A model generated the notes under the pieces. The model had not been told where the DNA came from. It ran no database searches and worked only from the letters and a program-made list of their open reading frames with translations. A DNA stretch of 64,000 nt, taken from positions 8,147,474-8,211,473 of the forward strand of contig JAVLUZ010000157.1 of NCBI GenBank assembly GCA_036768485.1, read 5' to 3'. Shown piece after piece: positions 1-64,000 of the stretch. Numbering within the stretch: position 1 is the stretch's first letter; each line of letters opens with the position of its first letter. The translations under genes were made by a program, and so were the position numbers. Source of the DNA: Mermis nigrescens. Lineage: Eukaryota; Nematoda; Enoplea; Mermithida; Mermithidae.

Positions 1-1
1 A

Positions 2-625
2 GAAGACAGCTCAGCAAGATCTTTGCAACTGTTTACTTGTACTGTTCCTGGTTGCGTGAAATCATTTCAAAGACATCGATCCCTTGAAAATCACATGGAA
101 TTAGCAAATCACTAGTTTCAGCCTGAGCGACTGACATTGCGTGATGCAGCTATTGCAATGTACAAGAAACAAATAGAAAATTGGCAGCTAATGCCTCGGC
201 TTCCAAGTCTAAATAAAGTTTTGCAGTAATTCTGGGAGATGTATGCAGATGATGATTCAATCCAAAGATTACCAACTGGCTGGGCTTTAAGGCAAAAAAG
301 ATCTTGTAAAGCATTCACAGAAAACCAGCGCCAATATTTGCTTAAAAAATTTGATGATCGGATTAAGACTCGAAGAAAGTGCGATCCAAGGGAGACTGCA
401 ACTGAAATGCGAAGATTGCCCCAATTCAAGCAATGTGAGTTTTTATCATGGCAGCAAATTGCAGGATTTTGGTCGCGGGAAGCACGAAAAAGAGAAGCAA
501 TTGTCTCAACTGAAGCTGATGAAGATGACTGCTTAGAAGATTTTTTCCAACCAGACCCAAATCTAGATGATGAGGCACATGACGTTGAAGACACATTGAT
601 TCATTCAGAATGTTTTGACAATTGA
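2..625 (+). pseudogene. C2H2 zinc-finger protein, 3' part, two in-frame stops
   Basis: One reading frame runs from the window edge to a TGA at 623-625. It is interrupted by a TAG at 113-115 and a TAA at 227-229. Just before the first stop lies a C2H2 finger of the form C-x4-C-x12-H-x5-H (TCTVPGC...HMELANH region). Downstream of the second stop the reading GWALRQKRSCKAFTENQRQY, then RRLPQFKQCEFLSWQQIAGF, matches by recollection the C-terminal domain of a C2H2 protein family common in marine and other invertebrates; this should be confirmed by search. The tail is acidic (DEDDCLEDFFQPDPN). The 5' part is outside the window. The stops share one frame and there is no frameshift, so it is either a young pseudogene or a transposon-amplified copy. 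The zinc finger suggests nucleic-acid binding; the exact role is unknown. Confidence 0.6.
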
Positions 626-639
626 ATTTTGACGATATA

Positions 640-1720
640 AAACATATTCCTTTATGTTAGAATTTTATACAGGTAAAAATAATAAATAAATATAATCCAA
701 CACATATGTATGAATTTTTGCATGCAATTAGGGCAAATAGATAGTGCGAACCGTGGCGTAGTATGGTCACCAGATAGATTTTACTTATCGTCAGAAATAG
801 AAAATAAAATTATTTGAAACAAAAGCATGCATTTTTTTCACTTTGACCGATTAGGTTAAGTTCACACTTGTGAAATATGGCTGATAGAAAAGTACGCAAC
901 ATATGCAGATGATTTTTTGTGTACGATTAGGGACATATATGGTAGAGACTGTGGTGTATTGCGGTTAAAAGATGTGACCCAATTCTTGAGTTACAGAGCC
1001 GAAAGAAAAATTTTTTGAAGCACCAATGTGTGACTTTTTGATTTCGACCAATGGAGCTAAGTTCACATTGTCCACAAATGGTCAGTAAATATCAAACATA
1101 TATGGATAGATTCTTGCATATAATTAGGCACATAGATAGTGCAAATTGTGCTTTAATGTGGCCACTAGATGAATTTTATTTTCCGAATTGCAGCTCCAAA
1201 AGGACAGTTATTTGTACCACACATGTATGTTTTTTTCGACTTAGACCAATTGAGTTCAGTTACCGTTTGTCAGAAATGGTCAACAACCAGTTAAGGTATA
1301 CGCTTGATCTTTTGCAAGCACTTAGGCACATAGATGGTACAAGCTGTGGTATAATGCAGTTGCACAATGTTTTACAGTTCTGAAGTTATAGATCGAAACG
1401 TTAAATTTTTTATTGCACAAATGTATCATTTTTGAAATTTGGACACATGAGTTAATTTCATGTTTGTCAGAAGTGGTCAATAACTATCCATCACATATCC
1501 TACATTTTTCACACAAAAACAGGTACATAGTTGGCACATATTGCGGTGAAATAAGGTTTGATTCTGTATGACCACTCTGGACTTATGGCTAAAAAAGTAA
1601 AAATGTTGCAAGTGCAAAAATTCATATTTTTGACTTTTATTGACTGCTGTATCCCGTGGGATGACCCGGTAAACAAACTTATTATTTTTTTAAAGCCCAT
1701 TTAATCTTCTGTAATTTAAA
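640..1720. repeat. Diverged ~198-bp satellite, about five monomers
   Basis: A recognisable phrase (TTAGGCACATAGATAGTGC and variants) recurs at about 728, 927, 1124, 1322 and 1519, giving periods of 199, 197, 198 and 197 bases. Between these anchors other phrases also recur, for example GACCAATxGAGxTxAGTTCAC and AATGGTCA. Identity between copies is moderate, so the array is old. The small open frames inside it are not genes. Confidence 0.75.
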
Positions 1721-3393
1721 AAAACTGCATCGAAAAATGTTAATTATTCTGGAAAATATTAATCAACATATGAAATTCGGCACATATTCCGATTTTTCAC
1801 ACTTTACACTCCTATAAGTCAACAAAAAGTCATTCTTGTGTAAAACAATTTTCAGATTCGGAATCAGCATAAAAAGTTGTGTAATATATGGTAAAACAAA
1901 GAAAAATTATTTTCTTGCTTACGTAAGTCACTATTACAGCAAAGTGATTCTTACAGACATTGACTCTTAAAGTCTGAGGACATATTTCAAAAAACGAAAA
2001 ATGAAGCATAGCTTTACAAAAAAGTAGTATTTAGAGTTCAATATGCACAGATCGTAATTTTGCATGTAAGTACTACGTACTTGTCACTATCAGTTTTAAT
2101 TTTAAAGCTCTTAAAATATCAACAAGATCTGCTCTAGAGCGTTTTATGAGTTTAATTTTAATTAAATTAATTTGTGTATAAATTTCTTTGCACCTAGATA
2201 TTTGTGCAAAATGATCAAAGAAAGCTACAATTATGTTCACTGACTGAAATGATCTCAAGCAATCGTGTAAAGCGTAAAATCGAGCAACTGAAGTGAGTTA
2301 CTTTACACTTTATAAACTTTTTAGAAAAAGATGTATGAAGCGATCGAATACTAATTTTTATTTACTCTGCATGCGTACCTTCCATACTTTTCTATACACT
2401 CAGACTTCAACCGGCCATCTTAACTAGCGCCAACCGACTGCCGTGCCGATAACGACCTCTATCCTGCTCCCAGAATTAGAATCTGAAAAATGCTGCGCGT
2501 TTTTTCAATCCATCTATTTAAAATACACTTAATTTGTGATATTTTCTGCCAAACACGCCTTCGACAAGGTCATATTATTTACCGCTCGCTCGGGAACATG
2601 TCACGGTTGTTTCTCTCATCAGGAGAAATTTCTTAGGTTTCTCAAAGATTTTTTTGACTTTAAGTGACAATTTTATTAAATAACCTTCTTCTTATTTTCA
2701 GATTTGCAACCAAGAGTCTCTAATTCTCGTCAGCCGTAAATTTGATATGGTTTGTTTTTTGTCTAATCTATATGAAATTTGTCTATATTATATGTTTTTG
2801 ATTTGCTGGACAAAAATCGGGTGGTGGGCCGGTATCCTTTTTATTTTACACAGTCGAAGTATAGAGCACCCTTCATACTTTTTTAAGGCATATACTTTCA
2901 GTTTACGACTTCAAATTTTATTTTTAATATTTTCTTATTCATTTTCTATGTTTTTTAATCAATGTAATCAGCTTTTGCTCACTTTATTTATTTGGGTCTC
3001 CTAAAAGATGTAATTTGTTCTAAGGATACTTCATTTGTCTACTTAAACAAAAAACGTAATAAATCTGATAGATAAAAAAGTTTTAATGGAAAATTCGGTG
3101 ATTACTTTTGGAAGCATGGAAAAATCCAAAATTAACATATGGTGAATAAGTTTCTAATGCGAAAATTAGCGTAGTTTGAAAAAGTACTGCAATAAGGACT
3201 GCATGATATACTTTGAAACTCATAAACTGCTGAACCGATTCGATACTTTGGATGCTATGTAAGGTACATGGTGCAAAAGTTATGTTCGATCTGCGTGCGT
3301 CACTTTTTGGGACCATCTTGTATGCATATTTTGTCAGTTTTACAACTTTTATTCATTGTCGATTATTTTCACTTTTCACGATCAAAATTGGCA
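1721..3393. other. AT-rich intergenic DNA, no supported gene
   Basis: I see no coding signal, RNA gene or sharp repeat here. A modestly GC-richer patch at about 2400-2480 may be a promoter or UTR fragment, but nothing decides it. Confidence 0.4.
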
Positions 3394-3566
3394 ACAGTAG
3401 CATCACTGCGCCAAAATTAACGTTTAGTGGCATTATTACGAGTAAAAATCGGTCCAAATACATTATGGAGAGGTTGGCTGGAAGCCAGAAGCGTTTAAAC
3501 GATGAGTCGAAGGTAGAATCGATTGTTCATGAATTGGAGCGAAAACGCTATCCCTTTTTCGGATAG
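3394..3566 (+). CDS. Possible 3'-terminal exon of an unrecognised gene
   Basis: A reading frame ending at TAG 3564-3566 has charged, protein-like composition (SKNRSKYIMERLAGSQKRL, then VHELERKRYPFF). It follows a plausible splice acceptor, GGCAACAG. The upstream part of the same frame looks like random AT-rich translation, so only the final stretch of about 57 codons is proposed. The family is not recognised and no partner exon was found. It sits just outside the 3637-6561 transposon. It could also be a chance frame. Confidence 0.25.
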
Positions 3567-3636
3567 TTTCAAAAATTTCATCAAATTAATAAGAAAAATA
3601 AATTTTGTTTAAAATTGTTAGTTAGAAAAAAATTAT

Positions 3637-6561
3637 AGCTGAATCCGATCCTGGGGGGGCACGCCGCCAGTTCTGACCGGAGCGACTCGAGCAAACAAAT
3701 TAGCGATCCGAGCGCTCACTTAAGTAAACAAAAGTGCGCAATTAATTTACTGGGCTGACCTCGTCGGTCGACCAATTATGCGCCTGGTACTTACAGTAAT
3801 GCGCCCGACTAGGGAAGCATTTTGTTGAACACAATTTTTTTACAGAGCGGAAATCAAATTTTAAAGTTTATTTTCTAAAGCTCATCGTGAAAAATGGAGC
3901 AAGAAAATATAAAATATTACAACATTTCATTCACTCTGGAAAAAGTTGACTTATTTTGAATTTTGAGAGCACTTGATATTAATTTTGTCCATAAAAGTTG
4001 AATATTTCAAAATAATACTGAGCCAACAGCGTCAACATGAAAAACTACCATGATTTGTCAACGAACATTTTACATAGAAGCACACGCATCGCAAAAATCG
4101 TTGAACAATCGCTCCATCGAGTCAAACTTGCTGCGCCAGATCCATTCGATCAGAAACCCTTCATAAGACGCCGCAGAGGCGTAGCCAGGATTTTGTTCGG
4201 GGGGGCATGAACAAAAATTTTTTAAGACTACTTTCGCATTGAATGCCAGTAACGTTATGTATAGTAAAACTGAGTTTTTCGACCTTTAGTAGTGTAGCCC
4301 AGTGTTTTTTTTTTGTACAAGTTCCGTTTGTACATGTACGAAGATGGTCCTCAAAGGTCTTTGTTCATTTTGTAGACACAAATTTTTGAGTACTATTATA
4401 TGGTACGATAGCGATTTTAGGGTGGTAAAAACAGTTGTTCGACTTTTGGAAGTATATTTTAGCTGATTTCCGGGTCTCTAAGGGCAAAAATCACTAATAA
4501 TCGTCTTAAAACGGCGCGAAGCGCCGAAAAATTTGACATTTTTCCTTTTGAAATGCAATTTCTGCCAGTATAAAGATATATAGAATACACAATTACTCAT
4601 TAGCGCCGAAAATTTTACGAATTTTAGACCTTTTTTGCAATTTTTGTCTTCCCAAAAATCCTTGTATCTGTACAAAGACAGTCCCAAAAAGTCTTTGTAC
4701 ATCAGGAAAAATCTTTGCTGAATACGAAAAAACACTGATGCTAATTTATGGCTTTCTGACGATCAAAAATACAACAAGTGTAAAGCGGCTCGAAGTGTCG
4801 AAAATTTTTGGAATTTCTACGTTTTCATGTAGAATTTACGGCCTTTCTATTGACAAACATTTAGGAAATTATAAGTGGCGCAAAGGGCCGAGAAATTTAG
4901 TCATTTTTTACCGCTCTTAAAATTTTGTAGCTCTGTGAATACTAATAGTCTGACAGAGCAGAAAATTTTCAAATTTGTACAAAACAATTTTGACACTTCA
5001 AGCTTCTAACAAGAAAACTGCGAATTACTAACTTTGTCTGGAGATATTTTGAGTGATTCAAGCTTTTAGACGCAATGCTGGAGCTTTACAAAAAGAAAGA
5101 ACAGTAACTGGCGGCGCTATGCGCCGCAAAATTTTGACGTTTTTGCACTTTAGACTCAATTTATACCGCTTAAATAATACAAAAAAAACAAATTAATGCC
5201 GGCGGGAAACGACGGAAAGTTTTAGAAATTCCTAACTATTTTACCTGGCTTGTTCTCCCTAGAATCTCGTTGCACATGTACAACGAGATTTTACGGCTGC
5301 GGGGGTCTGGAATGGCGCGCTCAAGCGTTCCCAGCGAAGTCCGGGGCAGAGTCCCGGAAAATTTTGTAAAAAAAGCATTTTAATCTTAAATAGTTACGTT
5401 AAAATTTTCGCAAAATCGGCCAAATCTCGGTTCTGAATCAAGCAAGCCCAAAAATACTTGAAATTGATGAACTTTATTGCACAAAACTTCTGAGCTGAAA
5501 TGCGTTTTTTGACCTCTGCTAATTACATAGCGCAGCAACGGGTCGCTGCCAATAAGATATAGAAAAATGTATCAATGAAAATTTTGTTCTTACCGTTTTC
5601 AGGCCCATTCGTGGCCTTGTTCAAGAAAAACAGAAAATGCGCAAAAACATAAGAAAATTTGGCCATTCCTTTCATTTAAAATAGGATGATGTGACCTTGT
5701 AAAGAAAGACAAACAAATTAAAGAATAGACAAACTGGTACACAAAAGACAAACAAAGCAGAGAATAGACAAACTGGTACTTAATCATTTTCGCACTTTTA
5801 CTATTATTATGCTCAACAAGCATGCGCAAATTCAATCAACGAACAAATAATGCTTTAAATTACTGAAGTGATGTGAAGTGCTGGATTATTTTAGCTGATT
5901 CAAGCTTTTTAATCCATTAGATCTATATAACAATAAAGAATAATGACTCGGCGCGAAGCGCCGAAAAATTTTGACGTTTTTGCCTTTTTAAACTCAGTTT
6001 TCTGGACACACATCATTGCAACAGAGAAATCAACAATATTTCTGAAAAAATTTCGGGGAGGGGGGGGAATGTGCCTCCATGCCCTCCCTCTGGCTACGCC
6101 TATGAGACGCCGTATGTTTTCTGGAATATTTATAAATCAACATGCGAAAAAATTCAAAATAAAATTCAAAATATGTGCCCGTTCCGAGAAATAGAACGCT
6201 ACTTACAAAACTGCATTTTATTAGTGCTCTCACATTGGAAATCAGTCAACTTTTTCCAGAGTGAATGAAATGTCGTCAAATTATATATTTTCTTGCTCCA
6301 TTTTTCACGAGGAGCTCGAAAAACTAAACTTCAAAATTTGATTTCCGCTCTGTAAAAAAACTGTGTTTAACAAAATGCTTCCCTAGTCGGGCGCATTACT
6401 GTAAGTACCAGACGCATAATTGATCTACCGACGAGGTCAGCCCAGTATAATTAATTGCGCACTTTTGTTTACTTAAGTGAGCGCTCGGGTCACTAATTTG
6501 TTTGCTCGAGTCGCTCCGGTCAGAACTGGCGGCGTGCCCCCCCCCAGGATCGGATTCAGCC
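3637..6561. mobile_element. Palindromic TIR element with 8-bp TSD (outer element)
   Basis: The two ends are long inverted repeats. The left arm begins AGCTGAATCCGATCCTGG and the right arm ends CCAGGATCGGATTCAGCC. The arms pair over about 0.45-0.5 kb (3637-4165 with 6115-6561), including the shared CACGCCGCCAGTTCTGACCG block. The direct repeat AAAATTAT flanks the element at 3629-3636 and 6562-6569, an 8-bp target-site duplication as made by hAT-class transposases. No transposase is encoded. Without the inner element at 4176-6104 it would be an almost perfect hairpin of about 1 kb. Confidence 0.8.
4176..6104. mobile_element. Inner TIR element with 10-bp TSD, nested in the outer one
   Basis: The ends are GAGGCGTAGCCAGG and CTCTGGCTACGCCTATG, inverted. 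The direct repeat AGACGCCG(C/T)A occurs on both sides at 4166-4175 and 6105-6114, with one mismatch. The interior contains several copies of a hairpin-headed unit (GGCGCGAAGCGCCGAAAA and decayed versions near 4512, 4600, 4780, 4876, 5110 and 5950). No long open frame exists, so it is non-autonomous. Confidence 0.7.
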
Positions 6562-6569
6562 AAAATTAT

Positions 6570-7670
6570 TAAAATTATTAAAATAAATAGTCAAAAAACT
6601 TACAAAGAATAAATAAAGTCAAGAGAGGCGCTAATCGAAATTATCAATTTCTCTAAATCAGCTTTTCAAAAATACTATATAAAAAAGTCGCGTTTGTTGA
6701 TTTCGTTTGGTTGACATCGGTTTATATTTAATTAACATTGAACTCCTATGATTTAAAATATGTCGCAAAATGCATTCTCAAGAAACGTGTTTCAGACGCT
6801 TTAAGTCAGTTTGCATTGCGCTGCAAAGTACATTACACCGCATAATAGTTTATCAAATATTGGCTTGGGTTAACGAATAAGATTTGCTTTGCGGCAATAA
6901 GTATATATAGTCTTTTTCTTATAACTTCGTAACTTCGTGCATAAATGTTAGGAATTTTCAACCGCAGTAAGCCGAGGATTACGATAATCAAACATAATGC
7001 TATAATCGCAATCTGTCAGCTTATTGTCGGAGAAACGCTTAAAAATTATGATCAAACTTGTATGGAACAGACTATTACGCAGCTAACATGTTTTTAGAGC
7101 GACCCGTCGTACCTGTGTTTCAGGACCACGTTCGGGTCATTATAATCAATTATTCTGAACCAGGGTTCTAGACTACTCTTTCGGTAAAAACGTAGTGTGT
7201 ACTTCGTTATCCGATAAAAGTCTGTTGCAGGCAGACTTTTTCTTGGAAAGACATTTCTGCATGCAAGAGCAATCAGTTATTCAAAGCTGATCGATTTACA
7301 AGAACAGTTTGCATTATCCGAATTTCACTTTACAAGAAGCGAAGTTGTCGGCTTACGCTTATTCTGGTCTTCAGCTAGAGGTGTAGTTCGAACGTGATTT
7401 TTCGATTTTAGATTTTATTTTAGCTTGACAGGCTGCTTAAGTCAACATGCCCAAGCCTCGGCAATGCGAGAAGCCATAAGAAACTATTGCAAAAGCAATA
7501 CCTTGTGTAATTTCCTATCCGAGGGTAAGTGAGTGTACTGTAGACATTGACGCTTTTTAACCAATCGCCTTCATGCGGCTGAATCTTCGGTTAAGAAAGG
7601 GAGGAGAGCGAGAATTAGGACAATGGTATAAGGATGTGTTCGGCTAAACTGGCGAATATGTGTGCCAAAC
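6570..7670. other. Intergenic DNA with a diverged mariner-type MITE relative
   Basis: The stretch at about 6930-7060 is an inverted, diverged relative of the TA-flanked MITE at 57751-58119. Shared phrases include a region around AACTTCGTGCATAAAT and one around CGCAATCTGTCAGC. The rest shows no gene. Confidence 0.45.
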
Positions 7671-7675
7671 GAAAA

Positions 7676-7950
7676 GTTGCAAGCAGTACATCAATCGATA
7701 GAGTTTCTGGAGCTGATTTCAGTAAAAAAAAAATTTGAGTGGGTCGGCATTATTGATGGATTTACTGTCGTTTAAAGATATCAGATTATCAAGGGGAGAC
7801 TATATGAAAAAACATCGGAAAATCGAAAAAAACGTAAGTTGCAAGCAGTACATCAATCGATAGAGATTCTGGAGCTGATTTAAGTAAAAAAAAATTAGGA
7901 GTGGGTCGGCATTATTGATGGAGTTACTGTCGTTTAAAGATTTCATATTA
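7676..7950. repeat. Tandem duplication, 162-bp period
   Basis: A segment beginning GTTGCAAGCAGTACATCAAT at 7676 recurs at 7838 with high identity through GGTCGGCATTATTGATGGA and TACTGTCGTTTAAAGAT. There are two copies only. No gene overlaps it. Confidence 0.75.
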
Positions 7951-9110
7951 CCAACTTGATAAGATATAGGAAAATCTAAGTTTTTGCTTCTAATATACTT
8001 AGGCTTAGGCTTAGTATACCTGAAAAGGTGTTCTAAGCTGCTTAGGTCGAGGTCGCTCCCGCTCAGGTCATTGTATAGATGCTTAGGTCGATGTATAGAG
8101 ATTGAAACTTCAAATGGCTGTAACTCTTGACTGGAATGAGACCCACGCAAAATTTTTTTTAAATGATCGTCTCATCGAGGTCTACCGAAAGGTGTATCAT
8201 TTGCTGAATTTGGTTTAGTACACATATTCGCCAAAAATTCCTGTGTTCATTCCGTTTTTAATGACGAATTGCTTAAATTTTAGTTGGATCTTTTTATCTA
8301 ATGCGAACACGTGATGTTGTTGAATGGCTTGAATTAGCCTCTTTTTTAACCTTACTTCGGGCACTGCCACTTTATCTTACTCTCTAAAAATCAAGTGACA
8401 GTTTATACTGCTTGCACAGCTCCTGAATTGAATATTTTAATACTCCATAATGCTAATTCGAAGTTGGAAGTTTTTGTTTCTTATACTCCCTATCATCTTT
8501 TCTCTTTTGATTTTTTTGTGCGTAGACATGAATTTCGTTAAAACAAAGCCCCCCCCCAAGATGATAAGTATTTGTTCGCATATACTTGTTTACATTTTAC
8601 TATTTTTATTTATATATTTGAATTTTATTTTTTGAATGTAATAAATTTTTTCAAAATTATTTACATTTTTATACGTAAAGTTTATTCGTCTGCATCCAAC
8701 AAAATTTAGTCTTTTGCAATAGCTATATTGGCTATCTATTCTAGCGCTATAGTGAAAATTTTTCCAAAATCATTCTTACAAGTTACTCATAACGGGCATT
8801 TGGTATCATATTAATTTTAGAGAAAGTGTATTTTTGGCCTCTAATTAAGTCAGGGCCATACTGCTGTAATAACTGACTTCTAAATGTTTGTTAAACCCTA
8901 TAAGCATTCAGCAAACGTGAAGGCAGTCGCTTATAAGTTACGGAAAACATTGTCAGCTGCATGCTCTCTTCTGCGGTATTTTGGCAAATTATCTAGTATT
9001 GTTACCAGAACTATTAAGATTTCGCAATACTGGTTATTGAGAGACATCTTTTTCTTTGGACATCGTCGCGTTAGGCTGCAGCAAGGAAAAACACTATAAA
9101 TATTTCATAA
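7951..9110. other. Intergenic DNA, no supported gene
   Basis: Only short AT-rich frames are present. None has domain-like sequence or splice context. A polypyrimidine/AT-rich tract lies near 8575-8660. Confidence 0.4.
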
Positions 9111-9119
9111 ATTGTAAAA

Positions 9120-10490
9120 AAAATTAAAAGACAAAATGTAACATAACTGCCCCTCCGTGTGTCGTAAACAGACATGCACGTGCGGGGGATTTGCTGGGGT
9201 TCTGATTCCCCCCAAAATGGAAACATGGGAAATTTTGTTGAGAAAACGAATCAAAATCAAGGTCAAAAACGGTTGAAAATTGGAAATTTTCTCCAAAAGT
9301 GCTTCAAATCGATGAGAAACTGTGTAATAACGTTGTTTTAACGCCATTTAAGCATTTATACCGGTATTTTAGGTCATTTTGGCCGAAATAAGCTTTATTT
9401 TTTGACTTTTTGCAGACTGGTTGACCCGCCGCAGATCGGTCACGCTGTGCATCTATGGTCGTAAAGTAATGATGACCAGAAATGCACGTAGAGGGATTCA
9501 GGAGAGATCCAGTCAGACATCCTAGAATCAATAAATAAGAAATTTTTAAGGGAAAATGAAGCTAAATGAAGGCCGGATGAAAATTAAAAATTTTCTTCAA
9601 AAATGCTTCGAATTGATCAGAAACGGTGGTAAGCTTAGTTTTAAAGCCATTTTCGCATGTATACAATCCTTATTTGTCTTTCTGGCTTAAACATCCAAAT
9701 TGTTGACCCCCTTAGACCGATTGACTTCCTCCCCACTGATCGGCTATACTGTGCATCTATGATGATGACCAGACAAGCGCGTGAGGTTCGGGGACGTCTA
9801 ACTCACACATGGGTGAAAATTTATGACAAGAATAAGGCAAAATAAGCTTAAACAAAAAGCAATTATAATTTGTCTATAAAAGTGCTTGGAGTTGACCAAA
9901 ACAGTCAATAACGGCTAAATTTATGCAAAGATTTTTTCCATACGGCTATTTTAGATAGCAAAGCTCTCTGCTAACGATTCCATAGAGGCCAGCTTGCCCC
10001 ACTTAGACCGGCGATCCTGTGGATCCGTGATGGTGAATAGTGTTCATAGATGTACAGTAGACATATTCTGGGAAGCGATGGGGCGACTTCGCCAAAAACA
10101 GAAGAAAAATCAAACTCTGGAGTCTATCGATTTTGGGAGGGTGTCTAGACGACCCAGACTCACACGCCCATGTGCGCTAGCAATACATGTAATCTGCACT
10201 TATAAAAAAATCCCTTTAAACAGCTAATGTTAATACTAGCTACTTCAAGAAACACTCATGCTAATTAATAACTTTGTGATCATTGTACTGGACTTTTATG
10301 CCTCAATGCTGCACAAAGCCGTACATTCTGGGGGTTTCGATGAGGTAGAATTGCTGGGAATAGCACCTAAAATTCAATTCAGGGAGTATATTGATTTTTG
10401 GGAGGGGGTCTACCGGATTCTTGGGTGTTCAAAGTCCCCCCACCAAACCTTCCCCCATCACGCCCATGTGTAGACACGGAGGTGCAGTTA
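9120..10490. repeat. Cluster of dispersed-repeat copies (TCAAAA...GCTTGAAATTG family)
   Basis: At least three diverged copies lie head to tail near 9120-9540, 9545-9790 and 9800-10490. Shared landmarks are a phrase like AATTTTCTCCAAAAGTGCTT, then GATCAGAAACTG, CGCCATTTTxGCAT, TTTTGGC and a GC-rich end with CCCCC and an ACACGxxCGTG block. Other copies occur near 11.93-12.24, 12.42-12.65, 40.40-40.60, 41.33-41.57, 52.42-52.75 and 63.87-64.0 kb. No coding capacity was found. Confidence 0.6.
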
Positions 10491-11134
10491 AATTACGTTT
10501 TGTCTTTTAATATTTTACAATCGCTCATTTATTCGTTAAGGATTGCTCCCTCGATTTACTCGTCTTCTTATTGATTTTATGCCAGTACCTATTCCGTATT
10601 ATAAGAGGTAAGAAATACTATTTTTCCAGACAGAAAATATTCAATTATTGCTGTATGAAATTGTCACTCCTAAACTAGAGATTCTCGGAAGTTTTTGTCA
10701 TCTTAATTTGTCGCCACAGTTCTTAAAAACGTAACATCGAAAAAATGGCTGCATCATAGATGCACAAGGAATCTCAGAAATCCAATACAGTTAATGTAAC
10801 GATCACGAATTGTTTGTTGTTTATATGACTAAAGTGGTCAAAATAGTCTATAAAACGTCTTTTCGAATTAATTTCACAACGCTAAAAATACAGAAATTGA
10901 TCAATTTTCGTCACTTTTGGGTAAAAAGTACTGCTTTTGACTAAAAAGTTATGAAAAAAAGTTCCGTCATCTCAAAATCGCCGGACAGTACCTGTCTAAC
11001 TGACCCTTCAGCTGGGGGCAATACCCCCTTACCCCTATGCGCCTGCATGCTCCGCACGTACGAATATGTATAAACGGAAATATTTAGAGTAAAGTTGTGT
11101 TATTTGAATTAAGTTATTATTAAAGAAACAGCAG

Positions 11135-13523
11135 TTGTTATTGCGTAGGAGTCCAAGCACTATTAATCGTCGACCGATGTCCCGCGTATATTTCGTTTTT
11201 TATCGTTTTTCTTCTGCACGGCATTTTTGGCGTTTGTGGACTGATTCTGTTTACCGTCAACGCTTACTTCTGTTCGCCGATATGCAAAATGATATACACC
11301 GTCTGTTTCGGATTCTTCGTGTACGGTAAGATATGTTTGGATTACCTATATGATATTTTTTGCACCAAACTAAAGTGCAAATTAGAAATTTGTCATAGCG
11401 CATGAAAATTTGACGACAAAGTTGAAAGTTTTATTTCAAGCTAATTCAGTCACCCACGACTTGACTTGGTCTCAAAGTGTGAACTATGTGCAACATTTCT
11501 TACTGTAAGTTGAGCAATCGGTAAAGGAAAATCGTTGAAAAAACATAATTTTTTAATTTTGCTCGAAATTAGGTTTGTCGATGACAATATTTATTTCTGC
11601 ACAAGTTGAATAATGTACGATCTATAATTTATAAATACAATAACTTTTAACCAAGGTGTCAGTTCAGCTCTGGAGCATGATCTGCTTTAATCAAGTTATG
11701 TAAAATGCAAAGTACATAGGCAAAATTAGATTGAAACATGAACAGAAATCTAACCTTTTCATCGCTGCTGGAATCTGGAATTCGTCTAAAGTATTTTACT
11801 GTGCTCTTCTAGGAATCATGCGTTAAATTTGTTTTTGACAATAAAAATCTAAAATATAGGGTAGTTTCAGAGCTCTGTTCTGGGCCGCTTTAGAAGTACC
11901 CCTTGCGCGCTTATAACTATTAGCATGCACGCAGGGGTTTTAGGGGTCTAATGGACTCTCCTCCAGAATAGAAGAATGGGTAAGGTCCTACTGCAAGTTA
12001 GACAAAATGCATGCTAAAAAATAGGCAAATTTAAAAATTTTCAGCAAAAATGCTCTAGAATAATAAGAAACTGCAGATTAATTTGGATAGTTTTCACGCA
12101 ATAAATTAGCAGTGATACAATCTTCCTAGGCGATCTAGGCGCAAGGAAGCTCTCTGGCTAGGCTACCACCCGAAACGGCTGACCTCCATCAAATTAGTCA
12201 TACTGTGCTTTTATGGTTCAGATATCAGAGCGGAATGGGAGGGAAAATTCTAGAAAAAAATTTAATGCAATACGGATAAAATAATTTAAAATTTAAACAC
12301 AATTAATTGCGAAATTGAAAATTAAACAAGCTTTATATAAAAATCAAAGCTTTTCCAACACGGGACTAAAATTTAGCAAAAATTTTGTTGAAAAATTTTT
12401 TTCATTCCTTAAGTATCAAACCTACTACACCAAAAATGAAATTGACGTCAAAACCTCGCCTGTAAATTTCACTGATTTTTCATGATTGCAAAATTTTTTC
12501 GAATTTTTCTCTTCAACCGATTGTTCCTTCCCGTAAGGAAAGGAACGATGGGCAATTTTATGAGTAAAAATAACGTAAGTAAAGGTCAAAAACTGACGGA
12601 AATCAAAAATTTTCTTAAAAATGTTTGAAATAGTCAAAAAGTGCGGTCCTTAGAACATTCGAAAAGATGAAAAGATTGACTTTCTATGAATTTCAATTGC
12701 AATGTGATTTTCTGATCTTTACACCCAAAAAATCAGTGTTCGTTCATAAACGTTTATGTCAGTCATGCCGTGCAGGACGTCAAGAACTCTAAGAATTAAA
12801 AAACGAGTATATGTAGTGTTTTCGCGATTCTTTACTGTTTTTTTGTTATTTTTTAGATTAGAATAACATACCGCTTTTAGCTTTCTTTAAGTACGCTATG
12901 ATTTTATCATTTCGCTATTAACGATAGAAAAAAATGAAAATAATTCATTGCGTTCGAGCGATTCGACAATGATGGTCAAACTCGCCTGATAACACACTAT
13001 CTGTCTGATCCCTGCGCGGCTTCAATACTTCTCACAACCACACAAGGCCATGGGTTCTGGTGGTCGGATCTTTTAAAATCTGAAAGTGTCCCCTCTCACC
13101 GCCCCTCTGGATCCCCAGAATTTGTTTGCTGCCCATATATTCTCACAACCCCCTATGTGCATGTTTTTATGTATTTTTCTTTGCATTATTAGATTACTGT
13201 ATTTTGTACTTCATTATTTACTTACCTGATTATATTTTTTAGTTTTACTTTTTTATATTCTTTTCATACTTTATTTTATTTTACGCTGCAGCAGGAGCAT
13301 CTTTAGTAGATTCCTATCTTCAGAATGCCTCGCCATATCACGTACTGGATCGGTGGTCGAATGCTCGTCTTTGGCATTCAACGTTGCTTTAAACAATCTA
13401 TGTCTACTACCTTTTATTTTCCTTTTGATTGTTTGGTCTGGCTGCATGTACGTTCATGGCGACATGCGAATAGTGATTCGCTGGTTATGGTATTGCTTCA
13501 AAGTTACAGACACTGAGGAGTGA
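11135..13523 (+). pseudogene. Four-TM protein gene, two exons recognisable, frameshift in the last
   Basis: Exon 11135-11325 follows AACAGCAG and ends at a strong donor, TACG|GTAAGA. It reads CYCVGVQALLIVDR, then two hydrophobic stretches (YISFFIVFLLHGIFGVCGLI and ICKMIYTVCFGFFVYG). The second exon begins after GCTGCAGCAG at 13295 with matching phase, reads GASLVDSYLQNASPYHVLDR, then changes frame and continues with a last membrane segment (LCLLPFIFLLIVW) to TGA 13521-13523. The N-terminal C-x-C-V-G motif before TM1 and the four-helix layout resemble the intact genes at 45604 and 59745. The 2-kb intron holds dispersed repeats. The frame change near 13370-13400 means a pseudogene, a sequence error or an unrecognised small intron. 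Confidence 0.5.
11930..12650. repeat. Two more dispersed-repeat copies inside the intron
   Basis: Copies near 11930-12240 and 12420-12650 share the dispersed family's phrases (AAAAATTTTCxxCAAAAATGCT, then GAAACTG). They lie in the proposed intron of the four-TM gene. Confidence 0.45.
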
Positions 13524-13704
13524 TTATTTCGATACTTACGTCGATTCAATCTATAATGTTTCGCTTTTAACGAGTGATAGATTAATCTAATCGTGTTGCA
13601 CGTTCAAAATATTGATATCTGTATCCAGAGATAATAAATTTACGCAATATACCTACCGCACGTTATATTTGTATCAATAAACGTGGAGGTCTGGGTTCTG
13701 GACC

Positions 13705-13972
13705 ATACGTGCAGGTGGGAAAGGGGTGGTTTGGGGATGTTGTGCACCCCCCCCTACTCAGAAGTTCGTATACTCCCCCGTCGGGAACCAAAATACCCCC
13801 CTCCAAAATAAAATTGTTGAATTTTTAGTTTTTTTCGCGATTTTTTGATGCAAATGGATAGTGCTCAATAAGAAACTTTGAAGAATGGTGTTTTTCCGCC
13901 ATACATTATTTTTTAGACCATTTGTTGACCTTTGAAAAAACTTGCCCCTCCAAATCTTCGTGCTGCCCATAT
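13705..13972. mobile_element. MITE family M1, copy 1
   Basis: About 270 bp with ends like ATACGTG... and ...GTGCTGCCCATAT. It shares the family core: runs of C or G, TACCCCC, GCCATAC and TTTTTGATGC. In this copy no clean target-site duplication is visible. Confidence 0.6.
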
Positions 13973-13984
13973 GGACCCGCGAAA

Positions 13985-14500
13985 TCCTAAAGACTACCCG
14001 TTACAACGTCCAAATTTAAATCTTAGAACTTTTTCCTCATTTTCGGATACCAACGTATAGAGCTCGATGAGAAATTTCGAAAAATGGCGTATTTACTGCT
14101 AACTTTCATTTTTGGACACTTTGACCTTTTAAAATCTTTGAACTCACTCGCCTAATTTGTTCGCGTGCTGATGTGTGTTGATGGGAGCTCAAAAGATTAC
14201 TCGCTTGAAATTCCTCAAGATTGAGCCTGTTAGGGCAGAAATAAGTCAACGATAATGTAAGCACTGAAATAGCATTCGAACTAAGTGAATTACCTTGTCA
14301 ATTAGTTTTGAAGAAAATTGTCAATATCCAATATTTTTGATCTTCATTTTTCCGAATTTTTCTGGAATCCACCCCTCAACCCTGTGTCAGGTGCAATTCT
14401 GGTCCTACCTCTGTTAATTTTTGTATTTGAAAAAAATTCCATTAAAAATTTAACAGCATTAAGTTGACAAAGACAAAAGTACAGATGTTACATAAGTATT
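13985..14500. other. Intergenic DNA with M1-related debris
   Basis: The part to about 14160 carries a diverged M1-like core (GATGAGAAATTTCGAAAAATGG, GACCTTTTAAA). No gene is seen. Confidence 0.35.
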
Positions 14501-14782
14501 GGACGAGTAGAAGAACTACTATCAAAGAAAAATGCTCCGATAGAACAAAAAAGATAAATATACTTGGAATGTGGATTATTCAGAATGTAAAAGGAGGGGA
14601 CTAGGAACAATCTACTTAAAGTCGCAAAATCTGCTAAAAATCATACTTTCTCTGAGCAACGGAAAAAAATCGAAGTATATTCTGCGGCCAACAGATTAAA
14701 ATAAATATTTAACCATAAAATGATTGAAAAAGCAGCACATTAGCTACGCAGTAGCTATGGGAAATGATATTGAGTAAACTAA

Positions 14783-16117
14783 CAGTCTTTCTAAGCCCAT
14801 TGAATGAATGGTTTAAAACAGTTAGGAAACACTTAAGTTGACTTGAAACAGACTAAATCTAGGTACACTAGCATGCTCTTAAGGATTGTGTGCACTAATC
14901 AATCGGCTCAGAGACTGTAGTATAAAGATTAGACCCAAGTTCTATGTACGTTATGTTGATGACACATTTGTAGTGTTTTCTGACTGAAATCAGCCTAGAA
15001 AGTTCTGTGATTACATGGAATCAGCAACATCCTAATATGAATTTCACATTCGAAACTGAATGTGACAAGAAATTAAATTTCCTTGATGTGCTTGTTGAAA
15101 GGAAGTCCGATGATATTGTCACATCATCGTATCAGAAACCCACATTTTCTGGCCTTTATGCCAAATTGTCTAGCTTCATTCCTTTTGCCTATAAAGTTGG
15201 TTTAATAAAGACACTTGTGAGTCGTATTCGCATGATTTGTAACTCATATCAGACTTTTGTCTCTGATATTGACAAGCTGAAGCAGACTCTACTGCAAAAT
15301 GAGTATCCGCTTAGCTTGATTGATAAGGTCATATCAGACTTTATGACAAAAGTTTATAGTAAGAGTGATGACATAAAATTCGGGTGTGATAAACTATGCT
15401 ATTCTCTTGTTTTGCCTTACACTGGTGTGCATGGCTACAATGTACGCAGCAGAATTCTAAAGGTTATATCTGCATTTTACCCTCAGATTAGAGTAAGGTT
15501 TGTTTACAAACCTGTTATGTGTATCAGCCGGTTTTTCAAGAACAAGGATGCTGTACCTGCTAAGCTACTCTCAAATTTAGTATATAAGTATACGTGTTCT
15601 AGCTGTATGGCTAGTTACATTGGTGAAACTCGCCGACATTTTGGGAGTAGAATGGCAGAGCATACTGGCATCTCATTTGCCGTACAGGAAAGCCAATTCA
15701 GGGTGATAGTTTATCTGCTATTCACAAACATATCTCAAATAGCAGTCATCCAATTACATCAGATTGCTTCAAGGTTATCAGTCGAGCATCCAACTCTTTT
15801 GATCTTTTAATCAAGGAGTCATTATACATAGCACGTGATCGTCCTATTCTCAACAATAATGTTTCATCATATCCTTTAAATTTGTTTTAATTTACCACAT
15901 TTTTCTTTTTCTTGAAGCTTTAAATCTTTTATTATTATCTTTATAATTTAATGGTAGGTTTAAACTTTAAGCTCCTCTTAGTTTACAACTCTCGCTTAGC
16001 AAGCTCATTTTTCAAAATAAAACAACTTTAAATACAATACTTTTCTATTGATCAGGATACGATGCTAGTCAGCGTTGCTACTCGCCAGCAATTAAAAAAA
16101 TAAACATTACAGATTTC
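14783..16117 (+). mobile_element. Penelope-like element fragment (insertion)
   Basis: The borders are inferred by comparison with the related copy near 49.8 kb, which lacks this DNA. The flanks (GAGTAAACTA on the left, GTTTATACACTC on the right) are nearly adjacent there. Inside is the 3' part of a Penelope reverse transcriptase and a GIY-YIG endonuclease. The 5' part of the element is missing. Confidence 0.75.
14943..15891 (+). pseudogene. Penelope-like reverse transcriptase / GIY-YIG endonuclease fragment
   Basis: The frame containing YVRYVDDTFVVF (14943 onward) holds the RT catalytic YVDD motif. After a stop and frame change it continues from about 15007 with NQQHPNMNFTFETE, FLDVLVERK and SYQKPTFSGLY, the usual RT palm-to-thumb signature of this class. 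A linker carries YNVRSRI. The GIY-YIG start follows as LVYKYTCSSCMASYIGETRR and HFGSRMAEH. Another frameshift near 15690 moves the remaining tail to a frame ending at TAA 15889-15891 (KESLYIARDRPILNN). Penelope elements retrotranspose with RT and this endonuclease. At least three lesions make this copy inactive. Confidence 0.85.
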
Positions 16118-17664
16118 GTTTATACACTCTTATCTGAAACTTTGAACATTATTTGAAAAAGACACTTTTTTAGAGGCCGCAGAATATACTTCGATTTTTT
16201 CCGTTGCTCATAGAAAGTATGATTTTTAGCAGATTTTGCGACTTTAGGTAGATTTTCCTAGTCCCCTCCTTTTACATCCTTAATAATCCACATTCAAAGT
16301 ATATTCATCTCTTTTGTTCCGTCGGAGTATTTTTCTTTGCTAGTACCCTACTTTTAATCAGCATGATTTGAGTACATAAATCAGTAAACACGTACAGTAG
16401 CATACCACAATAATGGCAGCAGTCAAAAAACGCGGAAAACAGTATTGTTCTTAACATCAGCATTATCCTTTTTAAACAAGACAACCTTACATTATTTAAA
16501 GAGATCAAAGTTTTTCAGCATAAACTTTATGCAAATATCAAGTGTAAGGAACATAACGCTCAGATTTGGAAGTAAAATAAATTTGTAGTATAAACTGCAT
16601 ATCAACAACAAATGGAATAGTCCAAAGTTTACATAACTATTTGGTGTAGAGAAAACTATCGGTCAGATTCCCATTTCTGATTTAACGTAGAGCATTTTTG
16701 AAAAAAATTAAACTTCCGCGAGGCTCTAGAACTAAAGTTGATATGCAGTGTGAACTTTACACAACCACAGAGTGTAAAGAAAATTTCAGTCGGATTCGTA
16801 ATCCTGATATTACTGTGATATTACGATCAAAATTTATGAAAAAATATAGTCAACACAATGGACCGAGGACAAATAAATATCAGATGTAAACCACTTTGCA
16901 CCACAGTTGAGTGCAAACAAACTGGCGTATCACATTTGGTTTCTGGTTAATTTTTAGACTTGGGATTATGTCCAGACTCATAACCCAGAACTTGGCAGAA
17001 AAGACAAGGCAGAAACACGGTAAACCCCCCCCCCCTATTTTTTTGACTTTACATTTACCGAAAAAGCTAAATATTGATGTAAACAAACGCAATTCGCTGT
17101 GACGCGTACCCCTTAGAAAGTACTTTATTTTTATCCTCTTCGACCTCGCCCGAATGCAGAACAGAGAAAGTGGCAAACAAAAAAATGGACAAAGCTGTAT
17201 TTTCCATTTTCCACCACATTGTAAACTTTAAAAATCTGTACCTAACGCCCCATTGAGTGTAAATAAATTCGATTCGGGCCAGTTTGTAGCCCTTTGATTG
17301 TAGTACGTTTGTAAGTGCCAAAGTTATGTTCCGCCAAATATTTGATATGATTTACCAATCAAAATACGAAAAAACCTGTTTTTTCGCCCATATTACGCCT
17401 TAGATTTCGAACTTTACACCCCCTCCCCCATAAATAACACAATATTACGTTTTTTGGACGCGGCTTGCTTCGATGTGTAGCCCTTAGAAGTTACCTTATT
17501 TCTATTTTTATTTAATTCATCCAAACTCATAATCGAAAATGCTGGCAGAGAAATCTCGGACAAAATCTGTTTTTTTACTCATCCACTAGAGTATAGAGTT
17601 GAAATCCCTGGTACTAATTGCGTATCGATTGTATAAAAGTTTGCTGACAAGCACAGGATAGCCC

Positions 17665-18001
17665 TTGATCCGTAGCACATTTCTGTTAGAAAAAATTTCT
17701 TAAATCTCATAAGCGGAATTGTTACCAGGCATAAACATGTCGAAAACTCGACCAAAATGTGTCTTTTTACCCTCAGATTTTCGCACTCTTTTAACTCCCA
17801 TTCGAGAAGTGAGGCGAAATTCAAAAAACAAAAAGTGTCAGCTGAAGAACATAAATAGATGAATAAGTCAAATGAAGTGCATGGTTTTGCCAAAAGAATT
17901 AAAAATGAAAAAAGCCAGCATTCAGAAGATTCGAACCCATTAGTCTTTTTCTGAATCTGCCTGCGAGAACGGATGCGTAAGCCACTGCGCCAACTCGACA
18001 T
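17665..18001 (-). mobile_element. tRNA-derived SINE, copy 1
   Basis: On the minus strand an A-box-like TGGCGCAGTGG (plus 17982-17992) and a B-box GGTTCGAATC (plus 17928-17937) are spaced as in a class II tRNA (Leu/Ser type) head. A non-tRNA body continues to about 17665. The anticodon arm does not form a functional tRNA, so this is a SINE head and not a tRNA gene. Confidence 0.7.
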
Positions 18002-18194
18002 ATCGGCGGATTTTGATACTCAGTCAATAATTGAAAAATATTCATCATTCTACTAAAGTTTAAGAATAGTGCATTTATGATAATAAAAATAATTATTTAT
18101 TAAATACGAGTCAAAAACCTCTGAAATGAGTAAAATCTGATCAAACAATGTGCAATACGAAGTTATCTATCGGCATTAGAAAATAGATGTAGGT

Positions 18195-19212
18195 AAAATT
18201 CAAAGTTCACCTCTCGTCATATCTCAACAAACACTGGCTGTAGGAAAGTTTAAAGGTCAGATCCGTTATTCTGACCTTACCGAGAACATTTCTAAAAAAA
18301 TCATCATCCACGATGCTCTGAGCGGAAAAATTTTTTCAGTGTAAAAGTTTACACCTGCACTAATAACGCAATATTGATTTTAAAGAAACAAAATAAATTT
18401 TGCCGTGTAGCGCTTAGGACGAGGCACATTTCAAATATAATTACCACGTTCTGTCTACTAAGTGGAGAATATGGCAGGAAAAAACATGTTTTTGTACCAG
18501 ACTCTTTACAATAAACCACCTCTAAATTTGAAAATATCACTTTTTCGAAAAAACTAAAAACACTTCCCTAGATTTTATAACTGTCTACCATCTAAAACCA
18601 ATCAGACTGCATAGAATGTAAAAATGAGTTAGATATGCTTCTGCACATTAAAGCAGTAAAACACCGTCTACTTCTCACAATATTGCGTTAAAAGAGAAAA
18701 AAATTGCTATTCGAGATTTTGTGACCCTCTACATTATAAAACCAATTGGACTGCACAGAAACCAAATTTGAGTTAGATAAGCTGAAAACAAGCAAAGAGT
18801 AAAAAACCCGTATACTTTACATTTTTATGCAACAACCATTGAGTGGAAACAAATTTTAAGGTCAGATTCGTAATCTACAGCACGGGGGCAACATTTAAAA
18901 AAATGGGCCCTCCGCAAATTATTTGATTTTTCGGTGTACACTTTACACACTCATTGCTAACTCGGTATTGAGTGCACACAAAAAAAGACGTGCATCGAAT
19001 TTTTTAATTATCCATCGATTAAAAAAAACCGCACCTCCCAAATGTATGCCGTTATAGCTGTGAGGGAGGGACACAAATTTCGCACTCACATAGAATCCAT
19101 TTCGCCATTTTTTTGAATATTCTCCGTAAGGTCAGAATAACGAATCTGACCTTTAAACATTTCTACAGCAAGTATTTGTTCAGATATGGAGAGATGAACT
19201 TTGAATTTTATT
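18195..19212. repeat. Segment bounded by ~95-bp inverted repeats
   Basis: The region around CAAAGTTCACCTCTCGTCAT through GGTCAGATCCGTTATTCTGA at 18195-18290 is inverted at 19113-19212. The segment separates the two SINE copies and contains short frames only. Confidence 0.6.
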
Positions 19213-19231
19213 CTTAAACTTTAATTCTTAA

Positions 19232-19568
19232 ACCCTTGATCCGTAGTACATTTCTGTCAGAAAAAATTTCTTAAATCTCATGACCGGAGTTGTTGGCAGG
19301 CATAAACAAGTCGAAGACTCGACTAGAATGTGGCTTTTTACCCCAGATTTTCGCACTCATTACACTTCCATTCGAGAACTACGGCGAAATTCAAAAAAAC
19401 GAAAAAGTGTCAGCTGCAGAACATAAACAGATTAATAAGTCAAATGAAGTGCATGGTTTTGTCAAAAGAATTAAAAGAATGAAAAAAAGTTGGCATTCAG
19501 AAAATTCGAACCCATTAGTCTTTATCTGAATCTGCATGCAAGAACGGATGCGCAAGCCACTGCGCCAG
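19232..19568 (-). mobile_element. tRNA-derived SINE, copy 2
   Basis: This is a direct repeat of 17665-18001 with high identity. The A-box complement CCACTGCGCCA lies at 19557-19567 and the B-box region at about 19502-19511. It ends in an A-run directly joined to the AT microsatellite. Confidence 0.7.
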
Positions 19569-19571
19569 AAA

Positions 19572-22110
<2,539 letters not shown>

Positions 22111-22113
22111 CAA

Positions 22114-22334
22114 TTATAATAATATGTTATAACATAGGCGAAATGAGGCGGAGGGGCTCAGAATCTGCTCCCTGGCTTTTCTCAGGGAGCAATGCTGTAG
22201 CATAGGCTGTGTTGTAGCATGGCAGCCTGCACCGGACCTGCCCGGGGAGGGGGCGCGCGCCAGCCCAGGGCCAGGGGCCCAGGGCCAGGGGAGAGGAAAT
22301 TCCCACTGGGTGGTTATTACCCAGGGGTGATTGA
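22114..22334. other. GC-rich hairpin island at the left Polinton border
   Basis: Composition changes abruptly from AT-rich to GC-rich. It contains a perfect hairpin, GCTCCCTG...CAGGGAGC, and a direct repeat CCCAGGGCCAGGGG. Nothing like it is present beside the right border. It may be an independent insertion or the eroded outer end of the left arm. Confidence 0.5.
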
Positions 22335-22945
22335 CCTCCGGGGGTAACTCTTGAAGTTCCATGGCGTAACCCAGAGAACCAGCACTCGGATCGGGCTCAA
22401 ATTATTACCAGAGTATGTTAAGTATATGCTGAGGGTATAAAATTTTGAAGAAGCGCAAGCCTACAGTATACCAGCATTAGTTTACACTTTTGCATAAATC
22501 AAGAACCAATGCTTGGATTTTGTTCAAATTTTCAGGAAATGATGTATATGACGATTAGCTGTGCTATGTACAGAATTTCAGCGCGCAGCCTACAGTATAC
22601 CAATTTACTTTACACTTTCTCATATAGTACTCTAACTTTAGAGATAGAGGGCGGATTGGATTGAAATTTTAAGGGTAGAATAAATATCCTATTAGAAAAC
22701 TATTACAAGAGTTTTGTGGAAATACCTACAGTATATCAATTTTTTACAATGCTCCCAAGAAAAATTGTGTGCACGCGCTTAGGCAGGGGCCCAGAGTCAG
22801 ATGGGGGACACTACCGCCACTTTACACTGTATGATTTTCGCCGATCTACGTCAAACACTCATTGATTGATCGTTCGTGAAAGTATGCATAATATTCTTTT
22901 GTTTGCTCGCTGAAATGGTTGCCACAGATTAGCTAGAATTAGGGC
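22335..22945 (+). repeat. Left terminal inverted repeat of the Polinton
   Basis: Pairs with 31437-32040. Shared blocks include AGAGTCAGATGGGGG, GCGCGCAGCCTACAGTATACC, ACTTTACACTTTCTCATATA and GCCGATCTACGTCAAACACT. The inner end lies at the truncated polymerase gene. Identity fades toward the outer end. Confidence 0.85.
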
Positions 22946-23709
22946 ATTTTTGTTATCAGGTTATAATGATTATTAGCAGTGTGCAAGTGAATCACCTTGT
23001 CAGCTTTAGGTCCTTCAAAAACCAAAACATTGCCATGATATAGTTTTATTTGGTACTCTGGCACCAAAGCATTTTGAATTTTCTCTACAGCTTCAAGCCC
23101 ATATTTATCTTCATTAATGCTAAGATTAGCTTTGTGCATCAGTTCTAATGCTAGCCGTTTTTGCAGAGTACATCGGCTCTTATCTCCTTTCCTAATAGAA
23201 TCCCATTTTGGGCTCTTTTCTAGCTTTGCTATTCCTGTTACAACAGCTCGAGGTAGGGATAAATTATCATTTGAGGTGATTTCAATATATCCACCTCCAT
23301 TTTTACAAAACTCCCTCACATCAGGTTCAAGGCCAGTTCCGGTTTGTTGTTTTTTATTAACAATAACTATTTTGAAAGCTATGTCCTCGCTCAAGCAAAA
23401 CTCGTTCTTAGACTGGGCTACATTTTCTATAATGCTCAAAACCTTGTCAGCATTTATATACTCACGTTGAGTAAATGGAACTAATACAGGCGCATGAAGG
23501 CACGGCTGTCTAATTTCAATACCTACCAAAGAGTCAGGAGGACAGTCATGCAACATCTGCTTAATAGCTTCCTCAAAAATCTGCTCAAAGACCTCAAACA
23601 GATTAGGGCATTTCTTGAACCGCAGCAAAAATGCTCTTGCAGTTGTCTTAAACCTACGAACAAAAATCTCTGGGAACTCATGTACTTCAAAGTATTTATT
23701 CAGATCCAT
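22939..23709 (-). pseudogene. Protein-primed DNA polymerase B, N-terminal fragment only
   Basis: A 256-codon frame starts at ATG 23709. It resembles the N-terminal region that precedes the exonuclease domain in metazoan Polinton type B polymerases: VPFTQREY near residue 97, LPRAVVTGIAKLEKSPKWDS, the KRLALELMHKANLSI block, and near the end VIHLHTANNHYNLITKMP. The family normally continues for several hundred more residues with exonuclease and polymerase motifs. Here the frame stops at 22939 and the terminal repeat begins at once, so the catalytic domains are absent. A TCTATAAATA box lies 38 bp upstream on the same strand (23756-23747). The intact protein would replicate the element. This remnant cannot. 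Confidence 0.8.
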
Positions 23710-23746
23710 TTCTAATGTAAGAACTTTATGGAGTTATACTTGCCCA

Positions 23747-23756
23747 TATTTATAGA
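23747..23756 (-). promoter_or_regulatory. TCTATAAATA box for the polymerase fragment
   Basis: Exact TCTATAAATA on the minus strand, 38 bp before the ATG at 23709. It is followed by ATGGGC. Confidence 0.7.
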
Positions 23757-23769
23757 CATACAATCAAAA

Positions 23770-23779
23770 TCTATAAATA
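23770..23779 (+). promoter_or_regulatory. TCTATAAATA box for the zinc-ribbon gene
   Basis: Exact TCTATAAATA followed by CTA, 51-60 bp before the ATG at 23830. It is back to back with the minus-strand box 14 bp away, making a divergent promoter pair. Confidence 0.7.
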
Positions 23780-23829
23780 CTAATAATGGTCTACTGTTTA
23801 ACTACTCTTTTTAGTACTATAAGGAGAAA

Positions 23830-24160
23830 ATGGAAGAAATCAGGGAAATCCAAAAGCGTCTTTTTCTGGATGAGGAGAAGAAGCCCTATGGCCGGTCCAT
23901 CAAACCGGCCATAGAGCTATGTGGGAGGAACTTGGATCGGCCCATGTACTGCCCTAATGATCCAGCTTTGCTATTTTTGTCAGAAAAATAGTTCTGAAAG
24001 GGACTTTTTCGAAACGAATTCTGGCAGGTGGTACTTGAATATCCAAATGTGCCCTAGGTGCAGCGAGTTTAATAGAGCCATGCAGGAAGCGGGCAAAAGA
24101 GTGCTGAAGCGCTATTCTGATCAGCAGGCTGAGGAGGAAAAGGCCAAAACAGCTTACTAA
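23830..24160 (+). pseudogene. Small zinc-ribbon protein, frameshifted
   Basis: The ATG at 23830 opens a frame (MEEIREIQKRLFLDEE) that stops near 23990. The adjacent frame takes over before that and ends at 24158-24160. The second part contains two cysteine pairs, CYFC and MCPRC, about 23 residues apart, the pattern of a four-Cys zinc ribbon. A basic/acidic helix follows (MQEAGKRVLKRYSDQQ). One indel near 23960-23985 explains the break. The protein would be about 105 residues. Its function is unknown. Position beside the polymerase and its own TATA box argue that it was a genuine element gene, perhaps nucleic-acid binding. Confidence 0.6.
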
Positions 24161-24161
24161 G

Positions 24162-24171
24162 TCTATAAATA
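24162..24171 (+). promoter_or_regulatory. TCTATAAATA box
   Basis: Exact TCTATAAATA immediately after the zinc-ribbon gene stop, 46-55 bp before the next ATG at 24217. Confidence 0.7.
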
Positions 24172-24216
24172 AGGGTGCGCATTAGGTATATTATATACAG
24201 CTTATTAAAAGAAAGC

Positions 24217-24544
24217 ATGTCTTCACCCGGTGAACTAGCGTACCATCATTTTATCCGAAAGCTTATTGAAAAAGCTAACAATCGCTACTTGAGCGTCAGA
24301 AATGTTCAAAGTATAGGCTCTTGCTTTCTGGGGATACATGAGCGATGCGTTTAAAGAGGAACAGCGCGAAATTGATAAACGCCAAGCATTTTGGATTTTT
24401 GCATTGAGACTGAAAGCAGCCATTTTAGACAAAGATGTTGATTCTTTGTGTGGCTTGTATGCGGCTTTTGATCAAAATGGAAAGAACATGTGGGAAAACA
24501 TGTATGATAACTGTATTTTGCAACAAGTAAATCGTGTGTTGTAA
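24217..24544 (+). pseudogene. Unrecognised small Polinton protein, frameshifted
   Basis: It starts at ATG 24217 (MSSPGELAYHHFIRKLIEKA) 46 bp downstream of a TCTATAAATA box. Near 24320-24335 the frame must change by one to continue into an open stretch (AFKEEQREIDKRQAFWIFAL, then CGLYAAFDQNGKNMWENM) ending at TAA 24542-24544. The predicted protein is about 109 residues, largely helical and charged, with several aromatic residues in the second half. I do not recognise the family. One indel makes it a probable pseudogene. Confidence 0.5.
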
Positions 24545-24560
24545 ATTTACAGTAAAATGT

Positions 24561-24648
24561 GCGTTTTCTAAAAACGCAGGCTCCCGTTGCTCTTAACCTC
24601 CACGTGGTGGGAGCCGGAAACGATCCGTTTGATCGGCCAATAAGAGCA
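24561..24648 (+). other. Cluster of hairpins before the integrase gene
   Basis: A perfect 7-bp stem with a CTA loop, GCGTTTT-CTA-AAAACGC, occupies 24561-24577. Then GGCTCCC (24579-24585) pairs with GGGAGCC (24609-24615) around a CCACGTGG palindrome. CGATC-CGTTT-GATCG forms 24621-24635. TGCTCTTA (24588-24595) pairs with TAAGAGCA (24641-24648), which competes with the second stem. GC content is higher than in neighbouring spacers. Possible roles are RNA processing, transcription end formation for the upstream gene, or a small structured RNA. Confidence 0.55.
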
Positions 24649-24654
24649 TAAATA
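24647..24654 (+). promoter_or_regulatory. CATAAATA box before the integrase
   Basis: CATAAATA, one base off the TATAAATA core, 28-35 bp before the integrase ATG at 24682. Weaker than the other boxes. Confidence 0.4.
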
Positions 24655-24681
24655 TTAAAAAATAAAATAAAAAATGTAAAA

Positions 24682-25740
24682 ATGGATAAATTGTTGACAA
24701 AATTATATTATGACCCTCAAACTGGGTATACGGGGGCGAATCAACTTTTTGCTCGAGTGAAAAAGGTGCGCCCAGCTACAAAATTTGAAAAGGTAAAAGC
24801 ATGGCTGGAAAAGCAACCCACATATACACTACACAAACCTGCAAAGAAACGTTATTCGCGTAACAAGGTAATAGTTAGCGGGGTTGATGAGCAGTGGCAA
24901 GCGGATTTGGTTGATCTACAATCGTTAGCCGACCACAATCATAATTTTAAGTACCTACTCAATTGTATTGATATTTTCTCAAAGTATGCATGGGCAGTTC
25001 CACTTAAATCAAAAACTGGTAAAGAAATTATCGCATCCTTTCAGAAAATTTTCAAATCGTCGGGCCGTAAACCATATAAACTGCAAACGGATCAGGGAAC
25101 TGAGTTTACAAACAAGGAATTTCAGCAATTTTTGAAATCTCAATTTATTGACTTTTTCACGACTAAAAGTGAAATGAAGGCTAGTATTGTTGAGTGGTTT
25201 AATCGTACGCTTAGAGAACGCATGTGACGATATTTCACTAAAAAGAATACATTTAATTATATTGACATTTTGCCCGATTTGCATAAAAATTATAATAATT
25301 CTTTTCATAGGACCATTGGTACATCCCCCGCTAACGTTACCTATAAAAACGAAAGAGAAATTTTAAACAAAGCATTCAGGATTGATAAACCGAACGTTGT
25401 TTTTAAATTTGATATTGGTAATAAAGTTCGTATAAGTAAAGTGAAACGCACATTCGTAAAAGGGTTCTGGCCTAATTGGACCAAAGAATATTTCATTGTT
25501 AAAGAGAGGTTTGCTCGCACACCACCCGTTTATACTCTCGAAGATCAAGAGGGGGAAAAATTAGAGGGTATTTTCTACGAAACCGAGCTGCAAAAAATTA
25601 GTGCAAAATCAGATGATTTATTCGTGATTTAAAAAATTATAAAAATTCGTAAAAAAGGCAAGAAAACTGATTATTTGGTGCGCTGGAGAGGTTACCCGCC
25701 TAAATTTGACTCGTGGGTTTCTGATATTGTAAAGCTCTAA
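24682..25740 (+). pseudogene. Polinton DDE integrase with C-terminal chromodomain, two nonsense codons
   Basis: The frame is open from ATG 24682 but for a TGA at 25225-25227 and a TAA at 25630-25632. The rve-type catalytic core shows the first Asp in QWQADLVDL (residue 75), the second in LQTDQGTEF (residue 137) and Glu in SIVEWFNRTL (residue 171), so the DDE triad is intact. The TGA falls just after RTLRERM, where relatives often have Trp. After the second stop a chromodomain-like tail reads LVRWRGYPPKFDSWV. The sequence belongs to the family typified by C. elegans F54H12.3. The intact enzyme would insert the element DNA into the host genome; two stops inactivate it. Confidence 0.88.
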
Positions 25741-25799
25741 ATAGTAAGTTAAATCTTAAGATCAAAAATGGAGTCTATTGGTAAGTGTTTTTTTCAAAA

Positions 25800-26019
25800 A
25801 TGAGCAACCAGTATAGGCAAACATTGCTCAAATTTGATGATCATGCTATTTTGAGCTTCTCAAAGTTTATCAGAAAACGCCTGAAAAAAGGGCGATCTTT
25901 GCCTGCTGTTTAACTTGTGGGAATTTTTAAGCCCTGAGGCTATGTTTTACTTTGCGAACCTCAAAACAAAAATTATTGATGAACACATAACTTCATCCAT
26001 TTCATCAGTACTGATCTGA
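25800..26019 (+). pseudogene. Unrecognised ~73-residue Polinton protein, frameshifted
   Basis: ATG 25800 opens MSNQYRQTLLKFDDHAILSF and a very basic stretch (FIRKRLKKGRSL). The frame shifts by one near 25910 and continues as NLWEFLSPEAMFYFANLKTK to TGA 26017-26019. It lies directly after the integrase and before the minisatellite. Its promoter is unclear; only a CTCTAAATA variant occurs upstream near 25734. No family recognised. Confidence 0.4.
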
Positions 26020-26022
26020 AAA

Positions 26023-26251
26023 TTTGCAAAGTTTGGAATAATTTTTGTAAAGTTTGGAATATTTTTTGTAAAGTCTGGAATATTTTTTGTAAAGTTTGGA
26101 ACATTTTCTGTAAAGTTTGTAATATTTTTTGTAAAGTTTGGAATATCTTTTGTAAATTTTGGAATATTTTTTGTAGAGTTTGGAATATTTTTTTGTAAAG
26201 TTTGGAATATTTTTTGTAAAGTTTGGAAAATTTTTTGTAAAGTTTGAAATA
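26023..26251. repeat. 21-bp minisatellite, about ten units
   Basis: The unit is close to TTTTTTGTAAAGTTTGGAATA, with point changes and one or two single-base indels. Twenty-one bases equal seven codons, and the minus strand reads as repeats of IPNFTKN. It fills the gap between the convergent 25800 gene and the 3' end of the TBP-like gene. Confidence 0.9.
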
Positions 26252-26771
26252 TTAGGTATCTAACCTGCATTTCTCAAGCATTGGTGAAACTATTTTATAT
26301 GCTCTGTGCAATTCATGCTCCTGTTTTGCACCTGTAAGGATCAATTTTCCGCTTGTGAACAGCAAAAATGTTATATTTCTGAATTTGTATATTAAGCCAG
26401 GAAACAATTCCACTTCATACATGCATTTTCTTTTCACCAGGTCATAAAATTTGCAAAGATCAATGCGGAACCCTAAATTAGCAAAGCCTACGAACATATG
26501 GGGTTTCACCTTTAAATCATCACCCCTAGCATTTAATGCATCTACAGCTGCTTTTATAGCACTTTCACCATCTTTCACTGTTTTGGCTCCAACACATACA
26601 ATTTTACCTGATTTGAAAATCAGTATTGTTGCCTGAGGTAGTCGAAATACAATTCCTGGAAATCTCAAATAATTGTATTGTGCAGTCTCTTTGGTAATTT
26701 CTGGTATATTTCTTCGAGGTTAGCGTATGGGGTAGTGCTGTAGTCAGTAAAATATTTTGTATAGTCACCAT
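26252..26771 (-). pseudogene. TATA-binding protein (TBP) homologue inside the Polinton, frameshifted
   Basis: The C-terminal 138 residues are one clean frame (26668-26252) with both TBP direct repeats. The first carries RFPGIVF and LIFKSGKIVCVGAK; the second carries VELFPGLIY and LLFTSGKLILTGAK. The four phenylalanines expected to wedge into the minor groove are present (residues 3, 18, 89 and 104 of that frame). The start of the core is found upstream in two other frames, with ATG 26771 (MVTIQNILLTT) then NLEEIYQKLPKRL. At least two frameshifts therefore lie between 26771 and 26668. The total of about 173 codons equals a TBP core with no N-terminal extension. A GGTATAAATA box on the same strand lies about 30 bp before the ATG. 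Cellular TBP nucleates transcription initiation at TATA boxes. Here it probably served the element's own TATA promoters. Confidence 0.87.
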
Positions 26772-26774
26772 TTT

Positions 26775-26784
26775 TCTATAAATA
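26775..26784 (+). promoter_or_regulatory. TCTATAAATA box for the packaging ATPase
   Basis: Exact TCTATAAATA, 37-46 bp before the ATPase ATG at 26821. It lies just upstream of the TBP start codon on the opposite strand. Confidence 0.7.
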
Positions 26785-26800
26785 CTTCCTAATAAACTTA

Positions 26801-26808
26801 TATTTATA
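26801..26808 (-). promoter_or_regulatory. TATAAATA box for the TBP-like gene
   Basis: Minus-strand GGTATAAATA, about 30 bp upstream of the TBP ATG at 26771. It overlaps the region between the ATPase box and ATPase start, so the two promoters interleave. Confidence 0.6.
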
Positions 26809-26820
26809 CCTAAAACCATA

Positions 26821-27481
26821 ATGTTCCTACATCCTTTCACCTGCCTTCTTTCAGGACCAACAAAGTCAGGCAAAACAACATTTGTCAGGCGATTAATTGA
26901 GAATAGAGCATGCCTGATTGATACTAAAATCAAAAAGATTTGGTGGTGCTTCGCAGAAAATCAGCCTCTTTATAAAAAATTAAATGATGTTTTATTCATA
27001 GAAGGGCTTCCTGAATTCTATTTACCTAAAACAATGTAGTCATGTACCTCAACTTTTGATTCTCGGTGATCTTATGCAACAGAGCAAGGGTAATGCCCAG
27101 ATTGTGCAACTTTTTACAAGGAGTTGTCATCATTGGAACATTAGCATTATACACATTGTTCAAAACGTTTTCTTTGATGGTCTAAGAACTTCACGCATCA
27201 ACTCTGATTACATAGTGTTATTCAAACACTCTGCTGATCAGCTACAGGCACAAATGCTTTCCAGACAGCTCTATCCTGCCAACGCTAAATATTTTCTAGA
27301 AGCTTATTCTGATGCTACTTATCAGCCACATGGTTACCTTTTAATTGATCTAACTCAAAATGCTAGAAATGAGCTCAGACTTAAAACAAATATTTTTAGC
27401 AGGCATCCAACTATTTATATGCATAAATCTATAAATACTAGTAGAGATATTGCAACAAAAAAATGGGTAAAGAACGATTAA
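26821..27481 (+). pseudogene. FtsK/HerA-type genome-packaging ATPase, frameshifted
   Basis: ATG 26821 opens a frame with the Walker A motif GPTKSGKTT at residues 12-20. It stops at 27037-27039. The next frame continues through the Walker B region (QLLILGDLM), the sensor-like block TRSCHHWNISIIHIVQNVFF, then HSADQLQAQMLSRQLYP and a HGYLLIDLTQNARNELRL tail to 27481. Both halves match the A32/HerA-like packaging ATPases of Polintons and adintoviruses. Two oddities are the frameshift between about 27010 and 27037 and the Walker B, which reads GD where the family normally has two acidic residues. The last codons overlap the next gene by 19 bp. The intact enzyme would pump element DNA into a capsid. 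Confidence 0.85.
27428..27437 (+). promoter_or_regulatory. TCTATAAATA box inside the ATPase 3' end
   Basis: Exact TCTATAAATA followed by CTA, 26-35 bp before ATG 27463. It lies inside the ATPase coding sequence, where it encodes SINTS. Confidence 0.65.
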
Positions 27482-27813
27482 CACGCAATATTGGTTGTTT
27501 ACATCTCCTAAGTCAAGCAAGAAAACCTCAAAGAACCGCTATTATAAATACTGCCAGCAAAGATCAAATCCTTTGTCTATGTGACTGTGCAAACAACTTT
27601 CTGAATGGTAATATTCCTTTCGATAAAAAGGATATAAATAAACTTCGAAGATATCACAATCAAATTAGATACCTGGCCAACAATAAGCAGGCGACTACAA
27701 AACAAAAGACAGATATTATAATACAGGAAGGTGGTTTTCTTCCTCTTTTACTTACTCCCATACTTACAATAGCTGGTACTTTGTTAGCTGATGCAATAGC
27801 TGGTAGAAAATGA
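27463..27813 (+). CDS. Conserved small Polinton protein with hydrophobic C-terminus
   Basis: An intact 116-codon frame from ATG 27463 to TGA 27811-27813. The N-terminal half is basic and mixed (RLTRNIGCLHLLSQARKPQR). The middle has a KKDINKLRRYHNQIRYL helix. The C-terminus is strongly hydrophobic and Gly-containing (GGFLPLLLTPILTIAGTLLA). Proteins with this layout recur in animal Polintons, and a membrane-active or minor virion role like adenovirus core/lytic peptides has been suggested for such positions; that is inference here. It overlaps the ATPase by 19 bp and the next gene by an ATGA. A TCTATAAATA box lies 26 bp upstream. It is one of the few unbroken genes in the element. Confidence 0.65.
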   Translation: MGKERLTRNIGCLHLLSQARKPQRTAIINTASKDQILCLCDCANNFLNGNIPFDKKDINKLRRYHNQIRYLANNKQATTKQKTDIIIQEGGFLPLLLTPILTIAGTLLADAIAGRK

Positions 27814-28376
27814 AACATACTGAAAAAATGATTCTTATACCCGCTGAAATCAGCGAGCGGACTAAACCTATTGATGTTGTGCTAGATTCCTTGGATAATG
27901 AATTGCAAAAAGTTTTGCATAGCAAAAGTATGGCACCTGAAATAAAACTCATGAAATACAATCAGGTGCTTAGCAGATTTAAACGACTATATGAACAAAA
28001 GCAGCAGCCATATAGAGCTAGTATAGTTGAAGATGCAAAGAATGCATTGAGTGATGAAGATGTGCTTGTCCGTATGCCAAAAAATCAGATTCCAAAGGCA
28101 AAACTCCTTCTTCACTACATTCGTACAAACCCATTTATTGAAATTGAGCATAATGGTGAGCTTGTGATAGATGGCAATAGAATTGAAGGCTCAAACATTA
28201 CAGATTTAGTTAATGATCTTGCGCGTGTGGGTAAGAAAATAAGCAGGCACCCTGGCAGAAAAGAATTGCTGAAAGCGTTTAATCGCACAAATGTTCCACT
28301 GGAAAGTATAGTAAATAGACAAGGTAAGGAGATTTTTGCGGCAGGTGGGGAATTCGACTGGGATGAAAGTCTATGA
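27810..28376 (+). CDS. Conserved Polinton protein, 188 residues, function unknown
   Basis: Intact from ATG 27810 to TGA 28374-28376. It begins MKHTEKMILIPAEI and continues with a helical region (LDNELQKVLHSKSM, KLMKYNQVLSRFKRLYEQK). The second half has QIPKAKLLLHYIRTNP, a short beta-like stretch (IEIEHNGELVIDG) and a C-terminal DWDESL. The KMxLIP start and the YNQxLxR phrase recur in animal Polinton proteins of unassigned function encoded between the ATPase and capsid genes. It shares an ATGA with the gene before it (27810-27813) and its stop overlaps the next ATG the same way. No TATA box is close, so it probably depends on the 27428 promoter. Confidence 0.65.
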   Translation: MKHTEKMILIPAEISERTKPIDVVLDSLDNELQKVLHSKSMAPEIKLMKYNQVLSRFKRLYEQKQQPYRASIVEDAKNALSDEDVLVRMPKNQIPKAKLLLHYIRTNPFIEIEHNGELVIDGNRIEGSNITDLVNDLARVGKKISRHPGRKELLKAFNRTNVPLESIVNRQGKEIFAAGGEFDWDESL

Positions 28377-28740
28377 ATACTTATCACTCCTAAGGATTAC
28401 AACATTTGGTTGGACTACTACATAGGGCACGCTGCCCAAACAGGCTATGGGTTGGAAGGGTATAAAGGCATCCCATACCAGCGGGGCGTAGGTCTTGGCA
28501 GTTTTTTCCGTTCGCTTTTTAGAATGACAGTCCCAGTTATGCAGTCAATTGGTGAGCGAGTTGGAAAACATGCTCTAGTTGCAGGTTCAAACATAGCGTC
28601 TGATTTGGCCCAGGAAAACCGCTTTTGAGTCTACTAAAGAACACTCAAAGCGAGAAGCTGCTCAATTGTTTGATGAAGCCTCTCATGCCCTTCAGCAGCA
28701 GCAAGGAGAGTGTCTTGGTAGCCGCCCAAAGTCTATAAAT
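28373..28740 (+). pseudogene. Gly-rich conserved Polinton virion-type protein, frameshifted
   Basis: The ATG at 28373 overlaps the previous stop as ATGA. After a few codons the frame must shift to enter the conserved stretch LEGYKGIPYQRGVGLGSFFR, LFRMTVPVMQSIGERVG and KHALVAGSNIASDL. A second shift near 28620 leads to STKEHSKREAAQLFDEASHA. A Gly-rich YQRGxGLGSFF block followed by a VGKxAL helix is typical of a small protein found just before the capsid gene in animal Polintons, perhaps a minor virion or scaffolding component. The 3' limit is uncertain because the next gene's promoter and start overlap here. Confidence 0.55.
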
Positions 28741-28741
28741 A
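28732..28741 (+). promoter_or_regulatory. TCTATAAATA box for the major capsid gene
   Basis: Exact TCTATAAATA followed by CTA. With initiation about 30 bp downstream, the first usable ATG is 28774 and not 28747. Confidence 0.7.
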
Positions 28742-28773
28742 CTAGCATGATAGATGCTTTTTCAAAACAAAAA

Positions 28774-30065
28774 ATGGCTCTCGTAAACGGAAAATCTATC
28801 CCCAGTACCAAGACTGAACTGGACCTTTTACGGTCCCTCCTACTCAAGTAGTGATAAAGCGTGGTTTTTGGCATGAAATTCAACCTACAAATCCTATTAC
28901 TAATGAGGGACCATATGAATTTAGAGTACCTCCTGATCCACATTACATTCAGCTCAATAAAAATTACATTTACATGCTACTGAGAATCAAAAAACCAGTA
29001 GTTGCTACTGGAGCAGCAGTGCCTGACTATGCGCCTATCAATCTTATTGGTAAGACTTTCTTTAAGCAGGTAAAATGCTTTTTAGGTGGCAAATTAGTTT
29101 TTGACAGCTCTGATAAATATGCATATAGATCGTATTTTGAAACTGAATTAAATTATGGCTATGATGCCAAGCATTCGCATTTGCAATCTGCGCTGTACTA
29201 TCATGAAGGTGGAAGTGATGTTGACACAAAAGACAATAAAGCTTTCAAAATACGTTCAAAAATGTTCAAAGATGAAAATGTTGTCGAAATTGCGGCCCCA
29301 CTGCACATTGACATGTTCTTGCAAGACAGATATTTAGTTAATTTTACCGATTTCCGCCTAGAATTACACAGAAATAATAATGCATTTGTTTTGCAGTGCT
29401 TTGAGGATGTCAGCCTTGACTTGAAAGTCTCACAAATGAAATTTTTTATTCGAAAAGTTGAGGTTTTTGACATTGTGAATTTAGCTCTTGAGCAAATAAT
29501 GCTTTCCTATACAGCAAAATATCCCATAAGGAGAGTAGCTTTGACAAATTTGCACATTTCAAATCCTGCTAGAGAAATGCCCAATTATGCATTGTTTACT
29601 GGTCAGCTGCCTAGGCGTATAGTGTTTACTTGTGTTGAAGGCAGTGCTTATCGAGGCAATCTAGCAAAATCGCCTTTCAACTTCAAACCGTTCAGCATAA
29701 ATGATGTAAAAGTAACGTGTGGAGGTATAACGTATCCTGCTTACCCCCTCAGCATTTCATTTAAACATGACAGGTACTTGCAAGCCTATACTCAGATGTT
29801 TGATGCATTACATATTGGGCATGAAGGCAATTTCATTAGCAGAGAAGATTTTAAAACAAGTCACTGCTTCTTTGTGTTCGATTTGACTCCTGATGCGGAT
29901 GATGGAGGACACTGGGACCTAGTCCGTGAAGGAACAACAAGCATCGCTGTTAGGTTTTCTGGGAATTTGCCCAATTCTGGCATTGAAATCATTATGCATG
30001 CTGAATTTAATAACTCAATAATGATTGATAAAAACCGAAACACGTTTCATGACTATGATGCATAA
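28774..30065 (+). pseudogene. Major capsid protein candidate (F54H12.2 family), one frameshift near the start
   Basis: The ATG at 28774 gives MALVNGKSIPSTKTELDL, which matches the usual SELDLF start of F54H12.2-type proteins. A one-base shift near 28825 moves into the long open frame that begins FTVPPTQ and runs uninterrupted to TAA 30063-30065. That frame contains GFWHEIQPTNPIT, GPYEFRVPPDPHYIQL, a central FKQVKCFLGGKLVFDSSDKY and a C-terminal HAEFNNSIMIDKNR. About 420 residues is compatible with a double jelly-roll hexon-type capsid protein, the accepted role in Polintons, though I could not model the fold. The protease gene begins two bases after the stop. Apart from the single early lesion this is the best-preserved large gene of the element. 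Confidence 0.75.
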
Positions 30066-30067
30066 AC

Positions 30068-30484
30068 ATGAACACTATTGAAATATTCAAAATTCTCAAA
30101 CATAATAATACATTTGCAGGCGTTTTCCCAATAGATCGTCTGCCACCTATAAGAACCTACCCTGCGGCTCTAGTTGTAAATCTGGACCCCAGTGAGGAAC
30201 CAGGATCACACTGGGTCGCAATTTATTTTCAAAATAAGAAGCATTGCAACTATTTTGACAACTATGGCTTAGAACCACCTGTGCAATTGCATAAATACAT
30301 TTCTGATAATGCGCTCTCATTTATATACAATAATATGCGAGTACAAGGGCTTTTCTCAATCAGCTGTGGTCATATGTGTATCTACTTTTTGGTCTGCATG
30401 AGCAAAGGCATAAGTTTCACAAACATTGTTCTATCTATGCTCAGTGAAAAAATTTATAAATATTTCAATAAACTAAGGTTATAA
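30068..30484 (+). CDS. Adenain-like cysteine protease (capsid maturation)
   Basis: An intact 138-codon frame from ATG 30068 to TAA 30482-30484. The C5/adenain catalytic elements are in order: His48 in PGSHWVAIYF, Asp64 in CNYFDNYGLEP, Gln93 in NNMRVQGLF and Cys100 in SISCGHMCIYFL. In adenoviruses and Polintons this protease cuts virion precursors. It starts two bases after the capsid gene stop and has no TATA box of its own, so expression probably depends on the capsid promoter. All catalytic residues are present and no lesion is seen, unlike most neighbours. Confidence 0.88.
   Translation: MNTIEIFKILKHNNTFAGVFPIDRLPPIRTYPAALVVNLDPSEEPGSHWVAIYFQNKKHCNYFDNYGLEPPVQLHKYISDNALSFIYNNMRVQGLFSISCGHMCIYFLVCMSKGISFTNIVLSMLSEKIYKYFNKLRL
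30455..30462 (+). promoter_or_regulatory. TATAAATA box for the minor capsid gene
   Basis: TTTATAAATA inside the 3' end of the protease gene, 31-38 bp before ATG 30493. It lacks the leading TC. Confidence 0.5.
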
Positions 30485-30492
30485 AAAAGGAT

Positions 30493-31266
30493 ATGAAACA
30501 GTTTTACATAACGCTTCCGAGCAATTCACAAGAAACAAATACTGCAGCCACATTTGTTACCAATCTGCTTAGACAAATCGCATTAACCGGCGACTGGGAG
30601 GTTGGGTTAGCTGAAATAATTTATGCAAATACATGGCACAATGTTGCTGAGGAGCAGAATATGATACAATTTTATGACATCAAAAACAATGTGCGACAAA
30701 AATTGCTTATTCCTCGAGCAAGATATTTAAATATACATGACCTCATTCAAGCCATGAGAAATGGAATAAAAACGGTTCGCCAAATAGACAAATTTGATTA
30801 CATACAATATTTTGGCATAAAGTATGATGATAATAGGAAATTTTATAAGTTAACAATCAATACTGAATATATTCAAAGTGTAAAGCTGACAAAGCATTTA
30901 ATGTATATGCTAGGATTTCTATAGAGCCAGCTTAGCAATATAGATTATACTGTGAAAAAAGAATTAAACATAGTTGCGCACCATTCACCCGACATGCTAG
31001 GTGGAATGCACAACTTTTACGTATATTGCGATATAGTTGAGCCTCAAATCGTTGGAAATGTTTTTGCACCGCTTCTGCAGGTTGTGAACATAGACGGAAA
31101 ATATATGGATATTGTTAATCACGCATATATTAGTCTACATTATATACCTGTGCTCAAAAAATCATTCAATACCATTGAAGTGAACATTAAAAGTGATCAA
31201 GATAAACCTGTGCCTTTTGAATTTGGCAAAACAATTGTTAAAATGCATTTCAGGTATCGGCTATAA
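30493..31266 (+). pseudogene. Minor capsid/penton candidate, one in-frame stop
   Basis: ATG 30493 begins FYITLPSNSQ and has RQIALTGDWEVGLAEIIYAN, the conserved N-terminal motif of the smaller Polinton capsid-type protein. A TAG at 30922-30924 ends the first 143 codons. The same frame reopens with MLGGMHNFYVYCDIVEPQIV, NVFAPLLQVV and a final KTIVKMHFRYRL, the known C-terminal half, ending at TAA 31264-31266. The total length of about 257 residues fits a single jelly-roll penton. One nonsense codon is the only lesion. The TATAAATA at 30455 is its likely promoter. Confidence 0.7.
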
Positions 31267-31535
31267 ACATTTTATTATCACACCTGCTTTGCCTAAACAG
31301 CGTATCCACCTATGCCTTAGGCAGATACTTTTGGTCTAAGCTCAATGCTGAGTACAAACAAAGTTTAGTAGAAAATGATGCTGAGGCTATCAGCAATTTT
31401 TCCAATTTTCTCAAACAATGTTTTACTTTTCGTGATTTGCCTACCGTAGCTAATATGTGGCAACCTTTCAGCGAGCAAATAAAAGAATATTATGCATATA
31501 CTCACGAACGATCAATCAATGAGTGTTTGACGTAG
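31267..31535 (+). pseudogene. Right-end reading frame running into the terminal repeat
   Basis: An uninterrupted frame after the penton stop reads YALGRYFWSKLNAEYKQSLV, FLKQCFTFRDLPTVANMWQP and EYYAYTHERSINECL to TAG 31533-31535. It has no ATG near its start. It may be the 3' part of a broken gene or begin from an upstream frame. Its last roughly 30 codons lie inside the right terminal repeat, and a degraded copy of the same coding stretch occurs in the left repeat directly after the truncated polymerase. A CTATAAACA sequence lies at 31261. The family is not recognised. Composition is clearly protein-like. Confidence 0.45.
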
Positions 31536-32040
31536 ATCGGCGAAAATCATACAGTGTAAAGTGGCGGTAGTTCCCCCATCTGACTCTGGGCCCCTGCCTA
31601 AGCGCGTGCACACAATTTTTCTTGGGAGAATTGTAAAAAATTGATTTACTGTAGGTATTTCCACAAAACTCTTGTAATAGTTTTCTAATAGGATATTTAT
31701 TCTTCCCTTGAAATTTCAATCCAATCTGCTCTCTATTTCTAAAGTTATAGTACTATATGAGAAAGTGTAAAGTAAATTGGTATACTGTAGGCTGCGCGCT
31801 GAAATTCTGTACATAGCACAGCTAATGTCTATACATCATTCCCTTAAAATTTGAAAAAAATCCAAGCATTGGTTCTTGATTTATGCAAAAGTGTAAACTA
31901 ATGCTGGTATACTGTAGGCTGCGCGCTGAAACTCTGTACATTGCATATCTATTATATATTTAACATACTCTCAAAATTTGAGCCCGATCCGACCGCTGGT
32001 TCTTGAGTTAGGCCTCTTCAAAAATAACCCTCAGGGTAGA
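31437..32040 (-). repeat. Right terminal inverted repeat of the Polinton
   Basis: Inverted partner of 22335-22945. Two internal direct repeats of GGTATACTGTAGGCTGCGCG (about 31780 and 31907) also appear in the left arm. Outer similarity fades after CCCGATCCGA near 31990 and is last visible around AACCCTCAGGGT near 32030. Confidence 0.85.
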
Positions 32041-32763
32041 ACAAGCAAAATCAGTTAAAATGCATAGTGAGTGCATTTTACCCCATTTAAGGACGCAACT
32101 ATTTTGACACTTTCGAGCTTTTACATTGTGGCTATTCAAAACCTGTTCAGTACTTTAGATCTAAGCAGAAAAAGTGCTTTTTGTGAATGAGGATTTTCAG
32201 TGCACACTTGACAACAGTAGTGAAAATGATGCGAACAAAAAGCGATATGTTTCTTATGCTTTCTTTGTTAATGTTAGAATTTGATAGTTTCATGCTCAAA
32301 AAAATGACTGATGTTTTTAACACCATGGTGACATGCAGAGTTTCAGAATTTAGTATAATGTACGTCACGTGTTTTGCAAGTTTTTTTGCTATATGTCCAA
32401 AAAAATTCAGAAAAATGATCTAATTTTTTGAATTGCACTAGAAAAGCTTGATTAATGCGAACCAGATTATATTATATTGCATTGCAGGAGAGCTACATAC
32501 ATAATTATTGACTTATCACTATTTACCAGTTTGAATACCAAATTCAAAAAATTGTCGAAAGCAAATATGCCTGCGTTGACCTTTGGCACGTTTTTGTTGA
32601 ATTTCGTAAGCGTGGTATTTGTTCAGGCATTAATTTGTGCAAATTTGGCTTATTCCGCAAACTGTTGTGAAATAAAAAGTACGTAATTATTAATATTCAC
32701 CAGTAAAGCATCAAACGCTAAACGCTTTTCAAAGTAATATTGAAATATCTTCATTTTGAAATA
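32041..32763. other. Intergenic DNA upstream of the secreted-protein gene
   Basis: A frame at 32569-32688 (MPALTFGTFLLNFVSVVFVQ, then CANLAYSANCCEIKS) looks like a possible signal-peptide exon followed by GTACGT, but no partner exon was found. Otherwise nothing clear. Confidence 0.3.
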
Positions 32764-35700
32764 ATGTTCGGTTATCAGTTGAAGTTGTTCATTTTGGGCA
32801 CATGCATACTGCTTTTAGGTAAGTGTTGGCTTATTTTTGGCAAATAACCAGTCACCGGAACAACGCAAAATATGCTTCATTTGGTATTATAGAAGTATTT
32901 TTTGATTAAATGGCTACTGAATAATTTGAATCAGAAAAAATGGAAAGAATATGGTACAAATTGTGGTGCCTTTAAATATCAGAGAAGCAAAAAAAGAAAA
33001 AATGAAAACGAAAGACTGAGAAAAAATAAGACCCAAATTGTTTCAATGTCACCAATGAAGTCATTGATTAAATAAATGGCTTTTATTCACACATGGGCGT
33101 GGGGGGTTCAGGGGGTATGCACCCCCAGAAGTTGAAATACCCCCTCCAGAAATCAAAATAACCCCCCCAGAAAAATTTTTTTGCTTTTTTAGCAATTTTT
33201 TGATGCTATTGGATAGTGCTCGATGAGAAACGTCGAAAAATGGTGTTTTTTCGCCATACGACCACTTTTAAGACCATTTTTTGACCTTTAAAATTTTTTT
33301 CACCCCCTCTAGAAATTTTTTCACTCCCCCCCAGAATTTTGGTGCTGCCCACATATGCTTTTATTCCGATGTATCTACATATATTTCCATCAACTGAAAT
33401 TTAACTTACAACAGAAATTTCTCTTTTTCTCTAAAATAATATTTTTAGATTTTTCCAGCGAAAACTTGAGTTCTCAATCTATTTTAATGCTTACTTAGCT
33501 GTTTTGAGGCTTTTTTCATAAGCGGTATTACATAATTTTCTCAGGAATTGTTGACATCAAGCGAATCGTAGAGCGGCATACAAACGTGTTAGGTGTAGAA
33601 CTTTAGGGGTCAAACCCAAAAATCTTTTTTTATGCTTTTCTTCGGCTTAGAAAAGATACTTGACGTCAAAAATGCAATTTTCTGACGTTTCTGAAAACCC
33701 TCCTCCTCTTTAGAACATAAAAAATAATTCTTGTTAGAACACGTAACGAAACTAGACGGCTTACATGTGTATGTATATTCCAAAATGAGTATAGGTGTGG
33801 CAATAAAAAATTGATTTTTGCTACAAAATGGCTAAAATGCTTAAGATAATTTTGTTAGCTTCTCAAAAGCTAGACAATTTAGGGTAAGTCAGATGCATTT
33901 TGTCAGAAGAAAGATCAGCTAAACGCGCTATGGTTGTCACCAGAGGACAATGCCAAAAAATAATAACACAATTCTTTAACTGTACAAAAATGAATTCGGA
34001 ACTTTGTCGTTTAAGGAATTTTGTGTTTAAGAAGCAAAAATAAGGCTCCAAATAAAAACTTTTGTTGCATAGAATAAAATTTTCTTATCTTCACCACTGA
34101 GAAACATCGTTATTATTCAACTAACGTAACGACGTCAAAAAATATTACTTAGATATCATTTTTAGAGTATTTTGATTTTAATATATTTGGAAACTTGATT
34201 TCACGAAATTGATTCAGAGTCGTGTGATGTAGTTGCGTCAAAATATATGATCAATTTCATTTTTCGTACTAGCATCATGAATGGTTCTTAAGATTATCCT
34301 AATGGCTTCGTGCTTTGAGTACTCAAATCATTAATATTATCATGGAAATCACACATTCAAGTCAGTTGACTCAAGCCCATTTGAATCATTAATATTATCA
34401 TGGAAATCACACATTCAAGTCATTTGACTCTAGCTCATTTGAAGACGATAGAATTAGTGAGAAGTCATCAATACAAGAAAGAAGCAAGAAAGAACAAAGA
34501 AAATAAAGAGAAAAATGAAGAACTTAGTTATTAATGATTCTCAAAAGAGTTCCTTTTGTCATTGGTCGGTTTAAAGACACTCCTCTTCACTGAAATGCTC
34601 TTTTTCAGAAATTTAGCTTGAATTTCAGATGACAATTGCACATAAGTAAGTCAAATCTACGATCCTGCAATGTCAGTATGGTATCCTGAATATGGCAGAA
34701 ATGCGAGTTTAAGGCGTAAAATTGGTTTTGTGATGCTTTCGACGATGATGCAATAACAGAAATAAAATATTAGGAAAGCAGTATATAGCGAGTAAATAAA
34801 ATAGAAAAGTGCAAAATAAAAAAACGAAATAAAATGTAATAACAGATAATGAATGTCGGCAAATCTCGAAAACCTAAAAATAATACAAAAAAATTTTTTT
34901 TTCAAATTTTTAAATAGATCACGAATTTTTTCCTACATTCATCCTGCTAATGTTTGTTCAATTATAAAAGGTTCCACTAAAGGGGCGATAGTCGCATGTG
35001 GGCGTGGAGAGGTTAGGGGCAGTTAGACCCCTGTCTATAACCCGGCAGACCATACGTGGGCAGCAAGAAAATTCTGGGGGGTGCAAGATTTTTCAAAGGT
35101 TAAAAAATTGTCTTAAAAGTGGTGGTTTGGCGTAAAAACACCACGTTCCTCATCGAACACTAGCCATTAGCATCAAAAAATTGCGGAAATAACCAAAAAA
35201 CTTTTAAAAATTGAATTCTGGGGGGTATTTCGATTTCTGGGGGGATATTTTGGTTTCTCCAGGGTGCATACCCCCCAAACCCCCCCCCTCCCCACGCCCA
35301 GGTGTGCGGCAGATCCCTCAAAAATCGATAGACCCACAGAATTGAATTTTGGGCATGTTTTTTCGGGGATTTTTCCCGGTTCTACATCACTCAGACCCCT
35401 CAGGATTTGGCTACTGCTTATGTGTGTCGATAATCCTTGTGAAATTCAAACTACAACCAGCTACACTGAAAATTTGTACAATATACGAGTACATTCGCTT
35501 ACAATTTCTATATTGAGTATTGTGAGAAAAAGTTGACACGACTGCGTTTTTTTCGAAGCTGTCAGCGTAGAATCCGGGAGGCGTGGGAAAAAGTCGAGTG
35601 AGAGTAAAAGTAAAAAGAGCAGCGAAAGTAAAAGCAGCAGCGAAAGTAAAAGCAGCAGCGAAGAAATAAGAAAGACAACCCCGGGCCAATTTGAGAGCAG

Positions 35701-36813
35701 CAGCAGCGAAGAAATTATTCCATGCGAAAACATTACTACTGGAGGCGAAAATGCTACAGAGCCAGGGGGCGATAATAGTACTGCAAAAAACCAGGGCAGA
35801 TAAAACCCGAAGATGGCCCTTTGACAAAAGACGAATGTCAATTATTGCTCGATGAATCCGAGGAAAAATTGTTGATCAGAACGAAGGAATACTGTGAAGC
35901 CATATTAAATGGGTAAGAAAAAACTTTAATTTATAATATTTTAGCCACACGAATAATGAATTGTCACCATTGGTGGGCGGCACCAAAATTCTGGGGAGGG
36001 GTGAAAGATTTTTCAACGGTCAAAAAATGGTCTCGAAAATGGTGGTATGGCGAAAAACACCATTTTTCAACGTTTCTCATCGAACACTATCCATTGGCAT
36101 CAAAAGATTGGGAAAAAATTTCAAAAATGGAATTCTGGGGGAGTATGCTGGATACTTGGGGGGAGTACATACCCCAAACTCCGCTCCCACGCCCACGTGT
36201 GATTGTCGCTCGCACAATCACATAGATATACAAACACTCACTTCTTCATTTACATATATTTACTTGCATCTGAAATACATGTATTTAATTTTTCTGGGAA
36301 ATTCAATAATGTAAGATTTAGATTAATTTGCATTTCATTAATTGACTGATCGAAGCGAAGCTCAACTGAAACAGCTTATTTATGTTGCTCTTTCGTTTAT
36401 TCAATTGTTTATTGATTTTCTTAAAATTTATTTCTTCTTATTCACGCGCACGTTTTTTCTTTATTTGCTCATCCATCTACTATTTATATACATGTTTATT
36501 CTTTGTTTGTATATTTATTTACTCGTCTTTCTCATTTAATACTATTTTTTATCAATTCGTCTGTTTATTCCATTTATAGGTATTTTGATATAAACGTTGG
36601 ATTGTTTTTCATTCTGTTATATTTTACTTGTTCCCCTTTGAAATCATTCCAGAATCAAATGTCGAAATCTTATTTTTGTCCGACTAAATCACACTTTTTC
36701 ATTTTAGGAAAGAAGAAAAATACCTGAAAAAGATGTGCAAGAAAGTGCTGAAGAATCCAGAAATCGTGTCTAAAAAACTGCTTAAGTTTTGCAAGAAAAA
36801 CAATTTGACGTGA
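32764..36813 (+). CDS. Small secreted Ser/Glu/Lys-rich Cys protein, three exons (gene A)
   Basis: Exon 1 (32764-32818) is a signal peptide, MFGYQLKLFILGTCILLL, ending at donor GTAAGT with one base left over. Exon 2 (35559-35912) starts after a polypyrimidine acceptor in matching phase (AVSVESGRRGKKSSES) and carries SES/KSS repeats, then acidic segments and TKDECQLLLDESEEKLL plus KEYCEAILN, with donor GGTAAGA. Exon 3 (36708-36813) follows ATTTTAG in phase and reads KEEKYLKKMCKKVL, then KKLLKFCKKNNLT, stop. Four Cys lie in the C-terminal domain. A one-base shortfall in an A-run near 35785 breaks exon 2, perhaps a sequencing error. It is paralogous to the 38780-41105 gene. Role unknown; secretion is inferred from the leader. 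Confidence 0.6.
33089..33356. mobile_element. MITE family M1, copy 2, with 10-bp TSD
   Basis: Ends ACACATGGGCGTGG and GCTGCCCACATAT. The direct repeat GCTTTTATTC flanks it at 33079-33088 and 33357-33366. Lies in intron 1 of gene A. Confidence 0.8.
33367..35042. other. Rest of intron 1 of gene A
   Basis: A 58-bp tandem duplication starts at 34326 and again at 34384 (AATCATTAATATTATCATGG). A short GC-rich remnant like an M1 end lies near 34990-35040. No coding signal. Confidence 0.5.
35052..35306. mobile_element. MITE family M1, copy 3, with 9-bp TSD
   Basis: Begins ATACGTGGGCAGCAAG and ends CACGCCCAGGTGTG. The flanks CGGCAGACC (35043-35051) and CGGCAGATC (35307-35315) form a 9-bp target duplication with one mismatch. 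Confidence 0.8.
35969..36201. mobile_element. MITE family M1, copy 4
   Basis: Begins ATTGGTGGGCGGC and ends CACGCCCACGTGTG. The flanks ATTGTCACC and ATTGTCGCT are a partly decayed target duplication. Sits in intron 2 of gene A. Confidence 0.75.
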
Positions 36814-38230
36814 TCAATTACAAACGAAGCTAACAGTTTCTCACTCGGCATAATTAATCACAGTAGGACTATACATATGGCGTGATTTGTAATGTGTCTG
36901 AATGTACCCACTAAAATAGCTGATTATTATATTTGTTAGGTACTTATGTTTCTGTTCATTATCTGTTTTATGGTTGCCAATGCCTTCTAGTTTTAGTTGC
37001 TCTGGATTTTATAATTTTTTCGTTCGTTATACTTATCTTCAGAACGATGCAAATTCATAAAACCGGTGTATTTTTTACCGATCAGTTTATCAATTCGCCT
37101 TACCTATTTTATACCTACTTTATGTGTATATGTAAATGTCGAGCTGTGAATTCTTAAGGGCTAAAAATTTAGATTGACTTTAGGAGGAATTAACCAATGC
37201 CAGGCGTTATAATTTTTGATTCTGTTAAAGCGCCTAAAATTGAATAAAGAAAACTTAAAAAATATGAAAGTTTATACTGTTGGATTGACTAATTTGCATT
37301 TTCCTCTATAATGAAAAAGTATTGGAAAAAGAAAAAATTTAAAGAACGCATTAAGTGGTCGAAAGTAAAAAGAAAATTCTGAAAAGGCGAATTCACATCA
37401 TAAAAGCATTTTATGAACCTTTCTTCGACTACCTACATATTTGCAGTTTTGCTCTTAATAAATCGAATAAAGATGCAGAATGTAATCGACCCCCTTATTA
37501 ATTGCTCCTAAAATTTCATGGTTATGAAATTGAAAACTAAATAGTCCTCTAAGAAGAAAATTCTAAAGTAAAAATTGCATTAACTTATGTATTTTGATTT
37601 CGCCATATTGAATTACATACTGTCAAAGAATTTCGAAAATATTGACTTTCTTATTTCTTCATAGTCTTCTTTTCTTCTTAAACGGCTCTGAATAGCATTT
37701 ATTCGAGCTTTTATCGTCTTTAGATGCAACGGCCGGCCTCGGGATTAGCCGGTCTGAAGGAGAGACAGTTAATGAGTTTTTCAGGCCAAAATGACCTCAA
37801 AAACTAATCAAAATACTCGCATAAAATAAAATGTTAGTCCACTGTATCTAGTCAATTCAAGGATTTTGTAAAATTTTTGATTTTCATCAATCTTCGGCCT
37901 TTATTCGACCCACTTTCTTCAAAAAATGACCTATTTTCCCATTCTAGTGGGTCTAGATCCCACAAACCTCCAAGTCTGTTCATCGCCATCAATTTAACTT
38001 TTAAGTATGTCCTATTCTGCCTGCAGACCAAACCCCATTCTGAGAATCCTAATGCACTACCACCAGACCTCCATGGTCAAAAGGGCTTGAAGTGAAGCGC
38101 ATTTGAAATTCAAGTTCAATATTATTTTTTGGAATGGTGCCTGCCTACGCAATCTCTGTTTCCTTGGTTGGTAACTAAAAGAAATGATACGATCCGATTG
38201 GACGACATTACTTTACAAAATTCGAGGAAA
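36814..38230. other. Intergenic DNA between the two secreted-protein genes
   Basis: No gene, RNA or strong repeat that I can support. Confidence 0.4.
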
Positions 38231-38714
38231 AAACGTAGGTGTATCTTTGGAAAGTAGGTATAATTTTTGTTATACCCACTGATGCTTGGATTACAGTAGG
38301 CACTGTAATGCCGGTATCATGTGGAAATTTTTTATGCAACAAAGGAAAGCATTGGGCTTTAATCGTCATACTTATTGAGCAGCATGCAAGATCTCACAAT
38401 AAAGCTTACGTTCCATAAACTGAGTTATGTACATTCGATATACACACCAACCACCGTCATTATATGTACAAAAACGTAGGTATCTTTGGTTAGTATAATT
38501 CTTGTTTATACTCACTGATGCTTAGATTACAGTAGGCACTGTAATGCCGGTGTCATGTGGGAATATTTTTATGCAACAAAGGAAAGCATTGGGCTTTAAT
38601 CGCCATGTTTGTTCAGCAGCATGCTAGATCTCACAAAAAAGCTTACGTTACATAAACTGAGGTATGTACATTCTATATACCTACCATCTATCGTCATTAT
38701 ATATACGTACAAAA
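38231..38714. repeat. Tandem duplication of ~241 bp upstream of gene B
   Basis: The phrase ACGTAGG(TG)TATCTTTGG begins at about 38234 and again at 38474. Long blocks such as TTACAGTAGGCACTGTAATG and GGAAAGCATTGGGCTTTAAT are near identical in both copies. The second copy ends about 65 bp before the gene B start codon, so the promoter region is likely duplicated. Confidence 0.85.
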
Positions 38715-38779
38715 TTAAGCTTACTGCTGGATGCAGTCGGAAATCAAATTCGGTACATCTCCAGGACTGCAGTCAAACG

Positions 38780-41105
38780 ATGATTGACCAATGGAAATTA
38801 TTAATCTTAATTATCAGCATTTTACTTTTCAGTAAGTTTTCAGATTTATTAGGTAAATAGTGGTCGTCTTGCATATTTCACAGGATGCGAATTTTTTCTC
38901 CAAAGCTTAACGCTTCTAGATGTAGTCATAAGCTAAATTAAAATATTTTTCCATTCAGCTTATAGCACCCCTTCTAATTTTATAATCTAGACGTATACCT
39001 ACTACTCATACTTTAATATAGTATTTTTTGAATATCAATAAAAGCACGATAATACATACATATATACATGTATATAATATGAGGCGTCTGAATACAAACA
39101 ATGCATATGTATAGTATCCATTTCTTTAAAGTAAATTTTTTAGTATAGACAGTTACAGTACATGATCTTGAAGCAAAGAGTTGTTCGGCGGAATTCCACC
39201 CAGGAAAGTGTTAACCCCCCAGAATTGGTGATACCAAAAATTTCCGAAACATTCGCAGAAAAGGTGCTGTTTTAATCGTTTTTGGCTATCTATTTGCTTG
39301 CTCAAAACTGTTAATTTGCCGACGCTTCCTGCCATATACTAATGTTTTGCCTATATTTTGTTCATTTTGTTGGGAGTTTTTGTTTTTATTTTAAACCTTT
39401 CTACGTTTTTATACTCGAGATAGATACAGCGTTGTCAGAAGCGCCGAAAAATGATGTTTTCGACGCGTATCCAACACTTTTAAGCCCATTGAGGCCCTTT
39501 AAAATTTCACCCGCCCTCCAGAATTTCCATGCAGTGCATGTCTGACAGTAAGCCTATCGATTCGTGAAAAGTATTGGGTTGAAAATCGCGAAAGTTCTTA
39601 GAATTGTTTTGTGGAGGGATTTTGCTTGGTAGGTATATTTCAAATTTAAAGGTTTTCCCTTAACAACCCCACATCCATGTGCGAATTTTCTGAGAAAACT
39701 GATTCGCTTTGGCTATTAGTGCAAGTTTTGATAATTTCAATAATTCATTTGACTACCTTACTGACAGTTCTGTGAATATAAAAATATTCAAACAGCCTGC
39801 GTGAAGTTACAATCATTGCCTGCAACATTCAATAAAACTCCAGAACAATGCAAAGCGCTGTTGAAAGAGAAGAAATCAACACAGAAGATGAAGGCGTTTT
39901 GTAGACATAGGTTAAGAGGGTGAGAGCAATAATGTACCGTTACTTCTAAATGATCAATTTGAAAAGTGCGATGAAATATGTTAAAAATAATGTAGCAAAT
40001 AAAAGAAATATTAACATTTCAATCTAGACAAATATGGAAAAATTTAAATTTTTGAGAAATGTGCGTTTGTACCTCTTTCTCAAATACAATACCTTCATAT
40101 GTACCTTCATATTTCGGTTTTCCTATTCGTACAGCCAAGAAAGTATCCGAAAAAGTGTTCCCTACTTTTTTATGCTACTCAGCCTAATTTAGCATAGGTG
40201 TATGAAAATTCTTCGTTAATAAAGCTGTGTTTGTTGCAATGCGTCACCTCAATCATGAAATCATAACTGCTTTAGGCATCGATTTTATGATACGCTGTGA
40301 TAGATATAGAAAGAAACAATAAAGTCTGCTTCAGTATCATCAATTTTTCTACATCAGAACTTTGGTCATGTCAGTTGTGTTTTGATAAGCAGAAAGGCAC
40401 GCAGGAGGTTTAGGGGGCTTCTTGACCACGCCCAGAAGGACAAAAAAATTAAAAAAGATTAAATAACATTGAGGTCAAACGTGGAAAAATTCTTATATTT
40501 TTGCAAATGTGCTTGAAATTGGCCAGAAACTGCCATTTAGGTCAAAAAAGTTGTTTGGCCGATCCTACTGAACCTTTCTGGACCTCTCAGGCCTACATGC
40601 CTGCATTATTCTATTCTGCTAATCATTCATTCTTTTGCTGATATAGCATCGAAGTCTTCGTATTTTGTAAAACATGCACATAGAAGCAAGGTAAGATAAG
40701 GTATGCGTGAGTAGTTCGTTTGTAGTACGACTGCATTTAAATGCGAAGTAGCAATTAGTAGTGCATTGCAGTTTTGCCCTACAAATAACAATCTTCATTT
40801 TAGCTAAACGATCCAAGCCTTATGCTTGCGAACAGCAGATTGATCAAGTTAGAGCATCAGGTTTTATAGTACTTTTAAAATATTTGAATGTCAAAATTGA
40901 AATATTAGCATCTCAGTCGTTGTCATATTGTACATACATACACGATTACATACATACATACGAAATTAATTTTACCCAAATTATAATTTACTTCTGTTTT
41001 AGAAAAGAAAAAAATTACATGATAGGGGTGTGTAGAAGAGCCAAAGTCCATGACGACATTGCGTCTGAAGATATTAAGCTGTACTGCGAGAAAAAGAAGC
41101 CTTGA
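38780..41105 (+). CDS. Small secreted Cys protein, paralogue of gene A (gene B), incomplete model
   Basis: Exon 1 (38780-38831) is a signal peptide, MIDQWKLLILIISILLF, ending at GTAAGT one base into a codon. An exon starting at 39776 after CTGACAG reads FCEYKNIQTACVKLQS, then KTPEQCKALLKEKKSTQK and AFCRH, and ends two bases into a codon before GTTAAG. The last exon (41003-41105) follows TTCTGTTTTAG in matching phase, reads KEKNYMIGVCRRAK, then IKLYCEKKKP, stop. Its C-x17-C layout and KExxYxxxxC opening parallel the last exon of gene A. The phase change between exon 1 and the 39776 exon requires one more small exon that I did not identify. Function unknown. Confidence 0.5.
39170..39545. repeat. 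Diverged M1-like repeat in the intron of gene B
   Basis: Core phrases such as GCGCCGAAAAATGATGTTTTCG, CCCATTGAGGCCCTTTAAAA and CCTCCAGAATTTCCATGCAG resemble M1 and a relative near 53.1-53.4 kb. No target duplication seen. Confidence 0.4.
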
Positions 41106-41774
41106 TCGTTAACGGACTTTCATATACGATGAATAAGCGCAGAGGCAAGAAAATGTGAAAATATAACAAGTGGCACAGAAGAAATGATTTATTTATTTTG
41201 AGAGATCGTTTACATTTATTTTGAGTGCTTATATTCATTTTTTAGAGCTAATTTGAGCATTTTCAGAGATGATTTTATTGACTTTAATTTTGAGAAAGCT
41301 TAATGTCGCTAAAGCAACATTTGAAAAACGGTGGCGTCACGACTAAACGTGCACATGAGGAGGAGAAAATGGGTAATTTATTGGGAAAAATGATGCAAAT
41401 AGGTCAAAAATAAATGAAAATCGAAAATTTTATTTAAAAGTGCTTGAAATTTGACCAGAAAGTGTACATTAATACAGTTTTCATTCTATTTTAGCTATTA
41501 TGTCAATTTCTGAGGTTATTTCGGCCCCAGCTCACTAACTGACATCCCCCGAGATCAGCCATGCTATGCATCTGTGGATGTGCGTAACTATTTTTCAGAA
41601 AATTACATGATGTATGCAATGAAATCATAGAAATGTAGGCTAGGTAGGATATTTGGCCCCTTGTAATTTCAATAATTGCGCCATCACTTTGATAAGAATT
41701 TACACTTTTGTTATCTCTGCGGCCGCCACTGTCCTCTAGATGCGGCATTGTTATAGAATACGAGTAGCTCAACA
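41106..41774. other. Intergenic DNA with one dispersed-repeat copy
   Basis: A copy of the dispersed family lies at about 41330-41570. Nothing else supported. Confidence 0.4.
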
Positions 41775-42011
41775 ATGACATTAACAAAATTTGATCTAAT
41801 TAGAGGTTATCATAAGAAGTTGATTTTATGGTTAGCACGACTTATTAATCCAAGATTATCAGGATTTCTAGGTGATTGTTTTAATGATCCTTTATATCGA
41901 ATTCAAACGCTAGCATTTTCGAATCAAGATCTTTTATATGCACTGAAAATGGAAAAACGACTTTTTTCTTCGAAAAAACTGCGTTTCCGTCCGACGTTTG
42001 TCCTGGCGTAA
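41775..42011 (+). CDS. Unrecognised 78-codon open frame
   Basis: ATG 41775 to TAA 42009-42011. The product is basic and aromatic (TKFDLIRGYHKKLILWLARL, then FNDPLYRIQTLAFSNQDLLY, ending LRFRPTFVLA). Residue composition looks more protein-like than nearby AT-rich frames, but there is no family match, no clear promoter and no splice context. It could be a chance frame. Confidence 0.25.
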   Translation: MTLTKFDLIRGYHKKLILWLARLINPRLSGFLGDCFNDPLYRIQTLAFSNQDLLYALKMEKRLFSSKKLRFRPTFVLA

Positions 42012-42239
42012 ATTTCCTTACTCTGTATTGTAATATTATACGAAATTATAATCAGTCAAATTATATAACATAAACATTCAAAATTAGTTATGTTAAGCCT
42101 CTAAAACGCTTACCTTCGAATGGATACGTCACATAGCGAGCGAAAGTATTTTGGTTAAAAATTCTAGACCACGTATCTCATCTTCTCATGTCACATAAAA
42201 AAACAAACCGAGCTAATTACGGGTCAAATTTAGGCGGGC

Positions 42240-43490
42240 TGGGCCCGGTTGCTCGACTTCACCTTAATTGGCTAACCATTAAGAATTGACTTTAAATGAT
42301 CATCCGGTTGCTCGACTTTTCGCTAACGCTATCGACCATCAACATTGCTTTTACGAAATTATTAAGGTCAAGGTAAAATCCTTAACTAATGGTTTTGTTA
42401 AGGTTCGTAAAAATCGGGTTGCCCGGTACCATTGAAGAAACCATTAACAAAAACTCTTAATGGCTGCATTAAGGGAAGTCTAATGGTAGCTATAAGGAAA
42501 TGGTTGTCTTGTGGTTATGTAATTCACGAGGGTTGTTTTAGTTATGTAGATATAAAACTTTGAGAACCATAGTCATTAAATTCGAAATATTCTCTAACTT
42601 ATTGGTTTACCACCTGAATTTTGGTGCTGATTCGAATTTGCCTGATAATGGATTGCAGTGACAGGGATACGCTTAATGGGAGAAATGAATGAAAACGCTC
42701 CTTAGTCTGGGTGAAAGATACTTGATTGATTGTAAAGATATGGAGAAGTTGATTGCCTGTGAAGATATGAAAATTGAAGAATAAAGAAATAAAAATGAGA
42801 AACGCCATTTTGATTTTTGCTTTTTTTCGGCTTCAACTAAAAAATGGAAAAGCCAACTGGGAAGAATTCTGTCTCGAATGAAATATGTAGTAAAATTCAT
42901 TGTCACCATACTTTTTGAATCAAATTTTTAATTCAAAATTCAAATTAGAAGACTTCATTTGACTAAGGATTAGCGAGCATGCGTCATTAAATTAAAAATA
43001 AAAATATGTAATTGAAAGAAGTGTCATTTTTAAATATAGAAAATAATCAACAAGTTCGTTAAGGTAGCTTCCGACCTACTTTTCAGAATTAACGTTAACA
43101 AAACCATTAAAGTCGTTGAAGTAAAGCCCAGCAACCATACGTGGGCAGCAAGAAAATTCTGGGGGGGGGTAGTGCAAGATTTTTTTGAAGGTCAAAAAAT
43201 GGCCTTAAAAATGGTGGTATGGCGATAAAAACACCATTTTTCGACGTTTCTCATCAAGCACTATCCATTGGCATCAAAAAATTGCGAAAAAAACAAAAAA
43301 AAATTTCAAAAATTGAATTCTGGGGGGGTATTTTGATTTCTGGGGGGGTATTTTGGTTTCTGGGGGGTGCATACCTCCCCAAACCCCCACGCCGAGGTGT
43401 GCCAGCAACCCAATTTCCCTTAAAGAAACCATTAAACGCTTAATAGGAGCGTTAAGGCTTCAGTCGAGCAATCGGTCTTTAGGTAGCCAT
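42240..43490. mobile_element. TIR element rich in CATTAA/TTAATG motifs, with nested M1
   Basis: GGTTGCTCGACT near 42249 and again at 42306 is inverted as AGTCGAGCAATCGG near 43462. Many ACCATTAA/TTAATGG palindromic phrases fill both ends. M1 copy 5 is inserted at 43137. No transposase. The exact ends are not fixed. Confidence 0.5.
43137..43401. mobile_element. MITE family M1, copy 5, with perfect 9-bp TSD
   Basis: Begins ATACGTGGGCAGC and ends CGCCGAGGTGTG. CCAGCAACC occurs at 43128-43136 and 43402-43410. Confidence 0.85.
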
Positions 43491-43499
43491 TAAAAACCG

Positions 43500-45603
43500 A
43501 GCCTTAATTAACCTTTTACTCGCCGCTCTATGAAGCAGAGCGTTTCTTGATTTCAAATGTTGCCTGTGATCTAGATTTATAGTAAATTACGTGCAAAATT
43601 TCAGGTCAAAATCTATGATAGGTAGAAAATTACATCATGTTCCATTTTTTGAACGTTGGCGTGTAAGACATCTTATGGACAACGAGCAAACGTGCTACTT
43701 GATATGATATATGCTATTTGCTGAGTATAAAGTTAGATCTATGTTAATTTCTGCTTGTATGTTTTTAAGCTATAGAAAGAGGAGGAACATTGTTAGAAAT
43801 GCAAAAAATTTTTTTGACATAAACTTGCCATTTTTGAGCTTAAAAGGGTATTCTGAATTTCACCTCCTCCCTGGAATTCCCATACTGAGCATATATCCAG
43901 CTTTGATCATTATTCGCTTGTATTTGCACCAAAAATAAACAAAATCTTGATTTAATATAATTCTTTTTGAAACGGGCAATGATAATATGGGCTTTTACTC
44001 AAGCAGGCAATAACGATTGGGTTTCTAGTCTTTGAATTCCTTGCAACTTAACAGTGGCAAAACTTTCTTCATAACTCAGTGTGCTTTATAATACCACAAG
44101 TATTGTGTTAAAGCACTTTTGTAGGCACTTTTAATTATTTCGAAAAACCTCAAGCCTAATGAAACGGACTATGGGTACATTTGCCTCAATTGTTGCAGTC
44201 ACGAAATGCTTACTTGCGTAACTGAGAAGTCTAAAAACTGGGCAGATCCGAAGACCCGCCACTGACCAGTGTTCGGTCGCCCCGAAAAATTGCGCTATTC
44301 AATCCGGAGATAAAAACGTCATCTCGACGGTCCGAACAGCGAAACGAGCTGACGGGAAAAGCGCATGAGCTCGATTAGTGTGTATGTGCGCCGCACTTAC
44401 ATTTGTTTAGTACTGTAACGTGGTTACCTCAAACCCTCCGTTATGTGAGCAAAATTCTACCCGCACCGGTTTCCCGGATCTTCCGCTCTGTATCGCCTGT
44501 GTAATACCAACCGACTACTCGGGCTTTTGCTCACTTTCTGTGCAAATATTCAATATAATTCAGAAAGCATATGACATCAACCTCACGGGTTTAACTTCAA
44601 AATATCCATTTCAAATCGTGTAGTATCACTTCTGCTACAGTACATACTTTTCTGTTTTATGCATTATACTTTGAAAGCTTATTTATTCTATTTTTACATC
44701 ACGTTTTCAATAAAAGTCGTAATATATAGGGGACAAATTTTGTACAAACGATTTGTTTTCAATTTGATTAATTGACAGCATAATTGCTTATTACTGTACA
44801 ATTAATGTTTTTTAGTGTCTCAAAATCATGCTACAACATCAGTAAATAGTATAAAGAATAAAATTAGATCAGCTGCGTGCAAGCACGTAAGTAATGGCTG
44901 GATTGCCCTAAAATGTTTTTTAAGTAAGAAAAGTACACCGTTGAAAACTTTAGGCTACTTACTCTATAAGCCCTAGAATTTAGGAAATCTATAAATGATT
45001 TTTTTGCGTCAGATAAACGGCAGATGATGAGACGAAATAAAATATATGATTGACGTTTTTGCAACGAATTCATCGAATATTTGATAGAAGTATTTACGCG
45101 TCTGTTAAATCTAAAAAATTTGTACGCTTATGTGCTTAGCCGATGTTTGCTTTTCTCGTCAGAAAAACGCGATGAAAAGCCCCGTACCATGCTCGAAAGC
45201 TCAAATACAGAATTGAGCTTGAAGCCATGAAAATCAAAAGACATAAATAACAATTTTCTCACTGAAATTATTAATTTATTTTAGCAAGACTATGAAAACA
45301 ATCTATTGATTAAACGCGGCTGAATTTTGCATTCTTGACACGATTTATTGCCTTATTTCTAAAATTAGTGCTAAAACTGCGCTTCAAAGCAAAGCAGATA
45401 AAGTCAGCTATTTTGAGCTACGATTTCAAAAAATGCAAACAACGTGAAAAAGCGTAAGTTTCGACTACAGTTGAGTTTAACTGATAAGACTTCGATCGAG
45501 CGCTTCCTTTGATTTTTCGAGCCTATTTGTTTCGAAGCATTATTTTCGAAAATAGCTGTTTTCTGGATTTTTACAATTCGTCAAAAGCTATTGCGTATGT
45601 GCA
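43500..45603. other. Intergenic DNA, possible promoter region near 44.2-44.5 kb
   Basis: A GC-richer patch at about 44230-44500, with CGCCGCACTTAC and CGCACCGGTTTCCCGGATC, contrasts with its AT-rich surroundings. It could be the promoter or 5' UTR of the downstream four-TM gene. No coding frame supported. Confidence 0.3.
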
Positions 45604-46287
45604 ATGAATTCGGCTAAATTTGGCGAAATTCCGCCGCCTGTCCGAAAAATTCGATTATTCAACGAATATCGATGCTGCTTCGGTCAAATTCACGTGAAAA
45701 ATGCGGCTTGGATCGTCGGCACTTTGGACGTATTTTTGATCATGGAGGCGGCCACCTTGCTATTATCGCATTTGGAATTTCGCCAATTCCCAATAACCAT
45801 CGTATTTCATTTGATTAAGTGGATTTTAGTCATTCTATTCGCCTCGTTACTGTTTTACGGTTTAGCCAAATTGAATCGATATTACTTCACTCCATATCTA
45901 ATTTTCAAAATCGTCGATATATTGGTTTTATTCGCGTTCATTTGCAAGATGATATCTGATTTGAATTCGGCCGACTCGCGATTGGCCGATTTGGCGCCAC
46001 AATCGACCAATCAGACGCCAGTACTCGCTGTCAGCAACGAAACGACGGTGAAGCTCTGCCAATTATCGATCGATAAAAGTATTCCGCTGTTGTCTCAAGA
46101 GGACAAAAATCGTAACGCGATGATCATATTATTAATTTCATACATCGCTTCGGTGATTATTGATTTGATATTTTTTATGATCGTTCGAAGTCTTTATTCG
46201 TTTCAGTCGGATTTAGAGAAATTTAAATTGTCGGGCGATTCGCTCGAGCGTTACAGTAATCAGCCAATTACCGTATTGTCGCCTTAA
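45604..46287 (+). CDS. Four-transmembrane protein, LAPTM-like layout
   Basis: A single open frame from ATG 45604 to TAA 46285-46287 gives 227 residues. The N-terminus is cytosolic-looking, then the motif CCFGQIHVKNAAW at 24-36. Four hydrophobic segments follow at about 36-55, 65-87, 95-116 and 171-195. The third-to-fourth loop is long and polar, with a possible N-glycosylation site (NET, 145-147) and Cys152. The tail is charged (QSDLEKFKLSGDSLERYS). The Cys-Cys motif before TM1 and the spacing resemble invertebrate four-TM proteins related in layout to lysosomal LAPTM proteins; a membrane sorting role is only inferred. Relatives lie at 11.1-13.5 and 59.7 kb. No introns are visible. Confidence 0.7.
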   Translation: MNSAKFGEIPPPVRKIRLFNEYRCCFGQIHVKNAAWIVGTLDVFLIMEAATLLLSHLEFRQFPITIVFHLIKWILVILFASLLFYGLAKLNRYYFTPYLIFKIVDILVLFAFICKMISDLNSADSRLADLAPQSTNQTPVLAVSNETTVKLCQLSIDKSIPLLSQEDKNRNAMIILLISYIASVIIDLIFFMIVRSLYSFQSDLEKFKLSGDSLERYSNQPITVLSP

Positions 46288-47640
46288 TTTCAAATAATCT
46301 GTGAGCGCGAGTAATTGTCCAAATGGAGTCTACGTAGATTCAGAGTTCAGACAAGTAATCTACAATATGATTCGTTTGAGGAATAAAGTGGCCAGCTGAA
46401 ATAAAAAAATTATACTCTTCTTAGCTCGTTAGACTGCGGATCATACATAAAAAAGGAGGCAAATACGTTTAAACGGCTTACAGATTATTTTAATTTATGT
46501 TTTTTTTAATAATTTCGAGCAGTCTTTCCGGAAAAAACTCGATTTTTAGTCGTTCGGATTTGTGACTTTGCCTTTTTTCCATTTAAGGTTTCTTCTATAT
46601 TTTTATAATTGTCTCTTCCTGTTACGATTTTTCAAATGTACGAATATTTTAGATTCAATGGGAGACAAAAGAAAAGGCGAATTTGGGTCTCAACTGATGA
46701 TAAAAGTCAAAATTTTTATTGTGCCTCGGAATCATCTAGTCATTTAAGGTTTATGGATACCCTTTTGACTTTATAAAAGTACAAAAATTGATGCGATTAC
46801 TGTGCGATTGCAATTCATTGAGTATAGCCGGCCCGCCGAAGGCGACGTTTATTTTAAACGGATTCGATTCTAAATGTTCAATGAAAGGCCGCAAATGTTC
46901 TACTTCACCATATTGTAATCCTTATCAGTTAAGAACTTTTGTCGGTTGACGAATAAAATAGTTAAGAAAAGTGGAGGAATAAGAAACAAAAATCGAAAAA
47001 TGAGTGCACTGACATTTTTTAAAAGCGAATGGCGCATTTCGATTGCTAAGCGCGAAATATTAAAATTTTTCGTCTTTTAAAGTTTTTCTAAAATAAGAAT
47101 AAACGATAAAATGAAAAAGTTGATCGCACGAAGCCTGTCGTTTGAGTTGAGAACAAATTGAAAAAATCACAACACTGAAGGCCGTTTATTTGAAATACTT
47201 AAACAAACGGCCTTCAAGTTAAATAGCATGAGATGACGGAGATAAATCTAGAAATTAATTTACAAACGGTCGTCGTTACAGCGTTTTTTGATTTATCTTA
47301 TTTTTACAGACAATACCCCACTTATTGAATAATGTTGCGATTGCTAAGTTTCGCTGTTACTAAGCATTGTATTTGCTTGTTTTCAGTAAACTGAACACAT
47401 ATCGTTTTATTCTAAAAAATGGTCACCGTTTTTCGAGACAGATCACCAATCGTTTCATAAAACACCTTGAGTTAGGTATCAATTGCTGCATAAAATTCGC
47501 AGGATCACTTTATTCTTTTAAGTTACTGAAACAGCTGAAATTTTGATTGAGCATTCGCATAGTGAGTAAAGTACCTACCTTGTTTACAGGTAAACACTAA
47601 AATCAGCAAAAATACCATCGAAACATTAGAAAAGTAAATT
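46288..47640. other. Intergenic DNA with a strong hairpin
   Basis: A perfect 12-bp inverted repeat, TGAAGGCCGTTT (47176-47187) with AAACGGCCTTCA (47205-47216), has a 17-base loop. No gene supported; several A/T-rich stretches near 46500 may include the 3' UTR of the four-TM gene. Confidence 0.45.
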
Positions 47641-47899
47641 TTTTCAGTCTCTATCATAGGTAGCGCGTTAGCGCGTACCTATATTATACTTGGGTACCCC
47701 TAGCATATGTGCAATCCCCTGCAGATATAAAGGGGTATAATTAAAAAAGATTTTGCAGGATTTTTTTTGTTTACACTCAATACCGAGTGTGTGATAAGCA
47801 TGTAAAGTTCTGGCGTAACCTTATAACATATACAAATCTTTGACACTTGTTTTAGGCAGCTTGTACACAACTCAGCATACTTGCCTCATACAATTTAAT

Positions 47900-50060
47900 G
47901 ACATAGATTTGTAGAAGAAAGAATTCTCCAGATGGCGCTTTTTTGGTTTTTTAAATTTCGCATTAGTTCTTGAATGGGAGTGTAAAGAGTACGAAAATAT
48001 TGGGGTGAAAAGACACATTTTGGTCTTGTTTCGACTTGTTTATGTCTGCCAACAACTCCGGTTATGAGTCTCAAGAAATATTTTCTGACAGAAATGTACT
48101 ACGGCTTAAGGGCTACTTTCTGCTTACCAGTAAATTTTTGTAAACTCAATATAGAGTTTATAACAGGGGTTTAAACTTTACACTTTAGTGGTTTACGTGG
48201 ATAACAGATTTTGTCTAAGATTTCTCTGCCAACTTTTCCGCTTATAAACTGAGTTAAATTTTAAAAAAATAAAAAATAAAATATCCTTCTAAGGGCTACA
48301 CGTCGCAGCAAACGCATTTAAAAAAACAAAGTATTGAGTTATTTATGGAACTGTAAAGTTCGAAACCAGGGGTGTAAAATGGGTGAAAAAAACATATTTT
48401 TCCCTATTTTGATTAGTAAATACTTCAAACTGGTCCTAACCTAATTTCTTTACACTCAATGGGCGGTTGGGTTCAGATTTTGAAAGTTTGCAATGTGTTG
48501 GATGGTGGAAAATACGCTTTTGTCAGTTTTTTGTTCGCCACTTTCTCGGTTTAGAAGTCGGTTTAGGTCGAATGGAATGGAAATAAAGTACTTTGTAAAG
48601 GGTACACGTCACAGCGAATTGCGTTTGTTTATATCAATATTTAGCTTTTTCGGGAAATGCAAAATCAAAAATTGGGTGTGTTAACCCTGTTTATGTCTTG
48701 TTTTTTTCGGCCAATCTCTGGTAATGAGCCTGGACATGATCTCAAGTCTAAAAATGTACCAGGAATCAAACGTGATACTCCAATTGGATGCGTTTGTTTA
48801 CACTGAACAGTGGTGTAAAGTGATTTACATCTTATATTTATAGGCCATTGTGGAGGCTTAATTTTCTCATAAATGATGATCGTAATATCAGATTAATATC
48901 AGAATTTACAATCTGACTAAAATCTTCTTTACACTTTGTGGTTGCGTCGTAAAGTTAACACTGCAAATTAACTTTAGTTTAGAGCCTTGCGGAAGCTTAA
49001 TGTTTTTCAAAATGTTCTGCGTAACGGCAGAATTACTAATCTGATTGTTACTTTTCTCTACACCCAGTAGTTGTGTAAAGTTTGCACTATTCATTTATTG
49101 TCAATGTGTACTTTACACTACAAATTAATTTCACTTCCAGAGCGTTGCAAAATGTGAATTTTTTGGAATATGTTCCATAAGGTTTAGATTACGAATCTGA
49201 TTGTATGCTTTCTCTACACCCAGTGTTTATGTGAAGTTTACACTAAAAATTAAATTTAGTTTTAGAGCGTCGCAGAAGCTTTATTTTTTCACAATGTTTC
49301 ATGTAACGTCAGGATAACGAATCTGAGCGTAAGTGCTCTTTTCATCCAATATTTGCGTAAAGTTTTTGCTGAAAACCTTTGATCTGTTTGAATAACGTGA
49401 GGCTGTCTTGTTTAAAAAAGATAATGCTGATGTTCAGGACATATTGATTTCTGCGTTCTTGGACTGCTATCATTATTGTGGCATGTCAGTGTATGTGTCT
49501 ACTGACTGATTTACTCAAATCATTATGCTAATTAAAAGTAGGGTACTAGCAAAGAAAAACGCTCCGATGGAAGAAAAAAGACGAATATACATACTTGGGA
49601 TTGTGGATTATTAAGGAATGTTAAAGGAGAGTACTAGGAAAAAGCTACCTGTGTATACGCAAAGTCTCAAAATTTATAAAAGTCAGACTTTCTCTAAGCA
49701 ACGCAAAAAATCGAAGTATATTCTGCAGCCTCTGAAAAAGTGTAACCTTCTTTAAATAATTTTTAATGCTGTACATAAGAGTGTATAAACTTATAGTTTA
49801 CTCCATCTAACTTCCCACAGCTACTGCGTAGCTAACTTGCCGCGTTTTAAATCGTTTTTTGTTGAATAGTTATTTTCAATCCACAGCGATTTTTTGCGTT
49901 GCTTAGAGAAAGTCTGATTTTTAACAGATTTTGAGACTTTAGGCGTATACATAGGTAGCTTGTTCCTAGTCCTCTCCTTTTACATCCTTAATAATCCAAC
50001 AATCCCAAGTGTATTCGCCTTTTTTTGTTCCATCGGAGCAATTTTCTTTGCTAGTAATAT
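47900..50060. mobile_element. Large composite repeat, copy 2 (no Penelope)
   Basis: Inverted relative of 14.5-19.4 kb. Its own inverted arms lie at about 49540-49740 and 49870-50050 (GTACTAGGAAAAAGCTACCT on one side, AGGTAGCTTGTTCCTAGTCC on the other). The centre near 49.75-49.87 kb matches the DNA on both sides of the Penelope in copy 1, so this is close to the pre-insertion state. Confidence 0.65.
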
Positions 50061-52400
50061 TTTGAATAGGTAGGCACATTCTGTATGAGTCATAAACATA
50101 AGGGAGGGCGTATAGGACGCCTAAATCGGCATGATAAAACTTTGAAGAAAAATAAAGTTAAAATTATTCAGTACGGATAAACGTAAAGACTTTCATGCTA
50201 GATGGTCTGATTAACGAAAACATGCAAATAGAGATAGATAATTGCGCGCTATTCGAAGTTTAATCAGGTTTTATTTAAGTTCGTTTCATCAGGCTAGCCC
50301 CTAAGGATGGCGTATAAGTTTAGCATTTGACTTGGGGTCTTTGCAATCTGATTTGTCAGATAAGCGAGCATGTATCAAACGTTGTTTTATGCCTTCAGAC
50401 GTCGTAAGATGGTAGTCGTCGAACTGGAACGTAGCCGAATCGCCATTTGGCCCTTCTGCTCGATAAGACAAGCGATCAGCGGAGTTGAACGGATATCTAA
50501 TGGTAGTTCGAGTACATTGAAATAAAACTTATTTCATTTTCATTTTACAACAATTTAGGAATTGCGCGACGTTACACTAAATATGAAGGCAGGTCCTATT
50601 GAGCAGAGGCAATAGAATGTATTAAATCAGCAATGGGTTGCACAAGCAAAGGATAAGTCGCAGTTTTTACTAAAATCGAGGAGTTCAAGTGCCTTCGCAC
50701 TTTTGAAAGCCATTGTATCCTTATGTCTTCATATCAATTCTTTCAACATTTTTATCTCAGCAATTTTGTGAATTTTTTGAAAAAGGGATCAAAGCGACTG
50801 TGCAAAAAACAGTCCCTGTAATAAAGTTAGTTACTCATGAAAATCCTGGATTTCGTTCACCCCTTTTGATAAAACTGGATTTCAGCCCATTCCAGCCACC
50901 CTGAAACGCAAGCCTTTGGCATCGATACCACTTAGACTATACTCGACCATTATTTTATCGTTAATGCAAAGTTCTGTGATACGGCCCTGAAAAACATAAA
51001 TTTCGAAATTCCTGAGCAAATCTCCGTTTTGTTATTAATAAATTAGCGTAGCAAGATGTTATGCGCCGAAATCTGTTATATTTGAGAGAAATCGTTTAAT
51101 TTGCGCCGAGTATTCGCAGAATACAGTCAAACATATGTCCGAATCGGTCGCTAACTCTAGCGAAATTCACCCTTGTCTAGATCGGTCCTTGTGCAACCAG
51201 GTAGGTTAGCCTGCGTGGATTTAGCTGTAGGTACAATTATTAGGCTGACCTAAATTGATTTTTGAAGCACTAAAATAGCTAAAAATTAGGTAGGTATATC
51301 ATACATGGTTTGGATCTTTCTAAGCACTTTTGCAAAAAGTTTTGATTGTTGCTCGTTTCGGTATGAATTTATTTTGAAATTCCAGAAAAATATTTCCTTT
51401 TCAACTTCCTTAGGGTCAAAACAGTGAAACCCTTGTGCATGCAAATTTTTGTGCTTTTCAAAAGGGTTAACTGTTTTTTCCATTTAAACTCCTTTTGTAA
51501 TAACATAGATTTTTCGTCAAGTTTTTGATAGCGCGTGCTTAACTTGGAATACGATTACGTGTATGTGCATACATGTTGTGAAATAACTGCAAAACTGCTG
51601 GCTCCTTGCGAAAATTGCGCATTTTGGTCATATCTGATTTTAGAAATACTGCAGAAATCGTTTTGTATTCAATTGGTCTTATGCGAAAAGGCATATCAAT
51701 TTCAGTGTAAAACAAAAACATCAAAATACTCGCGGCAGAGCATTGCATTCATATGTAAACGCGGGATAAATTAATATTTGACCCAGTTCCAATGAATACA
51801 GCGATTTTAATTAGTTTATTAGAATTTAAATCAAAGTTGATTTTCAGGATAGCGAGAGATCGAGCAAAATTTTCTGGGAGAAAATTATATAAAATTTTAG
51901 CCGATCAAAGACGATATATTTATGCAAGCGTTATTCCATGAGAGAAAACAATCGTTGATCAACATAAAAATATACATACAAATTATTAAGTATGTATGTA
52001 CGTTCAAAGAATTAAGGTTTATTCTTCTATATGTGTGCCAAATATAAAAATTTTGAAAAATGCGAAAAGTCTAAAAATACTGATTTGCAAAATTCCAAAG
52101 TATACTAATTTAGATGACTTTTGTATTTTAGTTGTATCTTGATAGGTTGACACGAATATTAATATTATCACCGCTGATATGTGTGCAGCACATGTGTATG
52201 AAAACAGGTCCAAACATGGATATTTTTGAGAGAGAAGTTGAGCTTGGAGATTGTGACATCAGAAATGGCTGCTGATCACACTCGAAAACGGCGGGAAGGG
52301 GAGAAATTTAGATCCAAAGAATCCGATAGACTCGAAGAATTCAATTTCTGGCTTTCTTTTTCCGCGACATTTTACTTTTGCGGTATCAATACCCCTTGAA
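50061..52400. other. Intergenic DNA, no supported gene
   Basis: The block at about 50270-50580 is GC-richer and could be a degraded LTR or UTR, but neither LTR ends nor internal genes are visible. The remainder is AT-rich without clear features. Confidence 0.35.
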
Positions 52401-52419
52401 ATTCAGTCGCTGCCCATCA

Positions 52420-53420
52420 GAATGACTGATATGACCCCGCGAAATACGATAGGGATTCATAAGCGCGACGCTATTCACGAGAGCGACGTCATTCTTAAGT
52501 GCGACAGTAGTCAGAGGCGAAATGCGTTGGAAAAACAGTGTGCAAATCCGTCAGCTTGCACAAGTGTAAGAATGGAAAAGTGGGAGATTTCCAGGGTAAG
52601 ACTTAGCAAAATGAAGGCCAAAAATGGATTAAAGTTGCAATTTTTGTGTAAAAATGCTTTAAATTGATTAGAAACTGTGGAATAACATAGTTTCAACGCT
52701 ACTTTAGCATTCTTACCAGTTTTTGAGGTTATTTTGGCCTAAAAACGTGTATTTTTATAGTATTTTCACTAATTTATTTTCTTGAATACATTTATGCTAG
52801 CCAAGTATTGTGCACTCATGCCGCGTCTTCAAAGTTGCACAACGCACGATAACAGAGCATGTTTTTTCGTAGAACTGTATAAAACAAGCTCGTTTTTTTA
52901 ATTTCAATATCAATCAAAAACGCTGCTGACTTTTATTTTAAGTACAGTATAAAAACATCATATTTTTGTCTTATCAACAGACGGTAAGGTAATAAGCTAT
53001 GCTGTGTCGCGCTCCTGTCTACTGCCGCGCTTGTGAATAGTGTCGGCCTGGTGAATAGCGTCGCTCTAATGTCGCCGACCTGCGAAATACTGCTGAACCC
53101 AGTTTTTTCGACTTTCTAGAGAACCATGCTGTTTAGAACATTTTCGCTCGAAATTATCAATTTCTTGGATTCTCCCCCAAAAAGTCATTTTCAACCATAT
53201 TTTGTTCTATTTATTTGAATTTCGTAAATTTTTCCTTTTCGTGTCGTAGAAAACGAACCTCGTCAGAAATTTAATAATAAATAGAGTTTTCGACCCATGC
53301 TCCTTGTTTTCAAGCTCAAAAAAAGTGCTCTAAAAAATTTATTGAGCTTAAACTTCCCACCTGCTCAGAATTTCTATGGCCATGCACGAAGTGCTGGTGC
53401 GTGCTTTTACATAAAAAATC
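52420..53420. repeat. Dispersed-repeat copy and M1-related debris
   Basis: A dispersed-family copy spans about 52540-52745, with short GC-rich tandem phrases before it (GCGACGCTATTCACGAGAGC). About 53040-53400 resembles the M1-like repeat near 39.2-39.5 kb. Confidence 0.4.
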
Positions 53421-53464
53421 GAAGCAATACTCGAATTAACATGCTTGTCCGACTGTGTCTGTTC

Positions 53465-53957
53465 TAGGCGCGAATTTAGACGGGCGGGGGCGCACTCCCC
53501 TGCCGTCAAAAAATATTTGGACGCAACCTAGATATTTTTGACGGCAGGGAGTGTACGTTTTGATAATTTTACTTGTACTTTATCACGATTTCTTTAAGTT
53601 TACCGGTGGTACTCTTTAATGATATTTACTGGCTCTCTTGGCGCTGTAAAAACTTTATCTTTATGTCAGACGAATCATTTATGTACATACAGGACAAGGA
53701 TTTTTTCTCTTAAAATGATTCGTTGTGTATTTTTTTGATGCTTTGCACCGATTTTTGCATAATTTTGTGTTTTTTCCTTAGGAAAATATCGAAAATTTCT
53801 GCTTCTTCAGATCGCAAATGATTCTGTCTGTCAAAAAACAGCAAAAAATTGATACTTTAAGCGTAAAGGACGGATTTTTTTAGACAATTTTTGGCACTAT
53901 AAAGAAAATTTGAAGTTTCGCCCCTCTTCCTGTCAGAAAATCTCTTATTCGCCACTG
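53465..53957. mobile_element. hAT-type non-autonomous element, 8-bp TSD
   Basis: Ends TAGGCGCGAATTTAGA and the inverted CAGTGGCGAATAAGAG. The flanks GTCTGTTC (53457-53464) and GTTTGTTC (53958-53965) are an 8-bp target duplication with one mismatch. The CAGxGGCGxA end is typical of hAT MITEs. Confidence 0.65.
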
Positions 53958-53965
53958 GTTTGTTC

Positions 53966-55214
53966 CTATTGTTCGAGAAATTTAGCTACATAAAATTTAA
54001 ATACAAGTATATAAAAAGGCAATATGCAGGAAACGACATGAATAGATAAACCTCATGTTTTGAAGCCTTGGCTTTGAAGCACGGCGTGTGCTCTGCTGTT
54101 GTAATAAGGTAAATCAAGCGCTCCTTTGCTCGCATCCTTCATAGGAATGAAAATGTTTCAATATTTGTTGGTACCTACATTTTCTAAAACTTTTTATAAT
54201 GTTTTCAACCAACACGATAAGCATGTTTCAGATTTAACGTGGATTCTTATCCGATAGCATCTCCGATTCCATTTATTCAGATTTTAAAAAAAGTTGATGT
54301 TGGGAGCGAATTTTAGCATGAATTTATGAAGACCACATAATATTTTACAGAATTTTATTATCGAGTCGCTCGCGCAATACCGTTCTGTACATCGCATGTA
54401 CCACTTTATCTATCTTATTCCGCTTGGACTTCTAAACTGCTCTGTACATATTGATATTTTTTAAGTTTAGAAGCCTTCAGTGCGTATGTGTAGATGGTTT
54501 AGAATGTCTAGATGATATGGAAGAACAAGACAGCTTTCATACAAAATCGCTTTGAAAGTGTTACCGGTAAAGAGGCGTTCAAAAGAAACTCTGAGCCTTA
54601 TCCATTTTTCGAAGTTTTAGGACAAAATATTTAAGTATGTATGCGCGCAAGCGTCACATTAGTTTGAAGGGTCCAATACCTAATAATTCGAATGTACGTA
54701 CATTGTGCGCTTATTCAAGTAAATTACAATTTTTATGCTGCTTTTCCTCATATAATATCGCTTTTAATTAATTATCTCAAATTCTTAATATTCTCCAGCG
54801 TTATAATATCTTAGTTCTCTTTCTGATACACATTTAGTCTGTGCTTTTCCGAATCTCAGCACTAATTCTTAACTCAGTTTTTGGTGTTAAAACTCGGCGC
54901 CATTTTTCCACTACAATCTCTGTTATATTTGCATAAACACCGATCAAAACCATTCAACATATTGTTTTGTGGTCCTTATGTCACTTAAGGTTTCTACGTT
55001 TGTTTTCCGAAAAAACTCAATCTACCGCAAAATTAGTTGTCTCTAGCAGATTTGCATTTAGATAAAATCGTATTTCCAATTACTAGGCCCGCCTGGCCGC
55101 AATCCATTTTAGGCCAAGAGAACTTTCAAGTTACCATTTGAAAAACACAAAAAAATGTTTTCAATCCTTTTCGCTTGCCTAACCTTCAGGACAGAAATTT
55201 TAAGCACTATAGTC
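53966..55214. other. Intergenic DNA, no supported gene
   Basis: AT-rich, with no coding, RNA or clear repeat signal. Confidence 0.4.
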
Positions 55215-55458
55215 ATAGGTGGGCGGCACCGAAATTCTGAGGGGGTGCAAGATTTTTCAATGGTCAAAAAATGACCTCAAAAATGGTGGTATGGAGAAAA
55301 ATGCCATTTTTCAACGTTTCTCATCAAGCCTTTCCATTGGCATCAAAAAATTGCGAAAAAAAACAACAACAAAAAATCAAAAATTTAATTCTGGGGGTAT
55401 TTTGGTTTCTGGGGGTATTTCGGTTTCTGGGGGTGTGCATCCCCCACGTCTAGATGTG
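55215..55458. mobile_element. MITE family M1, copy 6
   Basis: Begins ATAGGTGGGCGGCACC and ends GTCTAGATGTG. The GGGGGTATTT repeats and the CATTGGCATCAAAAAATTGC core are intact. The flanks CTATAGTC and CTACAGTA may be a decayed target duplication. Confidence 0.75.
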
Positions 55459-55549
55459 GCTACAGTACGCTCTATCACAACTTCACGTCCGAGTTATTAA
55501 AATGAATGAAATACGTTCGCTTTCCGTTAGTCGAAAACCCCCAAAATCG

Positions 55550-56872
55550 CGATTGTGACTCAACACTCCTACCGTCCCAACATTCCCACTGTCTCAACAT
55601 TCCCATTGTCTCAACACACCCACTCGAATTCTCAACACTCCCACTGTCTCAACATTCCCATTGTCTCAACATTCCCATTGTCTCAACATTCCCACTGTCT
55701 CAACACTCCCACTCGAATTCTCAACACTCCCACTCTCTCAACATTCCCACTGTCTCAACACTCCCACTCGAATTCTCAACACTCCCACTGTCTCAGCATT
55801 CCCTCTGTCGCAATGCTAAACGGAACCATACATGAGCATGAAGCGTCTAGGTGGAGTCAAGAGACCCCCTCTCGCCCAAGAATCTGGCGAACTTCCTAGC
55901 ATTGTTATCATTGATACCTTTTGGGACTTGATCCCGTCTGGAGCCCCATAATTTTTACGCTGCCCATGCATCAACGGTAAATTTCACTTAAGGGCGATAA
56001 GATTTACAACCTTGCACATATTTCAGTCCAGTTCAGATTCAGGATTTTAAATATCACTTAATGGTGATAAGATCTATGACCTTGCACATATTCTACTTCA
56101 ACGGATTTAGGATTTTACTGACACTTTGGTTGAATTCACTTAATATATGTTCTTGGTTAAACTGTTAATGGATATAGCCTTGTTATCATCACGCATGTCG
56201 ATAAAAATGAAACGCATTTCGCGATACCTGCATCTTAATGTATTTTTTGATGACATTAAATATTGTTAACTAATTATCATAGCTTCGCCTTTGAAATTGC
56301 GAAACCGTGGCATAAGGCATCCGTGTCAGTAAAATCCTAAATCCGTTGAAATAGAATCTGTGCAAGGTTGTAAATCTTATCACCATTGAGTGATATTTAT
56401 AATCCTAAATCTGAACTGGAATATGTGCAAGCTTGTAAATCTTATCGCCCTTAAGTGAACTTTACCGCTCATGCATGAGCAGTGTAAAAATTATGGGGCT
56501 CCAGACGGGATCAAGTCCCAAAAAGTATCAATGATAACAATTCTAAGAAGTTCGCCAGATTCTTGGGCGAGAGGGGGTCTCTAGACCCCACCCAGACGCT
56601 TCATGCTCATATATGGTCCCGTTTAGCATTGCGACAGTGAGAATGTTGAGACAGTGGGAGTGTTGAGAATTCGAGTGGGAGTGTTGAGACAGTGGGACTG
56701 TTGAGACAGTGGGAATGTTGAGACAGTGGGAGTGTTGAGGATTCCAGTGGGAGTGTTGAGACAGTGGGGATGTTGAGACAGTGGGAATGTTGAGACAGTG
56801 GGAGTGTTGAGGATTCCAGTGGGAGTGTTGAGACAGTGGGGATGTTGAGACAGTGGGAGTGTTGAGACGGTA
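55550..56872. mobile_element. Foldback element with minisatellite arms, 9-bp TSD
   Basis: Two arms of about 0.53 kb are inverted copies around a spacer of about 0.25 kb. The outer parts of the arms consist of tandem units of TGTCTCAACATTCCCAC and CTCGAATTCTCAACACTCC (55555-55810, and inverted at 56640-56870). The inner parts share GGGACTTGATCCCGTCTGGA and AATCTTATCxCC. CCAAAATCG flanks it at 55541-55549 and 56873-56881. No coding capacity; the proline/serine/histidine-rich frames reflect the repeats. Confidence 0.85.
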
Positions 56873-56881
56873 CCAAAATCG

Positions 56882-57748
56882 TTGCCACGAATATTCCACA
56901 TACAGGCAAATTTTCGGTTCTTTAGATTAGCGGTGTTCGGGAGTTGTGATCATCTGGGTGCGTTGCGGGCGCGCTCAAACTCAAACTCATTTACGCACTA
57001 TATTCTCCATTACTCACCCAGCTCAGCCTGAACTCAGTTCAATAAGCAGCTCTTGAAACTGCTTCACCCTACTATCCCCTTATTTTCGCCAATTATTCTC
57101 TTCTGAGTAATGAATTCAGTTAATTGTCTGTCCAACATTTAATTATTAATTTCGAAGAGCATTGGTGTTTGGCCTGCCTTCCCATTGAGTACCTATATGC
57201 AATACAAGTCTGAGTAATGAGATTCGGAAAAGCATAGACTAAATGTGCATCATAAATAAAACTGAGGTATTGTAAAGCTGGAGAATATCGAGAAAAGGAC
57301 TTAATTACTTAAAAAACGGCATTAAACTCAAGCTGTTTTTAGTTTCCTTTCGCGGAACCTTTCCACATTGCATCCATTAAGAGGTCTCTATCATCATAAA
57401 AAGCGCACAACAAATCGGTGGTTTGTTAAATATGTAAATATGTTTGTAAATATTTAGAAAATTCAAACATACGTAAATATTAAAAATATATGTCAATTCA
57501 TGCTGGTCATTCGCGATTTTCGGATTATGATAAAACGAAGATAAATAATCGAGCGTCGATTCTAATTATCGTTTCTAGTACTTTATTGTAAAAATATCAA
57601 ATAATAATAAAATGTCGTGAGTACACGTCAAGATAAATAAAAAGAAAAAATAAAAAAGATAATAAAATGAAATAGTCTTAAAAAATGAAACAGCTGTTCG
57701 CAAAGTCATGAATATAAAAAGACTCGAGAAACAGAACGATTGCGCTTA
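56882..57748. other. Intergenic DNA, no supported gene
   Basis: AT-rich, no clear features. Confidence 0.4.
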
Positions 57749-57750
57749 TA

Positions 57751-58119
57751 GTCTGTTTCACTTAAGTTCGCAGGGGCGGACTCAGGGGGGCAGGGGCAGC
57801 CCCTCCCCCAAATTGGCCCAGAATAGTGCGCAAAATTAAGGATTTTTGAACGATTTTTAGCGATTTTCGGGTTAAAACGGCTATTTTTTCCGCCCAAGTC
57901 AGGGTCTCGCCCCCCCCCCCTTAGGGGTACCGCTCCCCCCTTCCTCTAGGAAAATCCTGGATCCGCCACTGCAAGTTCGGTCATAAATTTTAAAACTTTG
58001 TCCGCCAACAGGCTGACAGATTGCGATATAGCATTGATCTGATGTATAATTATCGTAACAATCGTCTTACTGTCGATGAAAATTCGTAGAATTTATGCAC
58101 GAAGTTATGTGAAACAGAC
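57751..58119. mobile_element. Mariner-type MITE flanked by TA
   Basis: Ends GTCTGTTTCACTTAAGTTCG and the inverted GTCTGTTTCACATAACTTCG. TA lies on both sides (57749-57750 and 58120-58121). It hosts the hAT MITE at 57771-57971. A diverged inverted relative lies near 6930-7060. Confidence 0.7.
57771..57971. mobile_element. hAT-type MITE nested in the mariner-type MITE
   Basis: Ends CAGGGGCGGACTCAGG and CCTGGATCCGCCACTG, the classical hAT MITE terminus. The flanks TAAGTTCG (57763-57770) and CAAGTTCG (57972-57979) differ at one base. Confidence 0.8.
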
Positions 58120-58121
58120 TA

Positions 58122-59530
58122 AAGTATGCGAAAGAAAATATATTTGCGCGACAGTAGTTTTTTTAATTTGCGAAGGAGTTCAAAAAAAGGTCGTTAAATA
58201 CACGCAGAAAAGGTAAACGCATAAACATTAGAAAAATAAAATAAAAACTGCTTATAGAAATTTATGTTTTGCCTATTTCTAAGCATGAACTGAAAGGCGT
58301 TTTATAAAAGGATCGACGAGCTCATCGTTCCCCTTGGAAACTCTTGAAATCTATTCTAGCGCGGCTCTCTCGGATATTTATTCCAGGAAGAGATTTCGAT
58401 TTGTGGATAGTTTTCTACGACAAATTTTATATAATTGCGGGAAGGTCCGCGGCTCGGCTATTTACCTCTTTGCGCTAGCCGGGCAAAAACAACTGTATAT
58501 TCCGTTTTTACGCCGCAACTCGTATTGATTTTCGGATAATTCCATCAAATAGGGCTAAGCACTGAGAGCGCATCTAGCTATATCGGCATTTATTCAAATA
58601 ATAGCTACGGGAGAAGTCTATACCATATTTGGCCACTAGTTCATTGAGACAAATTTTTAGTTCTATTTCAATCGCAACGATCATGAGGTAATAAAATTTG
58701 ATATTTGTTTTGAGTTTGAAATTCGAAATTTATCTGAGGAATCAATTGAAAATTTATTAAATTATTAATTTTCGAAATTTAATAAATAAAAAATTTATTT
58801 AATCTCCTTGTTTGAAATTTATTTCAGAGTTCAAGTTCTAAACTAATTTATTGATGCGTAAAAATGTTTGACAGTATCGATAACTCGAGAGCAGTGAGAA
58901 GTCTATTTAATTACTTTAGCTTCTCACCGTATCAAAATTAGTCTGAAGTTTTGGAATCTGACTAAATTTTATTTTGAAATCCTCGCATTAAGCTAAAATA
59001 GTAAGCCAAGAAAGAAAAAATAAAATAAAGAGAAAAATAAATGAACAAATAAATAAATTAATAGATAAATAAAAAAGCAAAAACTAAATGAAAAGAAAGA
59101 GACGGAAAGACGGAGAGAGAAGTGCAGTTTGCTTCTGGTAAGAAAGAAACAAAAAGGACGCGTGAAAAAGCACAAGTGTACCTGAAAAATAACATTATAA
59201 GAGATTACGTGTTTTATGATGCGCAAAAGTCTAAATGAAGCAGAAAAAGTAGGCAGGATTATATACAGAACACTTACATACAAAAAGAAGAAAAATAATA
59301 TAAAAAATCATATAAACGGACGAGGTCATCAGAGAAGAACTAGGTTGCTACCGTTTCGTGCTTTCAATCCTCTCACTGTCGCTGCAACCTAGCGGCACCA
59401 GTCTAGGCGGCTAATAAATTAACACTCATTGTGATTTACATTCATCTTGATTAGTGATAAAAATTACAAGATCATAATTATGCTTGATAAAGCATCATAT
59501 TTTGGAAAAATTCCGTGGTCTTCGCTGCTT
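58122..59530. other. Intergenic DNA with a hairpin near 59.35 kb
   Basis: CTAGGTTGC and GCAACCTAG near 59340-59395 can pair as a 9-bp stem with a loop of about 36 bases. A 64-codon frame at 58334-58528 has protein-like composition but no recognised family or start context. Confidence 0.35.
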
Positions 59531-59554
59531 TGTTTGCGACAACTACGTATAGTT

Positions 59555-59631
59555 CATTATTTATTTATGTATTTATTTATTTATTTATCTATTTATTTAT
59601 TTAATTATTTATTTATCTATTTTATTTATTT

Positions 59632-59664
<33 letters not shown>

Positions 59665-59690
59665 TTCATTTATTTATTTATATATTTACT
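59555..59690. repeat. (TTTA)n microsatellite
   Basis: Runs of TTTATTTATTTA directly upstream of the GC-rich four-TM exon, with similar short tracts to about 59725. Confidence 0.9.
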
Positions 59691-59744
59691 AATTTAAGTT
59701 TGCATTGATTTATTTATTTTTAATCATTTATCTATTCACTCTAG

Positions 59745-60399
59745 CCTGTTTCAATTGCCGCACTTTGATGACCAGAACGACCCGCGCCTCAAATGCTGCT
59801 GCGATTGCATGAACATCCGCACCGGCGTTCTGATCATCGGCGTCCTGGAAATCGTCGGGTTGGTCATCAACGCCATCAGCATCGTCGCTGAAGGCAAAGA
59901 CGTGGCCGTCGGCTTGACGGCGGCGTTCATCGGCTTCATCGTCATCGGCTTGCTATTTTACGCGTTGCGAGTAGAAAAGGCCGCCTTTCTGCTGCCCCAC
60001 CTGGTCTGCCAATTGTTGGCCGTCGTCGGCCTGGTCATCGGCAGCATCGTCAGCATCGCGGCGGCGGCGGCCGTCGGCGTCGCCGTCGTCGGCGAGGCGG
60101 GCGCCGCCGATAGACGCGGCGGCGCCGGCGCTGAGCGCGCGGCGGCCGAAGGCGGCGCCGCCGTCGGCGTTCTAGTCTTTTTAGCTCTCCTAATGTTGGC
60201 CACCGCCGGTCTCGAATTGTGGTTCTTTGTCATTTTGCTTCGCTTGTATCGCTACTATCGCGACAAGCCGCTGGGCGGCGCGATCGACGGTGGCCCCACG
60301 CCCGCCGTTCGTTACGGCGACGCGCAGCAGCCCATGGTCGGCGACGGCGCCGCCGCCGCGGATAATCCGCCCACTTATCAAGATTATAAACAGCCGTGA
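59745..60399 (+). CDS. GC-rich four-TM protein with PPxY tail, last exon
   Basis: The frame is open across a likely acceptor (TCTATTCACTCTAG, exon from 59745) to TGA 60397-60399. It begins LFQLPHFDDQNDPRLKCCCD; the upstream exon with the start Met was not found. The CCCDCMNIRTG motif precedes TM1. Four hydrophobic stretches follow at about residues 22-44, 52-71, 78-112 and 138-165, counting from the codon at 59755. An Ala/Gly/Glu-rich loop lies between the last two. The tail ends NPPTYQDYKQP, a PPxY motif that usually binds Nedd4-type WW domains, as in LAPTM lysosomal sorting proteins. Codon third positions are extremely GC-rich, unlike the 45604 paralogue. Lysosomal or endosomal sorting is inferred from layout. 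Confidence 0.65.
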
Positions 60400-61912
60400 A
60401 TGATATACTCTGCGCACGTACTTCTTATTGAAGGGGCGTAGGAAGAGTGGTTTGACACTCGAAGGGCCGCTGACCCCCGCAAAATGCTGCTGAGCTCCCA
60501 GACTTTTCGATTTGCTAAAAAACTTTCCAAACCCTATATGTAGCTTTTCGCGCTTGTCCTTTCACTCAAAGTGTCAATTTTATCCACTAAAGTAACGTCA
60601 TATACAAAAAAGGAAAAGTTAAAAAATTGTCTCCTTAGAGTGTTTGCAATCGACGAAAAACTGAAGTCGTTTATCAAAAATCGTGCAAATAGTTTGAATA
60701 AGATGAAAAGTCAAAAGGTTTCGGACTTCTAATATTAAATCGATAAGTTGCCATCTTTCCTATTTCTAAAAGCGACGTGATACGGCTAAACTCGACTCAG
60801 AATGTTTAAAAAATTATGTAAAAAGCTTGAAATTTCAGATTTTCCCATCGGTAACGGACCTTAACCTTGCGCATCGATGTTTTTTTCATTAAGCGAAAAG
60901 GTCGCCCGAATTATTGATTGACCCTTATTGAGGGCAGATTGTGCTTGATTAACTGCTTTTGACGTTCGTACCAAGCCGATCACAGTTTAAAAGTAAAAGC
61001 GGCGTTATAGGCCCATTGAGAGCCAAATCAGAAGTTCTGATTTTTTTGGAATGAGATGGAAGAATGAGATTAATTCTTAGTCCTTTTAAAGTATAACTCT
61101 CTAATCCTCACTCGCTCACATTTTCCTTTTATAATATTACAAAGTGTCTAATCGCATGCCGATTATATTGAGTTTAACGGTAATTAGATTCTGTTCATAA
61201 AAAAGTCAAAGTACTGTCCTTTCTGATTTCATCTTCCATTGTAACTCAAGTTTTTTATCTACGAAATCCTAATATTGTTCTCTTGAAATGCATAATTTTT
61301 TGTATTTTAAATAAATTTCACATTTACCCTTTTCTTAATCTCGCTTACTCGTACTTTCTTTTTTCGCGCTATATATTTTTTGAACTTATTTTTACTCGCT
61401 TTTTATATTTTAGTTGTTTTTTTGCTTAAATATCGCTAATTTTGCTTTCGATGCAACGCCGTGCGTATTTTATTTGCAATTTTATCCACTCGTATTATTG
61501 AAACTTACGTACGGCACATATTCTGTCTTGCCACTTGGCCAATTAATGTGCTTTGCTTTTGCAAAAATTTTGTGCCACATCTATTTTTCTCTGCCCTGAT
61601 ATAAATATATTGTCAAATAAATATAAAAAAACGAACCAGTCATCATACAAATAGATTTTTTTAAATAACGTAATATAATAAATTAATTTATTCATTTATT
61701 TATCTGCTCACACATTTTCATGTTTATTTCTTTTTAATGGAATTTTCAATCAATTTATTAATTATTTATGGTTGACCACAATATAAAAATTTATATTTTT
61801 GCGATCAGATTTCGTGTTTGCATATTTCAAGGCAATATAAAATATAATAATAAAATATGATTGGCCAGACGTAACTCATCTATATTCGTCTAGCTTTCAA
61901 AAAAATCAACAG
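60400..61912. other. Intergenic or intron DNA, no supported gene
   Basis: The 3' UTR of the four-TM gene probably occupies the beginning. The rest is AT-rich without clear features. Confidence 0.35.
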
Positions 61913-62037
61913 TACATTGGGGTGCTAATGCTGACGTCGTTCTTTCTACTGAAATTTCACGAGAGGAGCTAAAAATCTTGAAGGGCAAGACCACCTTGAA
62001 GGCAGAGCGTGCATATGTCGATTTGGAGAAAAATTAA
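61913..62037 (+). CDS. Possible terminal exon, unrecognised
   Basis: After an acceptor-like ATCAACAG the frame reads WGANADVVLSTEISREELKI, then KTTLKAERAYVDLEKN, and stops at TAA 62035-62037. Charge pattern and codon use look coding. No partner exon or family was found. Confidence 0.25.
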
Positions 62038-62319
62038 TCAATTAAGTCGAAAATTAAATGCTTATCATTCTTATTCTTACTAATGTTATTAATATTGTTT
62101 TGCTATTACTATTAATGCTGCTCATTCTATTCGTTACTTAAATTTTATTATAAATGATGTCACTGTCATTATTATTTTAATCACATTCAGAAGAATTCAG
62201 AAAAACAGACATCTAAAGAAAACTTTTTAAACAAAAATTATAATCTCAAACGTATAAGTCTTGTCAACAAGAGTCGTTGTCTTCTTGCGTATTGCACTAG
62301 GATTAAGAAGCACAATTAA

Positions 62320-62878
62320 GCCCTCCGTTTACTGTGACCTGCGCCGGAGGCATAATGAATCATTTTCGTGGCATTTTTTTCTGTTCTACCTTATCCATGT
62401 GTCCAAAACTTTGTCTAGCCTCGTTTTGGCTTCAGTTACATCGTTTTTAATGATTTAGGTCGAAGAGGAGTTATAGAGTAGTAAGAAATAGGCATTTTTT
62501 GGCCAATTTACAATGATATCACAAAAACTAAGATGGGAAAATAAGGTTCTAATAAGAAAATTTAGTGGTTTATTTCTTTCCAGCTCTTTAAATGCATCCC
62601 TGGATGTGTTTAACACAACACAAATCTACGTTTTCTTGTTTTTGCATAATGTCCAACAGGTGCCTATTCTTATGCATTGTGATACTTTTCAATTATACCT
62701 CTTTTAAAAATAATTTTCACAAAAATAACATACATATTCAAAAAAGAGCATAAAAATTGCACTAAATGAAAGTAATAGCTGTCAGAGAATGTTAAGAAGG
62801 CATAGCTTAATGTGCACTAGGAGTTTATGCCATGATGGTGCACTTCGACACTGCAAAAACATGATGGTAAACGGAGGG
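62320..62878. mobile_element. piggyBac-like MITE with TTAA target site
   Basis: Ends GCCCTCCGTTTAC and GTAAACGGAGGG, inverted, with TTAA outside both (62316-62319 and 62879-62882). 559 bp, no transposase. Confidence 0.65.
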
Positions 62879-63366
62879 TTAAGTCAACAAAACGAATAAA
62901 AATCGAATAAAATGATGAGACCGATTTCACTTTATGGTAAATTGGAATGAGTCACGCGAAAATAAACTTAACGCATTAACTCAAGGAAACGCAAAAATAA
63001 AGATAGACTGAATGGAATATAAAAGGACTCGGAATGTAATGTGTAAGAACTTCAAATTGACTGAAATAAGGTCCTGTAAAATATTTTATATAATTGTAAT
63101 CGCCTGAAAAGATAGATCAGAAGGAGGAAGAATAAGACTGCTTTTTTAACAAAATTTTGGTCAACTATTCTATTCAACAATTTCATAATTAATTTGAGAA
63201 TTTACGTGAGCGATAAAAAATGAATAAAACAGCTACCTACTATTAAATTTCTGATTATTGTGTAGCTAATCTTTCGTTTATAGAAGAGTGCTATTCTGTT
63301 GGACTATTTCCGATAATTGGATGAACTCTATGCATTACAAAATTTGATTTATATAATTATTTTTAG

Positions 63367-63565
63367 AATATATACTATGGGACAGGCGCTTCCAAAAGCT
63401 ACCAAATATGTAATTAACAAGCGACGAGAAGCATTTAAAAAGAAAAAGTGCAAGTTTGCCTTCAAAAAAATCAATATACAGCGTGAAATATGCCTTGCGC
63501 GAGAAAAAGATAAACGATGTATGAAGAAGTTTGACACGACGACTTATTTGATCAGCTTTTCGTGA
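63367..63565 (+). CDS. Possible terminal exon, Lys-rich with three Cys
   Basis: After acceptor TTATTTTTAG the frame reads YTMGQALPKATKYVINKRRE, then KKKKCKFAFKKI, EICLAREKDKRCMKKF, and stops at TGA 63563-63565. Its basic, Cys-containing composition recalls the last exons of the secreted genes A and B, but the spacing differs. An upstream signal-peptide exon was not found. Confidence 0.3.
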
Positions 63566-64000
63566 TCTTTCATAAGGTTTATGATGACTAAGCGGCGTAC
63601 AGACCGATATTGAATCGCGTTAAGATCCAGTTAAGCAGCTCCAGTTAAGTTAAGCTGAAAATTTGAGAGTGCGATGTGGATTTTGCAGCTACTAATATGC
63701 CACCAAAGCAATATGCTATTTGCCAATTTTAATAGCCCATCATATTACTTGAACGTTAATTTGCCAAAATCAATCACTACGGACAGATGGTTCTTCTTGC
63801 AGGTATACAACTTAGAGTACCTACCCTTAGACAATTAAATTGTATTGCAAAAGCTTATAAGTGGAAAGTTAGGTGGGCGAAACGCAAACTCTTCTTAACA
63901 AAATAAGGCAAAATTGAAACCAGCGGACGAAAATTGGGAATTTTAGCAAAAGTAGTTCAAATTGATTAGAAACGGCCAATTATTGTAGCTTTTACGCTAT
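63566..64000. other. Intergenic DNA ending in a dispersed-repeat copy
   Basis: From about 63870 to the window edge the dispersed family reappears (GGGAATTTTAGCAAAAGTAG, GATTAGAAACGG). Confidence 0.4.

What the first reader, a model, noticed from the sequence alone, without database searches (positions are those of the whole stretch)
26252..26771. A Polinton that carries its own TATA-binding protein
A minus-strand gene inside the element has both TBP saddle repeats, including LFPGLIY, two SGKxxxxGAK motifs and all four expected DNA-wedging phenylalanines. Its length is that of a bare TBP core. TBP is known in some large eukaryotic DNA viruses, but I know of no report of it as a Polinton/adintovirus gene. 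It lies between the integrase and packaging ATPase, has its own TATA box and is decayed to a similar degree as its neighbours. This argues that it travelled with the element and was not a host gene overrun by it.
Basis: partly seen in the sequence, partly recalled or inferred. Interest (0 to 1): 0.94.

Follow-up and report, generated by a model that had tools for sequence, protein, structure and literature searches.

The report
Virus-like transposon with own TATA-binding protein
A virus-like mobile element, found in many copies in what looks like an animal genome, carries its own gene for the TATA-binding protein, a factor that starts gene reading in complex cells, and has a matching TATA box in front of many of its genes.

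The parts
26252..26719 (-). TBP-like gene, main frame (both saddle repeats; lacks the first ~38 residues in this frame)
26720..26771 (-). start of the TBP gene (ATG at 26771), read in another frame: this copy is disrupted
   Evidence: compare intact starts
26801..26808 (-). TATAAATA box 37 bp before the TBP ATG
26777..26784 (+). TATAAATA box 44 bp before the ATPase ATG (divergent promoter pair with TBP)
26023..26253 (.). 21-bp tandem array, 11 copies, directly after the TBP stop; like arrays at the same place in L012, L014, L018, L031, L036, L043
22363..22935 (.). left inverted repeat (outer end not certain)
31447..32014 (.). right inverted repeat, 91.5% identical to the left; its inner part is coding; outer end not certain
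22939..23709 (-). N-terminal region of family B DNA polymerase only
   Evidence: 31% identity, E 1e-36 to the N-terminus of a PolB frame (L063)
23747..23754 (-). TATAAATA box 45 bp before the PolB-remnant ATG
24682..25632 (+). rve integrase, one in-frame stop
   Evidence: chromodomain in the relative L012
26821..27481 (+). packaging ATPase, in two overlapping frames
   Evidence: weak A32-type match, below cut-off, in the relative L012
27463..27813 (+). conserved element ORF (orf27463); TATAAATA at 27430
27810..28376 (+). conserved element ORF (orf27810); no TATA box found
28377..28851 (+). conserved element frames (orf28377, orf28597), probably a minor virion protein
   Evidence: function inferred
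28774..30065 (+). major capsid protein; first residues in another frame; TATAAATA at 28734
30068..30484 (+). adenain-type C5 protease
   Evidence: PF00770, 25.2 bits (cut-off 21.3)
30493..31266 (+). penton-like protein in two pieces; TATAAATA at 30455
   Evidence: name inferred

Best explanation
The gene is an element-encoded TATA-binding protein and belongs to the ordinary gene set of a Polinton/adintovirus-type lineage. Shown here: TBP homology and predicted fold, a repeated position beside the ATPase, several element families, an independent contig, purifying selection, and an exact TATA box before many element genes, TBP itself included. Inferred: the protein binds these boxes and recruits host TFIIB and RNA polymerase II, since none of the nine element frames scanned with Pfam matched an RNA polymerase domain. 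Its helix 2 has lost the basic AARKYAR-type stretch of cellular TBP (recalled as a docking surface of TAF1, NC2, Mot1 and TFIIA). I therefore infer that it works outside host TFIID control, so that element promoters can fire when the cell's TBP is limiting or repressed, with positive feedback on its own promoter.
For: TBP family match and fold. Copies and linkage: (150 scored of 2119 candidates), (49 of 101 capsid places have a listed TBP within 8 kb, 48 of the 49 on the opposite strand; 42 of 49 gaps are 2138-2216 bp). Fetched flanks: TBP in 10 of 15 capsid flanks picked from the 52 without a listed TBP; ATPase next to TBP in 18 of 20 hand-picked TBP flanks. Other families: (11 of 80 listed PolB places have a listed TBP within 15 kb, 8 of them at 3.4-3.7 kb). 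Independent contig L064: (PF00352 E 2e-45). Selection: (15 pairs among six frames, dN/dS 0.12-0.35, 12 of 15 at or below 0.18). Promoters: 11 TATAAATA in the element, shuffles 1.17 +- 1.09, maximum 5 in 300 shuffles; TATAAATA at -60 to -20 in 20 of 49 starts, shuffles 0.20 +- 0.45; 0 of 49 at -100 to -60; 2 of 49 on the reverse strand. Separate descent from host TBP. Virus-coded TBP and TFIIB are thought to redirect host RNA polymerase in an algal giant virus (PMC12085832, passages).
Against: No binding or expression data. Two gene types have no box in any sampled family (orf27810 0 of 5, protease 0 of 4); integrase has a TATAWAW box in 2 of 5, penton in 1 of 3, and TBP, capsid, penton and orf28377 of L064 have none. 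A TATA box is also what host TBP binds, so the boxes do not prove use of the viral TBP. TBP was absent from 5 of 15 capsid flanks, some of them rearranged. Two TBP lineages (C47 and L064) fall beside cellular TBPs and not with the other 17 viral rows; one viral clade is neither shown nor rejected (p-AU 0.195). Many copies are decayed, the window's included. The 49 starts were chosen by hand and come mostly from related elements.
Confidence: 0.68

Rival explanations
1. The viral TBP is a competitor. It occupies host TATA boxes or titrates TFIIB without supporting initiation, lowering host transcription; the element's own TATA boxes serve the host TBP.
For: The DNA saddle and the YExELFPG stretch are kept while helix 2 has diverged, which would suit a protein that binds DNA but not host regulators.
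Against: An exact TATAAATA on many of the element's own genes, including the TBP gene of the window family, would then harm the element as well.
Confidence: 0.15
2. The viral TBP has a role other than transcription, for example bending DNA during replication or packaging; it lies beside the packaging ATPase and shares a divergent promoter region with it.
For: The TBP|ATPase pair is kept in L064 and in the window's family. ATPase adjoins TBP in 18 of 20 TBP flanks, the inverted mini-arrangements included.
Against: In the C132 family ATPase and TBP are on the same strand, about 0.9 kb apart with other frames between, so the pairing is not universal. The TATA boxes suit a promoter role.
Confidence: 0.1
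3. The viral TBP works with RNA polymerase III or with an initiation complex that lacks TFIIB, as proposed for gammaherpesvirus late transcription.
For: KSHV ORF24 is a TBP mimic, and a section heading of its paper calls the predicted structure incompatible with direct TFIIB binding (PMC12529657, abstract and headings).
Against: No partner proteins of that kind were recognised among the element frames scanned. The YExEL stretch (recalled as TFIIB contact) is kept.
Confidence: 0.05
4. A host TBP retrocopy was overrun by the element, or the match is chance.
For: None found.
Against: Cellular TBPs are only about 35-37% identical, host TBP groups with human, TBP is at hundreds of places and in an independent contig, E 3e-32.
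Confidence: 0.01

Closest known systems
Polintons / Mavericks / adintoviruses
   Same: rve integrase (with chromodomain in relative L012), C5 protease, capsid protein some of whose relatives match the double-jelly-roll model, ATPase, penton-like protein, inverted repeats; PolB in related families
   Different: carries TBP beside the ATPase; window copy spans ~9.65 kb between the outer ends of the repeats and keeps only the N-terminus of PolB
Cellular TBP (PF00352)
   Different: 35-37% identical; helix 2 basic stretch lost; in the window family two residues fewer at the same loop of each repeat
TBP genes of giant viruses and mirusviruses
   Same: virus-encoded TBP fold (BFVD matches; 59% of mirusvirus genomes, PMC10132985 passages)
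   Different: much larger genomes (recalled); best BFVD match 25% identical; no Polinton among the named rows of the 50 shown, though many rows have no name
Gammaherpesvirus late TBP mimic (KSHV ORF24)
   Same: works like: viral TBP that brings host RNA polymerase II to viral promoters (PMC12529657, abstract)
   Different: ORF24 has an extra C-terminal DNA-contacting domain and a noncanonical binding mode; the Polinton protein is a bare TBP core beside canonical TATA boxes
Cymbomonas heliorhodopsin elements
   Same: integrated element with sporadic TBP genes (PMC10675990 passage)

Membership tests
TBP family (PF00352) | two TBP repeats above the curated cut-off | tested here: met
   110.7 bits, cut-off 22.9, two stretches
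TBP family (PF00352) | four DNA-wedging phenylalanines | tested here: met
   of the viral rows aligned there only L030 has another residue (I) at one of them; rows cut by the fetched end do not show all four
TBP family (PF00352) | saddle fold | tested here: met
TBP family (PF00352) | binds TATA DNA and TFIIB | not testable with these tools
   needs the bench
Polinton/adintovirus | rve integrase with chromodomain | tested here: met
   window rve E 1.6e-15; chromodomain E 4.7e-9 in copy L012
Polinton/adintovirus | adenain-type protease | tested here: met
   PF00770 25.2 bits, cut-off 21.3
Polinton/adintovirus | double-jelly-roll major capsid protein | tested here: inconclusive
   no Pfam match for the window frame or L064; some relatives carry PF21738 (P0048, P0085 and others); L062 below cut-off
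Polinton/adintovirus | A32/FtsK-type packaging ATPase | tested here: inconclusive
   Pox_A32 22.1 bits, cut-off 22.8, in copy L012
Polinton/adintovirus | protein-primed DNA polymerase B | tested here: not met
   window copy holds only the N-terminal region; other TBP-bearing families have a PolB nearby. The window copy is therefore described as a defective derivative; Polinton-like applies to the family
Polinton/adintovirus | terminal inverted repeats | tested here: inconclusive
   inverted repeats, 91.5% over 578 columns; that they are terminal is not shown
Polinton/adintovirus | 6-bp target-site duplication | tested here: inconclusive
   identical sequence runs past the right repeat in all four identical places, so the ends are not known

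The most novel reading that the evidence does not exclude
A whole lineage of small, integrating, capsid-coding elements runs its own promoter-recognition system: an element TBP matched to a uniform TATA box that works with host RNA polymerase II apart from TFIID. The divergent TBP|ATPase pair would be an old core of this lineage, and these would be among the smallest genomes with their own general transcription factor.
Probability: 0.5. Interest if true: 0.88.

Novelty: new variant of a known kind. Interest (0 to 1): 0.76.

Why it matters
From recall and the papers seen, I know TBP genes mainly from large DNA viruses. A conserved, selected TBP in Polinton-type elements, with matching TATA boxes, would make it testable how a small integrating DNA virus separates its transcription from host control. 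It also adds new branches of TBPs for the question of how eukaryotic and viral general transcription factors are related.

Tried and rejected
Host retrocopy: rejected by the separate two-exon host TBP and the tree. Chance motif: rejected. A single broken copy: rejected.

IMG/VR (viral contigs) gave no relative in six scans, with TBP, P0002, capsid, integrase, TBP alignment and capsid alignment. Genome contigs gave one. The element ends and target-site duplication could not be fixed. The one 2.3-kb flank read for the C667 TBP family (L059) showed no significant match to a window element gene, so that family's element is not shown; the flank of the C264 family (L061) showed only a piece 74% identical over 54 residues to a small window frame.

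Four places identical over 3,414 bp (the window and three others) share the right flank as well, so they may be larger duplications or assembly haplotypes and are not counted as independent insertions.

Corrections to my notes: note 2 said ATPase adjacent in 19 of 20, and notes 2 and 5 listed nine inverted mini-elements; on rereading the counts are 18 of 20 (L032 has an integrase-like frame between; L030 has no ATPase match) and 8 of 20 (L041 shows one half only). Of the 20 TBP flanks, 18 had no listed capsid gene within 8 kb and two (L037, L042) had one. They were picked by hand from 150, the 15 capsid flanks from 52.

Literature: ten searches, among them polinton, adintovirus, virophage or Maverick with TATA-binding protein, TBP, TATA, TATA box or TFIID. 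Passages were seen in PMC10675990, PMC10132985, PMC11071296, PMC11244446, PMC11464507, PMC12085832, PMC12220804, PMC12721341 and PMC7786948 and abstract plus headings of PMC12529657; none assigns a TBP to a Polinton. Everything else was seen as a listing. The library is open-licence PMC only; the adintovirus paper of Starrett 2021 is not held.

Full report

Surroundings. Inverted repeats of about 570 bp (91.5% identity) lie at 22363-22935 and 31447-32014. Between them lie the N-terminal part of DNA polymerase B (22939-23709; 31% identity, E 1e-36, to a PolB N-terminus of another family), integrase, TBP, ATPase, several conserved small frames, the major capsid protein, an adenain-type protease and a penton-like protein. 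The catalytic part of PolB is missing, and the left repeat abuts the stop of the remnant. Several genes are broken: integrase by an in-frame stop; ATPase, capsid start and penton by lying in pieces. The outer ends are not secure, because identical sequence runs 150 bp past the right repeat in all four identical places.

Copies in the same genome. The genome has 524 Mb in 860 contigs. With the window protein, 150 TBP places were scored of 2,119 candidates, 75-100% identical; part of them hold stops. With the Pfam family (two host exons left out) and a protein of another family, the three capped lists join to 378 distinct places. This is a lower bound for matches, but haplotype duplicates may be, and broken copies are, among them. 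The host's own TBP is a different gene with two exons on contig C73.

Linkage. In the capped lists, 49 of 101 capsid places have a TBP within 8 kb; 48 of the 49 are on opposite strands, and 42 of 49 gaps are 2138-2216 bp. Of the 52 capsid places without a listed TBP I read 15 flanks: 10 of 15 do hold TBP, 9 of 15 between integrase and ATPase; 5 of 15 do not, some through deletion or rearrangement. Of 20 TBP flanks picked by hand (18 without a listed capsid gene) 18 have the ATPase adjacent and 8 have the integrase on the other side; 8 show inverted arrangements about orf27463. All eight loci have integrase on one side and ATPase on the other; four of them are identical. Other families: upstream of the C47-type TBP lie a penton-like gene, protease and a capsid gene 56% identical to the window's, with PolB 9.5 kb away. 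The C132-type TBP follows ATPase, protease and capsid frames at 26-48% identity. Of 80 PolB places typed from the cut list, 11 have a listed TBP within 15 kb, 8 of them at 3.4-3.7 kb; random spacing would give about 2 (378 places x 30 kb / 524 Mb x 80, my arithmetic).

Independent evidence. The capsid protein has 851 relatives in public proteins (best 120 listed). A scan of bacterial and archaeal genome contigs with a capsid alignment gave one locus, L064 (JAJRVU010000309.1, 11,589 bp, labelled a Planctomycetota MAG, probably mis-binned). It has a PolB N-terminal piece (39% over 46 residues), an open TBP frame of 172 residues, the divergent ATPase, the same small frames, integrase, penton-like gene, capsid (36%) and protease (TBP E 2e-45). 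Its TBP is 37% identical to the window's. Two further TBP relatives, P0002 (57% to the window) and P0016 (46% to P0002), come from other collections without context.

Selection and descent. For 15 pairs among six frames dN/dS is 0.12-0.35, 12 of 15 at or below 0.18; of four further pairs two have saturated dS. In a tree of 33 TBPs, the viral rows, the five eukaryotic cellular rows and P0020 form one starred group apart from the archaeal-type and other metagenomic rows; 17 of 19 viral rows group together (87/89, not starred), C47 and L064 fall by the cellular rows, and a single viral clade is not rejected (p-AU 0.195). Host TBP lies near human.

Promoters. TATAAATA occurs 11 times in the element against 1.17 +- 1.09 in 300 shuffles, and 13 times in the other 54 kb, four of these in a simple repeat. 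In the window it stands 33-45 bp before the ATG of six of nine listed genes, on the gene's strand; TBP and ATPase share a 49-bp gap, and each has a box in its own direction at 37 and 44 bp. Over 49 hand-picked starts from the window, other families and L064, 20 have TATAAATA at -60 to -20 (shuffled upstream 0.20 +- 0.45, maximum 2), 0 at -100 to -60 and 2 on the reverse strand; the looser TATAWAW gives 29 against 2.99 +- 1.54, 3 at -100 to -60 and 9 on the reverse strand. orf27810 (0 of 5) and the protease (0 of 4) never have it, perhaps because they are read with the gene before. The TBP genes of L045, L049, L055 and L064 have no box, and the hit in L052 lies in an AT repeat.

Mechanism. Shown: a TBP core under selection, repeatedly placed in the element, and an exact TATA box before many of its genes. 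Inferred: the protein recognises these boxes and brings host RNA polymerase II, because no RNA polymerase domain was matched among the nine element frames scanned. The DNA face and the YExELFPG stretch (recalled as TFIIB contact) are kept, while the basic helix-2 stretch (recalled as contact of TAF1, NC2, Mot1, TFIIA) is lost, which suggests freedom from host regulators. What it works like is the late TBP mimic of gammaherpesviruses (PMC12529657, abstract and headings) and the TBP/TFIIB pair proposed to redirect host polymerase in an algal virus (PMC12085832, passages); it is not filed as a member of either.

Novelty. Viral TBPs are known from giant viruses (BFVD matches) and mirusviruses (PMC10132985 passages). 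Ten full-text searches of an open-licence library and passages of nine papers found no TBP assigned to a Polinton. Subscription papers were not searched. I rate it a new variant of a known kind: a Polinton lineage with its own promoter-recognition factor.

Noticed in passing
window 26023-26253; L012 3397-3668, L014 3408-3714, L018 3515-3712, L031 3864-4286, L036 3170-3426, L043 3912-4164: A tandem array of about 21 bp (TTTGGAATATTTTTTGTAAAG-like; a variant in L018) lies between integrase and the TBP stop in 6 of 6 further loci tested, from several families; function unknown.
   Followed up: partly
L025, L026, L028, L029, L033, L038, L039, L040: Inverted mini-arrangements, two arms of TBP, ATPase and orf27463 facing each other, one arm often incomplete, in 8 of 20 sampled TBP flanks; they resemble defective inverted-duplication genomes.
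   Followed up: no
window 22363-22939 and 31242-32014: The right inverted repeat includes the end of a coding frame and the left one abuts the PolB remnant, as if the left end had been replaced by an inverted copy of the right. The remnant ends at the same or nearly the same residue in L010 and L012.
   Followed up: partly
G000: At least 80 PolB places scored of 1061 candidates, many with frames over 1000 aa: a high load of integrated Polinton-type elements.
   Followed up: no
L045, L051 and like places (C667 family): A further clade of 186-aa TBP frames in more than a dozen places, with no significant Polinton match in the one 2.3-kb flank read (L059).
   Followed up: partly
P0020: TBP-like protein with an N-terminal PF07498 domain, near cellular TBPs in the tree.
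   Followed up: no
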